Shown one piece after another: positions 1 through 64,000 of a DNA stretch of 64,000 nt. Both the position numbers and the translations under genes were made by a program. The notes beneath the pieces are model-generated. The model searched no databases. It had not been told where the DNA came from and worked only from the letters and a program-made list of their open reading frames with translations. Source of the DNA: Fluviicola chungangensis (GTDB lineage: Bacteria > Bacteroidota > Bacteroidia > Flavobacteriales_D > Crocinitomicaceae); NCBI RefSeq assembly GCF_007558725.1, contig NZ_VLPL01000003.1, forward strand, positions 372,001 through 436,000, read 5' to 3'. Each line of letters opens with the position of its first letter. Position 1 is the stretch's first letter.

Positions 1-158
1 TCGAAAGAGCGCTTAAGAAGTACAAGAAGAAATATGACAAAACAAATGTCATGAAAGAATTGCGTCGTCGCAAAGAATTCGTAAAACCTTCTGTGGTTGA
101 TCGTCAAGCGAACATTCGTGCAGCTTATGCTCAAAAAATGAAGTCTCAAGAGATTTAA
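1..158 (+). CDS. rpsU: 30S ribosomal protein S21, C-terminal part
   Basis: The window opens inside this gene, so only the last 51 residues are visible. They are very basic, with ERALKKYKKKYDKT followed by ELRRRKEF and KPSV, which matches the C-terminal two thirds of Bacteroidota S21, a small protein of the 30S subunit. The stop codon TAA lies at 156-158 and a strong terminator follows about 30 bp later, so rpsU ends its transcript here. The start is outside the window. Identification rests on length, charge and these motifs. Confidence 0.88.
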   Translation, partial: ERALKKYKKKYDKTNVMKELRRRKEFVKPSVVDRQANIRAAYAQKMKSQEI

Positions 159-188
159 TACGGAGTTATTCGCATTAGAAAAAAATTG

Positions 189-221
189 AGGCCCTGACAT
201 TCTTTGTCGGGGCCTTTTTAT
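189..221 (+). terminator. Rho-independent terminator after rpsU
   Basis: A 10-bp stem (AGGCCCTGAC / GTCGGGGCCT, one wobble) with a 7-nt loop is followed by a T run. It closes the rpsU transcript. Confidence 0.85.
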
Positions 222-245
222 TTGCATGAATTTTTATCAAGGTCG

Positions 246-275
246 CTGTGAGTTTCATTTTTTTATTTATGTTTG
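246..275 (+). promoter_or_regulatory. Probable promoter for the secreted-protein genes
   Basis: TATGTTTG at 268-275 matches the Bacteroidota -7 box TAnnTTTG. CTG at 246-248 lies 19 bp upstream, one base from the -33 TTG. The first ATG is 22 bp downstream. The position between the rpsU terminator and the gene fits. Confidence 0.45.
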
Positions 276-297
276 AGTAACATCTAAATAATTATAT

Positions 298-708
298 ATG
301 AAAAAACTATTGACCCTGACAACCTTCTCGTTGTTAGTATTAGTTTCACTAGCTGAACCGCCAGTTAAGAAATGGAAATCAGATCGTGGCCTTTTTGGTT
401 ACAAAACGGTAACTCAAACAAATTCTCCAGATTTAATAATGTTGTCATGTAGAGATCCTGGATTGATCGCTTGCAGGGCGCAGGGTATTACCGTTGTAGG
501 AGATGATGGTGAGATTTCCTTGACTGAAACGAACATTGAAAGCATTGAACGTATGATTGATGACCTGGTGTTGTCTGGAAAAAATTCCGGGACAATTGTT
601 TACGACGATAAGGTTGTAATCACATTTTTGTTTAATGAAGATGCTGACGATCTAGAATACACGCTTTATTCAGTTCCTCAGGCTCGAAGATATGGAGTTA
701 ATTTTTAA
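298..708 (+). CDS. Small secreted protein, tandem paralogue 1
   Basis: This 136-residue protein has a classical Sec signal peptide (MKKL then a hydrophobic run to about residue 19). The family is not recognised. It is clearly related to the next gene: both carry RG(L/I)FGYKTVxQ just after the signal peptide, then CxDPGxxxC, and both end with an acidic AD..E..YS/YT..AR..G segment. The two conserved cysteines could form a disulfide in the periplasm or outside the cell. It is first in a run of four secreted-protein genes with overlapping or near-touching ends, so they are probably co-transcribed. Function unknown. Confidence 0.8.
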   Translation: MKKLLTLTTFSLLVLVSLAEPPVKKWKSDRGLFGYKTVTQTNSPDLIMLSCRDPGLIACRAQGITVVGDDGEISLTETNIESIERMIDDLVLSGKNSGTIVYDDKVVITFLFNEDADDLEYTLYSVPQARRYGVNF

Positions 709-720
709 CGATTTGATTTT

Positions 721-1095
721 ATGAAAAAACTGTTTTTTACTTTGGTAGCTTTAATGCTACTATCTAATCTTCATGCTGAAGATATTATAACAAAATATAA
801 TCGAGGAATTTTCGGTTATAAAACCGTTCACCAAGCTCAGCAACCGATTGGGAGAAGTTTGACTTGTACGGATCCTGGTAAATTGAAATGTGAATGGTCA
901 TCATCCTTGTCAAGTAATAATGACAGATATGAAAGTATTCTTTTAAAAGTTGATGAGGAATGTATGAATGGCAGTAGTTCTGGTTCATTTCAAACTAGCG
1001 ATTATTATGTTAGCTATACGTTTGATCGAGATGCGGATAAACAAGAAGTACATATTTATACATTGATTGAAGCTCGTGATAAAGGTCTCATTTAA
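721..1095 (+). CDS. Small secreted protein, tandem paralogue 2
   Basis: A 124-residue protein with a signal peptide ending near residue 19 (LLSNLHA). It repeats the layout of its upstream neighbour: RGIFGYKTVHQ, then CTDPGKLKC, then a C-terminal DADKQEVHIYTLIEAR segment. The middle has diverged and carries two further cysteines (KCEW, EECMNG), suggesting a changed disulfide pattern. The gene starts 12 bp after the previous stop, which fits a tandem duplication within one transcript. No enzymatic motif is visible; function unknown. Confidence 0.8.
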   Translation: MKKLFFTLVALMLLSNLHAEDIITKYNRGIFGYKTVHQAQQPIGRSLTCTDPGKLKCEWSSSLSSNNDRYESILLKVDEECMNGSSSGSFQTSDYYVSYTFDRDADKQEVHIYTLIEARDKGLI

Positions 1096-2251
1096 AAGTT
1101 TGATTCTCCTGTTTGTTTTTATTTCAAATGGGAGAATCTCAAATAGTCAAATAGTAACATCCACCATAATTAAACTTCCCCAGACTGGTAGTTTGCAAAC
1201 AGGAAATGTTCTTTCTTGTATCGATAATGGTGTTGTGTATTTTATGCCGTCGTATACCGATAAAAAGGAACGATCAATTTATTTGGTTGACTTGGATGGT
1301 CGGTCTAAAGAACCGCTCACAATAAGAGAGGATGGAATTAAGGGGTTTAAGAATGAACGACTAATTCAATTTGCTGTATCAGGGAGCAATCTTATTGTCC
1401 TTTCAAATAAGTCAATTCATTTTTTTCGCAGAGATCGAAATTCTTTTCAAGTAGTTAAGACTATAAAAAACAGCTACAGTTTTGATCATATTGAAAAATT
1501 GGGCAATTCATTTCTGCTGCACGTATGTTATTCGTTTCATCCTATGGATCAGACAGAAACTAATTTATGGGTTAAACTTGATATGTCCTCATTGGAGATT
1601 GGTAAGTTATTTACACCGGAAATTGATAATTCCAAGTTTGGAAGTTTCGTTAATTCGTGGGTCTCAACTTATGAAAGAACTATTGCTCATGCAAGTACAA
1701 GTCAGTATAAAGTAATGTTTTATAATGACCTGTTCTTACCGATTGATTCCATTGAACTATCTGATGAATTATTTAAGCTTGATACGGGTTTGATTAATAA
1801 TGCGGATTTATATTCGAAAGAAGGAATAAGTAATTTCATGAAATTGGATGATGAAAAGTTCTCACGAATAAGGAAAGTTATAATGCTGAATTCTACTCAA
1901 GTGCTGGTGTTTTCTAAATTATCCCAGGAGGCACTTACTGATAAAGGGAAAGTGAGATTGGATATGTGGGACAAAAGCTCTGGTGTTTGGCGCTTACAAC
2001 TTCAAGTTGCAGGAGACGAAATTTACAAGGATGGTGAGACTTATGATGATCAACATACGTTTCTGGGAAACTTGTATCAAAATGTATTTGATTTAAGAAT
2101 AAGTAATGGTCAAATTTATTGTGTTTCTTTTCCATATTACCCAAAAGTGAAAACAGAGAGTTTTGATAGGGTAAAAGATATTGAGGCATCTTTCAAAGAT
2201 TCAAACGAATTTCATTATGGGCTGGAGAAGTTTGTTTTTAGTAATAATTAG
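1067..2251 (+). CDS. Secreted beta-rich protein, possible beta-propeller
   Basis: About 394 residues from a TTG start that lies inside the end of the previous gene (29-bp overlap). A GTG at 1076 is an alternative, and no ATG start precedes the signal peptide. The N-terminus has a hydrophobic segment (SLILLFVFIS) typical of export. The rest is a series of short beta-strand-like stretches with polar turns (IYLVDLDGRS, NLWVKLDMSS, VLVFSKLS), reminiscent of the six-bladed propeller-like lipoproteins common in Bacteroidota, but no diagnostic motif was found. The overlap suggests translational coupling with its neighbours. The fold assignment is an inference. Confidence 0.6.
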   Translation: MKLVIKVSFKSLILLFVFISNGRISNSQIVTSTIIKLPQTGSLQTGNVLSCIDNGVVYFMPSYTDKKERSIYLVDLDGRSKEPLTIREDGIKGFKNERLIQFAVSGSNLIVLSNKSIHFFRRDRNSFQVVKTIKNSYSFDHIEKLGNSFLLHVCYSFHPMDQTETNLWVKLDMSSLEIGKLFTPEIDNSKFGSFVNSWVSTYERTIAHASTSQYKVMFYNDLFLPIDSIELSDELFKLDTGLINNADLYSKEGISNFMKLDDEKFSRIRKVIMLNSTQVLVFSKLSQEALTDKGKVRLDMWDKSSGVWRLQLQVAGDEIYKDGETYDDQHTFLGNLYQNVFDLRISNGQIYCVSFPYYPKVKTESFDRVKDIEASFKDSNEFHYGLEKFVFSNN

Positions 2252-2693
2252 CTGTTTAGCTTCTTGGTCTTTTGTTCTAAGTCAAGATTTATCAGCACTT
2301 ACAGTTTATGATGAACAAGGAAAGAGACATCAAATACATTCTGTGATAAAGGATTCTGAGAGTTTTGTGGTTGTGAAGGATGCTTTTTGTATTGGTTGTG
2401 CTGAATATTTGGTTAAATGTTCAATGGGTAAAAAGGTGCTTGTAATTGTTGAACGATTTAGTTTGTTATCTATTTCCAATTTTCAACCGATTCAAAACGC
2501 GAGATTATTTTTTGTGTCAAAATCAGAGCTTACACCTGATGAGTTTGGTACAGTCGGAATGGCAATAATTCGAAACGGATCATTTCACGTTATTAAAGAA
2601 AAGGAAATCAACCAGCTATCCCGGAATTACCAAGAAGGAATTAAAAGTATGCGTAAAATAGTCAGGACCCATTTCAAATCGAAAGTATCATAA
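2217..2693 (+). CDS. Exported protein with CxxC, possible thioredoxin-like
   Basis: I chose the ATG at 2217 because it directly precedes a good signal sequence (GWRSLFLVIISCLASWSFVLS); a TTG 36 bp upstream only adds polar residues. The product is 158 residues. After export it carries DAFCIGCAEYLVKC, a CxxC plus a third cysteine, followed by KKVLVIVERF and a late beta-rich segment (GMAIIRNGSFHVI). This order resembles the start and end of TlpA/AhpC-type thioredoxin folds, but CIGC is not the usual WCxxC motif. It overlaps the preceding gene by 35 bp. A redox or metal-binding role is a guess. Confidence 0.6.
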   Translation: MGWRSLFLVIISCLASWSFVLSQDLSALTVYDEQGKRHQIHSVIKDSESFVVVKDAFCIGCAEYLVKCSMGKKVLVIVERFSLLSISNFQPIQNARLFFVSKSELTPDEFGTVGMAIIRNGSFHVIKEKEINQLSRNYQEGIKSMRKIVRTHFKSKVS

Positions 2694-2789
2694 ATTAAAT
2701 CATTGAAATTGTAAGAAGTTTTTCTGAATTTCAGATAATGTAAAAAGTCTGGTTATTGTCGGGGCCTTTTTTGTACCTTGTTTTCTGTT

Positions 2790-3671
2790 ATGTCTTACAA
2801 AGATTCCTTCATACATTACCTGCAAGTTGAGAAGCGTTACTCAAAACATACCATTTTAGCGTATGAAGAAGATTTGGATCAATTCACAACCTTTGCGGAA
2901 TTGTCGAAATCGGCAGAGTGGAACGAGGTGAATCACCAGTTGGTTCGCTCCTGGATCGTTCATTTGATAGAAAGCGGGCAGACTAATCGCACGGTCTCAC
3001 GTAAGCTTTCATGTTTGCGTTCTTTTTTTAAATGGCTCCTGTCGAACGGAAAGGTGGAGCAGAATCCGATGCTTCGCATTCGCGGGCCAAAAGTGGAAAA
3101 ACGACTTCCCCAGTTCGTGAAACAATCGGAAATAGATTCTGTGCGGATAGAGCAGTTGTTTTCCTCCGATTTTGAAGGTGTCCGCGACCGATTGATGTTT
3201 GAATTGTTTTATCAGACTGGCATCCGTCTAAGTGAACTGATTGAATTGAAGAACAAAGATGTCACAAGCGGGAGCATTAAAGTATTGGGAAAAAGGAATA
3301 AAGAACGGATTATCCCGATCGGGAAAGACCTTTATGAAATCATCCGTTCCTACGAGAAACTCAAGCCTTCCGGACCCGACAGCCAACTTTTGTTATTTGT
3401 CAAAAAAGATGGCAGAAAAATGTCGTCAAAGTTTGTTTATCGAAAAATTAATACATATCTTGGAAGTGTAACGAACGCGGAGAAAAAGAGCCCACACATC
3501 TTGCGTCACACATTTGCTACCCACATGTTAAACAATGGTGCAGGGCTTGAAACTTTGAAAGAACTTTTGGGGCATGCAAATTTGTCTGCAACTCAAGTTT
3601 ACACGCATAATTCGTTCGCCCAAATAAACTCGATATATTCACATGCTCATCCACGTGGGCGCAAAAAGTAA
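2790..3671 (+). CDS. xerC: Site-specific tyrosine recombinase XerC/XerD
   Basis: A 293-residue tyrosine recombinase. The N-terminal SAM-like core-binding domain (KRYSKHTILAYEEDLDQF) is followed by the catalytic domain with the full set of residues: Arg in TGIRLSEL, Lys in LGKRNKER, HILRHTFATHML, LLGH, and Tyr in TQVYTH. Such proteins resolve chromosome dimers at dif and act at the division septum. The ATG at 2790 is preferred over an upstream TTG. The gene sits 6 bp ahead of hpf, the usual Bacteroidota arrangement, and is probably co-transcribed with it. Whether it is the C or D partner cannot be decided from the sequence alone. Confidence 0.88.
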   Translation: MSYKDSFIHYLQVEKRYSKHTILAYEEDLDQFTTFAELSKSAEWNEVNHQLVRSWIVHLIESGQTNRTVSRKLSCLRSFFKWLLSNGKVEQNPMLRIRGPKVEKRLPQFVKQSEIDSVRIEQLFSSDFEGVRDRLMFELFYQTGIRLSELIELKNKDVTSGSIKVLGKRNKERIIPIGKDLYEIIRSYEKLKPSGPDSQLLLFVKKDGRKMSSKFVYRKINTYLGSVTNAEKKSPHILRHTFATHMLNNGAGLETLKELLGHANLSATQVYTHNSFAQINSIYSHAHPRGRKK

Positions 3672-3677
3672 AAAGTC

Positions 3678-3974
3678 ATGGACGTTAAAGTGCATTCTAT
3701 CCATTTTAAAGCGGATCAAAAACTCATTAATTTTATTAACGACAAAGTAGAAAAGCTCCAGGTTTTTTTTGATCACATCATTGTAGGGGAAGTTTTTTTA
3801 CGATTGGATAAGAATTCGGACAAAGAAAACAAGATAGCAGAAGTGAAAATATTAATGCCCGGAAAAGAATTGTTTGCAAAGAAACAATGTAAATCTTTTG
3901 AAGAAGCGGCAGATCTGTGTGTTGATGCCTTGCGGACACAGGTAAAAAAATACAAAGGCAAATTAGCTAATTAG
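3678..3974 (+). CDS. hpf: Ribosome hibernation-promoting factor (HPF/RaiA family)
   Basis: A 98-residue short-form hibernation factor. It begins MDVKVHSIHFKADQKL with the beta-alpha-beta-beta-beta-alpha layout of the S30AE domain, and shows the basic helix ending (ALRTQVKKYKGKL) that lies on the 30S subunit near the decoding site. It lacks the C-terminal dimerisation domain of long HPF. It follows xerC by 6 bp and is closed by a strong terminator, so xerC-hpf is a two-gene unit ahead of the tRNA-tuf operon. Confidence 0.88.
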   Translation: MDVKVHSIHFKADQKLINFINDKVEKLQVFFDHIIVGEVFLRLDKNSDKENKIAEVKILMPGKELFAKKQCKSFEEAADLCVDALRTQVKKYKGKLAN

Positions 3975-3996
3975 TAATTGGAAATGAATAATTTAG

Positions 3997-4029
3997 ATGG
4001 ACGGCCTTTTGAGCCGTCCATTTTTTTTT
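3997..4029 (+). terminator. Terminator after hpf
   Basis: A perfect 9-bp stem (ATGGACGGC / GCCGTCCAT) with an 8-nt loop is followed by a run of nine T. It separates xerC-hpf from the tRNA-tuf transcript. Confidence 0.9.
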
Positions 4030-4050
4030 GATTTTTTTTCGCTCAACCCC

Positions 4051-4080
4051 TTGCAGTTATTTATTTCTTTACTACATTTG
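4051..4080 (+). promoter_or_regulatory. Promoter of the tRNA-tuf operon
   Basis: TTG at 4051-4053, exactly 19 bp, then TACATTTG at 4073-4080: a full match to the Bacteroidota housekeeping promoter (TTG-N19-TAnnTTTG). Transcription should start near 4087, about 60 nt before the first tRNA. Confidence 0.85.
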
Positions 4081-4146
4081 CAAACCCAAACGGGAAAACA
4101 CTTTAAGAATCGTTCTTTAAAATCGTAATAAAAACCAAACTTTAAT

Positions 4147-4220
4147 GCCGGTGTAGCTCAGCTGGCTAGAGCAGCTGATTTGTAATCAGCAGGTCGGGGG
4201 TTCGAGTCCCTCCACCGGCT
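4147..4220 (+). tRNA. tRNA-Thr (UGU)
   Basis: 74 nt. Acceptor stem GCCGGTG/CACCGGC is perfect, the anticodon stem is GCTGA/TCAGC, the loop TTTGTAA gives anticodon TGT, and the T-arm contains TTCGAGT. First tRNA of a four-tRNA string leading into tuf. Confidence 0.97.
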
Positions 4221-4233
4221 CGCATTAAAGGAT

Positions 4234-4315
4234 GGGAGTGTCGCATAGTGGCTATTGCAGCAGACTGTAAATCTGTCACCTCACGGTATCGCTGGTTCGA
4301 GTCCAGCCACTCCCA
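4234..4315 (+). tRNA. tRNA-Tyr (GUA)
   Basis: 82 nt, class II with a long variable arm. Acceptor stem GGGAGTG/CACTCCC is perfect; the anticodon loop ACTGTAAAT reads GTA; the T-loop is TTCGAGT. Confidence 0.97.
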
Positions 4316-4339
4316 CGACAAGGAAAATTATAATAATAA

Positions 4340-4412
4340 GCGGGAGTAGCTCAGTTGGTAGAGCGTCAGCCTTCCAAGCTGAGGGTCGCGAGTTCGAATC
4401 TCGTCTCCCGCT
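4340..4412 (+). tRNA. tRNA-Gly (UCC)
   Basis: 73 nt. Acceptor stem GCGGGAG/CTCCCGC is perfect; the anticodon loop CTTCCAA reads TCC; the T-loop is TTCGAAT. Confidence 0.97.
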
Positions 4413-4433
4413 CAATTACGAAATAAAGAATAG

Positions 4434-4505
4434 GCCGGTGTAGCTCAGGGGTAGAGCGCTTCCTTGGTAAGGAAGAGGTCACGAGTTCAATTCTCGTCAT
4501 TGGCT
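4434..4505 (+). tRNA. tRNA-Thr (GGU)
   Basis: 72 nt. Acceptor GCCGGTG pairs with CATTGGC through two adjacent G-U wobbles; anticodon stem CTTCC/GGAAG is perfect and the loop TTGGTAA reads GGT. With the UGU tRNA upstream it gives two threonine isoacceptors in one operon. Confidence 0.95.
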
Positions 4506-4514
4506 CTGCAGGGA

Positions 4515-4539
4515 TTCACTCATTAGTTTTATGGGTGAA
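4515..4539 (+). promoter_or_regulatory. Hairpin between the last tRNA and tuf
   Basis: TTCACTCAT pairs with ATGGGTGAA (9 bp, one wobble) around a 7-nt loop and is followed by ATTTTG. It may be an attenuator or a processing site that separates the tRNA precursor from tuf mRNA. The T run is weak, so read-through into tuf is expected. Confidence 0.4.
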
Positions 4540-4591
4540 ATTTTGTATTAGTAAGAAAAAGGTTTATTAACTACGTAACAAATAAAAACAA

Positions 4592-5779
4592 ATGGCTAAG
4601 GAAAGTTTTAATCGTTCCAAACCGCACGTAAACATTGGTACTATTGGTCACGTTGACCACGGTAAGACCACTTTGACTGCGGCTATTTCAAGCGTATTGG
4701 CTGCTAAAGGATTAGCTGCCGTTCGTGATTTCTCTTCAATTGACAACGCACCTGAAGAAAAAGAGCGTGGTATTACTATTAACACGTCACACATTGAGTA
4801 CGAAACAGCTAACCGTCACTACGCACACGTTGACTGTCCAGGTCACGCGGATTACGTAAAGAACATGGTTACTGGTGCTGCACAGATGGATGGAGCGATC
4901 CTGGTAGTTGCTGCTACTGATGGACCGATGCCTCAAACACGTGAGCATATCCTATTAGGAAAACAAGTTGGTGTTCCTCGTCTAGTTGTATTCATGAACA
5001 AAGTGGATATGGTAGATGACGCTGAGTTGTTAGAGCTAGTTGAAATGGAAGTTCGTGAATTGTTGTCTTTCTACGATTACGATGGTGACAATGCACCGGT
5101 TATTCAAGGTTCTGCACTAGGTGCATTGAACGGTGAGCCGGAGTGGGTTGCTAAAGTAGAAGAGTTGATGGACGCGGTTGACAGTTATATCGAATTGCCT
5201 CCTCGTGATGTTGATAAGCCTTTCTTGATGCCGGTTGAAGACGTATTTACGATTACAGGTCGTGGTACAGTAGCAACAGGTCGTATCGAAACAGGAGTTA
5301 TTAACTCTGGAGATCCGGTTGAAATCTTAGGTATGGGTGAAGAGAAATTGACTTCTACTGTAACTGGGGTTGAGATGTTCCGTAAGATCTTGGATCGTGG
5401 AGAAGCTGGTGACAACGTAGGTCTTTTATTACGTGGTATTGAGAAATCTCAAATCAAACGTGGTATGGTTATTTGTAAGCCAGGATCTGTTAAGCCTCAT
5501 GCTGACTTCAAAGCTGAAATCTATGTATTGAAGAAAGAAGAGGGTGGTCGTCACACTCCATTCCATAACAAATACCGTCCTCAGTTCTACTTCCGTACGA
5601 CTGACGTAACTGGAGAGATTTTCTTGACAGACGGACGTGAGATGGTTATGCCAGGTGATAACGTAACAATCAATGTTAAGTTGATCGTACCTGTAGCAAT
5701 GGACAAAGGTCTACGTTTCGCTATCCGTGAGGGTGGTCGTACAGTAGGTGCTGGTCAGGTTACTGAAATCATCGCTTAA
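4592..5779 (+). CDS. tuf: Elongation factor Tu
   Basis: A 395-residue GTPase that delivers aminoacyl-tRNA to the ribosome. G1 is GHVDHGKT near residue 19, G3 is [12 protein letters not shown] near 81, G4 is NKVDM near 136; domain 2 ([13 protein letters not shown]) and domain 3 (GGRHTPF) follow, and the length matches the family. It is transcribed behind four tRNA genes and is followed by a terminator-like hairpin, then tRNA-Trp, secE and nusG. The start is the ATG opening [14 protein letters not shown]. No Shine-Dalgarno is seen, only an A-rich leader. Confidence 0.98.
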
Positions 5780-5800
5780 TTCGCGATAACATATTGAATG

Positions 5801-5826
5801 AAAGGGGAGCTAAAACTCCCCTTTTT
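5801..5826 (+). terminator. Terminator/attenuator after tuf
   Basis: AAAGGGGAG / CTCCCCTTT (9 bp) with a 6-nt loop and trailing T's lies only 2 bp before tRNA-Trp. It likely reduces tuf transcription into the secE-nusG-ribosomal protein block. Confidence 0.7.
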
Positions 5827-5828
5827 AC

Positions 5829-5901
5829 ACGGGCGTAGCTCAGCTGGTAGAGTAGTGGTCTCCAAAACCATTGGTCGTGGGTTCGAATCCTACCGCCCGT
5901 G
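5829..5901 (+). tRNA. tRNA-Trp (CCA)
   Basis: 73 nt. Acceptor stem ACGGGCG/CGCCCGT is perfect, the anticodon loop CTCCAAA reads CCA, and the T-loop is TTCGAAT. It sits 23 bp before secE, the conserved Bacteroidota position. Confidence 0.96.
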
Positions 5902-5923
5902 CAAAAAACAAAATAAATTGACC

Positions 5924-6145
5924 ATGTCAAAGTTTAGAAATTATTTTAGCGAAACAATTACTGAGATGACTCAGAATGTTACGTGGCCGACGTGGAAAGA
6001 ATTGCAGAGTAATGCACTGATCGTGGTGGTTGCGTCTGTGATTTTTGCGTTGTTGATATTCGCAATGGACAATGTCTTTGGAATTACCGGAACTCCTACT
6101 TCTACTTGGAAGGGTGTTGTTGGGTTTATCTATTCTTTCTTTTAA
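5924..6145 (+). CDS. secE: Preprotein translocase subunit SecE
   Basis: 73 residues from the ATG at 5924; upstream in-frame sequence runs through tRNA-Trp and is not coding. An amphipathic N-terminus with MTQNVTWPTWKELQSN, the SecE signature, precedes one membrane span (ALIVVVASVIFALLIF). SecE clamps SecY in the SecYEG protein channel. nusG follows after 8 bp, the classic secE-nusG pair. Confidence 0.93.
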   Translation: MSKFRNYFSETITEMTQNVTWPTWKELQSNALIVVVASVIFALLIFAMDNVFGITGTPTSTWKGVVGFIYSFF

Positions 6146-6153
6146 TTAGAAAA

Positions 6154-6705
6154 ATGGGAGATATTAAAAAACGTTGGTACGTAGTACGTGCAGTAAGTGG
6201 AAAAGAGAAAAAAGTGAAGGAGTATCTGGATCTGGAAATTTCCCGTTTAAAACTGGACGATTATGTATCTCAGGTATTGATTCCAACTGAGAAGGTTTTC
6301 CAAATCCGTAACGGAAAGAAAATCTCAAAGGAAAAAGCATATTTACCAGGATATGTATTGATTGAAGCAGCATTGATCGGTGAGGTTCCTCACGTGATTA
6401 AAGGGATTCCGAATGTAATCGGTTTCCTGGGAGCTGAAAAAGGGGGAGACCCACAACCAATGCGTTTGTCTGAAGTAAATCGGATTTTAGGTAAAGTTGA
6501 CGAATTATCCGAAACAGAAGAGGAAGTGAAAATCCCATTTGTTATCGGAGAATCGGTTAAGGTGATCGACGGACCGTTCAACAATTTCTCCGGAGTAATT
6601 GACGAGATCAATGAAGAGAAGAAGAAGTTGAAAGTAATGGTTAAAATCTTCGGTCGCAAGAACCTTCTTGAGCTTAGCTATATGCAAGTGGAGAAAGAAG
6701 GATAA
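6154..6705 (+). CDS. nusG: Transcription termination/antitermination factor NusG
   Basis: 183 residues from the ATG at 6154. The NGN domain starts KKRWYVVRAVSGKEKK and contains the LPGYVLIEA segment, which contacts the RNA polymerase clamp. The C-terminal KOW domain has VKVIDGPFNNFSGVIDEIN and binds Rho or ribosomal protein S10. A longer in-frame start at 6106 overlaps secE and is unlikely. It is followed by a structured leader before rplK. Confidence 0.95.
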   Translation: MGDIKKRWYVVRAVSGKEKKVKEYLDLEISRLKLDDYVSQVLIPTEKVFQIRNGKKISKEKAYLPGYVLIEAALIGEVPHVIKGIPNVIGFLGAEKGGDPQPMRLSEVNRILGKVDELSETEEEVKIPFVIGESVKVIDGPFNNFSGVIDEINEEKKKLKVMVKIFGRKNLLELSYMQVEKEG

Positions 6706-6718
6706 ACATGTATTAACC

Positions 6719-6772
6719 GCAGCAGTGGGATTATTGATTAAAGCTTCCCTTTAACGCCCACGTTACGACTGC
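6719..6772 (+). promoter_or_regulatory. Structured leader of rplK-rplA, candidate L1 operator
   Basis: Three nested helices can form in the 83-nt gap before rplK: GCAG/CTGC (6719-6722 with 6769-6772), GTGGG/CCCAC (6725-6729 with 6757-6761) and TTAAAG/CTTTAA (6738-6743 with 6749-6754), with an asymmetric internal loop on the 3' side. Ribosomal protein L1 represses its own L11-L1 mRNA in many bacteria through a leader helix with an asymmetric loop. That this one is such a site is inference from position and shape. Confidence 0.45.
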
Positions 6773-6788
6773 ATAATTTAAATAAACA

Positions 6789-7235
6789 ATGGCTAAAGAA
6801 GTAGCAGCATTGATCAAATTACAGATCAAAGGTGGTCAAGCCAATCCAGCTCCTCCAGTTGGTCCCGCACTTGGTGCGAAAGGGGTCAACATTATGGAAT
6901 TTTGCAAGCAGTATAATGCGCGTACGCAAGATAAGCCGGGAAAGGTATTACCATGTGTGATTACTGTTTACAGTGACAAATCATTTGATTTCGTCATCAA
7001 AACTCCTCCAGCAGCAGTGCAGATTATTGACAGCGTTAAGCTTAAAAAAGGTTCTTCTGAGCCTAACAAAAGCAAAGTCGGATCAATGTCATGGGATCAA
7101 ATCCGTGTAATTGCTGAAGACAAAATGCCGGATATGAACTGTTTTACAGTTGATTCTGCAATGTCAATGATCGCTGGTACAGCACGTAGTATGGGTGTAA
7201 CTGTTAAAGGAGGTGAAGCTCCTGCAACTAAATAA
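6789..7235 (+). CDS. rplK: 50S ribosomal protein L11
   Basis: 148 residues. Starts [20 protein letters not shown] with the proline-rich [19 protein letters not shown] motif of the N-terminal domain, followed by the rRNA-binding C-terminal domain ([19 protein letters not shown]). L11 forms the GTPase-associated centre with 23S rRNA and stimulates factors such as EF-G. It leads rplK-rplA-rplJ-rplL, with only 11 bp to rplA. Confidence 0.97.
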
Positions 7236-7246
7236 TCGCGAGTATC

Positions 7247-7942
7247 ATGGGAAGAATTTCTAAAAAAAGAAAAGAAGTTTTAGCAAAGTATGACTTGACT
7301 AAAACTTACACCTTGGTAGAAGCGTGTGATTTAGTAAAAAACATTACAACTACTAAGTTTGATGCATCAGTAGACATTTCTGTACGTTTGGGTGTAGATC
7401 CGCGTAAAGCGAATCAAATGGTTCGTGGTACTGTTGCATTGCCTCACGGAACTGGTAAGGATGTACGAGTATTGGTACTTTGTACACCGGACAAGGAAGC
7501 CGAAGCAAAAGCAGCTGGTGCTGAATTCGTTGGATTGGATGAATTCATTGACAAAATCAAAGGTGGTTGGACAGACATCGACGTAATTATTACAATGCCT
7601 TCAGTGATGGGTAAAGTAGGTGCTTTAGGACGTATCCTTGGACCTCGCGGTTTAATGCCGAATCCAAAAACAGGTACTGTAACAATGGAAGTCGGTAAAG
7701 CTGTTGAAGAAGTGAAAGCAGGTAAGATTGATTTCAAAGTGGACAAATTCGGTAACATTCACTCATCTGTTGGGAAAGCAAGCTTCGAAGGAGCTAAGAT
7801 TCGCGACAATGCATTTGAATTGATCCAGCAATTGATCAAATTGAAACCATCCGCTGCAAAAGGTACTTACATTAAAAGTATCTACATCAGCTCTACAATG
7901 TCTCCAAGTATCCAAATTGATGCTAAATCTGTTGTAGCTTAA
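7247..7942 (+). CDS. rplA: 50S ribosomal protein L1
   Basis: 231 residues with the L1 hallmarks: [34 protein letters not shown], the [16 protein letters not shown] stretch, and the terminal [17 protein letters not shown]. It forms the mobile L1 stalk next to the ribosomal E site and is the usual autorepressor of the rplKA unit, making the structured leader before rplK its candidate target. 11 bp separates it from rplJ. Confidence 0.97.
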
Positions 7943-7953
7943 AATCTTGAAGT

Positions 7954-8475
7954 ATGAATAAAGATCAAAAAGCACAGTACATTGAAGATCTTGCTCAAGA
8001 TTTATCGAAAGCAAATGTCTTCTATCTTGCAGATACGGCAGCTCTTACAGTAGAAACAATCAACCAATTACGCCGTCGTTGTTTTCAACAAGGTATCGAA
8101 CTACGTGTAGTGAAGAACACCTTATTGGCTAAAGCAATGGCGAAGGTTGAGGGTAGAAATTACGATAACCTGGCATCCGTGCTAAGTGGTCCGACATCTA
8201 TCATGTTCTCGGAAGTAGGAAATGCTCCTGCAAAATTGATTAAAGATTTCCGTAAGAAAAATGATAAGCCGATTCTGAAGGGAGCTTATATTGAAGAAGC
8301 AATTTTCATTGGTGATAACCAATTGGATGCGCTTGAAGCAATCAAGTCTCGTGAAGAATTACTAGGTGATATCATCGGATTACTACAAAGCCCGGCGAAA
8401 AATGTTATTTCCGGTCTTACAAGTGGTGGTTCCAAAATTGCCGGAATCCTTAAAACGCTCGAAGAAAGAGCATAA
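7954..8475 (+). CDS. rplJ: 50S ribosomal protein L10
   Basis: 173 residues. N-terminal rRNA-binding domain (FYLADTAALTVETINQLRRR, ELRVVKNTLLAKAM) followed by the C-terminal helix that anchors L7/L12 dimers (SGGSKIAGILKTLEERA). It builds the stalk base. The 74 bp to rplL hold a weak stem (TGCACC/GGTGTA) but no T run, so the two genes should share a transcript. Confidence 0.95.
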   Translation: MNKDQKAQYIEDLAQDLSKANVFYLADTAALTVETINQLRRRCFQQGIELRVVKNTLLAKAMAKVEGRNYDNLASVLSGPTSIMFSEVGNAPAKLIKDFRKKNDKPILKGAYIEEAIFIGDNQLDALEAIKSREELLGDIIGLLQSPAKNVISGLTSGGSKIAGILKTLEERA

Positions 8476-8549
8476 AGCTTGCACCGAAGCATAGGCGAAG
8501 GTGTAGTTAAAAACAAATTATTTAAGAACCTTTTTTAAAATTTATAAAA

Positions 8550-8927
8550 ATGGCTGATTTAAAACAAATCGCAGAAACGCTAGTAAACTTGACAGTAAAA
8601 GAAGTAAACGAACTAGCTACAATCTTGAAAGACGAATACGGTATTGAGCCTGCTGCTGCTGCTCCTGTAATGGTAGCTGGTGGTGCTGCTGGTGGTGGTG
8701 AAGCTGCTGCTGAAAAAACTGAATTCGATGTAATCTTGAAATCAGGTGGTGCTAACAAACTTGCAGTAGTTAAGTTGGTTAAAGAATTAACTGGTAACGG
8801 ATTGAAAGAGTCTAAAGACTTAGTTGACGGAGCTCCTGCTACATTGAAAGAGGGTGTTTCTAAAGACGAAGCTGAAGGCCTTAAAAAGTCTCTGGAAGAA
8901 GCTGGTGCTGAAGTAGAGATCAAGTAA
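8550..8927 (+). CDS. rplL: 50S ribosomal protein L7/L12
   Basis: 125 residues. N-terminal dimerisation helix ([26 protein letters not shown]), an Ala/Gly-rich hinge around residues 34-52, then the globular C-terminal domain ([37 protein letters not shown]). It recruits translation factors to the stalk. The repetitive alanine codons of the hinge create a long but meaningless antisense reading frame. A hairpin follows in the gap before rpoB. Confidence 0.97.
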
Positions 8928-8950
8928 TTAGTTACTAAATTTTGCAGGAG

Positions 8951-8976
8951 AGGTGTCCGTCATTTGACGGATGCCT
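8951..8976 (+). promoter_or_regulatory. Hairpin between rplL and rpoB
   Basis: AGGTGTCCGTC and GACGGATGCCT pair over 11 bp around the tetraloop ATTT; ATTCCTGTTTTT follows. In other bacteria this gap holds a partial terminator or RNase III site that makes ribosomal protein mRNA exceed rpoBC mRNA. The interrupted T run fits a leaky attenuator. Confidence 0.55.
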
Positions 8977-9039
8977 ATTCCTGTTTTTCGGCGTTTTAGC
9001 CAATTTTAAAGTCCTTTTCTCAATTAAATTTATTTCGCC

Positions 9040-12000
9040 TTGGCAACAACAAGCAATACATCAACGAGAATTAATTTTGCTTCTAGCAAAAATCAGTTCG
9101 CTTATCCAGATTTTTTGGATATTCAGCTTAAATCCTTCCAGGAGTTTTTCCAATTGGAAACAACACCTGAGAATCGTGAAAGTGAAGGATTGTTCAAGGT
9201 ATTTGCGGAAAATTTCCCAATTACTGATACACGAAATCAATTCGTGCTGGAGTTCCTTGATTATTTCATCGACCCACCCCGATACACTATTGATGAGTGT
9301 ATCGAAAGAGGTTTAACTTATAGTGTTCCGCTAAAAGCTAAACTAAAATTATATTGTACAGACCCTGAACACGAAGATTTCGAAACAATCGTGCAGGATG
9401 TATACTTAGGTACAATCCCATACATGACTCCAAAAGGTTCGTTCGTAATCAATGGTGCCGAGCGTGTGATTGTTTCCCAGTTACACCGTTCACCAGGGGT
9501 ATTCTTCGGTCAAAGCCGTCACGCAAACGGTACAAAATTGTACTCTGCACGTGTGATTCCTTTTAAAGGATCTTGGATCGAATTCGCAACGGATATCAAC
9601 AGCGTAATGTATGCTTACATCGATCGTAAGAAAAAATTGCCTGTCACAACTCTTTTCCGTGCGATTGGATATGAAACAGATAAAGATATACTAGAAATAT
9701 TCGGATTAGCTGATGAAGTGAAAGCAAACAAAGCTAATTTGAAAAAATGTGTTGGTAGAAGACTGGCTGCTCGTGTATTGAAGTCTTGGATTGAGGACTT
9801 TGGAGACGAAGATACAGGAGAGGTAGTATCTATCGAACGTAATGAAGTGATCCTTGATCGCGAAACGGTATTGGAAGATCACCACATCGACGAAATCCTT
9901 GATGCAAGTGTGAAAACAGTTATTTTCCACAAAGAGGATGCAAATACGGCTGATTATACCATTATTTATAACACGCTTCAAAAAGATACATCAAACTCTG
10001 AAAAAGAAGCTGTTGAGCATATTTACCGTCAGTTACGTAATGCTGAACCACCTGATTATGAAACGGCAAAAGGCGTTTTTGAGAAGTTGTTCTTCTCGGA
10101 TGCACGTTATGACTTAGGTGAAGTAGGGCGTTACAGAATGAATAAAAAGTTGAATATCGATAACTCGGAAGAGTCTCGTGTTTTGACTAAAAACGATATT
10201 CTTTCAATCATCAAATATTTGATCGAATTGATCAACTCGAAAGCGGATGTGGATGATATTGACCACTTGTCAAATCGTCGTGTTCGTACTGTAGGGGAAC
10301 AATTATACGCTCAGTTTGGTGTTGGTTTGGCTCGTATGGCTCGTACTATCCGTGAACGTATGAACGTTCGTGATAATGAAGTCTTTACTCCGATTGACTT
10401 GATTAACGCGAAGACTTTGTCTTCCGTTATTAACTCGTTCTTCGGAACAAACCAGTTGTCTCAATTTATGGATCAGACCAACCCGCTTTCAGAGGTAACT
10501 CACAAGCGTCGTTTGTCTGCACTAGGACCAGGTGGACTTTCTCGTGAAAGAGCAGGTTTCGAGGTTCGTGACGTTCACTACACGCACTACGGTCGTTTGT
10601 GTACGATTGAGACACCGGAAGGACCAAACATTGGTTTGATCTCTTCGTTGTGTGTATTCGCGAAGGTAAATAAACTAGGTTTCATCGAAACTCCATATCG
10701 CCCGGTAGTTAACGGTAAAGTAGATATTTCTTCTGAGCCGGTTTACTTATCTGCCGAGGAAGAGGATGCTAAAATGATCGCTCAGGCAAATGCGAAAGTG
10801 GATGAAAAAGGAAATTTCCTTTCAGACGTTGTGAAAGCACGTTATGAAGGTGACTTCCCGGTTGTTCCACCGACAGATTTGAACCTGATGGACGTTGGTG
10901 CAAACCAGATCGCGTCGATTGCAGCATCTTCTATTCCATTCCTGGAGCATGATGATGCGAACCGTGCCTTGATGGGATCTAACATGCAGCGCCAGGCTGT
11001 TCCGTTGTTGAAACCACAGTCACCGGTAGTTGGTACTGGAATTGAGCAATTGGTGGCACGTGATTCACGTGTATTGATCAATGCTGAAGGTCCGGGAACC
11101 GTTGAATATGTTGATGCAAACGAAATCGTGATCCGTTACGATTGGTCTGCTGATGACAAATTAGTAAGCTTTGATAGTGAGGTAACTCGTTACTCATTAA
11201 CAAAATTCCAGAAAACAAACCAAAGTACAACAATCAACTTGAAGCCGATTGTTCGCAAAGGGGACCGAATTGAGAAAGGACAGGTTCTATGTGAAGGATA
11301 CGCAACACAAGGAGGAGAGTTGGCATTGGGTCAAAACCTGAAAGTTGCATTCATGCCTTGGAAAGGGTATAACTTTGAGGATGCGATTGTAATTTCTGAG
11401 CGTGTTGTTCGTGACGATATCTTTACATCGATTCATATTGACGAATACTCTTTGGAGGTTCGTGATACCAAACGAGGAATGGAAGAATTAACTTCTGATA
11501 TTCCAAACGTTTCGGAAGAAGCAACAAAAGATTTGGATGAGAACGGTTTGATCCGCATTGGTGCTGAGATCAAAGAAGGTGACATCCTGATCGGTAAAAT
11601 TACTCCGAAAGGTGAAACAGATCCTTCTCCGGAAGAGAAGTTATTACGTGCAATCTTCGGCGATAAAGCAGGTGACGTGAAAGATGCTTCATTGAAAGCA
11701 GGTCCGTCTCTACGCGGTGTTGTGATTGAGAAAAAATTGTTCTCTCGTGCAATCAAAGATCGTAAGTCGAAAGCTCAGGACAAACCGGTGTTGGAAGTTC
11801 TGGATACGGAATACGACAAGGATTATGCTGAATTGAAAGAAAAATTGGCTGATAAGTTGATGACTGTTTTAGGTGAGAACAAATCAGCCGGTGTATTCAA
11901 CAATTTCAAAGAAGAGATCATTAAGAAAGGAACGAAGTTCACTCATAAGAATTTGTTGATGATCGATTACACGATCGTGAACCCAACAAACTGGACAACG

Positions 12001-12852
12001 GATCCTCACGTAAACGCATTGATTAGTCGTTTGTTACACAACTTTACGATTAAGGCAAATGATTTGTTGGGGATTTACAAACGTAAAAAATTCCATATTT
12101 CAGTTGGAGATGAACTACCTGCAGGGATCGTTAAAATGGCGAAAGTATATGTTGCTCAGAAACGTAAGTTGAAGGTGGGTGATAAAATGGCTGGTCGTCA
12201 CGGTAACAAAGGAATCGTTGCAAATATTGTACGTGCTGAAGATATGCCGTTCCTGGAGGATGGAACACCGGTGGACATCGTATTGAATCCATTGGGAGTA
12301 CCTTCCCGTATGAACTTAGGTCAGATTTACGAGACAGTACTTGGTTGGGCCGGAGAAAAATTGGGTGTGAAATTCGCTACTCCGATTTTCGATGGTGCTA
12401 AACCGGAAGAGATCAATGAATGGACAGACAAAGCAGGTGTTCCACGTTCGGGTAAAACTTACCTGTACGATGGAGGAACGGGAGACCGTTTCCATCAGCC
12501 GGCAACTGTAGGAGTGATTTATATGCTGAAATTATCCCACATGGTGGATGACAAAATGCATGCACGTTCAATCGGACCATACTCACTGATTACACAGCAA
12601 CCATTGGGTGGTAAAGCTCAATTCGGAGGTCAGCGTTTTGGTGAGATGGAGGTTTGGGCATTGGAAGCATTTGGAGCGGCTAATATCCTACAGGAAATCT
12701 TGACAGTTAAATCCGATGACGTAATGGGTCGTGCGAAGGCATACGAAGCAATCGTTAAAGGTGATAACATTCCTGAACCGGGAATTCCGGAATCATTCAA
12801 CGTATTGTTGCATGAATTGAGAGGTCTTGGGTTGAATGTATCAATGGATTAA
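9040..12852 (+). CDS. rpoB: DNA-directed RNA polymerase subunit beta
   Basis: 1270 residues. The start is TTG at 9040 (reading [20 protein letters not shown]), the only start that gives the complete Bacteroidota N-terminus; no ATG exists upstream in frame. The rifampicin-binding region lies around residues 475-540 ([20 protein letters not shown], then [16 protein letters not shown]), followed by [12 protein letters not shown]. Later come the catalytic-side [12 protein letters not shown] and the C-terminal [20 protein letters not shown]. It forms the polymerase core with rpoC, which follows after 55 bp. Confidence 0.97.
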
Positions 12853-12907
12853 GATCAAGAAGTCATTCGAAAACAAATTGTCAAATTGAATTAAAGAAAG
12901 TTATAAC

Positions 12908-15900
12908 ATGGCTTACAGAAAAGAAACACCGAAAAAACAAAGTAGCTTTAACAAGATTACAATCTCGTTGGCTTCTCCTGAGGTGATCCGCGATCAGTCA
13001 AGCGGTGAGGTACTCAAGCCTGAAACAATTAACTATCGTACATACAAGCCGGAAAGAGATGGATTGTTCTGTGAACGCATCTTCGGACCGGTAAAAGATT
13101 ACGAATGTCATTGTGGTAAGTACAAACGTATCCGATACAAAGGAATTGTTTGTGACCGTTGTGGTGTTGAGGTTACTGAGAAAAAAGTACGTCGTGAGCG
13201 TATGGGACACATCTCGTTGGTTGTTCCGGTAGCACACATTTGGTATTTCCGTTCATTGCCGAATAAAATCGGTTATTTGTTGGGATTACCTACCAAAAAA
13301 TTGGATCAAATCATCTATTATGAGCGTTACGTAGTTATTCAACCGGGTATCGCAAATAATTTGGATGGGACTTCTCTTACTGAAAAAGATTTCCTTACGG
13401 AAGAAGAATACCTGGATATCCTGGATACTTTGCCGAGAGAAAACCAGTATTTGGAAGATACGGATCCGAATAAATTCATCGCTAAGATGGGTGCTGAAGC
13501 GTTATATGATTTGTTGCGTAAATTAAACCTGGAAGACTTATCTTACAAGTTACGTCACCAGGCAAATACGGAAACATCCGTTCAACGTAAGCACGAAGCT
13601 TTGAAACGCCTCCAGGTGGTTGAAGCAATGCGTGAATCTCAAACACGTATCGAAAACCATCCTGAATGGATGATTGTGAAAGTTGTCCCGGTTATTCCAC
13701 CGGAATTGCGTCCGTTGGTTCCGCTGGATGGTGGACGTTTCGCAACATCGGATTTGAACGACCTTTACCGTCGTGTAATTATCCGTAACAACCGTTTGAA
13801 ACGTTTGATTGAGATCAAAGCACCGGAAGTAATCTTGCGTAACGAGAAGCGTATGTTGCAGGAGGCTGTCGATTCATTATTCGATAACTCCCGTAAAGCA
13901 TCTGCTGTTAAAACAGAATCAAACCGTCCGTTGAAATCCCTTTCCGATTCATTGAAAGGTAAGCAGGGACGTTTCCGTCAAAACTTATTGGGAAAACGTG
14001 TGGATTATTCAGCACGTTCGGTAATTGTTGTTGGACCGGATTTGAAACTGCATGAATGTGGTTTGCCAAAAGACATGGCAGCGGAATTGTACAAACCGTT
14101 TATCATCCGTAAGATGATCGAACGTGGAATTGTGAAAACGGTTAAATCTGCAAAGAAAATCGTTGACCGCAAAGAGCCGGTTGTTTGGGATATCTTGGAA
14201 AACGTATTGAAAGGACACCCGGTATTGTTAAACCGTGCTCCTACGCTTCACCGTTTGGGTATCCAGGCATTTCAGCCGAAATTGATCGAAGGAAAGGCGA
14301 TTCGTTTGCATCCGTTGGTAACAACGGCATTCAACGCCGATTTCGATGGTGACCAGATGGCGGTTCACTTACCATTGGGTAACGCTGCAATTTTGGAAGC
14401 ACAATTGCTGATGCTTGCTTCTCATAACATTTTGAATCCTGCGAACGGAGCACCGATTGCGGTACCTTCTCAGGATATGGTCTTGGGTCTTTACTACATC
14501 ACAAAGATGCGTACAAGTACCCCGGAGCATAAAGTAAAAGGAGAAGGAAGTATTTTCTACTCTCCGGAAGAAGTAATTATCGCGAATAACGAAGGAAAAT
14601 TGGATCTGCATGCTCCGATCAAAGTAAAATCATACGATTTGAATGATGAAGGTGTGCCGACTTTGATGATGATCGATACCACGTGTGGTCGTGTCTTATT
14701 CAATGAGGTTGTTCCAAGAGAAGTTGGTTTCATCAATGATGTACTAACCAAAAAAGCACTTCGTGATATTATCGGACATGTATTGAAAATCTGTGGAACA
14801 GCTAAAACAGCGAAGTTCCTGGATGATATCAAAGAATTAGGGTATGGCATGGCATTCCGCGGTGGATTGTCGTTCAACCTGGATCATATCATTATCCCGA
14901 AAGAGAAAGAGATTTTGGTAGCGAAAGCTGAAACAGACGTGAAAGAGGTAATGGCCAATTATAACATGGGACTTATCACGAATAACGAACGTTATAACCA
15001 AATCATTGATATCTGGACACATACCAACATTCGTTTAACGAATACGTTGATGGATCAGTTGAAGAATGACGATCAAGGATTCAACTCCATCTATATGATG
15101 TTTGATTCCGGGGCCCGTGGTTCGAAAGAACAGATTCGTCAGTTGTCCGGTATGCGTGGATTGATGGCGAAACCTCAGAAATCAGGAGCTTCTGCACAGG
15201 AAATTATCGAAAACCCGATTCTTTCCAACTTTAAGGAAGGTCTTTCGATTTTGGAGTACTTTATCTCTACTCACGGTGCGCGTAAAGGTTTGGCCGATAC
15301 AGCATTGAAAACAGCGGATGCAGGTTACCTGACACGTCGTTTGGTGGATGTTGCTCAAGATGTTGTTATTAATGCAGTGGATTGTGGAACATTGAGAGGT
15401 TTGGTTGCTACTTCATTGAAGAAGAACGATGAAATCGTTGAACCGTTGATCGATCGTATTTTAGGAAGAACTTCTGTTCATGATATTTTCAACCCTGAAA
15501 CAGAACAATTAATTGTGGCTGCGGGTGAATTGATCTCTGAAACAGTTGCTGATGAAATCGAGAAAGCAGGTATTGAAGAAGTGGAGATCCGTTCGGTATT
15601 GACTTGTGAAATGCGTCGCGGAGTTTGTTCCAAGTGTTACGGACGTAACCTGGCAACTCACCGCCCTGCGCAGGATGGAGATGCTGTTGGTGTAGTTGCT
15701 GCTCAGTCAATTGGTGAGCCGGGAACACAGTTAACACTTCGTACATTCCACGTTGGGGGTACTGCATCGAACATTACGGATGAATCCGATTTGAAAGCAA
15801 AATCTGCCGGTAAATTGGAAATCGACGAATTGCGTACGATTACACGTAAAGGTTCAGATGGAACAAATAAAGTAATTGTAGTTGGCCGTTCGGCTGAATT

Positions 15901-17188
15901 GAAAATTACAGATCCTAAAACCGGAGTTGCATTGATGACTTCAAATATCCCTTATGGAGCTGAGTTGTTGATTGAAAACAATACAACCGTGAAGAAAGGT
16001 GATGTGATCTGTAAATGGGACCAGTATAACGCGGTCATCATTTCAGAGGTTGCAGGTAAAGTAGTATTTGAAAATATTATTGATGGTGTTACTTACCGTG
16101 AAGAAGTCGATGAGCAAACCGGATTTACTGAAAAAGTGATCATCGAATCGCGTGATAAGAAGAAAAACCCTGCGATTCATATTATTGATCCGAAAACGAA
16201 AGAAGTATTGCGTGAGTACAACATTCCGGTTGATTCCCATATTTCCGTAGGTGAAGGTGATAAAGTGGAAGAAGGTGTGATCCTTGTTAAGATTCCTCGT
16301 GTTGCTGGTAAGACCGGGGATATCACAGGAGGTCTTCCGCGTGTAACGGAATTGTTCGAAGCACGTAACCCTTCTAACCCTGCGGTGGTTTCTGAAATCG
16401 ACGGGATCGTTGAATTCGGTAAGATCAAACGTGGTAACCGGGAGATCCAGGTTACTTCCAAAACGGGAGATGTTCGCAAATACCTGGTTCCGCTTTCCAA
16501 GCACATCCTGGTACAAGAGAACGATTTCACACGCGCTGGACAACCGTTATCCGATGGTGCAATTACACCGAACGATATCTTGAATATTCAAGGTCCGACG
16601 AAAGTACAGGAATACATTGTAAATGAGATTCAGGAAGTTTACCGCCTGCAAGGGGTAAAAATCAACGACAAACATTTCGAAGTAATCGTTCGTCAGATGA
16701 TGTTGAAAGTGGAGATCGTGGATGCGGGAGATACCCGATTCCTGGAAGGACAATCTGTTCACAAAGCAGACTTCATGGAAGAAAATGACTCCATCTATGG
16801 AATGAAAGTAGTAGTTGACGCGGGAGAATCTTCCACGTTGAAAGCAGGTCAGATTGTTTCTGCACGTAAATTGCGTGACGAAAATTCACAATTGAAACGT
16901 GCCGACAAGAAATTGGTAGAATCACGTGATGCAGTTCCTGCAACTTCAACTCCATTGTTACAGGGTATTACCCGTGCTTCATTGCAGACTCAATCGTTCA
17001 TTTCAGCGGCTTCCTTCCAGGAGACAACGAAAGTATTGAATGAAGCTGCAATCTCCGGAAAAGAAGATCACTTATTAGGTTTGAAAGAAAACGTAATTGT
17101 TGGTCATTTGATCCCGGCTGGGACAGGTGTGCGCCGCTTCCAAAAAGTACTTGTTGCAAACAAGGAAGAAATGGATGCAATCTCTTAA
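12908..17188 (+). CDS. rpoC: DNA-directed RNA polymerase subunit beta'
   Basis: 1426 residues, the typical Bacteroidota size. The first zinc site is [13 protein letters not shown]...CDRCGVEV near residues 66-88; the catalytic [12 protein letters not shown], whose three aspartates bind Mg2+, is near residue 475; the trigger-loop side and second zinc site ([15 protein letters not shown]) lie near 900, with [16 protein letters not shown] just after. The C-terminal part contains the barrel-like insert seen in this phylum. It is the last gene of the secE-to-rpoC block and is closed by a strong terminator. Confidence 0.97.
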
Positions 17189-17210
17189 GATTTGATTATC
17201 TGAAAATAGT

Positions 17211-17247
17211 AATCCCCGAATTCTTAACTAATTCGGGGATTTTTTTT
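17211..17247 (+). terminator. Terminator after rpoC
   Basis: A perfect 12-bp stem AATCCCCGAATT / AATTCGGGGATT with a 7-nt loop and eight T's. It ends the ribosomal protein-RNA polymerase transcript. Confidence 0.93.
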
Positions 17248-17300
17248 ACAACCATTGATACTTTTGTGTATTAATAAAGAAACAACTAAATCGATTTTTT

Positions 17301-18185
17301 ATGAAAAAGAAGTTACTTTTTTCATGCTGCGTGTTTTCTTTTCTGACACTGAAAGCCCAGACCATTAGTTATCAACCTATCCATGGAGATTACACACAAT
17401 ATGTTTATCGTCATCAACATTGGAACGGAAGTGAAAATGTGGAGTCATTTCATAAAACAGTGTGGTCGGGAGACACAGCCATTGGTGGACAAAATTATGT
17501 AAGGATTTTCCAGTATGGTTCTTATGTCGGAGGAATTCGTGAAGATGTTCCGAATCAACAACGATTTTTTATCAATGGGAGTAATGTAGAGACAGAAATT
17601 ACCATTAGTCCTTTTTTAACTGTTGGTACTATAATAACAGATACTTCTGCTTTGTTGAATACCTTCAGATGCTATGTGGATATGCAGGGAATTTGTACAA
17701 ATTGCGATACTTTTCAGATTGCGCAGGCAGATAGTGTTCTCGAATCGAATGGAACATATAGTACGACCTATCGCCTGGAAGTTTTACCGCAACCGAATAT
17801 TTCCTTTAGTTTGAATTCATACAGAGGGCTGTTGAATGTAAATGGATTTGAATTTTCCGAAGAGCAGATTTGTTACCGCGAAGATGGTGAGCAAACCCCT
17901 CCGGGACAGGAAACACCCTGGACACCCATGTGTGATTTGGGAATGAGTGAAAATGATTTGATCCAAATTGATTTGTTTCCGAACCCGACATCTGAAACTA
18001 TTAATCTTTCGGGAGATGTGACAAGAATATCCGATTTGGCCATTTACGATACAAGAGGAACAATCATTCAAAAGATTCCTTTGTCAGACATCCATTCCGG
18101 TATTTCAATAAAGGAATTGAAAAACGGGATTTATTTTCTTTCAGCAAATGAAAACCAAAAAGTTTTAAGATTTCAGAAAATGTAA
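17301..18185 (+). CDS. Secreted protein with T9SS type A sorting tail
   Basis: 294 residues. A signal peptide (MKKKLLFSCCVFSFLTLKAQ) is followed by a beta-rich body of unknown function, with a CTNCDTF cysteine pair. The C-terminal domain starts LFPNPTSETINLSGD and ends GIYFLSANENQKVLRFQKM, the Por-secretion tail recognised by the type IX system, so the protein should be exported to the cell surface or medium. TACTTTTG at 17259-17266 could be its -7 box. A terminator follows its stop, so it is likely monocistronic. Confidence 0.85.
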   Translation: MKKKLLFSCCVFSFLTLKAQTISYQPIHGDYTQYVYRHQHWNGSENVESFHKTVWSGDTAIGGQNYVRIFQYGSYVGGIREDVPNQQRFFINGSNVETEITISPFLTVGTIITDTSALLNTFRCYVDMQGICTNCDTFQIAQADSVLESNGTYSTTYRLEVLPQPNISFSLNSYRGLLNVNGFEFSEEQICYREDGEQTPPGQETPWTPMCDLGMSENDLIQIDLFPNPTSETINLSGDVTRISDLAIYDTRGTIIQKIPLSDIHSGISIKELKNGIYFLSANENQKVLRFQKM

Positions 18186-18198
18186 TTTTAATAAGAAG

Positions 18199-18227
18199 AA
18201 TCCCGGATGACTAGTTCGGGATTTTTT
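18199..18227 (+). terminator. Terminator after the T9SS protein gene
   Basis: AATCCCG / CGGGATT (7 bp) with an 11-nt loop, then a T run. Confidence 0.7.
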
Positions 18228-18262
18228 ATTTTTAAACACAAGTAACTCCAAACACATGTGTT

Positions 18263-18772
18263 ATGAATGAGCTTTTGAAAAAGATGTTATTTATCCAGTT
18301 ATTTGTCCTCGCATTTTATGCCAGTGGTTATGCACAAATCGAGGGCCCGGGAAACACAAAGTCTATAGCTAAAGACGATATCACCTGCTTTTATATGATT
18401 GATAGGGTGTATACCGATCCGCGTAATCCGGATAAGAGAACTGTAGTGGGAGGAGTGAATTTTTTCCAGGTGGAAGATGGGAAAATCAGCGTAGGGGCCA
18501 GAACACCCAGAACTTCGTTCTTTTTTAACGGGACGGTTGATAGTTTGGAAACGGTGATAGTTGATGGGGTATCGGTTATCCGAATTCATGCGACAAACAA
18601 CTTCAACAGTCCAACAATTTACCCGTATGTTTTTGAAATATCCCAACCTGCAGACGGACCGGTAACTATTTCCGCCCGAAGAAAAAGAAGTACCAGTTTT
18701 CTCTATTTTTTTGATGTACATAAAGCAAGTGCCCGGGAAATTGCCGAAACAAGGGCAAATGCAGCCAAATAA
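18263..18772 (+). CDS. Exported protein of unknown function
   Basis: 169 residues. The signal peptide ends near YASGYAQ; the mature part is beta-rich (VVGGVNFFQVEDGKISV, TSFFFNGTVDSLETVIVDGV) and closes with an alanine-rich helix (KASAREIAETRANAAK). No known family was recognised and no T9SS tail is present, so it probably stays in the periplasm. It stands alone between a terminator and a convergent lipoprotein gene. Confidence 0.72.
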   Translation: MNELLKKMLFIQLFVLAFYASGYAQIEGPGNTKSIAKDDITCFYMIDRVYTDPRNPDKRTVVGGVNFFQVEDGKISVGARTPRTSFFFNGTVDSLETVIVDGVSVIRIHATNNFNSPTIYPYVFEISQPADGPVTISARRKRSTSFLYFFDVHKASAREIAETRANAAK

Positions 18773-18835
18773 TAACAGATAGCTCTGCCGGTTTTTTGAA
18801 TAAGATAAGAACCTTTTTCCGGTAAAATCAGGCAT

Positions 18836-18865
18836 AAAAAAAGGAGTCCGAATTCGAACTCCTTT
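18836..18865 (-). terminator. Terminator between convergent genes
   Basis: AAAGGAGT / ACTCCTTT (8 bp) with a 10-nt loop. On the minus strand it is followed by a long T run, so it chiefly serves the leftward lipoprotein gene; on the plus strand the T run is only three bases. Confidence 0.8.
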
Positions 18866-18884
18866 CAAAATCAATGATTTTATA

Positions 18885-19820
18885 TTACTGAGAAATAATT
18901 GGCTTCAAACCTCTTAATCCCATATCTGTCGGATAATCATTTGAATTTCCGTTTGGTAACAATGGTTCGTATTTGTGGTCCCCATTTACATCATACCATT
19001 CAAAACTTTTGTTGGTAGATAAGGACATCGTACAAGTAATATCCTGGGTTTCATTTCCTGTAATGGTAAACGGTGTGTCGAAACTTCCTGTTACTACACA
19101 AGACCCGGCAGGAACCGGTGAAGTTGCGGACAATGGATTAGGTACGGTTGTAGAAGCAGCTTGTCCTTGAAAGACAATTCCAAGATTTTCAAAGCCCCAA
19201 TAACCTTGCAGTTTGTTTGCGTTCAAGGTAACTGTCTGATTCCAGATTTTGTAATTGGTAATGTAGGTGTTGAACCCTACGAAAGATGCCAATCGGCCTG
19301 TGTAATCCACACCATTGTACAAATAATCCACATCGTAGTTTTGATAGGTCAATGACATGCGAACCCAATTGTAGGTATCCGGAGAAATGTTTTTCAATGG
19401 AATTTTCAGGAAGACCTCATTGTCTCCTTTAATAATCGCTTTGCTAAAATCAACCGCGTTAGAACCACCTGCGGTTGTTTCAGCTCCGTGATACAAAATT
19501 TCACCGGCTCCGAGCTGGGTATACATGTTTTGCGCAAATTCAATATAATGTGCACTCATTCCGTAAAATGTTGGAGACTGAGTGCCATGATTTGCCGGAA
19601 TCGTTGCCGGATTTCCGAAATTGTCCAGGCGTGGGGCCAAAGAGTCAAAATGTAGTTTAATAATTAAATAAGGGCCCGTTTCTTCCGGATAAGTACAACT
19701 TTTGTCATCGGAATTTGCGTTGGAATTGTAATTCGTCGCGTTGGGGTCCGTACAGCCCTTTTTCTTGCATCCCATTGAAGTAGCAGCAAGCAGAACAAGC
19801 AGAAGCGTTAGTTTTTTCAT
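18885..19820 (-). CDS. Lipoprotein with CTDPNATNYN motif
   Basis: 311 residues. The lipobox ATSMGC is followed by KKK, then GCTDPNATNYNSNANSDDKSC, a short disulfide-containing repeat unit found singly in many Bacteroidota surface proteins. The body (LIIKLHFDSLAPRLDNFG, AGSCVVTGSFDTPFTITGN) looks like a beta-sandwich of the MbnP-like type, but that is a weak resemblance. The product is likely an outer-membrane lipoprotein. A possible -7 box (TATTTTTG on the minus strand) lies at 19840-19847. Confidence 0.78.
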   Translation of the reverse strand: MKKLTLLLVLLAATSMGCKKKGCTDPNATNYNSNANSDDKSCTYPEETGPYLIIKLHFDSLAPRLDNFGNPATIPANHGTQSPTFYGMSAHYIEFAQNMYTQLGAGEILYHGAETTAGGSNAVDFSKAIIKGDNEVFLKIPLKNISPDTYNWVRMSLTYQNYDVDYLYNGVDYTGRLASFVGFNTYITNYKIWNQTVTLNANKLQGYWGFENLGIVFQGQAASTTVPNPLSATSPVPAGSCVVTGSFDTPFTITGNETQDITCTMSLSTNKSFEWYDVNGDHKYEPLLPNGNSNDYPTDMGLRGLKPIISQ

Positions 19821-19897
19821 GTTTCATGTTTTAGAGGGTCAAAAATAGAGAAAATAAAAGACTTGTTCGAAGTGATAACGGTTTCGGTACAACGATA

Positions 19898-20776
19898 CTA
19901 CTTTTTGTTAATCATATAAACCGCTGCTATTCCCAGTAACCCCCCAACAATTGTGTGGATTTCCAATTTTTCACCAAGTATCAGAAAAGAGAAAACAGCC
20001 GCACTGAAGGGAACAATAAAGATGAAACTGCTGGCTTTTTCCGCCCCGATTTTGGAGGTGGCGAAAAAGTAGGTCGTCGTTGCCAAAGTCACGGTAATAA
20101 CACTTGAGAACAGTACATTTCCCCAGAAATGCATATCCGTTGTTTGAACCAACTTACCGATTTCTGTAAAGTCGGAGAAGGGAATGAGGCAGGTCAGCGT
20201 TACAAAATACATCCACCAGGTAAAGGCGAAGGGTGAACCGTATTTCGCAGATTTTGATGTAAATTTGCTCATAACGGCCCATGTAAGTGCACTTAACAGG
20301 AAAAAAAGATTTCCCGGTTCGGCAAAAATATCCTTGTTTCCCCATACCTTTAAAAGGCTCAATCCGGCAATTACACCAAACAGTAAACCGATGATCTCAT
20401 TTTTAGTGGGTTTTTTCCAGTCGATTAACATTCCCAGACCATAAGCCATTACCGGGTTCAGGGTCGTAACCAAAATTCCTCCCGCTCCCGGACTTCCGTT
20501 CTTTAATCCTGCAAGGAAAGTGTAATTATAAGTTGCCATCAGCGTTCCTGAGACCAATAAAAAAGGAATTCCTTTTTTGGAAATGACCAATTTTGTTCTA
20601 AGCAATATGAGCAGAATCAAGAGACTGATTAGGACGAGACTATAACGGAATACTCCAAGTACTGCCGGTGATGCAAAAGAAGTCAGTACTTTGTTGGATG
20701 GCCAGCTGATGCCCCAAATAATCATACTTATAATCATTGCAGCGGTGAGGCTGACAGTGTTGTCAAATCTTGGCAA
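19898..20776 (-). CDS. DMT-family (EamA) transporter
   Basis: About 292 residues with ten hydrophobic segments and two EamA repeats (IIWGISWPSNKVLTSF opening the first; LLSALTWAVMSKFTSK opening the second), plus the conserved SPGAGGILVTTLNPVMAYGLG. These inner-membrane permeases export small metabolites such as amino acids. I chose the TTG at 20776. A GTG at 20827 would give 309 residues, but TACATTTG on the minus strand at 20795-20802 looks like a -7 box, which would put that GTG upstream of the transcript. The ATG at 20737 is a third option. It lies just downstream of the symporter operon and may be partly co-transcribed. Confidence 0.85.
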   Translation of the reverse strand: MPRFDNTVSLTAAMIISMIIWGISWPSNKVLTSFASPAVLGVFRYSLVLISLLILLILLRTKLVISKKGIPFLLVSGTLMATYNYTFLAGLKNGSPGAGGILVTTLNPVMAYGLGMLIDWKKPTKNEIIGLLFGVIAGLSLLKVWGNKDIFAEPGNLFFLLSALTWAVMSKFTSKSAKYGSPFAFTWWMYFVTLTCLIPFSDFTEIGKLVQTTDMHFWGNVLFSSVITVTLATTTYFFATSKIGAEKASSFIFIVPFSAAVFSFLILGEKLEIHTIVGGLLGIAAVYMINKK

Positions 20777-20859
20777 TTTTCCTTTTTTAGAAGGCAAATG
20801 TACACAATGGATCAATTGCACGTGCACATGTGAAAAACTAAAAAAGGCCGTTTTAGATT

Positions 20860-22293
20860 TTAGATCAGACGCCTCTTTCGAATCATAACCCGGTGTGTGA
20901 TGGAATATACCAAGATCGCTGCGGTTAGCCCGAAAATATTTGCATCCAGCTGCCAGGGAAGAGGCCTATCAATCAGGATCAGGATGAGGGTGACGCCGCC
21001 GCCGGTGATCATTGAAAATAAAGCCGGTTGAGGAAAACGCCTTCTTAAGATCAATGCAGCGATTATCGGGACACACAAACCGGAAACCATAAAAGCATAA
21101 GCGTACAACATGAGTGAAATAACGTTTTGCATGACGGATGCTAAAAGAATTGCAATCACCCCGATTAAAAGTGTGGTTATTTGCGAAATCCTTACCACAG
21201 AAGAATTGTTGAATTTCCAGCTTTTGGGAATCAGGTCACCTACCACACTTCCGGACGCTGCCATTAAGCAGCTGTCTGCAGTTGAAAGGACGGCTGAAAA
21301 ATACGCTGCGATTACAATTCCCGCAAACCCAACAGGAAGGATCCGGTGAATCAGCATGGGAAGTCCCATTTCGCTGTCTATTGATGTCCCTTCAGCTACG
21401 GGAATGATTCCTTTTTGAACGGCAACATTCGCAAGCATTCCCAATACAACTCCGGTGAATGCCATAAACGGCCACTCAAGTATTCCGGCAATATACCAGG
21501 CTTTTTTAGCGGCTTTTTCATTTTTACAAGCGAAAATACGCTGGTATAATGTCATCCCTACAAACCAGATCGGAATAATCGTAACACTCCAGTTAACAAT
21601 TTGGCTCCAGGTGATATTGGTGAGAGATAACATGTCTTTGCTTAAGTAGGGTCTGATTCCCTCATATCCTCCCAAAGTAGACCAGGCAATCGGAATCGCC
21701 ACTCCCATTAATCCGAACAGTAAAATAACCCATTGAAAAGTGTCTGTGTAGATCACCGCTTTCATTCCTCCGAGCATGGTATAGAACACCACCACAAAAC
21801 CCATGACCCAAAGCATGATTTCGCTGTCGACAGAAGGAAGAACCGCTGCCGATAATTTTGATCCTGCCAACAACTGTGAACTGGTAAAGCCACTGTAACC
21901 GATGATGCAGATAATAGCTGCGACAAACGCTACTTTTTTGCTGTATAAAAAACCAAATACCTGTGGTAATGTAAGGAAATGCCTTCCATGTGCACGCTGC
22001 CAGTGAAATACTTTGGGAATAAGGACGACCGCGCTTACCCATGCACCGATGAGTCCTGTGAAAAGCATCCAGGAACCTGAAAGTCCCATTGTGAAACCAA
22101 TACCTCCCAAACCGATTGAAAATCCTCCTCCCACATCCGTTGCAACAACCGAGAGCCCGACATGTGAACTGCTCATGTTTCCTCCACCGGCAAAATAATC
22201 GCGTTCATTGCTGTGTTTTCCGGAGAAATAAAGACCCACAGCAAGCATTAAAAGAAAATAGATGATAAAAATTACGATGTCGATCCAAGCCAT
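20860..22293 (-). CDS. Sodium:solute symporter (SSS family)
   Basis: 477 residues with about 13 membrane spans. The N-terminal region (ERDYFAGGGNMSSSHVGLSVVATDVGGGFSIG) and the YFSAVLSTADSCLMAASGS segment are the SSS signatures; the serine/threonine pair in the latter belongs to the sodium site. It imports an organic solute with Na+, but the substrate cannot be read from sequence. It is last of four leftward genes joined by gaps of 0-4 bp (GNAT, racemase, MscS, SSS), suggesting its substrate relates to the racemase reaction. Confidence 0.9.
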   Translation of the reverse strand: MAWIDIVIFIIYFLLMLAVGLYFSGKHSNERDYFAGGGNMSSSHVGLSVVATDVGGGFSIGLGGIGFTMGLSGSWMLFTGLIGAWVSAVVLIPKVFHWQRAHGRHFLTLPQVFGFLYSKKVAFVAAIICIIGYSGFTSSQLLAGSKLSAAVLPSVDSEIMLWVMGFVVVFYTMLGGMKAVIYTDTFQWVILLFGLMGVAIPIAWSTLGGYEGIRPYLSKDMLSLTNITWSQIVNWSVTIIPIWFVGMTLYQRIFACKNEKAAKKAWYIAGILEWPFMAFTGVVLGMLANVAVQKGIIPVAEGTSIDSEMGLPMLIHRILPVGFAGIVIAAYFSAVLSTADSCLMAASGSVVGDLIPKSWKFNNSSVVRISQITTLLIGVIAILLASVMQNVISLMLYAYAFMVSGLCVPIIAALILRRRFPQPALFSMITGGGVTLILILIDRPLPWQLDANIFGLTAAILVYSITHRVMIRKRRLI

Positions 22294-22297
22294 AGGT

Positions 22298-23377
22298 TTA
22301 AGCGTTTAATGTTTCGGGTGAAAGAGGTTTCTCCGAATGCACGAATAATGTTTGTGTCGGATAAGCAAATTCAATACCTAACTGTTCAAAAAGTCCATAG
22401 ATACCGAGGTATATTTTCTCTTGTTTGTCCATATAAAAATCAAAATCAGTGGATAATACATGATAGACAAACTCAAAATTGAGGCTTGAATCACCAAAGC
22501 CTGAAAAGTTACCGCGTTCATACTCCACATCCTGTTCGGACTCAATAATCGATTTTACCATCCCGGGAATCTGTTTTAATTGGTCATGAGAAGTTTGATA
22601 GGTAACTCCGAGCTGAAAAACAATTCGTCGTTTTTCCAACCGTTTGTAATTGTGTACCCTTGAATTTGTTAAATCCGTGTTGGAACAGACCAGTTGTTCT
22701 CCTCCCAGGGTTCTTATCCGGGTGGTTTTGATTCCGATCTGTTCAATGGTTCCCGATTTATCATCAACAATAATAAAATCTCCGATCTCAAACGGGCGGT
22801 CAAAGAATATGACAAAGTAGCTGAAAAGATCTCCCAGGATTGCCTGTGCCGCCAGGGCAATAGCAATACCACCAATTCCCAAACCGGCAAGTAAAGTTGT
22901 TATATCGTAGCCGAGATTGTCGAATAAAAACAAAATACCGATGAACCAAATGAGAACGTTTACAACAATGATCAACCCATTTGCCTGTTCCATTTTATCG
23001 ATTCCTCCGTTGTTTTTCTTTACGAAAGAACTGACTATTTTCTTAAAAATGCTGCTAATGACACGCAAGCTGAAGTATGTAAAAACAACCAGGTAAGCAG
23101 TATGTAAAACGAACCGGATTTTGACCGTAAATTGAAGATAGTAGATCGAAAAATAGACCGCGCTGATATAAAGCACCGGGATGACGAACCGTTCGATACC
23201 GTCAATCAAATGATCGTCCCATGTATTGACCGTTTTTATCGAATGAGCTTTAATTTTACGAATAACCAATAAGCTGAAGAGTTTAATGACAATCATTGTT
23301 CCCAACGCAATCCCAAGAGCAACAATCCATGCATATAGGCTATTACCCAGAAAATGGTAAGCGAGTAGTTTTTTCAT
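22298..23377 (-). CDS. Small-conductance mechanosensitive channel (MscS family)
   Basis: 359 residues. Several N-terminal membrane helices precede the pore-lining helix and linker GLGIGGIAIALAAQAILGDL, followed by FSYFVIFFDRPFEIGDFIIV, the MscS core, and a cytoplasmic beta domain (GTIEQIGIKTTRIRTLGGEQ). Such channels release solutes on hypo-osmotic shock. The gene is 4 bp from both neighbours in the racemase-symporter operon, which suggests that a solute accumulated by the symporter is balanced by a release route (inference). Confidence 0.9.
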   Translation of the reverse strand: MKKLLAYHFLGNSLYAWIVALGIALGTMIVIKLFSLLVIRKIKAHSIKTVNTWDDHLIDGIERFVIPVLYISAVYFSIYYLQFTVKIRFVLHTAYLVVFTYFSLRVISSIFKKIVSSFVKKNNGGIDKMEQANGLIIVVNVLIWFIGILFLFDNLGYDITTLLAGLGIGGIAIALAAQAILGDLFSYFVIFFDRPFEIGDFIIVDDKSGTIEQIGIKTTRIRTLGGEQLVCSNTDLTNSRVHNYKRLEKRRIVFQLGVTYQTSHDQLKQIPGMVKSIIESEQDVEYERGNFSGFGDSSLNFEFVYHVLSTDFDFYMDKQEKIYLGIYGLFEQLGIEFAYPTQTLFVHSEKPLSPETLNA

Positions 23378-23381
23378 AATT

Positions 23382-24491
23382 TTATTTCGATGCTAATACG
23401 CTGTTTTTTGAATCACTGAGTTCAAATCGTTTATCTACATAATCGGAGTTCATGATCCGTAAAATACCCATGTAATTCATGCTGAACTCAATGAGATTTC
23501 CCACTTCCAGGCCTCTGGGGTTTGTACCTAAATCCAGCACGAACATATCTGAACTTACACCGACGATCGTCATGTCTTTAGAGACCGGTTGAATAGTTGT
23601 TTCATCAATATCCAATAAGCCAATGTCAACAATAGCCCGGAACGAAGATGTTCCCAGTAAGGTCTCGTCAATGGAAAGTTCCTGCATTTGTAAATTCTTC
23701 CCTAGTTCCCCGTTTGGAACTAACGGTTTTTCGCTCAGTTCAATGATCTCGGCATAAAGCTTGAAAATATCCTGATGCAATTCCGGATGCGGATTGTTGT
23801 TATAGACATCTGTTCCGAGAAACAAGGTTTCACCGACCCTGAAATGATTGACCCCCAAAGGAAGAAGTCCCTGCTCAATGAGTGGTATTGTTACAGAGGC
23901 TCCTCCGGATATGTAGGGAATTACCTTATTGAATCGAGCTTCGATCAATTGTTTATAAAGACAGAGCTGGATCAGTTTGTCCTGGTTCGGAAGGACACCG
24001 GACATACAGGTCAGGTTGGTCCCGATTCCGACAATGGCGATATTGGGCAGGTCAAATACCGCTTCGTAAAAATCAATGAATTGTTCTCTCATTACTCCTT
24101 CGCGCAATTCTCCCATTTCGATCATGATCACCACCTTATGTGTTTTATTGCGCAGAACGGCTGCCTTTGAAAGCAGTTTAATGGTTTCCAATTCGGTGTT
24201 AAAACTGATATCAGCGAATTCGATAATCCGGGAAACCATCCTTTTTGGCGGAGGTTTGATAAAAACGGTCTCAATTTCAAGGGCAATGGATTTGATGATT
24301 TTCAGGTTGGTAATTCTGCTGTCGCAAACCTGTTTCAGGTTCAGTTCCCGGAAGATTGCTTCCAGGAATTTGCGATTTCCACAAAACACTTTGACAACAA
24401 CGGACCATTCTATCCGATGCGATTTGAATAGGTTGTCCAAATACTGAAAATTTGCTTTGAGCTTATGTGTGTTGAGTGTAATATATGCCAT
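23382..24491 (-). CDS. Alanine/ornithine racemase-family PLP enzyme
   Basis: 369 residues of the fold type III PLP family. The Schiff-base lysine is in WSVVVKVFCGN near residue 34; IEMGELREGVMRE and IVGIGTNLTCMSG fit the barrel, and GGASVTIPLIEQG plus FRVGETLFLG are typical of the alanine/ornithine racemase subgroup rather than the alr type. It would interconvert L- and D-forms of an amino acid. Its ATG directly abuts the GNAT stop codon (TAA then ATG) and MscS follows after 4 bp. Substrate unknown. Confidence 0.85.
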   Translation of the reverse strand: MAYITLNTHKLKANFQYLDNLFKSHRIEWSVVVKVFCGNRKFLEAIFRELNLKQVCDSRITNLKIIKSIALEIETVFIKPPPKRMVSRIIEFADISFNTELETIKLLSKAAVLRNKTHKVVIMIEMGELREGVMREQFIDFYEAVFDLPNIAIVGIGTNLTCMSGVLPNQDKLIQLCLYKQLIEARFNKVIPYISGGASVTIPLIEQGLLPLGVNHFRVGETLFLGTDVYNNNPHPELHQDIFKLYAEIIELSEKPLVPNGELGKNLQMQELSIDETLLGTSSFRAIVDIGLLDIDETTIQPVSKDMTIVGVSSDMFVLDLGTNPRGLEVGNLIEFSMNYMGILRIMNSDYVDKRFELSDSKNSVLASK

Positions 24492-24935
24492 TTATGAATA
24501 TTTGGTTAATCTCATTTCAAGGTATTTATTTACAAATCCCACTTTTTCATATAAACGCAAAGCCGGATTATCCGCTTCAACATGAAGGGCAATGCTTCCG
24601 TTTGTGTTTTCGATGGTGCTCTTCATAAGTTTTTTTCCTATTCCTGTTCCCCGGTAATCCTTATGAGTGGCAATGTAAACCAGGATATTTTCAGGAATAT
24701 ATCCTTCCATGCCGGTTATATTGACTACGACGACACCGGTAAGCAATCTGTCATAATGCGCAGTAATGATTAGACCACCTTTATTTTTTTCGGGTGAGAG
24801 CGCGTAATTGATTGCTTTAAGAATATCCTGTTCTGAGTCACCATATTGTTCCAGGTGTTCATGAAGAAAAGCAACTAGTTCTTTCTTTTCAGACTCTGTG
24901 AGCGGGTTTTCGGGGGTGTAAATATGTTGTATCAT
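24492..24935 (-). CDS. GNAT-family N-acetyltransferase
   Basis: 147 residues from the ATG at 24935; an ATG at 24971 would add 12 residues. The acetyl-CoA-binding motif is ILVYIATHKDYRGTGIGKKLM (R/Q-x-x-G-x-G/A as RGTGIG), and the C-terminal part ALHVEADNPALRLYEKVGF is typical of amino-acid acetyltransferases. First gene of the tight operon with the racemase, MscS channel and symporter; acetylation of the D-amino acid or related amine is a reasonable guess. Confidence 0.85.
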   Translation of the reverse strand: MIQHIYTPENPLTESEKKELVAFLHEHLEQYGDSEQDILKAINYALSPEKNKGGLIITAHYDRLLTGVVVVNITGMEGYIPENILVYIATHKDYRGTGIGKKLMKSTIENTNGSIALHVEADNPALRLYEKVGFVNKYLEMRLTKYS

Positions 24936-25509
24936 AAAAAATAGTTTGGCGCTCTCTGAAGCGAAGTTCATGAGTGCGCCTGATTTTGCGGGCTGTGCCC
25001 TTATTTCAATTAATTATTCCGGGAGGTTTAAGTCCCGAATGACAGCACTGCCGGCGGCAACACTTAGTGTGAGGAATTGACACAAATCTTTTAGACAAAA
25101 TCCCGGCGGGATTAACAGATCTGAATTGTCAATTCGAAAAATTTCCTTTATCAAGTTAGTTAAATTTGATGGGTTAAAAAAAAAGACGCCTCGCCAGCAC
25201 GCGGGTTGAATGGTTTACAAGCTCCTTTTTACAGAAAATCGGGTGTTTGGGAATACCAGGTTAAATGATTCGCTTTTCGTTGCAGATGAAGGGATTCACA
25301 GGATTTGGCTCTGTCAGAAAAAGGATTTAAATGTTAAAATATCATAAAATTATTCGGTCTTGTCATCAGTCTCATTGATTACCATTGAAAAAACACACGT
25401 ATTGGATAACTATGAAAAAATGCTTTGACCAACAACAATTATCCAAAAAGATGGATTTGTCTTAACAGGATTAGCGGCTCTTTTGGAATGGATTTCGTAT
25501 TTTCGTTGT
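24936..25509. other. Intergenic region between divergent genes
   Basis: 574 bp with no supported gene. It holds several GC-rich palindromes in AT-rich surroundings: ATTCCGGGA/TCCCGAAT near 25016-25040, GCCGGCGGC near 25051-25059, AATCCCGGCGGGATT near 25099-25113, and TTGGATAA/TTATCCAA arms near 25402-25446. The promoters of the leftward operon and of the DUF3467 gene must lie here, but neither shows a full TTG-TAnnTTTG match. A 17-codon frame (MKKCFDQQQLSK...) near 25411 is too short to support. Confidence 0.5.
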
Positions 25510-25818
25510 ATGGAAAAAAATGACAATCAGATTAATATTGAGCTAAACGAAGAGTTGGCGGAAGGGGTTTATTCGAATCTGGCTATAATTACCCATTCAC
25601 AGTCCGAATTTGTAGTGGATTTTATCCAAATGATGCCGGGAATGCCGAAAGCAAAAGTGCGGTCAAGAGTAGTTATGTCTCCGCAAAATGCAAAGCGTTT
25701 GATGCGTGCCTTGACTGAGAATATCCAAAAATATGAACAATTGAATGGGGTGATTAACGATGTTGACACACCGCCGTTTCCGCCCATGAATTTTGGAGGG
25801 ACCATGAATCAGGCCTAA
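25510..25818 (+). CDS. DUF3467 domain protein
   Basis: 102 residues from the ATG at 25510; the upstream in-frame codons overlap the likely promoter (TATTTTCG at 25498-25505). The conserved core is EGVYSNLAIITHSQSEFVVDFIQMMPG followed by KAKVRSRVVMSPQNAKRLMRAL, the DUF3467 pattern seen across bacteria. The proline-rich tail (PPFPPMNFGG) is typical. It is a small cytoplasmic protein of unknown role. The next gene starts 37 bp later. Confidence 0.87.
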   Translation: MEKNDNQINIELNEELAEGVYSNLAIITHSQSEFVVDFIQMMPGMPKAKVRSRVVMSPQNAKRLMRALTENIQKYEQLNGVINDVDTPPFPPMNFGGTMNQA

Positions 25819-25855
25819 TTGATTTACATCATTATTATTCATTAATCAGAATCAA

Positions 25856-27145
25856 TTGGTTGCGAAGCTGAATCTTAAAAATCGGTCTGAATTCATTAAG
25901 AATATTCTGAAATTAATCACAGGTACTGCTATCGCGCAGTTACTTACCATTGCATTTTCGCCGATAGTTCAAAGAATGTTTACCCAGGAAGAATGGGGAT
26001 TCTTTGCATTGGTGAGTTCCATATATGGTGTAGTTGCACTGGTTGCCTGCGGAAGATACGAAGTTGCTTTACTTGTTCCCAAAAGGAACGTGGAGGCCAT
26101 TAATTTATTGGGGCTTTCCCTGGTTGTAAACCTGGGATTTGCGTTCTTGTTTTACCTGGTTTTATTTTTAATCGCACTTGCCGGTTTTGGAGAACGGCTC
26201 GGAGTTTGGTATTATTTATTACCGGTCTTCGTGCTGATAGTCGGTTTTAGTCAATCAGTGGTGGCCTGGAATAACAGGAGAAAGAAATACCGGGAAATAG
26301 CGAATTTCCGTGTTTCTCAATCGCTTTTCAACAATGTTTTTTCAATTTCCACCAGCCTTGCAAAAGTTCCTTTCAACGGGGTACTGTTGGCGTATCTGGG
26401 TTCCGGGTTAATTTCCCTGCTTGTTGCTATTTACCAGATCAGGTCTGATTTTCGATTGATTATCAACGGGTTATCCTGGAGCAGAATGTGGTTTGTTGGA
26501 AAGAAATATGTTCGTTTTCCGCTAATTAATACCTTTCAGGCCTTGTTGGATGCTTTGCAGCTCAATGGTCTGATTTACATCATCTCTTTTTTGTTCGGTG
26601 ATTATTACGTAGGTGTTTTTTCTTTGGCAATCCGCATTTTATTTTTGCCAATGGGTTTCATCGGAGGAGCGATCTCCCAGGTTTTTTACCAGGAAGCGAA
26701 TTCCCTGGTACATCAAAATAAACCTTTGTTTCCCCATGTCAAGCGAACACTAAAAATGAGTTGCCTGGTCATTAGTCCCGTTTTTGTGATTCTGGTAGTT
26801 GCAGGCCCTTTATTGTTTTCGTTCGTTTACGGCGAGGCATGGATTGGTTCAGGAGTATATGCACGCTATTTGGCGGCTTGGGTCTGCATGGATTTCGTTC
26901 GGGCGTCTTTATCACAAATACCGTTGATTTTCAATAAACATCACGTTTTGCTGATTTTTTCAATCACAAGTAACCTGCTGATCCTGCTCGTTTTCATAAT
27001 AGGGCATTTTATGGAACTTCGGCTGGGAATGATCCTGATGATTACTTCAGCTTTACAAGTTTTGCTTATATTCGCACTCATTAACTGGACTGTAAGAATT
27101 TCTAAAGCTTACGATGCCAAATTATCTAATCGCGATCATCAATAA
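25856..27145 (+). CDS. Polysaccharide flippase (Wzx-like), copy 1
   Basis: 429 residues, about 12-14 membrane spans, MOP/polysaccharide-synthase family. The N-terminus KLITGTAIAQLLTIAFSPIVQRMFT and RYEVALLVPK are shared with the second flippase near 36.6 kb (TGTAIAQL, RYEATLPVAK). It should flip lipid-linked sugar units across the inner membrane. The start is a TTG at 25856, as no ATG precedes the first span. First gene of polysaccharide block 1; the following gene starts one base after its stop. Confidence 0.87.
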   Translation: MVAKLNLKNRSEFIKNILKLITGTAIAQLLTIAFSPIVQRMFTQEEWGFFALVSSIYGVVALVACGRYEVALLVPKRNVEAINLLGLSLVVNLGFAFLFYLVLFLIALAGFGERLGVWYYLLPVFVLIVGFSQSVVAWNNRRKKYREIANFRVSQSLFNNVFSISTSLAKVPFNGVLLAYLGSGLISLLVAIYQIRSDFRLIINGLSWSRMWFVGKKYVRFPLINTFQALLDALQLNGLIYIISFLFGDYYVGVFSLAIRILFLPMGFIGGAISQVFYQEANSLVHQNKPLFPHVKRTLKMSCLVISPVFVILVVAGPLLFSFVYGEAWIGSGVYARYLAAWVCMDFVRASLSQIPLIFNKHHVLLIFSITSNLLILLVFIIGHFMELRLGMILMITSALQVLLIFALINWTVRISKAYDAKLSNRDHQ

Positions 27146-27146
27146 A

Positions 27147-28448
27147 ATGGGTGTTTATAATTATCTTAAATCGAATCAGTTAAGTGTATTCCTGAGTGTT
27201 TTGGTTTTTTTTCCAAGTGCCAGGCTCCTTGTTGTCGGCTCAGGACACGCAGCAGGTTTGGATCTGGTATTCGGGTTAATTCCGGAATTGCTGTTCGTGT
27301 TGATTTTGGTTTGGTCATTGACTCGTTTTTTACAGGATCCCGATCGGCAAACGCACCTATTGGATAAGCTGGTCATTGCTTATTTTCTTTTCAATATTCT
27401 GATCGGTGTTTACCTGGCCCATGATTTGAAAGCGAGTTTATACGGATTCAGATTGACCTATCTCCCAATGCTCGGATACTTTGTCTGTTCGTATTATTGG
27501 GATAAGGAAGCAGACCTCGAACGCATTTTCCGCGGGTTCTTCCGGATCCTGGTTTTAATAGCAGTTATCGGATTGATAATCTATTTTATTTTCCCCGAAA
27601 TACATCTTTATTTCCATCGGATCGCAAGCGGGAACCAACCGATCGTAATGGCCTTTAAGGGATTTATACGGATGACATCCATTTTGTGGACCCCGGTAGT
27701 TTTTGCCATGTTGATGCTGGCAGGATTTATTTATTGGACGTACCGTTACCTGAAAACGGGGAACAACTTCGCGCTTGTTTTTTCATTGATTATGGTCAAT
27801 GCGGTTTTTTTAAGTGTTTCACGAGGTCCGATGATTACTTCTGCTGTAGCGTTTGTACTTCTATTATTTTTGGGAAAAAGAAATCAGTTGAAATGGATTA
27901 TTTCCGGGATTATACTCTTCGAAATCGCTATTCTTACATTGTTTGAAAAACAATTTATACCACTTATGAAATGGGTGTTTGTTTCATCCAAACAGACGGC
28001 AACCCTTGAAACTTCGAATACACGGGTAAGTTTGTGGACGGATGTTATTCATTCGATTAAACACGATCCGATGGGATTGGGATTGGGTAAGGCAGGGCAT
28101 ACGGCAGTGCAATTGTTTCCACCGAATACGCCGGGAGTTTCTTTTGCCTCTACCGATGGTTGGTATTTTAAATTAATGATCGAAACGGGGATTCCTGCGC
28201 TGGTACTGTATTTAGCAATGGCTCTGATTTTCTTTGTCGCGATGATAAAGTATATCAGCAAGAACAGGTTCGATTTTGTAACGGTTATTTTTACGATTTT
28301 TGTGGTGACCGGTTTGGTGAACATTGTTAGTAATGTATTGGATTTCTATCTTTTTGCATACTTGTATTGGTTTTTACTGGGAATATTTGTCTTCAAATTG
28401 AAACAAAACGGGAATGCTAGGAAAGAAAGTTTCGGTAGTCATAGTTAA
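27147..28448 (+). CDS. O-antigen ligase/polymerase-like membrane protein, copy 1
   Basis: 433 residues from the ATG at 27147 (an ATG at 27114 would overlap the flippase by 32 bp). Around ten spans, with the Wzy_C/WaaL-type features VSRGPMITSAVAF and a large periplasmic loop containing HDPMGLGLGKAGHTAVQ. It either polymerises repeat units or ligates the glycan to its acceptor. The position next to a flippase favours a Wzy role. Overlaps the next gene by 35 bp. Confidence 0.82.
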   Translation: MGVYNYLKSNQLSVFLSVLVFFPSARLLVVGSGHAAGLDLVFGLIPELLFVLILVWSLTRFLQDPDRQTHLLDKLVIAYFLFNILIGVYLAHDLKASLYGFRLTYLPMLGYFVCSYYWDKEADLERIFRGFFRILVLIAVIGLIIYFIFPEIHLYFHRIASGNQPIVMAFKGFIRMTSILWTPVVFAMLMLAGFIYWTYRYLKTGNNFALVFSLIMVNAVFLSVSRGPMITSAVAFVLLLFLGKRNQLKWIISGIILFEIAILTLFEKQFIPLMKWVFVSSKQTATLETSNTRVSLWTDVIHSIKHDPMGLGLGKAGHTAVQLFPPNTPGVSFASTDGWYFKLMIETGIPALVLYLAMALIFFVAMIKYISKNRFDFVTVIFTIFVVTGLVNIVSNVLDFYLFAYLYWFLLGIFVFKLKQNGNARKESFGSHS

Positions 28449-29331
28449 TTATAATGTAAGAGACTTGATTCTGACAAGTCTCAGAACGCTGTACCAGTTT
28501 AATTCTTCCGAAAATCTGGAAGTAATCGTTGTGGATAACCATTCTGCAGATGATTCCTGTGATGCCATAAAAAGAGAATTTCCCCAGGTCATCTTGCTGG
28601 AGAATGACTTTAACGCGGGATTTCCCAAAGGAAACAACCAGGGATTTGAGCTCGCTACCGGTGAATATATTTTTATGCTAAACCCGGATACGGAGTTTAA
28701 AGAGAACTCCATTGACCGGATGACAGATTACCTCGATAAGCATCCGGACATTTCTTTGATTGCTCCTAAACTGCTTAATTCGGATGGGAGTTTTCAGTTA
28801 AGTGCCTGGAGATATCCAACCGTCAAATCTGTTTTTTGCGAAGCATTTTACCTGACATTTTTCCTCAAAAAGAAAAACTATGCGGATAAGGACTTCAACG
28901 AACCATTTGAAGGAGAATCCTTTTCGGGGGCTGCTCTTTTTTTCAGAAGGGCGCTCTTCGAAAAAGTGGGGGTGCTGGACGAAACGATGTTTTGGATAGA
29001 AGATGTGGAATTTTGCTGGAGAATCAATCATTCAGGATTGAAAAGTATGTATTTCCCCGGTACCCAGATCCTGCACCACGTTGGACAAAGTGCCAAGAAA
29101 AATTATACCATTTCCTTATCAAACCAGATTTTTAATAAGATCAAATTTTTCTCAAAGCATGGAAGCCGGTTTCAGGCCATAATGGTGAAGTGGATCAGTT
29201 TGTTTCATGTCGTATTTAAGATTATTTTGTTTGGGTTGCTTTCTCCCATCAAAGTCACTTATTTTAGAAAATTAAAAGCGTACTTATACACTCTTCCGAA
29301 AGTGTTTAATCCGCCAAAAGGAATTGCCTGA
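28414..29331 (+). CDS. Glycosyltransferase family 2
   Basis: 305 residues, GT-A fold: SVVIVNYNVRD at the N-terminus, DNHSADDS, NAGFPKGNNQGFE, then NPDTEF as the metal-binding region and WIEDVEFCWR near residue 195. This layout is that of rhamnosyltransferase-like WcaA/RfbN relatives that add a sugar to the growing lipid-linked glycan on the cytoplasmic face. The start overlaps the ligase gene by 35 bp and the stop overlaps the next ATG by one base. Confidence 0.9.
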   Translation: MLGKKVSVVIVNYNVRDLILTSLRTLYQFNSSENLEVIVVDNHSADDSCDAIKREFPQVILLENDFNAGFPKGNNQGFELATGEYIFMLNPDTEFKENSIDRMTDYLDKHPDISLIAPKLLNSDGSFQLSAWRYPTVKSVFCEAFYLTFFLKKKNYADKDFNEPFEGESFSGAALFFRRALFEKVGVLDETMFWIEDVEFCWRINHSGLKSMYFPGTQILHHVGQSAKKNYTISLSNQIFNKIKFFSKHGSRFQAIMVKWISLFHVVFKIILFGLLSPIKVTYFRKLKAYLYTLPKVFNPPKGIA

Positions 29332-30260
29332 TGAAAAAGAACGTTATTATTACGGGAGCTACCGGATTTGTTGGAAAGCATTTATTGACATTCCTGGACC
29401 CGACAAAGTACCAGTACACGTTACTTACAAGAAATCCGGATAAATTATCTGCGAACCCAGAAGGGTTTTCTGTCGTTTGCGGAGATCTGAATGATCCGGA
29501 ATCGTTAAAAAAGGCGTTCCGTGACCAGGACATCCTGATTAATCTCGCGGCTGAAGTAAGGAATCAGGAATTGTTGGAACAAACCAATATCAACGGGACA
29601 CAGCATCTAATCGAAGCCATCCGTTCGTCCGGAATCAAAAGAGTCATCCATTTAAGCAGTGTGGGAGTTGTTGGAAAGGGGTACAGTTCGGAACCGTTGC
29701 GGGTAAATGAAAATGAACTTCCGACGCCGCAAAACAGGTATGAACAAACCAAACTAAGGTCTGAAGAATTGCTTTTGGAAGTACACAAAATGCAGGTTGA
29801 ACTGGTCGTTCTTCGTCCTACCAATGTGTTCGGAGAAATGCACCCTTTCAATGCCCTGAATAATTTATTGAATCACATCCAGTCCGGGAAAACAATGGTT
29901 TATACCAAACAGGCACAGGTTAATTACTTGTACGTGGGAGATTTATGTCAATCCATCCGGTGGTTCCTGGAAAATGAGGGGCATCCGGGAGTTTTTCAGG
30001 TAGGAAATTCGATCAGGTTGATTGAATTCTATGAAAAAATAGAACAAAAATTGAAGGTAAAGGGCAAAAAATGGGCAATCCCTTATTTCCTGATAAGATG
30101 TGTAGAGCTGATTGGTATCCATAAATTGCGAGCCATTTCAAACCGGGTTATATACGATGATTCCAAATTGAAAAAACTCATGGGTGACTATCAATTCGGG
30201 ATAGATGAGGGATTAGACTTAACAATTGACTACTTTCGTAAAAAGGGCATGTTAAAATGA
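29331..30260 (+). CDS. NAD-dependent epimerase/dehydratase (extended SDR)
   Basis: 309 residues. The Rossmann motif GATGFVGKH lies at residues 9-17; VIHLSSVGVVGKG precedes the catalytic YEQTK (YxxxK), and RPTNVFG follows. It likely edits a nucleotide sugar in the surrounding pathway, but the substrate cannot be read. Its ATG and its stop overlap both neighbours (TGATG and ATGA), so it is translationally coupled in the polysaccharide operon. Confidence 0.87.
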   Translation: MKKNVIITGATGFVGKHLLTFLDPTKYQYTLLTRNPDKLSANPEGFSVVCGDLNDPESLKKAFRDQDILINLAAEVRNQELLEQTNINGTQHLIEAIRSSGIKRVIHLSSVGVVGKGYSSEPLRVNENELPTPQNRYEQTKLRSEELLLEVHKMQVELVVLRPTNVFGEMHPFNALNNLLNHIQSGKTMVYTKQAQVNYLYVGDLCQSIRWFLENEGHPGVFQVGNSIRLIEFYEKIEQKLKVKGKKWAIPYFLIRCVELIGIHKLRAISNRVIYDDSKLKKLMGDYQFGIDEGLDLTIDYFRKKGMLK

Positions 30261-31330
30261 AGGTTTGTTTTTTTGCAGATAGTGAGAGTATTCATACCAT
30301 CAGATGGTGTAATTATTTCAAATCGATGGGGTATGACGTACACCTGATAAGTTTGAAATCTGCTTTGATAGAGGGGATATCTGTTTACCCGTTAAACATG
30401 GAAGGAATCAAAACCTCCGGGGGAAATTGGAAAACACTTTTCAAATACCGGGCGGTAAAAAAGCTTCTCAAAGAGATCAAACCGGATATTTTTCACTCAC
30501 TCTACGCTACAAGTTATGGGATTACAGGTGCGCTTTGTTCATTTCATCCGTATATTATCACAGCACTTGGCACAGACATTCTCATCAGTCCGAAACAATC
30601 CCGAATTTACCGGATATTGCTCAGGTATGCATTTAAACGAACGGATAAAATAACCGTTGTTGCAGAGCATATGCGGACTGCGGCAATTGAACTGGGAGCA
30701 AAACCCGAAAATGTGCTTGCAATTCCAATGGGAGTCGATCAATTGGTCTTCAATTCCGGAAACCGCAAATTGTCCGAAGAGCGGTTTGAGGTTATCAGTA
30801 CCCGCAATTTTGAACCGATTTATAATATTCCACATTTGCTGAAGGCGATCAAACTGGTCTTACCCGAAATTCCGAATATTCATGTAACTCTCCTGGGAGC
30901 AGGAAGTCTGAAGGAAGAATTGATCCGGATGAGTAAGGATTTGGGGATCGATCAGCATGTAACGTTTGCAGGAAAGAAAACACAGCCGGAGATGGCGCGA
31001 CTCTTAAACCAAAGTCATGTTTTTGTGAGTCTTTCATTATCCGATGGGAACAATATTTCGCTCAATGAAGGAATGGCATGCGGGACGTTCAATATAGCAA
31101 CAGATATTCCGGCGAACAGACAATGGATAGAAGACAATAAAAACGGGTTTTTAATTCCCGTAGACGATGTCCGGCTACTTGCGGAAAAACTCATCGAAAC
31201 CAGGAACAGGTATGATGAATTAACCAAACAGGCTGAACCGATCAATAAACAATTACTGGAAGAAAATGGAATTTGGCAGAATAACATGAAACGAATGGAG
31301 GCCTTGTATCATCAATTAGTCAAGTCATGA
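30257..31330 (+). CDS. Glycosyltransferase family 4
   Basis: 357 residues, GT-B fold. N-terminal domain starts VCFFADSESIHTIRWCNYF; the C-terminal nucleotide-sugar domain has VISTRNFEPIYNIPHLLKA, VTFAGKKTQPEMARLL and LNEGMACGTFNIATDIPANR, where Glu of the last motif holds the donor. It transfers a sugar with retention of configuration. Start and stop overlap the neighbours by 4 bp each. Confidence 0.9.
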   Translation: MKVCFFADSESIHTIRWCNYFKSMGYDVHLISLKSALIEGISVYPLNMEGIKTSGGNWKTLFKYRAVKKLLKEIKPDIFHSLYATSYGITGALCSFHPYIITALGTDILISPKQSRIYRILLRYAFKRTDKITVVAEHMRTAAIELGAKPENVLAIPMGVDQLVFNSGNRKLSEERFEVISTRNFEPIYNIPHLLKAIKLVLPEIPNIHVTLLGAGSLKEELIRMSKDLGIDQHVTFAGKKTQPEMARLLNQSHVFVSLSLSDGNNISLNEGMACGTFNIATDIPANRQWIEDNKNGFLIPVDDVRLLAEKLIETRNRYDELTKQAEPINKQLLEENGIWQNNMKRMEALYHQLVKS

Positions 31331-31857
31331 AAAAGATAGGAATCATTGGAGCTGGCGGACATGCGAAAGTCATCGCAGAAACTATTGATTTGATAGGTTC
31401 TTTTCAGGTTGTTGGGTTCATCGATGACAAAATCGAACGGGGTTTTCCGATTCATAAGAATGCGCCTGTTTTGGGTGCCATCGGTGAGCTCAATGAAATT
31501 GCTGCACAATGTGATGCGTTTGTGATTGGTATCGGGAACAATGAAGTGAGGAAACACATTGCGGACCGATGGTCCGGAACCATTGTATTTGAAACCATTA
31601 TCCATCCGAATGCTGTAATTTCCGAAAGTGCGTCTATCGGTTCCGGAACTGTCGTGTTGGCGGGAACTATCATCAGTTCTCAGGTAAAAATCGGAAACCA
31701 TTGCATTGTCAATGCAAATGTGGTAATTGATCATGATTCACGGATCGGTGAGTTTGTTCACCTTTCTATCGGTACACTGATAGGCAGTAACTCCGAAGTC
31801 GGTGAATTGACGATTACCGGGATTGGCCAGGCTGTTCCTTCTTTCTCACAGATTTAA
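31327..31857 (+). CDS. PglD-like sugar O/N-acyltransferase, short C-terminus
   Basis: 176 residues. The N-terminal nucleotide-binding domain starts KKIGIIGAGGHAKVIAETID and the left-handed beta-helix begins at IIHPNAVISESASIGSGT, with the catalytic-type His in VNANVVIDHDSRIGEF. PglD/NeuD relatives are usually about 200-215 residues. Here the helix ends at about the point where two more hexapeptide coils are expected, finishing TGIGQAVPSFSQI. It may be a natural short form or a truncated copy. It overlaps the GT4 gene by 4 bp. Confidence 0.8.
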   Translation: MKKIGIIGAGGHAKVIAETIDLIGSFQVVGFIDDKIERGFPIHKNAPVLGAIGELNEIAAQCDAFVIGIGNNEVRKHIADRWSGTIVFETIIHPNAVISESASIGSGTVVLAGTIISSQVKIGNHCIVNANVVIDHDSRIGEFVHLSIGTLIGSNSEVGELTITGIGQAVPSFSQI

Positions 31858-31922
31858 ACCAATTAAATTGGTCCCATTCTGCATTTTTTGGATAACTTCA
31901 AGTCGAATTTGAAGCAACGCGC

Positions 31923-33173
31923 ATGAATTTACAAATGACTGCAGAGAAATCGTATGAGTATTTATTGGCTCTTGCCTTGGCCAGTTTTTGTTTTGCTCCG
32001 AAATCGATCAGTCTTTTTGTAATGATTCTGGTTTTGTTTACGGCAATCCAGGTAATCCGAAAGAAAATGAAATGGGTGTTTTCTCCGGTTCTTTTCTCCT
32101 TCGTTTTGCTTTACGCAGCCTATGCCGTTGGAATTCTTTTTACGGATCACCTGGGAGATGCACTGGGATATTTGGAGAAGAAGCTGGTGCTGGTACTTTT
32201 TCCCTTACTGTTTTCCTTTCGTTTCGAGAAGCGGATTGATTTAAGACCCATTACATGGGGATTAATAGTTGGAACGTGTGTTACAACTGTCTTGTCAGTG
32301 ATTCACGCGATACAGGTTTATCAATTCACTCACGATTTTAACAATAGCTTTGGCAGTACCAGTTATTCTTACATTCATCATCCGACCTATTTTGCAGCCA
32401 TTGTCACAATCACTTTATTAATGGTGCGGGAAGGATTTCGGAATCACTGGAAGGGATTTAATTATTGGACATTAGGAGGATATTTCCTGCTGACCTGCGC
32501 CAATTTACTGTTCTGTTTTTCTTTTGCATCGCTGCTTTTCTTCTTTCTGATCATTGTGGTGAGTTTAATCGCGTTTTTCTATAAAAAATTTTCGCGCAGG
32601 TGGTTCTTTTTGGGGTTGCTGTTGCTTCCGTTGATCCCGATGGGAGCTTATTACGGAAACATTCACGTGCAAATAGAGGTCGATAGTACCCTGAAGGATT
32701 TCCAGGCGTATATTCAAAATCCCGACCTGGTGTTTGAGAAAGTGAGGAGTCATCCTTCCGGAAACCAAACGCGATTATTGATGTGGACGGTTTCAACCCA
32801 AGAGTTTTTGGAGCATCCCATGGGATCCGGAACGGCAAATTTTGATGATAAACTGGGGAAAAGATTGACAGCGCATGGCCTGGATGATTATGCCGCATTG
32901 AAATACAATCCGCACAACCAGTTTCTCCAGGTAGCAGTTGAAATCGGTATTTTTGGATTGCTGATCTTTCTTTCGATTTTCGTTTTTTATTTCGGAATGG
33001 CCAAAAGATACCGCTTTGGTTTGTTGTTTTGGCTGACATTGAACCTCGCTTTCAATTGTTTGTTCGAATCTATGTTCCAGAGACAAAGCGGAATAGTTTT
33101 TTACGTATTGCTTTTCTGTTTGTTTACCGTTTACCTTCAAAACAAGAGCTCGAATTTCGACCCGAAATCATAA
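31923..33173 (+). CDS. O-antigen ligase/polymerase-like membrane protein, copy 2
   Basis: 416 residues with about ten hydrophobic spans and the O-antigen ligase pattern: YIHHPTYFAAIVTITLLM before the central spans, and a periplasmic loop with EHPMGSGTANFDDKL and KYNPHNQFLQVAVEIGIFG, where the conserved H-N-x-x-L is seen. It joins or polymerises lipid-linked glycans outside the inner membrane. Last gene of polysaccharide block 1; a separate promoter follows for zapB-zapA. Confidence 0.85.
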   Translation: MNLQMTAEKSYEYLLALALASFCFAPKSISLFVMILVLFTAIQVIRKKMKWVFSPVLFSFVLLYAAYAVGILFTDHLGDALGYLEKKLVLVLFPLLFSFRFEKRIDLRPITWGLIVGTCVTTVLSVIHAIQVYQFTHDFNNSFGSTSYSYIHHPTYFAAIVTITLLMVREGFRNHWKGFNYWTLGGYFLLTCANLLFCFSFASLLFFFLIIVVSLIAFFYKKFSRRWFFLGLLLLPLIPMGAYYGNIHVQIEVDSTLKDFQAYIQNPDLVFEKVRSHPSGNQTRLLMWTVSTQEFLEHPMGSGTANFDDKLGKRLTAHGLDDYAALKYNPHNQFLQVAVEIGIFGLLIFLSIFVFYFGMAKRYRFGLLFWLTLNLAFNCLFESMFQRQSGIVFYVLLFCLFTVYLQNKSSNFDPKS

Positions 33174-33234
33174 GGCATGGTCGGGAATTTTCCGGTTATC
33201 GCCAAAAAACTGTTCACAACTTACAATAAAATTG

Positions 33235-33264
33235 TTGTAGAATTGGTTTTACCTGTTATTTTTG
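33235..33264 (+). promoter_or_regulatory. Promoter for the zapB-like/zapA genes
   Basis: TTG at 33235-33237, 19 bp, then TATTTTTG at 33257-33264: a full consensus. Transcription should start near 33271, only about 10 nt ahead of the ATG at 33281, so the leader is very short. Confidence 0.83.
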
Positions 33265-33280
33265 TACAAACGCTTATTGG

Positions 33281-33592
33281 ATGACGTCAGAGTTGAAATC
33301 TTTAATTGAACAAATTGGCGCGAAATCTCGTCAGTTACACCAATCCTTGGTGACTGAAAGAGAACGCGTTCGTTCTATGACAGATGAAATTAATCGTCTC
33401 AATGCTGAGGTTTCTGAGTATCAAAGCCAGAAAAAGGCAATGGAGGATGAGCTCCAAAACCTGAAATCAGAATTGAGCCAAGCGCGTGAACAAGTTCAGG
33501 TACAACCTGTTTCAACCAATGGGGTTGAAATTGATGTACTTGTGAAAGAGATTGATTTCTGCATTCAACAATTAAAAATAGCGAATGAGTAA
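33281..33592 (+). CDS. Coiled-coil protein upstream of zapA (ZapB-like)
   Basis: 103 residues, almost entirely a predicted coiled coil (VTERERVRSMTDEINRLNAE, then MEDELQNLKSELSQAREQV) followed by a short C-terminal segment (IDVLVKEIDFCIQQLKIAN). No enzymatic motif. It overlaps zapA by 8 bp and shares its promoter, so a role with ZapA at the FtsZ ring is likely. Similarity to ZapB is in form, not in a motif I can verify. Confidence 0.75.
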   Translation: MTSELKSLIEQIGAKSRQLHQSLVTERERVRSMTDEINRLNAEVSEYQSQKKAMEDELQNLKSELSQAREQVQVQPVSTNGVEIDVLVKEIDFCIQQLKIANE

Positions 33593-33881
33593 GGTGTCTT
33601 TAAAAGTAGTGGTTGCCGGCCGCACGTATCCCTTAACTGTCCAGGAAACGGAAGTTGAAAAGGTACAGCATGCAGCTGATGATATTAATAAAGCAATCAA
33701 ACAACTTCAAGACAATTTTGCTGTCCGCGATATGCAAGACTTATTGGCGATGACCGCCTTACAATTGTCTACCAGAGGAGGAAAAGCGCCCGCAACTGCA
33801 GGGAATGCTCCTCAAGCTGATTTCTCTGAAGCAACTGCTGCATTGAAAGCACTTTCTGATGATTTGGATGCATTGAATTAA
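33585..33881 (+). CDS. zapA: Cell division protein ZapA
   Basis: 98 residues. Starts KVSLKVVVAGRTYPLTVQETE, the ZapA beta-strand region, followed by the long helix (VQHAADDINKAIKQLQ...DLLAMTALQLS) that forms the antiparallel tetramer. ZapA crosslinks FtsZ filaments at the division site. Co-transcribed with the coiled-coil gene in front and followed by a strong hairpin before rny. Confidence 0.88.
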   Translation: MSKVSLKVVVAGRTYPLTVQETEVEKVQHAADDINKAIKQLQDNFAVRDMQDLLAMTALQLSTRGGKAPATAGNAPQADFSEATAALKALSDDLDALN

Positions 33882-33902
33882 TTGCTTTACAGCTGGTCTT
33901 TT

Positions 33903-33947
33903 TCTCACTTGTTTACGCAACATCTCCGTAAGCAGTGGGATTTTTTT
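33903..33947 (+). terminator. Terminator between zapA and rny
   Basis: A long stem (TCTCAC...TGTTTACG pairing with CGTAAGCA...GTGGGA, one bulge and wobbles, about 17 bp) with a T7 run. The rny ATG lies 12 bp after the T run, so rny depends on read-through or on a promoter I cannot see. Confidence 0.8.
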
Positions 33948-33959
33948 ATTTAAGAAACT

Positions 33960-35495
33960 ATGGTAAATGTAATTATTGGAGCATTGATCGGGTTAATAGG
34001 AGGTGGTGTGGCTACTTTCATTATCCAGAATACGATGCTCAAGAAAAGAAAAGAACAAATCTTGAAAGAGGCTGACCTGGAAGGTGAAGCAATGAAAAAA
34101 GACAAAATCCTTCAGGCAAAAGAACGATTCCTGAAACTGAAAGAAGAGCATGAGGAAAACGTGAAAGAACGTGAAAGACGCATGCAGTCGAATGAGGACA
34201 GGGTGAAGAGCAAAGAAAAATCACTGACCCAAAAAATCGAAGAGGTTTCCAGGAAAGAGAAGGAAACAGAACGCTTGCAGGCAGAATTGGCTACGAAGGT
34301 AGAGGCAAACGAGATTCGTCACCAGGAACTGGATAAGATGCATCAAAAGCGGGTTGCCGAGCTAACAAAAATCACAGGAATGTCGATTGAAGAAGCGAAA
34401 AACCTATTGATGGAATCATTGAAGGACGAAGCAAGAACTTCAGCAATGGTCCACATCAAAGAGATCACCGAGGAAGCAAAACTAAATGCGAACCGCGAAG
34501 CAAAACGGATTGTGATCCAAACAATTCAACGTGTAGCGTCCGAGCAGGCAGTTGAAAATGCCGTTTCTGTTTTCAACATCGATTCGGATGAGGTAAAAGG
34601 ACGTATTATCGGTCGTGAAGGTCGAAATATTCGTGCCCTGGAAGCTGCTACGGGAGTGGAAATTATTGTAGATGACACCCCTGAAGCAATCATTTTATCG
34701 TGTTTCGATCCGGTAAGAAGAGAGATTGCCCGTTTGGCTTTACACCAATTGGTTTCAGACGGTCGTATTCACCCGGCCCGCATTGAAGAAGTGGTTGCTA
34801 AAACAAAGAAATCCCTGGAAGAAGAAATTGCTGAAACGGGAAGAAGAACATGTATCGACCTTGGAATTCACGGATTACATCCGGAATTGATCCGCATGGT
34901 CGGACGTATGAAATACCGTTCTTCTTACGGGCAGAACTTATTGCAACACAGTCGTGAAGTTGCCAATTTGTGTGCCATCATGGCAGCCGAATTAGGCCTG
35001 AACGTGAAAGTAGCGAAACGCGCAGGATTATTACACGATATCGGTAAAGTGCCGGACGAAGAACCGGAATTGCCACATGCGATCCTGGGAATGAAAATTG
35101 CTGAGAAATTCGGAGAAAAACCGGATGTATTGAATGCGATCGGTGCGCACCACGACGAAATCGAAATGACATCCCTGATATCACCGATCGTACAAATTTG
35201 TGACTCCATTTCAGGAGCGCGTCCGGGAGCACGCCGTGAGGTTGTAGAATCATACATTAAGCGAATCAAAGACCTGGAGAATTTGGCATTGTCTTATGAC
35301 GGGGTGAATTCAGCTTATGCAATTCAGGCAGGTCGCGAATTGCGTGTATTGGTTGAAAGTGAAAAAGTAACCGATTTACGTGCAGATGAATTATCATTCG
35401 CGATTTCTCAAAAAATTCAGACGGAAATGACCTATCCGGGACAGGTGAAAGTCACTGTGATCCGTGAAAAACGTTCCGTAAATTACGCGAAATAA
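33960..35495 (+). CDS. rny: Ribonuclease Y
   Basis: 511 residues. An N-terminal membrane anchor (residues 2-24) leads into a long coiled coil up to about residue 180; the KH domain has [21 protein letters not shown]; the HD domain shows [11 protein letters not shown] and [14 protein letters not shown], the metal-binding catalytic site; and the C-terminus is [18 protein letters not shown]. It starts endonucleolytic mRNA decay at the membrane. A small hairpin (GAAAGCG/CGCTTTC) follows at 35498-35512 without a T run. Confidence 0.96.
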
Positions 35496-35602
35496 GAGAA
35501 AGCGTCGCTTTCAATGTTGGTCAAACGTTAGTGAGGACCTGAGACGATGAATTGATAATTGGTATTGACAAAGGGTTGAATAATGTTTAATGTGATTTAA
35601 TT

Positions 35603-36601
35603 GTGAATACACCCATTGAAATTGTACAAAAATTAAAGGATAAAACCATTCTGGTGACCGGCGGTGCCGGTTTCATCGGTTCGAATTTAACAGAGGCACT
35701 ATTAAAAATAGGGGCCTCTGTTATTGTTTTGGACAATCTGGAAACAGGGCTTCAATCAAACGTTGATCGGCTGTCACATTACGAAAATTACCGCTTCGTA
35801 AATGGGGATATTTGCAACCCGGAAGATTACCGTCATTTGCTCAAAGAGGTAGATGCAATTTCCAATCAGGCTGCTTTGGGTTCGGTGCCGAGATCCATTG
35901 AATTTCCTTTGAATACACACCGGGTAAATGCAACCGGTTTCCTGACCATTTTACATGAAGCGAAACAGGCAAATGTGAAACGTTTTGTATACGCAAGTTC
36001 GTCTTCCGTTTACGGAGATTCCCAGGCTTCACCAAAGCATGAAGGGCAGGAAGGAAAAGTGCTATCGCCGTATGCTGCGACGAAACAATTAAATGAAGAG
36101 TACGGACAGGTTTATCATCAATTGCATGGGATGGAAACAATCGGATTGCGTTATTTCAATGTGTTCGGGCCTTTTCAAAACCCGAACGGAGTTTATGCTG
36201 CTGCTATTCCGAAGTTCCTGGATAAAATGTTGCAGGGAGGTGAAATCTTAGTAAATGGAGACGGCGAACAATCGCGTGATTTTACCTATGTGAAAAACGC
36301 GATCCATGCGAACCTCCTTTCCCTGATCTCCGAAAATGAAAAAGCGTTCGGAGAAGTTTACAATGTGGCATGTGGTCGGAGTTTGACGTTGAATCATGTG
36401 ATCCACAGTCTGCAGGAAGGGTTGAAGGATTTGGGCACTGTTCCGAAAAACACGCTGAGTTATGGTCCTCCCAGGATGGGTGATATCAAAGATTCATTGG
36501 CTTCAACTGCTAAGATGGAGCAATATTTGAATTATAAACCCGTATACACCTTTGAAGAAGGAATCCATGAATACCTTCGGCATGTATTGCAATGCAAATA
36601 A
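35603..36601 (+). CDS. UDP-N-acetylglucosamine 4-epimerase-like SDR
   Basis: 332 residues from a GTG start. Rossmann motif GGAGFIGSN near residue 20; LGSVPRSIEFPLNTHRVN and the catalytic YAATK are as in WbpP/TviC-type UDP-GlcNAc 4-epimerases; the NGDGEQSRDFTYV and YGPPRMGDIKDSLAS segments complete the family. It supplies UDP-GalNAc-type donors. First gene of polysaccharide block 2; its end overlaps the second flippase by 10 bp. Substrate preference is inferred. Confidence 0.85.
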   Translation: MNTPIEIVQKLKDKTILVTGGAGFIGSNLTEALLKIGASVIVLDNLETGLQSNVDRLSHYENYRFVNGDICNPEDYRHLLKEVDAISNQAALGSVPRSIEFPLNTHRVNATGFLTILHEAKQANVKRFVYASSSSVYGDSQASPKHEGQEGKVLSPYAATKQLNEEYGQVYHQLHGMETIGLRYFNVFGPFQNPNGVYAAAIPKFLDKMLQGGEILVNGDGEQSRDFTYVKNAIHANLLSLISENEKAFGEVYNVACGRSLTLNHVIHSLQEGLKDLGTVPKNTLSYGPPRMGDIKDSLASTAKMEQYLNYKPVYTFEEGIHEYLRHVLQCK

Positions 36602-37899
36602 AAGCGCTCAAATCTGACTTTGTAAAATCAGTACTTACGTTGATGACAGGTACTGCAATTGCCCAGTTAATAGCGTATCTCATTTACCCGATCCTAACAC
36701 GCATTTACTCCACTGCCGATATGGGAGAATTGGGAGTGTATACCCGTCTGGTTGCTTTTATTGCAGCAATAGCTACTGCGCGTTACGAAGCAACCTTACC
36801 CGTCGCCAAGCAGGATAATCATGCCTTTTCATTGTACCGCCTGTCATTCCGGATCTCGCTGATCGTTTTAACAGCTGTATTTATGATCGGGATGACTTAT
36901 TACCTGTTAAGACCTTATAACTTTTCCAATTATATTTTCCTGCTGATTTCTGTGCTGAGTGCGTATGTCAGTGTTTGGATCAACCTGGGAACAAATTGGT
37001 CTGTTAGGAAAAAACTCTTCAGACAGATTTCCGTGCAACGCATGATTAATTCGGTATCCGTGAACGCGTTGCGTTTGATTTTTGGAGTGTTGAATTGGGG
37101 TGCGTTCGGATTGATTTTCGGGACATTGCTTGGCTCATTCTTATCTATTTTTGCGTTTGTAAAAACCTTTTTGTCCAATAAGAAAAGTTATGCCTCTACA
37201 GCTGATTTGAAAAGGATGCGGGTCCTGGCAAAAAATTACAAATCGTATCCAACGGTCTACCTGCCGCATGTGTTGCTGGATTTATCGGTTGATTTGGCGC
37301 TGGCAGCATGTATCGTGGAATTTTATGGGAAGGGAACTTTTGGATCTTACAGTTATGCGTATCTGATGCTGAAACTTCCTTTATCCTTATTCGGACAGTC
37401 ACTTGGCCAGGTTTTTTTCAATAAAAGTTCCGAATTGGCCAATCAACAAAAATCCCTGTACCCTTTAACAATGAAAACGCTTCGAACCTTGTTTTTCCTA
37501 TCTATTGTTCCGTTCACTCTGCTTTTCTTCTTCGGAAGTGACTTATTTGGGGTCGTTTTCGGTGAACGTTGGATTGAAGCGGGAAGAATTGCGGAGATAT
37601 TAGCACCGGCTTTGATGTTGAATTTCATTGTTTCCCCAATTTCGTCCCTTTCTTTGGTCTTGTCGAAGCAAAAACTCATGTTCGGTTTTGGGTTGACGGT
37701 AGCCTTTTTCCAGTTGTTCGATTTTGGTGTGCTTCCTGTGTTGATGAAGGTATTGGATAAATTTCATTTCACGGATACGGGTTTTAGTTCCTTTCATTGG
37801 ATTTTGGGATTCAATTCGGTTTTATTATCGGCAGTTTATTTGATCATTATCGTGCTCTTTTTGAGATTGACCAAAAGGCTGTATGCTGATAATGTATAA
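36592..37899 (+). CDS. Polysaccharide flippase (Wzx-like), copy 2
   Basis: 435 residues with 12-14 membrane spans. The N-terminal LMTGTAIAQLIAYLIYPILTRIY and ARYEATLPVAKQDNHA parallel copy 1, and the arginines and glutamate in RYE are shared. Presence of two related flippases suggests two distinct glycans or substrates. Ten-bp overlap with the epimerase gene; a repeat-containing gap of about 107 bp separates it from hisH. Confidence 0.87.
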   Translation: MQIKALKSDFVKSVLTLMTGTAIAQLIAYLIYPILTRIYSTADMGELGVYTRLVAFIAAIATARYEATLPVAKQDNHAFSLYRLSFRISLIVLTAVFMIGMTYYLLRPYNFSNYIFLLISVLSAYVSVWINLGTNWSVRKKLFRQISVQRMINSVSVNALRLIFGVLNWGAFGLIFGTLLGSFLSIFAFVKTFLSNKKSYASTADLKRMRVLAKNYKSYPTVYLPHVLLDLSVDLALAACIVEFYGKGTFGSYSYAYLMLKLPLSLFGQSLGQVFFNKSSELANQQKSLYPLTMKTLRTLFFLSIVPFTLLFFFGSDLFGVVFGERWIEAGRIAEILAPALMLNFIVSPISSLSLVLSKQKLMFGFGLTVAFFQLFDFGVLPVLMKVLDKFHFTDTGFSSFHWILGFNSVLLSAVYLIIIVLFLRLTKRLYADNV

Positions 37900-37928
37900 A
37901 GAGTATATTTGATAGAAAAGATGAACTA

Positions 37929-37996
37929 GTTCAAATGTTCAAATTAGCTTTAATAATGAAATGGTTTGAACTTTTTAACCCTTAAACCTTTTGAAC
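37929..37996. repeat. GTTCAAA/TTTGAAC intergenic element A
   Basis: Begins GTTCAAATGTTCAAAT and ends with TTTGAACTTTTTAACCC and CCTTTTGAAC, forming an imperfect hairpin. A second copy with the same order lies at 43,571-43,638. Confidence 0.6.
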
Positions 37997-38006
37997 TTAT
38001 TTTAGT

Positions 38007-38624
38007 ATGATAGTAATTGTTGATTATGGTTTGGGGAACTTGGGCTCGATAAAGAACATGCTTCAATTTATCGGGTTTGAAGCGATAATTTCCAGTGATA
38101 AAGACCAGATTTCTTCGGCAAATAAACTGATTCTTCCGGGGGTCGGATCCTTTGATCAGGGAATGATGAATTTGAATGAAAGGGAGCTGATCCCTGTTTT
38201 GAATCAGCGCGTCCTGGTTGATTGTGTTCCAATCCTGGGAATTTGCCTGGGAATGCAGTTATTCGGGCGAAAAAGCGAAGAAGGGACTTTGCCGGGGTTG
38301 TCTTGGGTTGATCAGGAAAGTAAAAAATTAGATCCGCAGGTTCGTCGGTTATTTCCTGTTCCTCACCTGGGGTGGGAATATGTTTCATTCACTAAAACTC
38401 ACAGTGAGCTCTTAAAGGGTTTTGATGAGGAAACGAAGTTCTACTTTGCACATTCCTATTATGTAAGTTGTAATAACCGGGAAGAGGTGATTTTGGAAGC
38501 GGAGTATATTCATCCATTTGACGCTGCCATTCAAAAAGGTCACATTGCAGGGGTTCAGTTCCATCCCGAAAAAAGCCACAATTACGGGATGCAATTATTA
38601 ACCAATTTTGTTTCCGGTTTCTGA
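38007..38624 (+). CDS. hisH: HisH-type glutamine amidotransferase (glycan-pathway paralogue)
   Basis: 205 residues, class I glutamine amidotransferase. Nucleophile Cys in LGICLGMQLF; the catalytic His and Glu in GVQFHPEKS; oxyanion region LPGVGSFDQGM. It makes ammonia from glutamine and passes it to the HisF-like partner next door (stop and start overlap by one base). No other histidine genes are nearby, and the partner is of the WbuZ type, so it likely serves amidation of a surface sugar, as HisH2 does in O-antigen clusters. Confidence 0.87.
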   Translation: MIVIVDYGLGNLGSIKNMLQFIGFEAIISSDKDQISSANKLILPGVGSFDQGMMNLNERELIPVLNQRVLVDCVPILGICLGMQLFGRKSEEGTLPGLSWVDQESKKLDPQVRRLFPVPHLGWEYVSFTKTHSELLKGFDEETKFYFAHSYYVSCNNREEVILEAEYIHPFDAAIQKGHIAGVQFHPEKSHNYGMQLLTNFVSGF

Positions 38625-39397
38625 TGGCATTACCAAGATGTATTCCTGTTCTCCTGCTTCAGAATGGAGCTTTGGTCAAAACGGTTCAGTTTCAGAACCC
38701 TAAATACATAGGTGATCCGCTAAATGCTGTTCGGATCTTCAATGAAAAAGAAGTGGATGAACTGGTTTTTTTGGATTTGGATGCTTCTGCCATGGAAACT
38801 CCGATTCCCTTTCGGTTGTTAGGAGAAATTGCAGAAGAATGTTTTATGCCTCTGGCTTACGGCGGCGGAATAAAAACAATAGCAGATATCCGTCAGATTA
38901 TCCAGATAGGAATTGAAAAAGTAATTATCGGAACCGAGGCCATTGAAAATCCGGAATTCGTAAAACAGGCTGTAATGGAATTCGGTAGTTCGAGCATTTG
39001 TGTTTCGCTGGATATCCAAAAAAGTACCTCGGGTGAATATGCACTGTACACCCGATCAGGAACAAAATTGGTAAAAGGTGATCCGATCGCATATGCTCAA
39101 AAGCTGGAACAATTGCAGGTCGGAGAATTATTGATCCATTCAATTGACCGGGAAGGAACCCGCAGCGGATTCGACCTGGATCTGATCAGGACTCTTCGAC
39201 AGGCAGTTAGCATTCCGCTCATAGCCAGTGGAGGGGCCGGATCTATAGAACATTTGTGTCAGGGCGTTGAAAGTGGTGCCACAGCGGTTGCTGCCGGAAG
39301 CATGTTTGTCTTCCATGGAAAGCACGCGGCCGTGTTAATTTCTTATCCGGATCATGTGAGTTTAAAAAGAATTTATTCAAGTATTCAACGGAAATAG
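38624..39397 (+). CDS. wbuZ: HisF2/WbuZ-type cyclase for sugar amidation
   Basis: 257 residues, a beta/alpha barrel. LVFLDLDASA, YGGGIKTIADI, SLDIQKS, IDREGTRSGFD and ASGGAGSIEHL mark the HisF fold. In true HisF an Asp sits at position 11 in the first strand; here that place reads VLLLQNG, as in the AglZ/WbuZ group that modifies sugars to acetamidino forms. The second barrel Asp (SLDIQ) is kept. Coupled to hisH. The usual partner, a WbpG-type N-acetyl sugar amidotransferase, is not in this window. Confidence 0.86.
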   Translation: MALPRCIPVLLLQNGALVKTVQFQNPKYIGDPLNAVRIFNEKEVDELVFLDLDASAMETPIPFRLLGEIAEECFMPLAYGGGIKTIADIRQIIQIGIEKVIIGTEAIENPEFVKQAVMEFGSSSICVSLDIQKSTSGEYALYTRSGTKLVKGDPIAYAQKLEQLQVGELLIHSIDREGTRSGFDLDLIRTLRQAVSIPLIASGGAGSIEHLCQGVESGATAVAAGSMFVFHGKHAAVLISYPDHVSLKRIYSSIQRK

Positions 39398-39412
39398 TTT
39401 ATTTTGTTCTCA

Positions 39413-40492
39413 ATGGGAAAATTGAAAATAGTAACAATATTAGGTGCAAGACCGCAGTTTATTAAAGCGGCGGCAGTTTCTTCACTGTTTAGCAGGTATT
39501 TTGATGAAATTTTAGTTCATACCGGGCAGCACTACGATGCAAATATGTCGGATGTGTTTTTTGAAGAATTAAATATTCCGAATCCGAAATACCATTTAAA
39601 TATAGGTTCAGGTTCGCATGGTGCTATGACTGGAGCGATGTTGACCGAGATCGAAAAAGTACTGGAAATTGAAAAGCCGGATTTTGTGTTGGTTTATGGA
39701 GACACAAATTCAACGATTGCAGGGTCTCTGGCTGCGTCCAAATTACTGATTCCGGTGATTCACGTGGAAGCGGGACTAAGAAGTTTCAATAAGGCCATGC
39801 CGGAGGAACAAAACCGGATTCTAACCGATCATATTTCCGATTTGTTGTTTGTTCCGACACAAACGGCTGCAGATCATCTGAAGAATGAAGGAATTACCAA
39901 AGGTGTTCATTTGGTTGGAGATGTGATGTACGATGGTATTTTACATTTCACTAAAATTGCGCAGGAGAAAAGTAATATTCTTGAAGAATTGAATCTGAAT
40001 GCCGGTGAATTTTTATTATGTACGATCCATCGCGCTGAGAATACGAATAGTCTGGAAAGGTTAACGGCCATCGTTTCAGGTTTGAATGCCTGCAAAGAAT
40101 TGGTTGTCTTACCTCTTCACCCCAGAACATTGAAGTACATCACGGATTATGGGTTGAAACTGGCGGATACGATACGGGTGATCGAACCTGTCGGATATTT
40201 GGATATGGTTCGTTTGGAATCTACAGCGAAGAAAATCGTGACAGATAGCGGAGGTATTCAGAAGGAAGCTTTTTTCCTTGGGATTCCTTGCATTACCATG
40301 AGAGATGAAACAGAATGGGTTGAAACCGTTCATAACGGCTGGAATATACTTGTTGGAGCGAATGAAGCAAAGATTGTGGATGCAATCAGAAGCTTTAACC
40401 CGACCAGTGAACGAAAAACGTATTTTGGAGAAGGAAATGCCTCTCAATTAATGGTAGATCCTATTTTAAATTATAAAAAAGAAGGGATCTAA
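39413..40492 (+). CDS. wecB: UDP-N-acetylglucosamine 2-epimerase, non-hydrolysing
   Basis: 359 residues from the ATG at 39413 (a TTG three codons upstream is less likely). GT-B-like fold: LGARPQFIKAAAVS at the N-terminus, LVHTGQHYD, VYGDTNST, HVEAGLRSFN, MPEEQNRILTDH, and DSGGIQKEAFFLGIPC near the UDP site. It converts UDP-GlcNAc to UDP-ManNAc or acts similarly on a related diacetamido sugar (WbpI type). The latter would fit the neighbouring HisH/HisF2 pair. One-bp overlap with the next gene. Confidence 0.9.
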   Translation: MGKLKIVTILGARPQFIKAAAVSSLFSRYFDEILVHTGQHYDANMSDVFFEELNIPNPKYHLNIGSGSHGAMTGAMLTEIEKVLEIEKPDFVLVYGDTNSTIAGSLAASKLLIPVIHVEAGLRSFNKAMPEEQNRILTDHISDLLFVPTQTAADHLKNEGITKGVHLVGDVMYDGILHFTKIAQEKSNILEELNLNAGEFLLCTIHRAENTNSLERLTAIVSGLNACKELVVLPLHPRTLKYITDYGLKLADTIRVIEPVGYLDMVRLESTAKKIVTDSGGIQKEAFFLGIPCITMRDETEWVETVHNGWNILVGANEAKIVDAIRSFNPTSERKTYFGEGNASQLMVDPILNYKKEGI

Positions 40493-41715
40493 TGGGATTA
40501 AGATTACTTATTTTAACTCAATATTACCCGCCTGAAATTGGCGCCCCGCAAAATCGTCTGCACGAATTGGCTGTTCGTTTGAAAGCAAAGGGCCTTCATG
40601 TTGAAGTGCTTACTGCCATGCCGAATTATCCAAAGATGGAAATTCATGAAGCTTACCGAAATGGAAAGATTTTAGAAGAAACCATCGATGGAATTCCGGT
40701 TCATAGAGCAAAAATTTACGTTTCTGCTTCCAAAGGAATTGTCAAACGCTTGCTGAACTATTTCAGTTTTGTATTCACTTCTTATTGGAGAGGAAAGAAA
40801 TTGGAGAACTTCGATTTCCTGATGGTTGAATCTCCGCCGTTGTTTTTAGGCTATTCAGCCATGCGGCTTTCCAGGAAACTAAAGGCAAAACTGATTTTCA
40901 ATGTTTCTGATTTGTGGCCGGAAAGCGCAGAAAAATTAGGGTTGGTTACCAATAAGTTCTTATTGGGAATGGCTTATCGTTTGGAGGCAAAATGCTACCG
41001 GAAATCCTTTTTAATTACCGGTCAGACGCAGGGGATTGTGGATGATATTTCGAGAAGATTCCCGGATAAAAAAGTAGTGTGGCTTCCGAATGGAGTGGAT
41101 TTGGGTTATTATAATCCAGCAGAGATTGAACCGATCGGGTACCGTAAAAGAAACCATCTGAATGAATCGGATATCTTGTTTTTTTATGGAGGAGTGGTTG
41201 GTTATGCACAAGGATTGGACGTGATCCTGAATGCTGCTAAATTAGTGGAACACCGTCCGGAAATTCAATTCATCATTCAGGGTGCAGGCCCGGAAAAAGA
41301 ACGGTTACTGGAATTGAAAAAAGAAATGAATGTTAAAAACGTCCATTTTTTGCCTCCTGTAGACAAATCCGAAATGCCCGGAGTTTTAAAAGAAATTAAT
41401 GTCGCTGTAATTCCACTCAGAAAATTGGACTTGTTTGAAGGGGCGATCCCTTCCAAGGTTTTTGAGACACTGGCAATGGAAATACCGATTCTTTTAGGCG
41501 TCAATGGGGAGGCACGGATTCATTTCGCTGACAAGGCACAAGCTGCTATTTTTGTAGAGCCTGAAAATGCCTCCGTTTTGGCAGAGAATGTCTTGTTTTT
41601 GGCAGATAATCCGGAATTGGCCAAGGAAATGGGAAAAAAAGGAAGAAAATATGCAGAGATCCAATTCAACCGGGATGTGATCGCTTCCAACTTTTTAAAA
41701 ACATTGAGTGAGTAA
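40492..41715 (+). CDS. Glycosyltransferase family 4, WbuB-like
   Basis: 407 residues, GT-B. Starts LLILTQYYPPEIGAPQNRLH with FNVSDLWPESAEKLG and WLPNGVDLGYY; donor-binding part FFYGGVVGYAQGLDVILNA and later KVFETLAMEIPILLGVNGE with its Glu. This is the layout of WbuB, which adds an N-acetyl-fucosamine-type sugar in O-antigen clusters that also encode WecB- and PglC-like proteins. The donor here is not proven. Confidence 0.87.
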   Translation: MGLRLLILTQYYPPEIGAPQNRLHELAVRLKAKGLHVEVLTAMPNYPKMEIHEAYRNGKILEETIDGIPVHRAKIYVSASKGIVKRLLNYFSFVFTSYWRGKKLENFDFLMVESPPLFLGYSAMRLSRKLKAKLIFNVSDLWPESAEKLGLVTNKFLLGMAYRLEAKCYRKSFLITGQTQGIVDDISRRFPDKKVVWLPNGVDLGYYNPAEIEPIGYRKRNHLNESDILFFYGGVVGYAQGLDVILNAAKLVEHRPEIQFIIQGAGPEKERLLELKKEMNVKNVHFLPPVDKSEMPGVLKEINVAVIPLRKLDLFEGAIPSKVFETLAMEIPILLGVNGEARIHFADKAQAAIFVEPENASVLAENVLFLADNPELAKEMGKKGRKYAEIQFNRDVIASNFLKTLSE

Positions 41716-41723
41716 TCATTCGG

Positions 41724-41756
41724 TTGGATTCTTCCCTTTATATTTAGTTAACTTTG
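41724..41756 (+). promoter_or_regulatory. Possible promoter before the aminotransferase gene
   Basis: TTG at 41724-41726, 22 bp, then TAACTTTG at 41749-41756. The -7 box is a full match; the spacing is at the long end. The ATG is 17 bp downstream. Confidence 0.4.
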
Positions 41757-41772
41757 ATTCAAAATTTATAAC

Positions 41773-42984
41773 ATGATACCGTTTTCACCTCCCAGAATAG
41801 ATCAACGCGTAATTGATGAGGTAACAAAAGCCTTAACTTCAGGCTGGATTACAACCGGTCCGAGAACCAAGTTGTTCGAAAGGCAATTAACCGAATATTG
41901 CGGGAACAAATGTACGGTTGCTGTTGCATCCTGGACAGCAGGAATGGAGGTGGTATTGCGTTGGTGGGGAATAGGTCCGGGTGACGAAGTTATTATTCCG
42001 GCAATTACCTACTGTGCTTCTGCAAATGTGGTGATACATACCGGAGCTAAACCGGTCATGGTAGACATTAACCCGGATGATTTCAATATTTCCGTTGAAG
42101 CTATCCGGAGAGCGGTTACTCCCAGAACGAAAGTTATTATGCCTGTAGATATAGCAGGTTTTCCATGCGATTATGACGGAATTTTTCAAATTGTAAATGA
42201 TCCGTCCATTAAAAGCCTGTTTCAACCGAATTCGGATCTGCAAAAACGATTGGGACGTATCCTGGTTGCCGCTGATGCTGCTCATTCCTTTGGCGCAACA
42301 TATGGTGGGAAACGCTCCGGGGCAATCGCAGATGTGAGTTGTTTCTCGTTTCACGCGGTAAAAAATCTGACGACTGCGGAAGGAGGTACCATGTCCATCA
42401 ACTTACCGGATGGGTTTGATCACGAAGCTATTTATAAGGATTTGTGTGTAAAAATCCTTCACGGTCAAAATAAAGATGCACTGGCAAAAACGCAGAAAGG
42501 GAATTGGCGTTACGATGTAACAGAACCAGGGTTTAAATGCAATATGACAGATATTCAGGCTGCAATCGGTTTAGTGGAGCTGGATCGTTTTCAGGAAAAC
42601 CTGGATCGCAGAAGAACCATTTGTCTGGCATATAATGAGGGCTTGAAAAACGAATCCTGGGCACTTCTCCCAAAAATGAAGGACGAAAAACGTGAGACGT
42701 GTTATCATTTATACCAGTTACGAATTGCAGGTGCCTCTGAAGCACAGCGGGATGCGATCATGCAGGCCATTTTTGATCAGGATGTTTCCGTGAATGTTCA
42801 CTTTCAGCCACTTCCGGTTTTAACTGCCTATAAGAGCAGGGGATACAAAATAGAAGATTACCCGGAAGCTTGGGATAAATACGCGAATGAGATCACCTTA
42901 CCGGTTTATTTTGACTTAACGGATGAACAGGTACAAATTGTCATTCAAGCGGTTAAAAATGCGGTAAAACAGGTCTTGGGATAA
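41773..42984 (+). CDS. DegT/DnrJ/EryC1/StrS-family sugar aminotransferase
   Basis: 403 residues, fold type I PLP enzyme. SGWITTGPRTKLFE opens the family; GPGDEVIIPAITYCASANVVIHTGAKPVMVDI follows in order (positions about 73-105); Asp in AADAAHSFGA and the Schiff-base Lys in SFHAVKNLTTAEGG are present. It transfers an amino group to a keto-sugar nucleotide. Unlike most relatives the substrate loop reads ASWTAGME instead of NSCTAAL. It is translationally coupled to the sugar transferase (1-bp overlap), a PglE-PglC-like pair. Confidence 0.9.
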   Translation: MIPFSPPRIDQRVIDEVTKALTSGWITTGPRTKLFERQLTEYCGNKCTVAVASWTAGMEVVLRWWGIGPGDEVIIPAITYCASANVVIHTGAKPVMVDINPDDFNISVEAIRRAVTPRTKVIMPVDIAGFPCDYDGIFQIVNDPSIKSLFQPNSDLQKRLGRILVAADAAHSFGATYGGKRSGAIADVSCFSFHAVKNLTTAEGGTMSINLPDGFDHEAIYKDLCVKILHGQNKDALAKTQKGNWRYDVTEPGFKCNMTDIQAAIGLVELDRFQENLDRRRTICLAYNEGLKNESWALLPKMKDEKRETCYHLYQLRIAGASEAQRDAIMQAIFDQDVSVNVHFQPLPVLTAYKSRGYKIEDYPEAWDKYANEITLPVYFDLTDEQVQIVIQAVKNAVKQVLG

Positions 42985-43571
42985 TGAAACGCCTGTTTGA
43001 CATATGTGTTTCATTCATTGTTTTAATGCTGTTTCTACCGTTCGGAATCCTCATTTCCATTGCAATTGTTTGTGAGAGCAGAGGAGGTGTTTTTTACAGG
43101 CAGCAACGGGTAGGAAGAAACGGCATTCCCTTTCTGTTATGGAAATTTCGAACGATGCGTGTGGATGCTGATAAATCGGGAAAGTTAACAGTAGGGATGC
43201 GCGACCCGCGAATTACCCGGGTGGGTTATTTTATACGTAAATCGAAACTCGATGAATTTCCTCAATTTATCAATGTATTACTCGGTGAAATGAGTATCGT
43301 AGGCCCACGTCCGGAAGTACAGGAGTATGTAGATCTGTATACACCCGACCAGCGTGCAGTGCTTTCCGTGAAACCGGGTATTACAGATTATGCTTCATTG
43401 GAGTATTTCAAAGAAAATGAATTGTTGGGGCAATCGGATAATCCAAGAGACACTTACATTCATGAAATCATGCCCGCCAAAATTGAATTGAATAAAAAAT
43501 ACCTTGCCAATCCAACCTTGGGTCAGGATATCAAAATCATGTGGCTGACGTTTTTGAAAATGGTTAAGTAG
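42984..43571 (+). CDS. Initiating phosphoglycosyl transferase (PglC-type)
   Basis: 195 residues, the compact monotopic type. One re-entrant membrane helix at the N-terminus (FIVLMLFLPFGILISIAIV), RQQRVGRNGIPFLLWKFRTM, the catalytic Asp-Glu pair in SKLDEFPQFINVL, and EMSIVGPRPE. It attaches the first sugar phosphate to undecaprenyl phosphate, starting the glycan. As in many such clusters it is the last gene; a repeat-rich hairpin follows directly. Confidence 0.92.
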   Translation: MKRLFDICVSFIVLMLFLPFGILISIAIVCESRGGVFYRQQRVGRNGIPFLLWKFRTMRVDADKSGKLTVGMRDPRITRVGYFIRKSKLDEFPQFINVLLGEMSIVGPRPEVQEYVDLYTPDQRAVLSVKPGITDYASLEYFKENELLGQSDNPRDTYIHEIMPAKIELNKKYLANPTLGQDIKIMWLTFLKMVK

Positions 43572-43638
43572 TTCAAATGGTCAAATAGAATTTCTTGAAC
43601 TTTTGAACCCTTTTGAACCCTTTTGAACCCTTTTGAAC
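43571..43638. repeat. GTTCAAA/TTTGAAC intergenic element B with tandem 10-mers
   Basis: GTTCAAATGGTCAA can pair with TTGAACTTTTGAAC, and the unit TTTTGAACCC is repeated three times at 43601-43630 with a fourth imperfect copy (TTTTGAACGC). It lies between convergent genes and could act as a terminator for both. Related to element A at 37,929. Confidence 0.65.
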
Positions 43639-43639
43639 G

Positions 43640-44011
43640 CTACTTTTTAAAAACAAGATAAACCGCAATCAAAATCAACAAAAAGGCCATTGCATGATTC
43701 CATTTAAAAGCTTCGTCTTTAAAGAAGATCAGGGAGAAAACCATGAAAACCAAGATGGAAGTAACTTCCTGAATGATCTTTAATTGAATCAGGGAAAAGG
43801 GACCGCCGTTTCCGTAATAACCCAGTTTATTGGCAGGAACCATGAAAATATACTCAAAGAAAGCGATTCCCCAACTGATTAAAATGGTTGTAACAAAAAC
43901 CCAAACCCCCGTTTTTTTCGCTTCCGGATTATCTCTTAAATGACCATACCAAGCATAGGTCATAAATGAATTGGAAACAAGTAATAACGCGATTGTAAGA
44001 AGAGCCCTCAT
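43640..44011 (-). CDS. DMT-superfamily membrane protein (DUF486)
   Basis: 123 residues with four membrane spans. FMTYAWYGHL, ILISWGIAFFEYIFMVPANKLGY and QLKIIQEVTSILVFMVFSLIFF are the DUF486 hallmarks. Small inner-membrane protein, probably a transporter-like dimer; substrate unknown. The ATG at 44011 is right: a longer TTG start would lie inside TACATTTG (minus strand, 44027-44034), the probable -7 box. Confidence 0.88.
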   Translation of the reverse strand: MRALLTIALLLVSNSFMTYAWYGHLRDNPEAKKTGVWVFVTTILISWGIAFFEYIFMVPANKLGYYGNGGPFSLIQLKIIQEVTSILVFMVFSLIFFKDEAFKWNHAMAFLLILIAVYLVFKK

Positions 44012-44042
44012 AATTCCTTTTTCCCGCAAATGTAATAGGAAT

Positions 44043-44073
44043 AAAAAATCCCCTTAACTAAGCCAAGAGGATT
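44043..44073 (-). terminator. Terminator after the small T9SS-tail gene
   Basis: On the minus strand AATCCTCTT pairs with AAGGGGATT (one wobble) and is followed by a T run. It also sits just upstream of the DUF486 promoter. Confidence 0.7.
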
Positions 44074-44151
44074 TCGGATTGTTTTTTTGGCAGAAATAAT
44101 TTGGGATGCTTCCAAAAAGTAAGGATTTGGAATTGTCAACCTGGAATCGGA

Positions 44152-44472
44152 TTAGTTTTTATATACGTTTTTCTTTTCAATCCGCCCGTCAACACTTTCG
44201 ATGTAAACAAAAATCCAACCTTGCGGAAGGTCATGAAGCGAAAAGCACCAATTCGGCAGTGCGTGGTTTTTCAGTACCTGGCCGTTCAAATCGATGATGG
44301 TGATGTCTTTAATTTCGAGAGAGGAAGTAACCATAAGCAGATCGCTCGTTGGATTCGGATATACTTTCAAATCCCAGTCCGGTAACTGATTTTCTACCGG
44401 AGGATCTGTACTTTGTGCCGACAATGAGCTGGAAAAAAGGAGTAGCCCACCTAATAAAACTAAGGTTTTCAT
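44152..44472 (-). CDS. Minimal secreted protein: signal peptide plus T9SS tail
   Basis: 106 residues. A signal peptide ending SSSLSAQ is followed after about 15 residues by a type A sorting domain: LKVYPNPTSDLLMVTSS, IKDITIIDLNGQVLKN, LPQGWIFVYIESVDGRIEKK. There is no room for any other domain. The mature product would be little more than the tail itself. It may be a remnant of a larger gene, a T9SS cargo of minimal size, or a decoy. Monocistronic, with its own terminator. Confidence 0.82.
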   Translation of the reverse strand: MKTLVLLGGLLLFSSSLSAQSTDPPVENQLPDWDLKVYPNPTSDLLMVTSSLEIKDITIIDLNGQVLKNHALPNWCFSLHDLPQGWIFVYIESVDGRIEKKNVYKN

Positions 44473-44552
44473 GGTATTTTGGATTTAACCTTAATAATTG
44501 CACGAATTGGGAAACGTTACAACAATTCTCCATTTTCAATTAAATTTGGTTC

Positions 44553-44912
44553 ATGATAAAACCAATCAAACTTTCAGAAGCCAATGCCGATTTTTTTGAC
44601 CGGGTGTACCAGGTTGTGCGCTTAATCCCGAAAGGGAGAGCCACATCGTATGGAGCAATTGCAAAATACCTGGGTGCAAAAAGCGGAAGTAGGATGGTAG
44701 GATGGGCAATGAATGCGGCACATAGCATTCGCGAAATCCCTGCACAACGTGTAGTAAACAGAAACGGCCAGTTGACTGGTAAAATGCATTTCGAGACACC
44801 TACCAAAATGGAAGAGCTACTTCAACTGGATGGAATTGAAGTAAAAAATGATCAGATTGTCAATTGGAAAGAGGTTTTTTGGGATCCAATGACTGAATTA
44901 CAGATCGATTAA
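44553..44912 (+). CDS. Alkyltransferase-like protein (Atl, MGMT family)
   Basis: 119 residues, the DNA-binding half of O6-methylguanine methyltransferases. FFDRVYQVVRLIPKGRATSYGAIA and the winged-helix arginine (SRMVGWAMNA) are clear. The active-site motif PCHRV is replaced by PAQRV, so the methyl-accepting cysteine is absent. Atl proteins bind alkylated bases and hand them to nucleotide excision repair. TAAATTTG at 44540-44547 may be the -7 box. Its stop shares TTAA with the convergent gene's stop. Confidence 0.9.
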   Translation: MIKPIKLSEANADFFDRVYQVVRLIPKGRATSYGAIAKYLGAKSGSRMVGWAMNAAHSIREIPAQRVVNRNGQLTGKMHFETPTKMEELLQLDGIEVKNDQIVNWKEVFWDPMTELQID

Positions 44913-45220
44913 GGGAATTTGGAAATCAATTTTTGGCTATCGCCGGCTTTGATTTCACAATCTGTCCGGTAATCTGCAATCTCCTCGTTGAAAAGCTCTT
45001 CATTGCCTGAAAGATGCGCACGGAACGAAAGTTCTTTTTGAATTGCTTCCAGGGTGGTATAACTATAAGAGACAGTTTCCAGTTCATTTAGTTGATTCAG
45101 TAAGCCACGCTCTTTTTCAACTAATTTTTTTGCATGATCAATCTGGCGCTCATATTCCGACTGACATGAACTCAAAAACGCAAGAATTGAAAGGACTTGT
45201 AGTAGATTTTTCCATTTCAT
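44909..45220 (-). CDS. Small lipoprotein of unknown function
   Basis: 103 residues. The lipobox LAFLSSC follows a hydrophobic signal; the mature part is helical and charged (EYERQIDHAKKLVEKERGLLNQLNEL) with one further cysteine near the end (RTDCEIKAG). No family recognised. TACCTTTG on the minus strand at 45225-45232 is a good -7 box a few bases ahead of the ATG. Convergent with the Atl gene, with a 4-bp overlap at the stops. Confidence 0.75.
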   Translation of the reverse strand: MKWKNLLQVLSILAFLSSCQSEYERQIDHAKKLVEKERGLLNQLNELETVSYSYTTLEAIQKELSFRAHLSGNEELFNEEIADYRTDCEIKAGDSQKLISKFP

Positions 45221-45368
45221 GTGTCAAAGGTACATACAAACCAATCAATTAAAAAAATCGGTTGTTTTCTCAAAAGCGTTAAATATTCATTTTTTCTGAT
45301 AGAATATTCAAATTAATAATCGGAGCATTCTATTTTACACTCGAGAATCCTGCTTACATTTGTGAAGC

Positions 45369-46385
45369 ATGATTTTGGTAACCGGTTCAACAGGACTTCT
45401 CGGATCACATGTAGTGGTTGAATTACTTCGTAAAGGGTATGAAGTACGAGCCATGTTTCGTGACGAGGAAAGAAAACAGGTTGTTTACCGCTTAATCGAT
45501 TTCTATTACCCGGAAGAAAAGGAAGTATTCCTTCAAAAATTAACTTGGTTTCGGGGAGATATTTTGGATCTGGCAGATGTGGAGGATTCACTTGTTGGAG
45601 TTTCGAAAGTAGTGCATTGCGCTGCGCTTGTATCTTTTCACAGAAGAGATTTCAATCTGCTTTTCAGGGTAAATCGTCGCGGAACGGCCAACCTGGTCAA
45701 TTTTGCACTGAATTCTGATGTAAATCAATTCATCCATGTTTCATCGACCGCTGCCATAGGAAGTGATTCTCAAGCTACAGATGGCATGAAACGTGAAAGT
45801 AATTTATGGAATCCGAACGATGAAGTAAGTGGGTATTCATTATCCAAATTCAGTGCTGAAAAGGAAGTATGGAGAGCAAGTGAGGAGGGATTACGGGTTT
45901 CTATCGTGAACCCAAGCGTGATGTTTGGTCCCGGTTCCTGGGAAGAAAGCTCTCTCAAAATATTCAGAACGCTTCATAAAGGATTGAAATATTACACCGA
46001 AGGGGCGAATGCTTTTGTGGATGTCCGGGATGTGACAACATTGATTTTAAAACTCATTGAGACGGAAAAAACCGGGGAGCGCTATTTGGTGACAGGTTCA
46101 AATCTGAAATTCAAAGAATTATTTGACCGGATTTGCGAACAACTGCATGTAAAAGCACCATCCAAATTAGCGGGGCCTTTCTTGACCGGTTTGGCCTGGA
46201 GATTATCCGGAATTCTTGGTCGGATTCAAGGAAAACGACCCACTATTACCAAGGAAAGCGCACGGAGTTCTCAAAGCAGTTCTCAATTTTCAAATGAGAA
46301 ATTATTGCGCGATTTCCCGGATTTCAAGTTTACTCCCATAGAAGAAACAATCGCCGTAACGATCAAAGGAAGAACAGATCTTTGA
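45369..46385 (+). CDS. NAD(P)-dependent epimerase/reductase (extended SDR)
   Basis: 338 residues. Rossmann motif GSTGLLGSH at residues 6-14, VVHCAALVSFHRRD, HVSSTAAIG and catalytic YSLSK (YxxxK) near residue 157; NPSVMFGPGSW follows. It resembles dihydroflavonol-4-reductase-like SDRs common in Flavobacteriia next to engB. Substrate unknown. TACATTTG at 45355-45362, six bases before the ATG, would give a very short leader. Confidence 0.85.
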   Translation: MILVTGSTGLLGSHVVVELLRKGYEVRAMFRDEERKQVVYRLIDFYYPEEKEVFLQKLTWFRGDILDLADVEDSLVGVSKVVHCAALVSFHRRDFNLLFRVNRRGTANLVNFALNSDVNQFIHVSSTAAIGSDSQATDGMKRESNLWNPNDEVSGYSLSKFSAEKEVWRASEEGLRVSIVNPSVMFGPGSWEESSLKIFRTLHKGLKYYTEGANAFVDVRDVTTLILKLIETEKTGERYLVTGSNLKFKELFDRICEQLHVKAPSKLAGPFLTGLAWRLSGILGRIQGKRPTITKESARSSQSSSQFSNEKLLRDFPDFKFTPIEETIAVTIKGRTDL

Positions 46386-46441
46386 ATTGAAAAGTAACGG
46401 ACTCGCTTTCTGGCGAAACCTTGTTTTTTACCTTTTCAATT
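46385..46441. terminator. Inverted repeat between convergent genes
   Basis: AATTGAAAAG (46385-46394) and CTTTTCAATT (46432-46441) are perfect arms around a loop containing TTGTTTTTTA. Probably terminates the SDR gene and engB from opposite sides. Confidence 0.45.
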
Positions 46442-46447
46442 ACCCAA

Positions 46448-47059
46448 TTACCCTTTGCTGTTCGCTAGATCCGTATTGATCTGTTCAATGTAATTCAGGA
46501 TTTTTTCACGGCCGAATTGAGATTCGCTGGAAGTTGTAAATACCGGCGGAAGCGTTTCCCAATATTTCAACATTTCTTTTTTGTAAGCAGCAAGATTTTT
46601 CTGCAATGCCGAACTGGAAAGTTTATCAATCTTCGTGAACACCATGGAGAATGGAAGTTGTTCTTCAGCACACCAGGTCATGAATTCCAGGTCAATTTTT
46701 TGAGGTTCCAGACGCGAATCAATCAATACAAAAATATTGATCAGCATTTCCCTTTTTGTCAGGAATTCCGAAATGAACTTTTCCCATTGATGTCTGCTCG
46801 ATTTTGAGGCTTTGGCATATCCATATCCCGGTAAATCAACCAGGTACCATTCATCGTTGATCAAAAAGTGATTGATCAACTGTGTTTTTCCAGGTTTTCC
46901 GGAAGTTTTGGCAAGATCCTTTTTGTCTACCAGCATGTTGATCAAGGAAGATTTTCCCACATTCGATCGGCCGATAAAGGCATATTCCGGTTTCCCGTCT
47001 GTCGGACAAAGTTTAATGTCTGTATTACTGATAACGAATTTGGCTTCCTTGATAATCAT
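46448..47059 (-). CDS. engB: Ribosome biogenesis GTPase EngB (YsxC/YihA)
   Basis: 203 residues from the ATG at 47059. G1 is [14 protein letters not shown] near residue 29, G2 region [11 protein letters not shown]3 [10 protein letters not shown]4 FTKIDK, G5 TSSES. It assists late assembly of the 50S subunit. A longer frame opens at a TTG that lies inside TAACTTTG (minus strand, 47078-47085), the probable -7 box, so the shorter start is preferred. Monocistronic. Confidence 0.94.
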
Positions 47060-47195
47060 TGTTTCTCTATTTGCCTGCAAAGTTACGAGAATTTAATCTT
47101 ATACCTCATGTCACAAGTTATTCCCGTCCAATTAGACGGGACCTGGGTGTGAGTGCTGAAACTTGGTTTTCCAGGAAAATACGGCATATGATGTA

Positions 47196-47226
47196 TTGAA
47201 TGATTGCATTGGCTGGGATAAGTTTG
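47196..47226 (+). promoter_or_regulatory. Promoter for the 47.2-kb lipoprotein gene
   Basis: TTG at 47196-47198, 20 bp, then TAAGTTTG at 47219-47226; the ATG lies 23 bp further on. Confidence 0.68.
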
Positions 47227-47249
47227 CAGTAACCAATAAATAATACCTT

Positions 47250-47981
47250 ATGAAAAATTCAAAAACGACCCTGTTTGTTTTACTCTGTTCGTTGAGTCTG
47301 TTTGTGTCCTCTTGCAAAAAGGAAGACATCCTGCCGGAGGAACCGGCTCCGACGCCGGTGAGTACCCCGGCAGGAAGCACAACTCCAATTCCAACCAACG
47401 CAGACGGTGTCATGTGGGCAATCAAATCAACCAGTTCGGTTCAGGGTTTCACTATTGACATCGGAACAGCAGTTGGGATTTTCATGAATGGAACAACAGA
47501 TCTGGTGAATGTGGGAACAGTTTCTGTAAATTCAACGAACCTCACGATGTCTTCGAATAACGCGTACACTTTTTCTCCGAGCCAGACGATGCCTGCAGGA
47601 TTGGATTTATCATCGACTAACTGGGCGGTTACAGGTGGAAATGGTCATGCAGCGTTTACGTATGATGCAAGTTCTTTAGCATTTCCTGTGGGTTCGGCAA
47701 TAACCAGTTCGGCTACTGTTACAAAAGCAAGCGGGTATACATTAGCTTGTTCTACGGTTAGCGATGCTGATTCTACGTTGTTCCTGGTTGGAAACGTATC
47801 TAAAACCATTAGCGGAAGTGCTAATTCCTGTACCTTTTCTTCTTCTGAATTGAGCGGTTTAAGCGCGGGTACGTCGGTGGTGATGATTGTTCCATACAAA
47901 TTAATGCAGGCAAATGTGAACGGGAAGAATTACTATTTTGGAAAGGAACGTGTTAACCAATTGGCGGTAACAATCGAATAG
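47250..47981 (+). CDS. Lipoprotein, DUF-type beta-sandwich
   Basis: 243 residues. Lipobox VSSC followed by KKED; a proline/threonine linker (PAPTPVSTPAGSTTPIPT), then a beta-rich domain poor in charge (TFSPSQTMPAGLDLSSTNWA, SSATVTKASGYTLACSTVS) and a final NGKNYYFGKERVNQLAV strand. Two late cysteines may pair. Likely an outer-membrane surface lipoprotein; I do not recognise the family with certainty. Own promoter and own terminator. Confidence 0.75.
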   Translation: MKNSKTTLFVLLCSLSLFVSSCKKEDILPEEPAPTPVSTPAGSTTPIPTNADGVMWAIKSTSSVQGFTIDIGTAVGIFMNGTTDLVNVGTVSVNSTNLTMSSNNAYTFSPSQTMPAGLDLSSTNWAVTGGNGHAAFTYDASSLAFPVGSAITSSATVTKASGYTLACSTVSDADSTLFLVGNVSKTISGSANSCTFSSSELSGLSAGTSVVMIVPYKLMQANVNGKNYYFGKERVNQLAVTIE

Positions 47982-48135
47982 CGTAAGCTGATTAAAGTGC
48001 AGAAACAGGGTTTATTTTCTGAGGCGATAATGTTGCTGTTGCGATAGTGCGGTGTTTTCCCGCGGTTGTTAACAGCCTTTCTTTCGGAAGGGATATCTTG
48101 CCAATTCAACGAAATTAAAACCAAAACCAACCTGG

Positions 48136-48164
48136 AACGTGGGAGTATTCTTCCACGTTTTTTT
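48136..48164 (+). terminator. Terminator after the lipoprotein gene
   Basis: AACGTGGGA / TTCCACGTT (9 bp, one wobble) with a 6-nt loop and seven T's. It shows that the next coding frame cannot start at its longest possible position (48139). Confidence 0.85.
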
Positions 48165-48190
48165 GTTTCTGAATTTTCGGAATACCTTTG
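48163..48190 (+). promoter_or_regulatory. Promoter for the pseudouridine synthase gene
   Basis: TTG at 48163-48165, 17 bp, then TACCTTTG at 48183-48190. It begins inside the T run of the preceding terminator. Confidence 0.6.
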
Positions 48191-48207
48191 TGCTTCAATT
48201 AACAAGT

Positions 48208-48888
48208 GTGAGTGAAGAATTGGTAAAGGTGCTTTTTGAAGATGAGTGGTGCTTGGTAGTTTATAAACCCAATAACCTCATTGTACATCATTCATACTAT
48301 GCCAGAAACATCGAAGAAACCTCTCTAACAGAACTCATAAGGGAGCAAGGTTGGGCAGAAGCTTGCCCGGTTCATCGGTTGGATCGCAAAACTTCCGGGC
48401 TGATACTTTTTACAAAGCAGGCCGAATGGGTTGCAGATTTTCAGTCCCTATTTGCAAACGGAGCAATTGAAAAAAAATACCTGGCCTTGTTGCGGGGGCA
48501 TCTGGAAGCCGAAGGAGAAATTGATTCTCCGGTAAAAAATGACCGGGGAAATTATAAGGAGGCAAAAACCCGGTTCAGATGTTTGGAGCACTTTGAGCGC
48601 GATTACACGATTCCGCCTTATGAAAAGCAGCGCTACAGTTTGGTGGAAATGATTCCGGTGACCGGGAGAATGCACCAATTGCGAATTCATGCCAATAAGA
48701 TTGCACATCCGATCATCAATGACCCGAAATATGGAAATCGTCACCACAACCATTATTTTCAGGATAAACTGGGAATCGGGGAATTGTTCCTGCATGCATA
48801 CCACTTGAAATTTAGACATCCGTTTACGCATGAAGAAATTAGGTTGCGGGCGGAATTACCTGGTTTTTGGGAATTGTTTATTGGTTGA
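48208..48888 (+). CDS. RluA-family RNA pseudouridine synthase (TruC-like)
   Basis: 226 residues from the GTG at 48208. Codons further upstream overlap a terminator and the -7 box, so a longer start is excluded on layout. LFEDEWCLVVYKPNNLIVHH, catalytic HRLDRKTSGL (Asp) near residue 62, KKYLALLRGH, and TGRMHQLRIHANKIAHPIINDPKYG are the RluA-type motifs. The short length without an S4 domain resembles TruC, which modifies position 65 of tRNA; an rRNA target is also possible. Confidence 0.9.
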   Translation: MSEELVKVLFEDEWCLVVYKPNNLIVHHSYYARNIEETSLTELIREQGWAEACPVHRLDRKTSGLILFTKQAEWVADFQSLFANGAIEKKYLALLRGHLEAEGEIDSPVKNDRGNYKEAKTRFRCLEHFERDYTIPPYEKQRYSLVEMIPVTGRMHQLRIHANKIAHPIINDPKYGNRHHNHYFQDKLGIGELFLHAYHLKFRHPFTHEEIRLRAELPGFWELFIG

Positions 48889-48976
48889 CAATTTGTTTTG
48901 AAGTGACTTAACCTGTTCTGTCTAAAGTATGTGACGTAATATTGCGTTATTACGTCAATTACCACAAAAGGGTAAA

Positions 48977-49010
48977 GAAAAAGCCCCGGTATTAATACCG
49001 GGGCTTTTCT
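48977..49010 (-). terminator. Palindromic terminator for the small-protein transcript
   Basis: AGAAAAGCCCCGGTATT / AATACCGGGGCTTTTTCT is an almost perfect 17-bp hairpin (one extra A). The better T run, CTTTTTCTTT, is on the minus strand, matching the leftward unit that starts at 49,275. Confidence 0.85.
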
Positions 49011-49023
49011 ACTACAACTTAAC

Positions 49024-49194
49024 CTAACTAACTCTTGCGTAAGAGTACCTTGAAGACTTACTGTTTTGCGCTGTTTGAACAGCAAGTGCTCCATATCTTT
49101 GACTAACTAATTTCTCTTTTGGTGAATCGACTGGGAAATTAACTCTTGCGAATCTAAAATTCCCAGTCGTATTCAATTCCTTAAAGTCATCCAA
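49024..49194 (-). CDS. Probable small protein, 56 residues, undescribed
   Basis: A leftward frame reads MDDFKELNTTGNFRFARVNF then PVDSPKEKLVSQRYGALAVQ and ends SKSSRYSYARVS. No ATG is available; starts are TTG at 49194 or TTG at 49176 (50 residues). The product looks protein-like: mixed composition, basic, with a repeated (F/Y)ARV(N/S) motif near each end, encoded by two copies of GCAAGAGTTA. It lies in an independent unit: promoter at 49275-49305 and terminator at 48977-49010. An alternative view is a structured RNA, since GACTGGGAA and TTCCCAGTC within it can pair. Family unknown. Confidence 0.55.
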   Translation of the reverse strand: MDDFKELNTTGNFRFARVNFPVDSPKEKLVSQRYGALAVQTAQNSKSSRYSYARVS

Positions 49195-49274
49195 TACCTG
49201 TCAGACAGTGCACCTGTTTTTTGATAAACGGTTTGCCTGAAACAGTTTCTGACCCCTTGCGAATAGTGTTGAGA

Positions 49275-49305
49275 CAAAGGTAATGACTTATTAAGCGCTG
49301 CGCAA
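49275..49305 (-). promoter_or_regulatory. Promoter of the small-protein/ncRNA unit
   Basis: On the minus strand TTG (49305-49303), 20 bp, then TACCTTTG (49282-49275): full match in both boxes. The predicted transcript runs from about 49,268 to 48,977, near 290 nt, with a leader in which GTCAGA and TCTGAC can close a stem. Confidence 0.7.
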
Positions 49306-49489
49306 CCGTATAAATACTGAAAATGAAAATGTGGTTTTCCGCAGATAAATCGATTTTGTAAGAAATTTTTAGTTTTAAGTGATTGAAAATTAACGCGGTA
49401 ATTTTCTGCAATATTTTTTCGAAAATGACTACTTTAACGAAATAAATGGCAAATTTGTTTGCCAGTAGTCACTATTCAGAACCTTAAAG
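49306..49489. other. Intergenic region with a short palindrome
   Basis: No gene is seen. TGGCAAATTTGTTTGCCA at 49448-49465 is a 7-bp inverted repeat about 25 bp upstream of the next start, the place expected for an operator. No complete promoter was found for the rightward gene. Confidence 0.4.
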
Positions 49490-50008
49490 ATGGAAAATTC
49501 CTTATTTATTACAATTCTTTCACCCGTTTTGATAACCTGTGGCGGACTTATTTCCTGGTTTTTAAAATCAAAGAAAGACGAATTGGTTAATGCTGAAGAA
49601 AAAGCGCGGGAATTTAAGATCACTACCTATCGCAAATTATTGGAACCGTTTATCGCTGCATTCACTGTTTCCATTTCGGATGAAGAACGGAATCGTGAAA
49701 TAGAAAAATTACAATCCCTGGAATACAAACGGGCAATTGTTGATCTGACAACTTTTGGAAGTGATCAGACATTGAAAACCTTCAATAAAATAATACAATC
49801 TTTTTATCAGAGTGACGCGTATCGAACCGATCCTGAAACATGGGATACGTACACCGTTAAATTACTGGCGTTGATCAGTGAGTTTTTGCTTGAAATAAGA
49901 AGAGACGTTTACTCCAAAAAAACACGCCTGGTCCGATCCGAATTAATCGAATCTATTTTAAAAGATATCGATCAATATAAGACCAGGGTAAATGCCGCAA
50001 AAATTTAG
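49490..50008 (+). CDS. Membrane-anchored protein of unknown function
   Basis: 172 residues. One N-terminal membrane span (SLFITILSPVLITCGGLISWFL) is followed by a lysine-rich boundary (KSKKDE) and a mostly helical cytoplasmic part (EEKAREFKITTYRKLLEPFIAAF, LKTFNKIIQSFYQSDAY, LLALISEFLLEIRRDVY). This resembles proteins that hold a helical bundle at the membrane; no catalytic motif. Monocistronic by position. Confidence 0.75.
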   Translation: MENSLFITILSPVLITCGGLISWFLKSKKDELVNAEEKAREFKITTYRKLLEPFIAAFTVSISDEERNREIEKLQSLEYKRAIVDLTTFGSDQTLKTFNKIIQSFYQSDAYRTDPETWDTYTVKLLALISEFLLEIRRDVYSKKTRLVRSELIESILKDIDQYKTRVNAAKI

Positions 50009-50029
50009 ATTAACCACCGAAATTCTTTG

Positions 50030-50173
50030 GTGAAATTGACAAGCAGGATCGGTTTTCTTGCCCTGTTTCATTTGTTTTTTATCTGGTCGACCTTGATCTG
50101 GGTATGGCTTCCGACCCTTTATCTTGCCTTTTTTCAAAATAGGTTGATCCTAAACGCTTTTCCGTGTTTTTAA
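50030..50173 (+). CDS. Possible small membrane protein, 47 residues
   Basis: Frame from GTG at 50030: starts VKLTSRIGFLALFHLFFIWS, continues TLIWVWLPTLYLAFF and ends LNAFPCF. Two hydrophobic stretches split by a proline would make a hairpin or single span. No promoter or close relative is known to me; it could be a chance frame in T-rich DNA or the remnant of a larger membrane protein. Confidence 0.25.
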   Translation: MKLTSRIGFLALFHLFFIWSTLIWVWLPTLYLAFFQNRLILNAFPCF

Positions 50174-50207
50174 TGACATGTATAATCCTGTTAAGCAATC
50201 ATTTTTT

Positions 50208-50243
50208 CCACAATTTTTCATCTTCTACCACTTTTTACCACCA
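50208..50243 (-). promoter_or_regulatory. MraZ-box-like array, leftward orientation
   Basis: On the minus strand GTGG tetrads occur at 50238-50241, 50228-50231 and 50208-50211, exactly in 10-bp register (the 50218 position is degenerate). CCACTTTTTACCACCA at 50228-50243 is the exact reverse complement of the box downstream. Confidence 0.55.
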
Positions 50244-50334
50244 TCTGTTTAAATCATAAAAAATCAGTAAATACAGTAGTTTTGCGTAAATTGTTGTAAC
50301 CTTGTGGAGCTTGATTACGTTAGAAGTTATCAAC

Positions 50335-50364
50335 AAAGTGTAATTTGGTGGTAAAAAGTGGGTG
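50335..50364 (+). promoter_or_regulatory. MraZ-box-like array in front of mraZ
   Basis: Three consecutive 10-mers AAAGTGTAAT, TTGGTGGTAA, AAAGTGGGTG keep GTG(G) at 10-bp steps. MraZ proteins of other bacteria bind short GTG/TGGG-type direct repeats one DNA turn apart upstream of their own gene, so this is the likely autoregulatory site. Confidence 0.65.
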
Positions 50365-50396
50365 ATTCTCCCTAATTTTACCCATTATTAATAGCT

Positions 50397-50858
50397 ATGG
50401 CTGGACTTGTCGGAGAATTTGAGGTGAAGCTGGACGGAAAAGGAAGATTTCTTTTCCCGGCTGGTTTGCGCAAACAACTCGCTCCGGAAGCTCAGGAACA
50501 ATTCATGTTGAATAAAGGCTTTGAGGAATGTTTGACGCTTTACCCCATGAACGAATGGGATAAATTGTCGGCAAAATTGTCGAAGCTGAATTTGTTTAAG
50601 CCGCAGAACCGTATGTTCTACCGTTTGTTCCATCAGGGAGCAAAGCAAATCGCACTGGATAATGCCGGTCGTGTTTTGATCCCGGTAATGCATATGGAGC
50701 GTGTTGGTTTGGATAAAGAGGTGATGCTGATCGCATACAACGACCGAATTGAAATCTGGGATAAGTCCAAATACTTCGAGTTGATCGATGGAAACATGGC
50801 TGATTTTGCTGATTTGGCAGATGAAGTAATGGGTGATTTGGGGAATGATGACGAATAA
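50397..50858 (+). CDS. mraZ: Transcriptional regulator MraZ
   Basis: 153 residues with two AbrB-like half domains: the first with LDGKGRFLFPAGLRKQL, the second with LDNAGRVLIPVMHMERV (the DxxGRxxxP signature twice). Forms ring-shaped oligomers that bind repeats ahead of the division and cell-wall cluster and represses it. An acidic tail (DLADEVMGDLGNDDE) extends beyond the usual end. First gene of the cluster; overlaps rsmH by about 11 bp. Confidence 0.94.
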   Translation: MAGLVGEFEVKLDGKGRFLFPAGLRKQLAPEAQEQFMLNKGFEECLTLYPMNEWDKLSAKLSKLNLFKPQNRMFYRLFHQGAKQIALDNAGRVLIPVMHMERVGLDKEVMLIAYNDRIEIWDKSKYFELIDGNMADFADLADEVMGDLGNDDE

Positions 50859-51774
50859 TGACGCGACATATCACGTGCCTGTCATGTTACAGGAGTGCCT
50901 GGATGGATTGAATATTAATCCGGATGGAATTTATGTGGATGTAACCTTTGGTGGCGGCGGTCATTCCCGTGCGATTTTCGAAAAACTTTCTTCAAAGGGA
51001 AAGCTGATCGTTTTTGATCAGGATCCGGATGCCCGTGCAAATGCATGGGAAGCTCCGAATTTCCATTTTGTGGCTGCAAACTTTGCTTTCCTGAAAAATC
51101 ATTTACGTGTTTTGGGAATTCCGGCAGTGGATGGGATTCTTGCTGATCTGGGTGTTTCGTCTCATCAATTCGATGATGCAAAACGCGGCTTTTCCATTCG
51201 TTCCAATGAAGTGTTGGATATGCGAATGAATCAGGCCGGGGATTTTACGGCTGCGAAAATTGTTCAGACTTACGATGAAGAGCAATTGGCAGCTATCTTC
51301 CGGAAGTATGGCGAATTGGACCATCCGTTCAAAACAGCGGTTGAGTTGGTGAAAGCGCGCAATAGATCAAAGATCAAAACAACCGGTGAATTGATGGAAG
51401 CGCTGATGCCGGTGGCGCCGAAGTTTAAAGATCATAAATTCTTTGCGCAGGTGTTCCAGGCACTTCGGATTGAGGTGAATCAGGAAATGGAAGTGCTGGA
51501 GAAGTTTCTTCTGCAAACCGCGGAGGTGTTGAAACCGGAAGCGCGTTTAGTGGTAATGTCTTATCATTCATTGGAGGACCGGTTGGTTAAAAATCTGATG
51601 AAACGCGGGAATCTGGATGGTTCGATTGAGAAGGATTTCTTCGGGAAGGTATTGAAGCCGTTTGAAGAAGTGAACCGAAAGCCAATTCTTCCAACAGAAG
51701 AAGAAATTCAGCGAAATACGCGTGCGCGCAGTGCGAAGTTGAGAATTGCTAAAAGAGTAGCCGATGGAAAATGA
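50848..51774 (+). CDS. rsmH: 16S rRNA (cytosine(1402)-N(4))-methyltransferase
   Basis: 308 residues from the ATG at 50848 (an ATG one codon earlier is equivalent). SAM site VDVTFGGGGHSRAIFEKL, FDQDPDARANA, the family motif LADLGVSSHQFDDAKRGFSIR, and MSYHSLEDRLVKN near the end. Methylates N4 of C1402 in the ribosomal P site. Standard second gene of the cluster. Confidence 0.95.
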   Translation: MTNNDATYHVPVMLQECLDGLNINPDGIYVDVTFGGGGHSRAIFEKLSSKGKLIVFDQDPDARANAWEAPNFHFVAANFAFLKNHLRVLGIPAVDGILADLGVSSHQFDDAKRGFSIRSNEVLDMRMNQAGDFTAAKIVQTYDEEQLAAIFRKYGELDHPFKTAVELVKARNRSKIKTTGELMEALMPVAPKFKDHKFFAQVFQALRIEVNQEMEVLEKFLLQTAEVLKPEARLVVMSYHSLEDRLVKNLMKRGNLDGSIEKDFFGKVLKPFEEVNRKPILPTEEEIQRNTRARSAKLRIAKRVADGK

Positions 51775-52273
51775 GTACAGAGAACGGGAGGATGTGAATC
51801 CAATGGATGCTGTACGGGGCAAGGCATCCCGCACGACTTATTCTACGGAAATTCCGAATGAAAAAAGTGGAAAGAAAAGTGCTAAAAAGGTTGCTGCTGC
51901 AAATTCCTCTGCGAAAACGAAAACCACTGCTGCGAAGGTTAAGCCAAAGCGTCAAAATATTTTGATTCAGGTGTTGAACGGGGAGATATTGACAAGGGAT
52001 TTTGTGTTAAACAATCTGACTTTCATCTTTTTCATTTTGTTGCTCCTGATGTTGATGGTGGCAAAAGGATATTACGGAAAGCAATTGCAAAAAGATATAA
52101 CTGATTTGCAGGCTGATGTGGATGCACGTACGGCGGAATATATTGAGAATAAAGCGCGTTTGGAGGAATCGACCTCGCGTTACCGATTGGTTCAGGCATT
52201 GGAGAAAAGGGGGTTGAAAGAGACGGTCAATCCGGTGAAGGTGATACGATTAAAGCGAAAAGACAATGAGTGA
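51764..52273 (+). CDS. ftsL: FtsL-like division protein
   Basis: 169 residues. A long basic, Ala/Lys-rich cytoplasmic N-terminus (KSGKKSAKKVAAANSSAKTK), one membrane span (FIFFILLLLMLMVAKGYYG) and a periplasmic coiled coil (DLQADVDARTAEYIENKARLEE). This is the Bacteroidota form of FtsL, which is longer than the proteobacterial one. It pairs with FtsQ/DivIC to recruit FtsW-FtsI. Position between rsmH and ftsI supports this. Overlaps both neighbours. Confidence 0.85.
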   Translation: MENEYREREDVNPMDAVRGKASRTTYSTEIPNEKSGKKSAKKVAAANSSAKTKTTAAKVKPKRQNILIQVLNGEILTRDFVLNNLTFIFFILLLLMLMVAKGYYGKQLQKDITDLQADVDARTAEYIENKARLEESTSRYRLVQALEKRGLKETVNPVKVIRLKRKDNE

Positions 52274-54368
52274 TAAAAAAGACTTAATGTGGCGGGCTTA
52301 CCTGGTTTACATAGGTTTTTTCATTGCCTTGATTGTGGTGATTGTGAAAACGATCATGATTCAGTCTGAAGGCAGCGCTTCTTTGTTTACAGCAACGAAA
52401 GAAAAGATTCCAACCCGGGCGGTGAAAAAATACCCGCGTCGCGGAGAGGTGTTGGACCGGAATTATACACCGCTGATTACATCGGTGTCGTTCTTTGACA
52501 TACACATGGATCCTACGGTAGTGGATCAGGAGGTTTTTGATAAGGAAATCGGCGCATTGTGCAACGGATTGAACCAGGTTTTCCCGGAAACTTCGGCGCG
52601 TGACTTTGAAAATTACATTCGAAAAGGAAGGGCGCTCAAAAGGAGGTATATCACCATTAAACTAAAGGCTACGAACGAACAAAGGCATCGCCTGGAGGAA
52701 CTTCCGATTTTCAATTTGGGAAGAAATAAAGGTGGTTTGATTGATACGGATGAAACGATTTTGAGAAAACGTCCGCATGGAGAAATTCTGAAACGAACGC
52801 TGGGATACTATCAAAACAACGGGAATTCAAAAGAATTACGTGTAGGGATTGAAGGGGCTTACAACGAGGTTTTGGCCGGAGAACCCGGTGAGGAAGTGGA
52901 GCAGCGTATTTCTTCCGGTTGGAAAAAGACGGGTAAAATGATTCGGGAACCGATCGAAGGGGCAGACCTGATTACTTCCATTGATATGGAAATCCAGGAA
53001 GTGGCGCATTCGGAATTGTACCGTCAGTTAAAAAACCAGGGAGCGAAAAGTGGCTGCGTAATCGTAATGGATGTGAAAACCGGTTTTGTTCGTGCAATGG
53101 CCAATTTGCAAATGGCTTCGGATGGAGAATATTACGAGTTGTATAACCATGCAATTGGTACGAAAGAAGTTCCTGGCTCAACCTTCAAGCTGGCCTCTTT
53201 AATGGCTGCTTTGGAAGATGGGAAAATTACCTTGGATGATACAGTGAATGCAGTGGGTGAATATCAGTTCTACGATCTTAAGTTAACAGATTCCAATCCG
53301 TATGGCTATGGTCGGATTACAATCAGAAGAGCGTTCGAATTGTCCTCGAATGTGATCGCGCGGGTAATCAACAATGCGTATCGAAAAGAACCGCAGGTGT
53401 TTATTGATCGTTTGCGGACTTTTGGAATCGGAGATACATTGGGTGTTGCTATCCAGGGTGAACCAAGACCAACATTACCTTCTCCGGGAACAAAGAACTG
53501 GTCCGGAATTTCATTGCCTTGGATGTCGATCGGCTATGAAGTGCGGCAAACACCGTTGCAAACCCTTGCTTTCTACAATGCAGTTGCGAATAACGGAGCC
53601 TTGGTTCGTCCGCAGTTTGTGGAGCATATACGTCGAGGACAGCGAATTGTTAAGTCATTTAAGCCGGTAGTGCTGCGTCCGAAAATTTGTTCGGACCAAA
53701 CGCTTCATTTGATGCAGGAATGTTTAAAAGGAGTTGTAAAGCGTGGAACCGGGAGCGCATTGAAATCGGCTTTGTTCGATATTGCCGGGAAAACCGGAAC
53801 GGCAGTGGTACAAAACGAGGATGGTCATTATGGTGAAGATGGGAATAAAACCTACCAGGCATCTTTCGTTGGATATTTTCCTGCTGACGAACCGCTTTAC
53901 TCGTGTATCGTAGTCGTTGCAGCTCCATCCAAAGATATTTATGGGGCTACGGTTTCGGGAACAGTATTCTCTGCCATTGCAAATAAAGTCTATTCCAATT
54001 CTTTGAATTACCACAAGGCAATTAACGAAGAGAAAAAACGCGTCAAAGAGGCTCCGCTGATTAAGGATGGAAATATCAATGACCTGCTGGTTGTCCTGAA
54101 ACGCTTGCATTTGCCTTATCAAATGGATGCTTACAGCGAATGGTCCAGGGTGCGCGTTTCGGAATCACATATTTCGATCGTTCCCCGAAAAATTTCTTCC
54201 GCAACCGTGCCGAGTGTCACCGGATTAACTGCCAAAGATGCGGTTTACCTGATAGAACGGCTGGGGATACATGTGTATATCCGTGGAAGCGGAAAAGTAG
54301 TTAAACAAACAATTCCCGCAGGATCACCAGTGGTGGCCGGAGGATTAATGGAATTAATATTGGAATGA
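52266..54368 (+). CDS. ftsI: Division-specific penicillin-binding protein 3 with PASTA domain
   Basis: 700 residues. N-terminal membrane anchor (YLVYIGFFIALIVVIVKT); PBP dimerisation region (RRGEVLDRNYTPL); transpeptidase with SxxK in PGSTFKLASL, SxN in ELSSNVIARV and KTG in DIAGKTGTAV. A single C-terminal PASTA domain (VPSVTGLTAKDAVYLIERLG) is usual in this phylum but not in Proteobacteria. It crosslinks septal peptidoglycan with FtsW. It overlaps ftsL by 8 bp and murE by 4 bp. Confidence 0.95.
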   Translation: MSDKKDLMWRAYLVYIGFFIALIVVIVKTIMIQSEGSASLFTATKEKIPTRAVKKYPRRGEVLDRNYTPLITSVSFFDIHMDPTVVDQEVFDKEIGALCNGLNQVFPETSARDFENYIRKGRALKRRYITIKLKATNEQRHRLEELPIFNLGRNKGGLIDTDETILRKRPHGEILKRTLGYYQNNGNSKELRVGIEGAYNEVLAGEPGEEVEQRISSGWKKTGKMIREPIEGADLITSIDMEIQEVAHSELYRQLKNQGAKSGCVIVMDVKTGFVRAMANLQMASDGEYYELYNHAIGTKEVPGSTFKLASLMAALEDGKITLDDTVNAVGEYQFYDLKLTDSNPYGYGRITIRRAFELSSNVIARVINNAYRKEPQVFIDRLRTFGIGDTLGVAIQGEPRPTLPSPGTKNWSGISLPWMSIGYEVRQTPLQTLAFYNAVANNGALVRPQFVEHIRRGQRIVKSFKPVVLRPKICSDQTLHLMQECLKGVVKRGTGSALKSALFDIAGKTGTAVVQNEDGHYGEDGNKTYQASFVGYFPADEPLYSCIVVVAAPSKDIYGATVSGTVFSAIANKVYSNSLNYHKAINEEKKRVKEAPLIKDGNINDLLVVLKRLHLPYQMDAYSEWSRVRVSESHISIVPRKISSATVPSVTGLTAKDAVYLIERLGIHVYIRGSGKVVKQTIPAGSPVVAGGLMELILE

Positions 54369-55825
54369 AAACAGTCAGTGAAATAGCAAAAGCAACGAAA
54401 GTGAATCAGTGGATAGGACCTGCTGATGCGCAAATCTCTGCGCTTATTTCCGACTCCAGAAAGGCAACTTCAGGGACGCTGTTTGTTGCTGTAAAAGGAA
54501 CACAGGTAGATGCACACGATTTCATTCCGCAGGTGATTGAAAAAGGGTGTACGGCAGTTGTTGCGGAAAGAGTGGTGGATGTTCCGGCGCATGTCACTTT
54601 GTTGGTTGTTCCGAATACCGCTTTGGCCTTGGGTGAATTGGCACATGCCTTTTATGATTATCCTTCCAGGTCGTTACATCTGGTTGGTGTGACCGGTACA
54701 AACGGTAAAACAACCACAACTACGCTTTTACATGATTTGTATACGGGTTTGGGATATAAGGTCGGATTGCTTTCAACAGTGGTCAACTTAATCGGAAAAG
54801 AAGTGATCCCTTCTACGCACACGACACCCGATCAGATTGCGTTGAATGCGCTACTGGCTGATATGGTTGCCCAGGGGTGTTCTCATTGTTTCATGGAGGT
54901 CAGTTCTCATGCAATTGCACAGCATCGCATTGCGGGATTGGTTTTTAAAGGTGGCGCGTTTACGAATATTACGCACGATCACCTGGATTACCACGGAACT
55001 TTTAAAGAGTATATAGCTGCGAAGAAAGCTTTCTTTGATGTGTTGGAAAAAGATGCTTTTGCTTTGGTGAATGCAGACGACAAAAACGGAATGGTGATGG
55101 TCCAGAACACCAAAGCCAAAGTGTCCACATTCGCATTGAAAACCCATGCGGATTTCAAAGTGAAGGTTCTTGAAAACAGTTTCAGCGGCTTGCTTTTGAC
55201 AGTAAACGGAGTCGAATTATGGACTCGGTTGATCGGGGATTTCAACGCATACAATATTGCCGCGGTTTATGGGATCAGCCAGTTGTTGGGTTCCGATTCA
55301 ACGGAAGTACTTACGGTCTTGAGCAAGTTGGAGGCGGTAGACGGCCGATTCCAGTTCACCAAAAGCGAAACAGATATTACGGCGATCGTGGATTACGCGC
55401 ATACGCCGGATGCCTTGGAAAATGTGTTGAAAACCATTGAAAATATCCGTACAAGAAATGAGCAGGTGATTACGGTTGTTGGTTGCGGCGGTGACCGCGA
55501 TGCAATGAAGCGTCCGGAAATGGCACGGATTGCTTGTGAGTTAAGCGATAAAGTCATTTTGACTTCCGATAATCCGCGGACAGAAGATCCGGCTGAAATC
55601 CTGAAACAAATGGAAGCAGGTGTTGGAGCGCACCAAAGCATGAGGGTTCTTTCGATTTTGGATCGGGATCAGGCAATTAAGACGGCCGTTTCTCTGGCAC
55701 AGCCAAAAGACATTATTCTGATTGCAGGAAAAGGACATGAAAAATACCAGGAAATCAACGGAGTAAAATATCCGTTTGATGATTTCGATGTAGTGAAAAA
55801 TTACTTTGACAAATTGAAAAAATAA
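54365..55825 (+). CDS. murE: UDP-MurNAc-tripeptide synthetase (MurE)
   Basis: 486 residues. ATP loop GVTGTNGKTTTTTLL near residue 113; carbamylated-lysine region YHGTFKEYIAAKKAF; C-terminal domain with SDNPRTEDP, the DNPR motif that selects meso-diaminopimelate over lysine. Adds the third residue to UDP-MurNAc-Ala-Glu in the cytoplasm. A 61-bp gap precedes mraY. Confidence 0.95.
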   Translation: MKTVSEIAKATKVNQWIGPADAQISALISDSRKATSGTLFVAVKGTQVDAHDFIPQVIEKGCTAVVAERVVDVPAHVTLLVVPNTALALGELAHAFYDYPSRSLHLVGVTGTNGKTTTTTLLHDLYTGLGYKVGLLSTVVNLIGKEVIPSTHTTPDQIALNALLADMVAQGCSHCFMEVSSHAIAQHRIAGLVFKGGAFTNITHDHLDYHGTFKEYIAAKKAFFDVLEKDAFALVNADDKNGMVMVQNTKAKVSTFALKTHADFKVKVLENSFSGLLLTVNGVELWTRLIGDFNAYNIAAVYGISQLLGSDSTEVLTVLSKLEAVDGRFQFTKSETDITAIVDYAHTPDALENVLKTIENIRTRNEQVITVVGCGGDRDAMKRPEMARIACELSDKVILTSDNPRTEDPAEILKQMEAGVGAHQSMRVLSILDRDQAIKTAVSLAQPKDIILIAGKGHEKYQEINGVKYPFDDFDVVKNYFDKLKK

Positions 55826-55886
55826 GAAAAGCGAAATCTGCTGCGGCGGATGAGCGCAATGAATAGGAAATTTTAAATAGAAGGAC

Positions 55887-57140
55887 ATGTTAACATACCT
55901 CTTTAATTATTTAGAACAATTGGATTTTCCGGGAGCGGGACTCTTCCATTATATCTCATTCAGAGCTTCAATGGCCTTGATTACTTCGCTGATCGTATCC
56001 ATTATTTTCGGGAAAAGATTGATTAACCTGCTGCGTCGTCAGCAAATCGGTGAAACCGTTCGTGACCTGGGTTTGGCGGGCCAGATTGAAAAATCAGGAA
56101 CTCCGACAATGGGAGGAATTATCATTCTTTCCGCTATTCTGATCCCGACTCTTTTGTTTGCAAAACTGCATAATGTGTATGTGTTTACCATGCTGGTAGC
56201 AACAGTTTGGCTGGGAGCGATCGGTCTGATCGACGATTACATCAAAGTATTCAAAAAGAACAAAGAAGGGTTAAAAGGAAAATTCAAAGTGGTCGGTCAA
56301 ATTGGAGTGGGAGTGATTGTCGGATCAATCTTATACTTCCATCCGGATGTGCAGGTTCACAAACGCGTTGCTGCGAATTACCAGTTGCAGGCAGGAGAAT
56401 CATTCGTGACACACCAGCACTCGAAAGATGTGGTTTCGGATACGATTCCTTCGAAATGGATTGTGACGCGTGATATGACAACGACGATTCCCTTCGTGAA
56501 AAACAACGAATTCAATTACAACTGGCTGATCGGTGACATCGACAAATCATACGGTTGGGCCTTGTTCATTCCCTTTGTGATCATCGTGGTAATTGCGGTT
56601 TCGAATGGCGCAAATATGACGGACGGACTCGATGGTCTGGCCACCGGAACGAGTGCCATTGCGGGAATAGCGTTGGCAGTACTTGCCTATGTGACATCCA
56701 ATGTTCATTTCGCGGATTACCTGAATGTCATGTATGTTCCCTATGCGGAAGAGCTCGTAATTTTCATTGCAGCATTTGTTGGCGCCTGTATTGGCTTTCT
56801 GTGGTACAACAGCTATCCGGCACAGGTTTTCATGGGAGATACGGGAAGTTTGGCTTTAGGTGGCATCATTGCAGTATTTGCGATCTCGATTCGTAAGGAA
56901 TTATTAATCCCGGTTCTATGCGGAATTTTCCTGATCGAGAATTTATCGGTAATCATGCAGGTAGGTTATTTCAAATATACCAAGCGCAGATTGGGTGAAG
57001 GAAAGCGCATTTTCCGCATGGCACCGCTTCATCACCATTATCAGAAAAAAGGATTGCACGAAGCGAAGATTGTTTCCCGTTTCTGGATTGTGGCAATCTT
57101 ACTGGCAGTTGTATCCATCGTAACTCTGAAGCTCCGTTAA
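55887..57140 (+). CDS. mraY: Phospho-MurNAc-pentapeptide transferase
   Basis: 417 residues with ten membrane helices. [11 protein letters not shown], the Mg2+/UDP motif [35 protein letters not shown] and the final [16 protein letters not shown] (HHH) are intact. Compared with the 360-residue enzyme of E. coli there is an insertion of about 55 residues in an extracytoplasmic loop (around residues 150-210), a Bacteroidota trait. Makes lipid I. Its stop overlaps the murD start by one base. Confidence 0.96.
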
Positions 57141-58483
57141 TGAATATTCAAAACAAAATAGTGGTTGTTTTGGGCGCCGGTGAAAGCGGTGTTGGTGCTG
57201 CGATCCTCGCAAAGGTGAAGGGCGCAAAAACCTTTGTTTCGGATTTTGGAATGATTAAAGATTCGTTTCAGGCTGAATTGAATGAATACCAATTGGAGTG
57301 GGAACAAGGAATGCATTCCATGGAGCGCATCCTGGAAGCCGATTTGGTGATTAAGTCTCCCGGAATTCCTGAGAAGGCACCGGTTATGAAAGCCATTCGC
57401 GAAAAGGGAATCAAAGTAATTTCTGAGATCGAATTTGCGGGATACTTCACAACTGCTAAGAAAGTATGCATTACCGGAAGTAACGGGAAAACGACCACAA
57501 CGATGCTGATTCATCACATGCTCAAAAAAGCTGGATTGAAGGTGGGACTGGCGGGAAATGTCGGGTATAGCTTTGCAAAACAGGTGGCTTTGGAAGAGAA
57601 TGAAATCTACGTATTGGAGCTGAGTTCGTTTCAGTTGGATGATATGGAAGATTTCAAAGCTGAAATCGCCATCCTGACGAACATTACTCCGGATCACCTG
57701 GACCGCTATGAATACAACATGCAATTGTATGTGAATTCAAAGTTCCGGATACTGAACAATCAAACTGCGAATGATTACTTCATATACAACGCAGACGACA
57801 AAACAATCATGGCTGAAATCGGGAAACGCTCGATTCCGGCAAAAAAACTTCCTTTTTCATTGACTCAGGAATTTGAAGAAGGCGGATATGTAGCAAACAA
57901 ACAACTCATCATAAACTTTAACAATCAATTCACTATGTCAATACATGAACTAGCATTGAAGGGTAAGCACAATACCCAAAATTCCCTGGCTTCCGGGCTG
58001 GCGGGAAGAATCCTTGATATTCGCAAGGAAATCGTGCGTGAAAGTCTGTCCGACTTCGTTAATGTGGAACACCGTTTGGAATTTGTTGCCAAAGTATGCG
58101 GGATTGAATTTATCAATGATTCCAAAGCTACCAATGTAAACTCAACCTGGTTTGCTTTGGAGAGCATGGAGCAGCCGACCGTTTGGATTGTTGGTGGGGT
58201 GGATAAAGGAAATGACTATTCCGAATTGTTGGACCTGGTAAAGGAAAAAGTAAAAGCAATTATTTGTCTCGGAAAAGACAATCAAAAGATTATTGATACG
58301 TTTTCCGGCCATGTAGAAACCATTGTAGAAGCGGGTTCGGCAATGGAAGCGGTTGCTTACGGATACCGTCTGGCGAAAAAGGATGAAACAGTTTTATTGT
58401 CTCCTGCGTGTGCAAGCTTTGACCTGTTCGAAAATTACGAAGACAGAGGAAATCAATTTAAAGAGGCCGTTCGTTCACTTTAA
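57140..58483 (+). CDS. murD: UDP-MurNAc-L-alanine:D-glutamate ligase
   Basis: 447 residues. N-terminal Rossmann-like VVVLGAGESGVGAAILA, ATP loop ITGSNGKTTTTMLIHH near 111, LELSSFQLDDM, NITPDHLDRYEYN, INDSKATNVNSTWFAL, and LLSPACASFDLFENYEDRGNQF at the end. Adds D-Glu to UDP-MurNAc-Ala. An unusual extra gene follows before ftsW. Confidence 0.96.
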   Translation: MNIQNKIVVVLGAGESGVGAAILAKVKGAKTFVSDFGMIKDSFQAELNEYQLEWEQGMHSMERILEADLVIKSPGIPEKAPVMKAIREKGIKVISEIEFAGYFTTAKKVCITGSNGKTTTTMLIHHMLKKAGLKVGLAGNVGYSFAKQVALEENEIYVLELSSFQLDDMEDFKAEIAILTNITPDHLDRYEYNMQLYVNSKFRILNNQTANDYFIYNADDKTIMAEIGKRSIPAKKLPFSLTQEFEEGGYVANKQLIINFNNQFTMSIHELALKGKHNTQNSLASGLAGRILDIRKEIVRESLSDFVNVEHRLEFVAKVCGIEFINDSKATNVNSTWFALESMEQPTVWIVGGVDKGNDYSELLDLVKEKVKAIICLGKDNQKIIDTFSGHVETIVEAGSAMEAVAYGYRLAKKDETVLLSPACASFDLFENYEDRGNQFKEAVRSL

Positions 58484-58493
58484 TACCGGTGTC

Positions 58494-58961
58494 ATGGAAA
58501 TTAAAAAGGTTGATCAGCAGGCTCAATTGCTTCAGGCACGAAAAGAATCGCTTGATGCCGCCGAGCGGATGTCCCTGAGACCATTGGGTAAGTTGTGGGG
58601 AATGGATGTGTTTACCTGGTATAAACCGGCTGTTGTTGAACTTTCTGCGACAATTTCTACCTTCCCTTTTCCGGTTTTTTGGTTGTCAAGCGAAATCAAT
58701 ATCCGGGAAATGGCACAAGTGGATCCGGAAACGTTGCGTTCCGTTCAGTGGTGTGCTCAATTCGATAATCCGCAACTTTCCATTCCGTCCGACATTATTT
58801 CCGGAATGCCGTTGGTTACCGGCACGGAATCGCTTGAAGATGCATTGGAGTTTTTGAAAAAAACAAAACAGGCAAGACACATTCTGCTCTTTACCGTTCA
58901 GGGAAACGAATGGAAAACAAAAATGGAGGTGTTCGAAAACTTTGTTAAGCTACATCAGTAA
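58494..58961 (+). CDS. Unknown protein inserted between murD and ftsW
   Basis: 155 residues from the ATG at 58494, 10 bp after murD; longer in-frame starts would overlap murD by 130 bp. No signal peptide or membrane span. The N-terminus is helical and charged (KVDQQAQLLQARKESLDAAE); the middle is aromatic (LWGMDVFTWYKPAVVELS, TFPFPVFWLSSE); the end (SLEDALEFLKKTKQARHILLF) looks faintly like the last segment of a Mur ligase, but this is not secure. ftsW starts 5 bp later, so it is co-transcribed with the division genes. Function unknown. Confidence 0.75.
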   Translation: MEIKKVDQQAQLLQARKESLDAAERMSLRPLGKLWGMDVFTWYKPAVVELSATISTFPFPVFWLSSEINIREMAQVDPETLRSVQWCAQFDNPQLSIPSDIISGMPLVTGTESLEDALEFLKKTKQARHILLFTVQGNEWKTKMEVFENFVKLHQ

Positions 58962-58966
58962 GTAAC

Positions 58967-60142
58967 ATGGTACAGTTTTTAAGAAAGCATTTTAAGGGAG
59001 ATCTGGTGATTTGGGTGATTACACTCATCTTGCTCGGGTTTTCATTGGTTTCTGTGTACAGTTTTGTCCCGATTCTGGTAAAGATTGAGGGTGGAACACC
59101 GTTTAAATACTTATTCAAACATTTTATTTACATACTTCTTGCTGTTTTGGCAATGTACTGGGTGCATAAACGCGACCCGATGGTTATTTCCAAAATGTCC
59201 AGGATTATTTATTACGGTTCAATTGCCTTGTTGATCTTCACCCTTTTCTTTGGAACAAAAGTGAACGAAGCAGGCAGGTGGGTGAAAATCCCGTTTGTGG
59301 GATTAACCTTTCAGTCTTCCGATTTTGCCAAGCTGGCCCTGTTGATCTATGTTTCCAGGATGTTGGTCAAGAAGAAGAATGAAATGAATGATTGGAAAAA
59401 AGGCTTTTTACCTGTGATGGCACCGATAGTTATTATTTGTGGGTTGATTGTTAAGGATAACTTTTCAACGGCTGCCATCCTGTTTATGATCAGCTTTACG
59501 CTGCTTTTCCTTGGGAGAGTGCCGTTTTCCAAACTGTTTTCGGTCATTTTTGCCGGTGTGCTCCTTTTTTTTATGGCGGTAGGTCTGCACAAGGCACTAC
59601 CGGAATTGAATATCCTTCCGCGTTTTGATACCTGGATGAACCGGATTTCAAATCGGTATGAGAACAGCGGAGATATTGACCAGGCCGGGAATCTGCAGGC
59701 AAACAATGCCGAACAGGCAATTTATTTGGGAGGTTTCCTCGGGCAGGGAATTGGGAAAGGAAAGGTGAAGGAATTCATTCCGGAAGCCTATGCCGATTTC
59801 TTCTACGCTTCTTTTGTGGAAGAATTCGGATCGTTTTCAGCCATTATTCTCATCCTGTTTTACCTCATTCTGCTCTACCGGATTATGCGGATTGCACTCC
59901 GGTCGAACCAGTTGTTTGAAACATACATCTGTTTGGGAATTGGAATTTTGTTGCTTTCCCAGGCAGCGGTAAATATGATGGTTTGTACGGGGATTTTCCC
60001 GGTCACGGGTCAAAACATGCCGTTCCTGGCAATGGGAGGATCCGCCATGATCATGGCGTGTGTGGGAATTGGGATTGTGCAGGGAGTTGCCCAAAAACAA
60101 GAAGAAAAAGTTTCTGTCGAATCTGAAGGTGTTTTTGCATGA
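58967..60142 (+). CDS. ftsW: Septal peptidoglycan glycosyltransferase FtsW (SEDS)
   Basis: 391 residues, ten membrane spans. KVNEAGRWVKIPFVGLTFQSSDFAKLAL is the SEDS core, with the catalytic-region Glu/Asp loop later (FIPEAYADFFYASFVEEFGS) and GIFPVTGQNMPFLAMGGSAM near the end. It polymerises glycan strands with FtsI. Overlaps murG by 4 bp. Confidence 0.95.
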   Translation: MVQFLRKHFKGDLVIWVITLILLGFSLVSVYSFVPILVKIEGGTPFKYLFKHFIYILLAVLAMYWVHKRDPMVISKMSRIIYYGSIALLIFTLFFGTKVNEAGRWVKIPFVGLTFQSSDFAKLALLIYVSRMLVKKKNEMNDWKKGFLPVMAPIVIICGLIVKDNFSTAAILFMISFTLLFLGRVPFSKLFSVIFAGVLLFFMAVGLHKALPELNILPRFDTWMNRISNRYENSGDIDQAGNLQANNAEQAIYLGGFLGQGIGKGKVKEFIPEAYADFFYASFVEEFGSFSAIILILFYLILLYRIMRIALRSNQLFETYICLGIGILLLSQAAVNMMVCTGIFPVTGQNMPFLAMGGSAMIMACVGIGIVQGVAQKQEEKVSVESEGVFA

Positions 60143-61242
60143 AAGAATTGAAAAAAATAGTGATATCGGGTGGTGGAACAGGAGGACATATTTTTCCTGC
60201 TTTAGCCATTGCTAATGAGATTAAGAAACGGAATCCGAAAGTCGAAATTTTGTTTGTAGGTGCGGAAGGAAAAATGGAAATGGAAAAAATTCCTGCAGCC
60301 GGTTACAAAATTGTCGGGTTGCCAATTGTCGGTCTGCAAAGAAAATTAACCGTTAAAAACCTGGCGCTTCCTTTTAAATTGTTGAAGAGCCTTTCCCTTG
60401 CGAAAAATATATTGAAAGATTTCAAACCGGAAGTTGTCATTGGAGTAGGTGGTTATGCAAGTGGGCCGACATTGCGGATGGCGCAGCGTTTGGGAATTCC
60501 GACTCTGATCCAGGAACAGAACTCTTACCCGGGAAAGACCAATCGCTTATTATCTAAAAAAGTCAAGGCGGTTTGTGTAGCGTATGAAGGGCTTGAAAAC
60601 GTCTTTCCTCCGGCGACCATTCGTTTAACCGGAAATCCGGTCCGGGAAGAGTTGAATCGTACTTCTATTACCAAAGAAGAAGCGTTTCGGGAGTTTCCGG
60701 CATTGGATCCGACGAAACGAACCGTGTTGGTGATGGGGGGGAGTTTAGGTGCACGCACTTTAAATGAAGGGGTACTTCACGGATTGGATCGGTTGGCGGA
60801 TTCAAATACACAGGTTTTATGGCAATGCGGAAAATACTATTTTGAAGCGATGAAACAGGAGTTGGAGATACGTAAAAAAGCTCCGGTATACTTAACAGAT
60901 TTCATTGCACGAATGGATGCTGCTTACGGCGTTGCCGATGTCATTGTTTCACGGGCAGGTGCATTATCGATCTCTGAATTGTGTATCGTTGGGAAACCAG
61001 CGATCCTGGTTCCCTCGCCGAATGTTTCTGAAGATCATCAGACAAAAAATGCAATGGCACTGGTAAAAAATCAGGCGGCCATCCTGATTAAGGATGATGT
61101 GGCCAAAGAACAATTGATTTCAGGCGCTATACAAATCCTGAATGACAACGATAAAATGAATGAATTGCGCGTTGCAATTAAACGAATGGCAAAACCGAAT
61201 GCAACAGCAGATATTGTGGATGTGATTGAGACAATGATTTAG
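60139..61242 (+). CDS. murG: UDP-GlcNAc:lipid I N-acetylglucosaminyltransferase
   Basis: 367 residues, GT-B. GGGTGGHIFPALAIANEI at the N-terminus, GVGGYASGPTLR, QEQNSYPGKTNRLL, MGGSLGARTLN, and ISRAGALSISEL-type region (VSRAGALSISELCIVGKPAI) that binds UDP-GlcNAc. Converts lipid I to lipid II at the inner face of the membrane. Its stop is followed by a palindromic repeat before murC. Confidence 0.96.
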   Translation: MKELKKIVISGGGTGGHIFPALAIANEIKKRNPKVEILFVGAEGKMEMEKIPAAGYKIVGLPIVGLQRKLTVKNLALPFKLLKSLSLAKNILKDFKPEVVIGVGGYASGPTLRMAQRLGIPTLIQEQNSYPGKTNRLLSKKVKAVCVAYEGLENVFPPATIRLTGNPVREELNRTSITKEEAFREFPALDPTKRTVLVMGGSLGARTLNEGVLHGLDRLADSNTQVLWQCGKYYFEAMKQELEIRKKAPVYLTDFIARMDAAYGVADVIVSRAGALSISELCIVGKPAILVPSPNVSEDHQTKNAMALVKNQAAILIKDDVAKEQLISGAIQILNDNDKMNELRVAIKRMAKPNATADIVDVIETMI

Positions 61243-61346
61243 CTTCCTCCCTTGAGGGAGGATTGAGGAGGGTGGCGCCTGCTCAATACAAAATAACCGG
61301 GGAAGGCCATCCCCCTCAATCCCCCTTCAAAGGGGGAGATTTTGGA
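61243..61346. repeat. MITE-like palindromic element between murG and murC
   Basis: 104 bp made of two related inverted arms: 61243-61275, containing the palindrome CTCCCTTGAGGGAG, and 61307-61340, containing CCCCCTTCAAAGGGGG. GATTGAGGAGGGTGG in the left arm opposes CCATCCCCCTCAATC in the right. It fills the whole gap and creates a false N-terminal extension of murC. Confidence 0.75.
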
Positions 61347-62711
61347 ATGGATTTAAACAACATAAAACGCTTTTATTTCATAGGCATCGGCGGAATCGGG
61401 ATGTCGGCACTGGCACGCTATTTTAAAGCGAAGGGCTTTGATGTGGCCGGGTACGATAAAACGCCGTCTCCTTTAACGGACGAATTACAGGAAGAAGGCA
61501 TCGCGATTCATTTCGAAGATTTAGGCAGAAATATTCCGGTTGCCTATCGGGAAGTTGAATCGACCCTGGTGGTTTACACACCTGCAATTCCAAAAACAAT
61601 GGGAGAATTGGTGTATGTACAGGAAAAACACCGGGTTTTAAAAAGAAGCGAGGTGCTGGGACTGATTACTCAAACCAGCAAAGGACTGGGAGTTGCAGGA
61701 ACTCATGGTAAGACAACCACTTCTACGATGCTGGCGTATGTATTAAGTCAATCTCATGTGAACTGTTCTGCATTTTTGGGTGGAATTTCTTCCAACTTCA
61801 ATTCCAATGTATTGGTTGATCCCTCGGCTGAATATTCGGTTATTGAAGCAGATGAATTTGACCGTTCCTTTTTGCGGCTCAAGCCGTATGCGAGTATTAT
61901 AACGGCAATGGACCCGGATCATTTGGATATTTACGGGACCAAAGAATCGTTTATTGAAGGGTTTCAGGAATACGCCGATAAACATAAGCAGAATCAGTTG
62001 TTGATCTACAAATACGGGCTTCCTCTTCGTCAAACCGGATTTAAGGGGATTTCCTATGGGATTAACCAGCAGGATGCCATGGTTTTCGGAACCGGATTGC
62101 ATTATGAAAACGGTCGTTTCTTGATGGACCTTCATTTCGGAGAGGAAGTCTGGAAAGAAGTTGTTTTGGGTCTTCCGGGGATTCACAATGCGGAAAATGC
62201 ACTTGCAGTGGCTGCCATGTGCCGGGAATTGGGGCTTTCCGAAGCAGAAATTCGTTCCGGATTAAAGAATTTCAAAGGGGTTAAGAGACGTTTTGAATAC
62301 CAGGTGCGTACTGAGAAACTGGTTTATATCGATGATTACGCGCATCACCCTACCGAGATAGCAGCACTGGTTTCTTCCATTCGGTTACTTTACCCGGATA
62401 AGAAGATAATCGGTGTTTTTCAACCGCATTTGTTTTCGCGTACGCGCGATTTTGAAGCAGGATTTGTGAGCGAACTGGGGCAGTTGGATGAAGTGATCAT
62501 CATGCCGATATATCCGGCCAGGGAAGAACCGGTTCCGGGAGTCACAAGTGACGAATTGGTCAGGAAGATCGGCAAGCAAGCTACTTTGAAAACGCCCGAA
62601 CAAGTGTTGGAATTTGCGAATACACTCAAGGAAGGTGTGGTGTTGACAATCGGTGCGGGGGATATTGACCGGATTGTTCCGGAAATGAAGAGAATACTGG
62701 AAAAAAAATAA
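61347..62711 (+). CDS. murC: UDP-MurNAc:L-alanine ligase
   Basis: 454 residues from the ATG at 61347. An in-frame start at 61263 would add 28 residues encoded by the repeat and is not credible. FIGIGGIGMSALARYFKAKG, ATP loop GVAGTHGKTTTSTMLAY, EADEFDRSFLRL, DPDHLDIYGT, HNAENALAVAAM and DDYAHHPTEIAALV are all present. Adds L-Ala to UDP-MurNAc, the first peptide step. Confidence 0.95.
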   Translation: MDLNNIKRFYFIGIGGIGMSALARYFKAKGFDVAGYDKTPSPLTDELQEEGIAIHFEDLGRNIPVAYREVESTLVVYTPAIPKTMGELVYVQEKHRVLKRSEVLGLITQTSKGLGVAGTHGKTTTSTMLAYVLSQSHVNCSAFLGGISSNFNSNVLVDPSAEYSVIEADEFDRSFLRLKPYASIITAMDPDHLDIYGTKESFIEGFQEYADKHKQNQLLIYKYGLPLRQTGFKGISYGINQQDAMVFGTGLHYENGRFLMDLHFGEEVWKEVVLGLPGIHNAENALAVAAMCRELGLSEAEIRSGLKNFKGVKRRFEYQVRTEKLVYIDDYAHHPTEIAALVSSIRLLYPDKKIIGVFQPHLFSRTRDFEAGFVSELGQLDEVIIMPIYPAREEPVPGVTSDELVRKIGKQATLKTPEQVLEFANTLKEGVVLTIGAGDIDRIVPEMKRILEKK

Positions 62712-62712
62712 A

Positions 62713-63519
62713 TTGAAAGAGAAACTGAAAATAGCAGCCTGGGCTTTGTTTGCTGTTGCCGTTATCACGGTATTGTTGCTGGCGGGTAAAAATCAGGATG
62801 AAACCATCGTTCAGGATCCCAATATTTCGATTTCCGTTGTGGATGAGAATGCGTTTTTAACGGAAAGTGAATTGCTGGTTCGTTTGAAGCGTTTAAATCT
62901 TTTTTATCCGAATCAACTCATGAAAAACCTCAATACAAAAGCAATTGAAGAAAATATTCGGAAAATGCATGAAGTAGAAGAGGTGAACGTTTATAAACAA
63001 TTGGGCGGAAACTGGGGAATTAAACTAAAAGTAAGACAGCCATACGCTCGTGTATTCAACCAGTTTGGTGAAAGCTTTTATGTTGATTCGAAAGGTGCAA
63101 CCATGGACCCGACCCCTAATTTTACTGCCCGGATTTTGGTTTTCACCGGAAATATCAAAGATAAGTCTGATACGCTGCTTGTAAGTGATATAGAAGCAAA
63201 TCCGAAATTAAAGAATGAAAGAAGCCTGGACGAGATTTTTCATATTGCGAAGGTTATTCATGAAAACCCGTTTTTAAGTGCTCAAATCAGTCAGGTTCAC
63301 CGGGACCGATGGGGGGATTTCATCCTGATCCCGCGTGTAGGCGCACAACGAATTGTTTTGGGGCCGGCACCATCTGAGCATGAGATCACTGAAAAATTAA
63401 AAAAACTCGTTGTTTTTTATACCAATGGTCTCCCGTATGTTGGTTGGAATAAATACAAAACGATTAACCTGAAATACCACAATCAAGTGGTATGCACCTA
63501 TTTGCGTGACACGCTTTAA
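62713..63519 (+). CDS. ftsQ: Cell division protein FtsQ/DivIB
   Basis: 268 residues from a TTG one base after the murC stop. One N-terminal span (IAAWALFAVAVITVLLLAG); a POTRA-like part (ENAFLTESELLVRLKRLN, IEENIRKMHEVEEVNVYKQLGG) and the FtsQ domain (RQPYARVFNQFGESFYVDSKG). Bridges FtsL-type proteins at the septum. In this phylum ftsA and ftsZ normally follow, but no ftsA start is seen in the remaining sequence. Confidence 0.9.
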   Translation: MKEKLKIAAWALFAVAVITVLLLAGKNQDETIVQDPNISISVVDENAFLTESELLVRLKRLNLFYPNQLMKNLNTKAIEENIRKMHEVEEVNVYKQLGGNWGIKLKVRQPYARVFNQFGESFYVDSKGATMDPTPNFTARILVFTGNIKDKSDTLLVSDIEANPKLKNERSLDEIFHIAKVIHENPFLSAQISQVHRDRWGDFILIPRVGAQRIVLGPAPSEHEITEKLKKLVVFYTNGLPYVGWNKYKTINLKYHNQVVCTYLRDTL

Positions 63520-64000
63520 CTGTTTGTTTTTAAACAAATTTAGCAAGGAGTCGTTGAAATTTCACTTCACTAAAGTTTAGTAACTTTTTTTTGAGGGGGC
63601 AGCCCTCTTAAATATATGCTTTTGTACTTATAGATTTGTCAGTATAAACTTAACTAAGAATTTTTTAAGAATAGATGACACGTAATAATCTACTACTACT
63701 TTTTTTCAAGTTGTGTATTTTAGTTCTGTGACACAACAAGATGTTACGTTAAATCATCGGCAAACTGTTCAACTTGGTAGTGGACGCTGCTTTAGTCAAG
63801 GTGGCGAAAATGGAGAGATACCAATTGAGCGGTTGCAAGCAACGATAAAAGCTCTTACTGGTTATATTCACGCTTTTAGCGATTGATATTCCCAGTGGGA
63901 GCAAGTTGCGTATCTGGTAAGATCCGTTTTCTGAAGTGACCGAATTGGCAATCTTTGAATGACAAAGAGGGTTTACAGGAATATGATATTAAACACTATC
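63520..64000. other. AT-rich region after ftsQ, no clear gene
   Basis: 481 bp to the window end. It contains the palindrome TTTGTTTTTAAACAAA (63524-63539), a GAGGG/CCCTC hairpin near 63592-63606 preceded by eight T's, and a 52-codon rightward frame from GTG at 63728 to 63886 (VTQQDVTLNHRQTVQLGSGR...) with no recognised family. Frames entering the right edge start MTKRVYRNMIL (ATG at 63959) or LNDKEGLQEYD; neither resembles FtsA. Confidence 0.5.

Follow-up and report, generated by a model that had tools for sequence, protein, structure and literature searches.

A racemase-N-acetyltransferase gene pair of Bacteroidota and its symporter- and MscS-containing variant in Fluviicola chungangensis

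The window analysed here, a stretch of 64,000 nucleotides of Fluviicola chungangensis DNA, carries four genes that are, on balance, probably a variant of a Bacteroidota module for the uptake, racemisation and N-acetylation of an ornithine/lysine-type amino acid. Its core consists of an Orr-type racemase (RAC) and a GNAT-family N-acetyltransferase, which co-occur almost perfectly in the genomes surveyed; a sodium/solute symporter (SSS) and, in many relatives, an M20 amidohydrolase together with a second alanine-racemase-like enzyme (ALR) are linked to them, and within the genus the four genes are present or absent as a block. From these genes, their motifs and their linkage we infer the enzyme activities, the substrate class, the order and direction of the steps, and the purpose.

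Of the Bacteroidota genomes sampled, about one in six (67/392) has the racemase with its dedicated N-acetyltransferase. If the pair works as proposed, it would represent a so far unrecognised way in which D-amino acids are made, stored or cleared, with a bearing on D-amino acid turnover and on many genes named merely 'alanine/ornithine racemase family', 'GNAT' or 'DUF1611'; the substrate question is directly testable with two small enzymes. Titles and abstract openings in the open-access literature, a scope outside which most subscription papers fall, held no description of this gene set, and nothing on DUF1611 together with a racemase was found in the open-access literature.

The Fluviicola locus and its four proteins

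On the minus strand at 20860-24935, the genes for GNAT, RAC, an MscS channel and SSS follow one another with gaps of 0, 4 and 4 bp, the first being a direct stop-ATG junction. The open reading frames thus bear out the tight packing described in the initial annotation, and its four gene identities (GNAT, alanine/ornithine-type racemase, MscS, Na+ symporter) are confirmed by Pfam and NCBIfam profiles. The features are as follows.

24492-24935, minus strand: GNAT-family N-acetyltransferase, first cassette gene, 147 aa
23382-24491, minus strand: predicted Orr-type PLP racemase (RAC), 369 aa
22298-23377, minus strand: MscS-type mechanosensitive channel, most likely a lineage-specific member, 359 aa
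20860-22293, minus strand: sodium:solute symporter (SSF/SSS), ortholog of module symporters elsewhere, 477 aa
19898-20827, minus strand: EamA, fifth minus-strand gene, 32 bp past SSS
20741-25492, no strand: block absent between EamA and DUF3467 in 5/6 RAC-free congeners examined (approximate extent, where homology ends)

The GNAT protein matches Pfam PF13508 above the cut-off (E 3e-12) and carries the acetyl-CoA motif RGxGxG, at least 90% conserved across 60 aligned sequences including that of the window; profile and motif both place it in the GNAT N-acetyltransferase family. An alternative in-frame ATG at 24971 would give 159 aa, but the start at 24935 suits the alignment with seven relatives better. 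The AlphaFold model (pLDDT 92) has a GNAT fold, and the nearest solved structures in a fold search are generic N-acetyltransferases (TM up to 0.74, 11-24% identity), which was uninformative on the substrate.

RAC is a predicted fold-type III PLP amino-acid racemase, as judged by its fold and by the conserved K34 and R218, which we take by analogy to be the PLP lysine and the ring-nitrogen arginine. It matches Pfam Ala_racemase_N (PF01168, E 2e-10), with no match to Ala_racemase_C at E 0.001, and its sole NCBIfam match is the ornithine racemase Orr (NF040742, E 2e-91), at 306.7 bits versus a cut-off of 480. The fold is that of alanine, broad-spectrum and lysine racemases, BsrV, Alr and a lysine racemase being the top Foldseek matches; searched against solved structures, the RAC sequence alone returned nothing at E 0.001, and a RAC profile gave weak matches to one lysine and one alanine racemase. 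The GNAT-paired, Orr-like and DUF1611-paired groups have 22 conserved residues in common, K34, R130, R218 and Y340 among them, and RAC departs from the Orr-like sequences at conserved positions (M316 versus H, K79 versus R). The GNAT-paired racemases form one tree group (82/82, split support 1.0, branch 0.72), and a single-protein scan found no RAC relatives in viral contigs. The RacX of a Flavobacteriales strain that also has a KEGG-annotated ornithine racemase is compared in the accessible part of the report with the PLP-independent enzyme EcL-DER (PMC12838360), and it was taken here as a member of another family.

The channel protein has the MscS domains, with matches to PF00924 (E 3e-18), PF21088 and PF21082 all above their cut-offs. 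SSS belongs to the SSF family (PF00474, E 5e-40, 137.9 bits versus a cut-off of 22.8); its STADS motif is at least 90% conserved across 34 aligned sequences, and no close paralogue is encoded in its own genome, the next match being at 26% (E 9e-6).

Recurrence of the module and presence or absence of the block

Gene neighbourhoods were taken from the window genome and 56 others of the 67 RAC genomes, the other 10 being represented by match coordinates only; the 60 neighbourhood regions include G304, G484, G340 and G224, which fall outside the 67. The loci labelled number 85 (the window, L026-L050, L080-L119 and L136-L154), of which L097 gave no RAC, and the 80 core loci are the other 84 minus L048, L050, L094 and L095, none of which showed GNAT by tblastn. 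L048 is one part of a gene that is divided between two contigs, its other part (L047) being retained; the remaining three loci are divergent, and the GNAT-only locus L155 stands outside the tally. Partners were counted on the same strand within 5 kb, at tblastn thresholds of 80 bits for GNAT, 300 for SSS, 150 for M20, 200 for ALR, 100 for an M23-like protein and 80 for the channel (MSC); aminotransferases were counted at 300 bits within 9.5 kb on either strand, and a lysine-transaminase end in L113 (99 bits) was not included. In eight core loci RAC lies less than 3 kb from an end of the neighbourhood stretch.

GNAT accompanies RAC in 80/80 core loci and an orthologous SSS does so in 48/80, the latter across 12 family labels and in variable gene order, which supports a functional module. 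Outside the three Fluviicola genomes GNAT lies upstream of RAC in 77/77 loci, within 200 bp (aligned ends) in 61 of them, and SSS is present in 45/77, versus 0/77 for each of the window neighbours EamA, a 311-aa ORF and DUF3467 and 1/77 for MscS, so that the linkage of GNAT and SSS goes beyond chance. Of 392 Bacteroidota genomes, RAC is found in 67 (E 1e-79 or better) and GNAT in 68 (E 1e-20 or better); by-eye comparison of the lists gives 67 genomes common to both and one with GNAT alone. Chryseobacterium, Taibaiella and Fluviicola are among the named carriers that a single-protein scan returned. The distance correlation is moderate for GNAT-RAC (r 0.42, 82 gene pairs) and amounts to r 0.67 for RAC-SSS (48 pairs). 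In 18/80 loci GNAT is the sole labelled partner; the orthologous SSS is missing in 32/80, and L081, L084 and L089 have a different SSS that scores below the threshold.

An M20 amidohydrolase is present in 36/80 core loci, ALR in 34/80, and both together in 34. The M23-like protein (24/80) has no obvious signal peptide by eye and conserved D and H positions in eight aligned sequences. A universal stress protein occurs in 5/80 loci and a MarR regulator in 4/80 (L040, L041, L044 and L045; the best NCBIfam match of the L040 protein is SarA-like and below the cut-off). A Persicobacter plasmid carries the order SSS-GNAT-M20-ALR-RAC plus a second GNAT-RAC pair about 13 kb away. A close copy of the M20-ALR pair is missing from the window genome, and since M20, the second racemase and the M23-like protein are not encoded in the window, they were invisible to the initial annotation.

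That annotation had proposed racemase, MscS and SSS recurring together in distant genomes as the mark of a functional module, and adjacency in close relatives only as its refutation. The expectation holds for GNAT-RAC and for SSS but not for MscS, which is near RAC in just 4/80 core loci; the window and the two congeners closest to it account for three of these four. These three are also the only loci with the complete four-gene set, whereas the contexts of the racemase are not random. The channel is most likely a lineage-specific add-on of this genus. That it functions within the module here and is not a bystander can be entertained tentatively: the three Fluviicola genomes share one gene order, their gaps measuring 4-11 bp, the channel comes and goes with the block, L030 has a member of the channel subfamily (clade support 1.0) two genes past RAC, and only one MscS match at 1e-40 or better was obtained in the window genome. 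Against this, MscS is missing in 76/80 loci, and in two of the three cassette-bearing genomes there is a second close MscS; another member of the subfamily, 53-55% identical, is encoded elsewhere in some genomes of the genus. With a node support of 0.055, the MscS tree is compatible with either a single or a double joining of the channel to RAC in L030 and Fluviicola.

EamA and DUF3467 directly adjoin in 5/6 RAC-free congeners examined, from which it follows that the four genes were gained or lost as one block. On the left, homology to these empty sites stops at 20737-20740, and the first bases of the missing block may still be part of the EamA start; on the right, homology picks up again at about 25493. 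Signs of a mobile element were absent at the block: its ends lack repeats of at least 14 nt and have a G+C content of 39-44%, inside the window range of 35-45%, and no tRNA lies beside it. EamA itself was considered as a fifth operon member and rejected, given its lack of recurrence (0/77) and its presence at the RAC-free sites.

In a sister group the racemases have DUF1611 as their partner, an N-acetyltransferase of another type (the DgcN family), for example on Vibrio and Roseobacter plasmids. The two genes overlap by 4 bp in six plasmid records annotating both, with one further plasmid found by tblastn, and by about 20 bp (longest ORF) in two Bacteroidota loci; in L050 a VanY/M15 peptidase lies beside the pair. 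The combination of a racemase and an N-acetyltransferase therefore recurs with unrelated transferases.

Substrate class, proposed steps and competing readings

In family f24 (17 loci) an ornithine aminotransferase (13 loci) and a lysine 6-transaminase (8 loci) are encoded divergently from the operon, and these neighbours hint at a basic amino acid. The linkage is confined to f24, and the ornithine aminotransferase of the window genome is encoded elsewhere. Ornithine itself may not be the substrate, given the score of RAC below the Orr cut-off and the differences at M316 and K79. Racemases outside the RAC clade lie in ornithine fermentation loci (L095, with 691.7 bits to the Or-4 model, and L188), and in L169 beside a D-amino acid dehydrogenase and a 5-guanidino-2-oxopentanoate decarboxylase. 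The DUF1611 pairing is no argument for a basic substrate, because the characterised DUF1611 enzyme DgcN is, in the accessible part of the source, part of a pathway for acidic D-amino acids (PMC12363236).

On the reading favoured here, RAC would convert a basic amino acid, most likely of the ornithine/lysine type, back and forth between its L and D forms, and the dedicated GNAT would acetylate one enantiomer with acetyl-CoA, which would drive the reversible racemisation one way. SSS would import the amino acid or its acetyl derivative, M20 and ALR of many relatives would form the reverse half (deacetylation and re-inversion), and MscS could act in this genus as an efflux valve. The initial annotation had pictured a module that imports, inverts, acetylates and vents an amino acid; import, inversion and acetylation fit the evidence, and venting and an osmolyte role are possible. 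GNAT could also acetylate something unrelated to the RAC product. An elaboration that we regard as improbable has GNAT-RAC filling a store of the acetylated D-form of a basic amino acid and M20-ALR emptying it, with one racemase for the free form and one for the acetylated form, SSS importing and the Fluviicola MscS venting; acetylation would perhaps fall on the side-chain amine, leaving the alpha amine free for the PLP racemases. If true, this would be a new N-acetyl-D-amino-acid reserve or osmolyte class across Bacteroidota, and marine Pseudomonadota would have a version of it that uses DUF1611.

The same genes might serve D-amino acid scavenging or detoxification, a possible though rather doubtful reading in which SSS imports D-ornithine, D-lysine or diaminopimelate-like wall residues, RAC converts them to the L form, GNAT acetylates the surplus or toxic enantiomer, and M20, ALR and the M23-like protein of relatives complete cell-wall peptide salvage. 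The M23-like protein with its conserved D and H positions, the VanY/M15 peptidase in L050 and the L-ornithine and L-lysine aminotransferases of f24 are consistent with it, but one racemase would suffice for D to L conversion, acetylation spends acetyl-CoA, and 18/80 loci have GNAT as sole labelled partner. A compatible-solute module, with an acetylated (D-)amino acid as osmolyte, SSS for uptake, MscS as release valve and M20-ALR for degradation, is unlikely. While the window block and L030 share one MscS subfamily, stress-protein and MarR genes occur in a few loci, and M20 is similar to DoeB2, which deacetylates N-acetyl-diaminobutyrate when ectoine is broken down, the four MscS loci compare with about one chance neighbour expected per 80 (a rough figure assuming some 5 MscS per 3,500 genes and ten slots per locus), and Chryseobacterium, Taibaiella and Fluviicola are not known to us as halophiles. 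That the target of GNAT is a protein such as RAC or the symporter, so that the pair is an enzyme with its regulator, we consider very improbable: NatC and RimI, which are protein N-terminal acetyltransferases, are among the nearest solved folds, but these matches are generic, the M20 linkage suits a small acetylated metabolite, and the same place is taken elsewhere by DUF1611, to which the amino-acid N-acetyltransferase DgcN belongs according to its NCBIfam name and the accessible part of the source (PMC12363236).

Comparison with known systems

RAC shares its PLP racemase family with Orr of ornithine fermentation, including the 22 common residues, and is 35% identical to an Acetoanaerobium homologue that adjoins OraS/OraE/Or-4-like ORFs. 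It nevertheless falls below the curated Orr cut-off and into a separate tree group (split support 1.0), and where Orr has aminomutase genes as neighbours RAC has GNAT instead; none of the seven window proteins scanned (RAC and its surroundings) is a D-ornithine aminomutase or GlmL-like Or-4 protein. With the broad-spectrum, alanine and lysine racemases BsrV, Alr and 4dza it has the fold in common (best Foldseek E 4e-17, TM 0.70), at only 11-17% identity among the 50 matches listed. Similarly, SSS lies in the same SSF family as the sodium/proline symporter PutP but reaches 136 bits versus a PutP cut-off of 515.5.

Ectoine turnover (EctA/DoeB2 with a MarR-type regulator) resembles the module in having an acetyltransferase, an M20 deacetylase and, in some loci, a MarR regulator; the module M20, however, scores 177 bits against the DoeB2 cut-off of 550, and the module also has racemases. 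The DgcN/DgcA pathway of D-glutamate consists of a DUF1611 N-acetyltransferase and an epimerase, and one DUF1611 relative tested scores 150 bits versus the 480 required for DgcN. N-acetylation combined with amino-acid inversion is the logic it has in common with the window module, and DUF1611 also partners the sister group of the RAC racemases, but the window transferase is a GNAT and its inverting enzyme a predicted PLP racemase, which would need a free amine.

The cassette and its recurrence

According to family scans, the four-gene cassette of the window comprises the following genes:

24492-24935, minus strand, GNAT (N-acetyltransferase)
23382-24491, minus strand, RAC (Orr-type racemase)
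22298-23377, minus strand, MscS (mechanosensitive channel)
20860-22293, minus strand, SSS (sodium:solute symporter)

The intergenic gaps, from GNAT to SSS, amount to 0, 4 and 4 bp. The genes lie where the initial annotation placed them, and the scans bore out all four of its family names. The sole NCBIfam match of the racemase is Orr, the ornithine racemase, at 306.7 bits and thus short of the 480-bit cut-off; its closest named relative, in the search of named genomes, is the racemase of a Fluviicola MAG (87% identical). RAC neighbourhoods were taken from the family of the window (matches in 23 of 150 genomes), a phylum-wide sample (matches in 77 of 392 genomes), and named genomes (7 loci), and labelled by tblastn; 80 of the 84 loci with a racemase match were retained as the racemase clade of the window. 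On the same strand and within 5 kb of RAC, these 80 loci carry GNAT (80), an orthologous SSS (48), an M20 amidohydrolase (36), a second alanine-racemase-like enzyme, ALR (34), an M23-peptidase-like protein (24), a universal stress protein (5), MscS (4), and a MarR regulator (4). The symporter may stand first, last or between, and M20-ALR either separates GNAT from RAC or follows RAC; therefore, the gene set has been kept together through rearrangement. As a control, the 77 loci that do not belong to the three Fluviicola genomes were compared for the unrelated window neighbours EamA, a 311-aa ORF and DUF3467, which recur in none of them; GNAT is found in 77, SSS in 45, and MscS in one. The early suspicion of a real module is upheld for GNAT, racemase and symporter, and recurrence lends no support to the 'venting' once ascribed to the channel. 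In four loci (L031, L032, L098 and L111, two of them Chryseobacterium), the order is universal stress protein, GNAT, racemase, AraC regulator.

Among the clade loci, MscS is confined to the three Fluviicola genomes and one further locus, L030. An MscS 53-55% identical to that of the window resides elsewhere in two of these three genomes, and one is also present in two block-free congeners; no other MscS at this level was found in the window genome. The MscS subfamily forms a clade against other family members with a support of 1.0, its inner order having a support of just 0.055, and MscS is treated here as an add-on that may have a part in the module.

The same 392 genomes were searched with GNAT regardless of position, and both listings were compared by eye. 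RAC (E 1e-79 or better) occurred in 67 genomes and GNAT (1e-20 or better) in 68, with 67 shared and genome G224 holding GNAT without RAC. The two genes lie near each other on one contig in 65 of the 67, and on different contigs in G267 and G501. More distant racemases were present in G304 and G484 (E 4e-57 and 6e-61), with no GNAT at 1e-20, and eight further genomes gave weak racemase matches only (E 5e-7 or worse). On this evidence, we regard GNAT and RAC as partners in function.

Presence and absence of the block

Eleven congeners had no racemase match in the family search, and the EamA-DUF3467 site was inspected in six of them. EamA and DUF3467 adjoin with a short gap in five; in the sixth, an ORF resembling a TPR histidine kinase by eye (L174, 4021-5754) lies between them, and the site may therefore be an insertion hot spot. 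Homology of the window to the RAC-free sites ends at 20737-20740 and restarts at about 25493. Thus, GNAT-RAC-MscS-SSS and about 0.5 kb upstream occur or are lacking as one block, to which EamA does not belong. Repeats of 14 nt or more were searched for at the block ends and none were found. In the named-genome search, the closest racemases outside the genus belong to a Crocinitomicaceae MAG (72%) and to Taibaiella (68%), and this suggests horizontal movement of the module. The 311-aa ORF (18885-19820) begins like a lipoprotein and matched nothing in Pfam or NCBIfam at E 0.001; it adjoins EamA in five of the six inspected RAC-free congeners, and also in loci L026 and L027.

Proposed working and substrate

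The RAC model (pLDDT 83.5, 8 sequences) adopts the alanine-racemase fold, with BsrV and alanine, lysine and serine racemases as top structural matches, and the GNAT model (pLDDT 92) a plain GNAT fold; among relatives, ALR, M20 and SSS retain their conserved family motifs. Being reversible, a racemase cannot by itself drive the reaction to one enantiomer; acetylating one form can. The module may be regarded as two recurring halves, a transferase with a racemase (GNAT-RAC, 80/80 loci) and a deacylase with a racemase (M20-ALR; 34 of the 36 M20-bearing loci have ALR as well). In the simplest reading, GNAT-RAC would make an N-acetylated amino acid of single handedness, M20-ALR, where present, would dismantle such a compound, and SSS would import. 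Enzyme activities, direction, substrate and purpose, be it store, osmolyte, detoxification or salvage, are all inferred. The window genome holds the first half and SSS only: no close copy of the module ALR was found in it (best match 34%, in a 761-aa frame, presumably a fused MurF-Alr), nor of the module M20 (best match 28%).

With regard to the substrate, the 17 loci of family f24 carry, within 9.5 kb and divergent from the operon, ornithine aminotransferase (13/17) and lysine 6-transaminase (8/17). Scans of four of these genes assigned three to ornithine aminotransferase, with 671-677 bits at a cut-off of 378, and the fourth to lysine 6-transaminase, with 687 bits at a cut-off of 521. At L046, an arginine biosynthesis cluster, recognised by eye, adjoins the operon, the argininosuccinate synthase models matching below cut-off. 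Three small M23-peptidase-like proteins of the module were scanned as well:

L117, 8556-9152, small M23-peptidase-like protein
L108, 6416-7003, small M23-peptidase-like protein
L088, 5806-6462, small M23-peptidase-like protein

Their best match was part of the 1015-residue model NF004799, above any murein hydrolase model; such proteins combine a kinase with an aminotransferase whose substrate is hydroxylysine or ethanolamine phosphate. Together, the aminotransferases, the arginine cluster and the M23-like matches favour a basic or diamino acid, its exact identity not being named by these clues, although the f24 linkage could be a product of that family's own genome order.

Racemase relatives and their transferase partners

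A FastTree analysis that covered 97 racemases places all 82 GNAT-paired sequences in one group, split from the other 15 with a support of 1.0 and a branch length of 0.72. Across GNAT-paired (82), Orr-like (4) and DUF1611-paired (8) racemases 22 residues are conserved, K34, R130, N159, C162, R218 and Y340 among them. Compared with the Orr-like group, the GNAT-paired clade differs at ten positions conserved in both, such as M316 (H in the Orr-like group) and K79 (R in the Orr-like group), and its substrate may therefore differ from that of Orr.

Other contexts of the racemase concern ornithine and arginine, as judged by their neighbourhoods. L095 (Or-4 model, 691.7 bits, cut-off 600) and L188 (OraS/OraE/Or-4-like ORFs, by eye) are ornithine-fermentation loci. 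At three others a D-amino acid dehydrogenase precedes the racemase:

L169, 4677-8131, D-amino acid dehydrogenase (annotated), then racemase
L184, 2695-6131, D-amino acid dehydrogenase (annotated), then racemase
L183, 2735-5773, similar ORF (by eye), then racemase

L169 additionally encodes a 5-guanidino-2-oxopentanoate decarboxylase, and an arginine route through D-arginine is possible for this set. The C terminus of these racemases carries a long extension (about 595 aa), and both annotated records have RidA downstream. On a Salmonella plasmid record (L182, 584-6068), four consecutive genes, two for racemases and two for permeases, lie next to argT and hisJ.

Eight non-GNAT racemases, each adjoining DUF1611, group together (support 0.993). 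Two are the Bacteroidota loci L050 and L094, and six come from Vibrio/Roseobacter plasmid records, in whose annotation the N-acetyltransferase-like DUF1611 gene and the gene of the Orr-type racemase overlap by 4 bp:

L168, 5778-8116, DUF1611-racemase pair
L170, 4790-7107, DUF1611-racemase pair
L172, 4796-7080, DUF1611-racemase pair
L181, 1784-4098, DUF1611-racemase pair
L185, 2757-5128, DUF1611-racemase pair
L186, 2856-5107, DUF1611-racemase pair

V. cyclitrophicus provides a further case outside the tree. A racemase match occurred in 18 plasmid records, 16 of which were opened: DUF1611 lies beside the racemase in seven (H4, H5, H6, H9, H15, H16, H18) and GNAT in one (H1, Persicobacter, with a full copy of the module and a second copy that consists of GNAT-RAC alone), and neither was found by tblastn in eight (H2, H3, H7, H8, H10, H11, H12, H17).

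DUF1611 is the family of DgcN, which NCBIfam names an N-acetyltransferase and which one passage of a published account describes as a key gene in the irreversible racemisation that serves a pathway for acidic D-amino acids (PMC12363236). The acidic substrate of DgcN speaks the other way, pointing away from a basic amino acid, and the DUF1611 protein of L050 reaches 150 bits, where the DgcN model requires 480. The plasmid DUF1611-racemase pair is a counterpart of the GNAT-racemase pair; therefore, this racemase family is paired with N-acetyltransferase-type enzymes of two unrelated kinds. A description of the gene set was not found in the open-access literature searched, and the module is a strictly conserved combination of known enzyme families.
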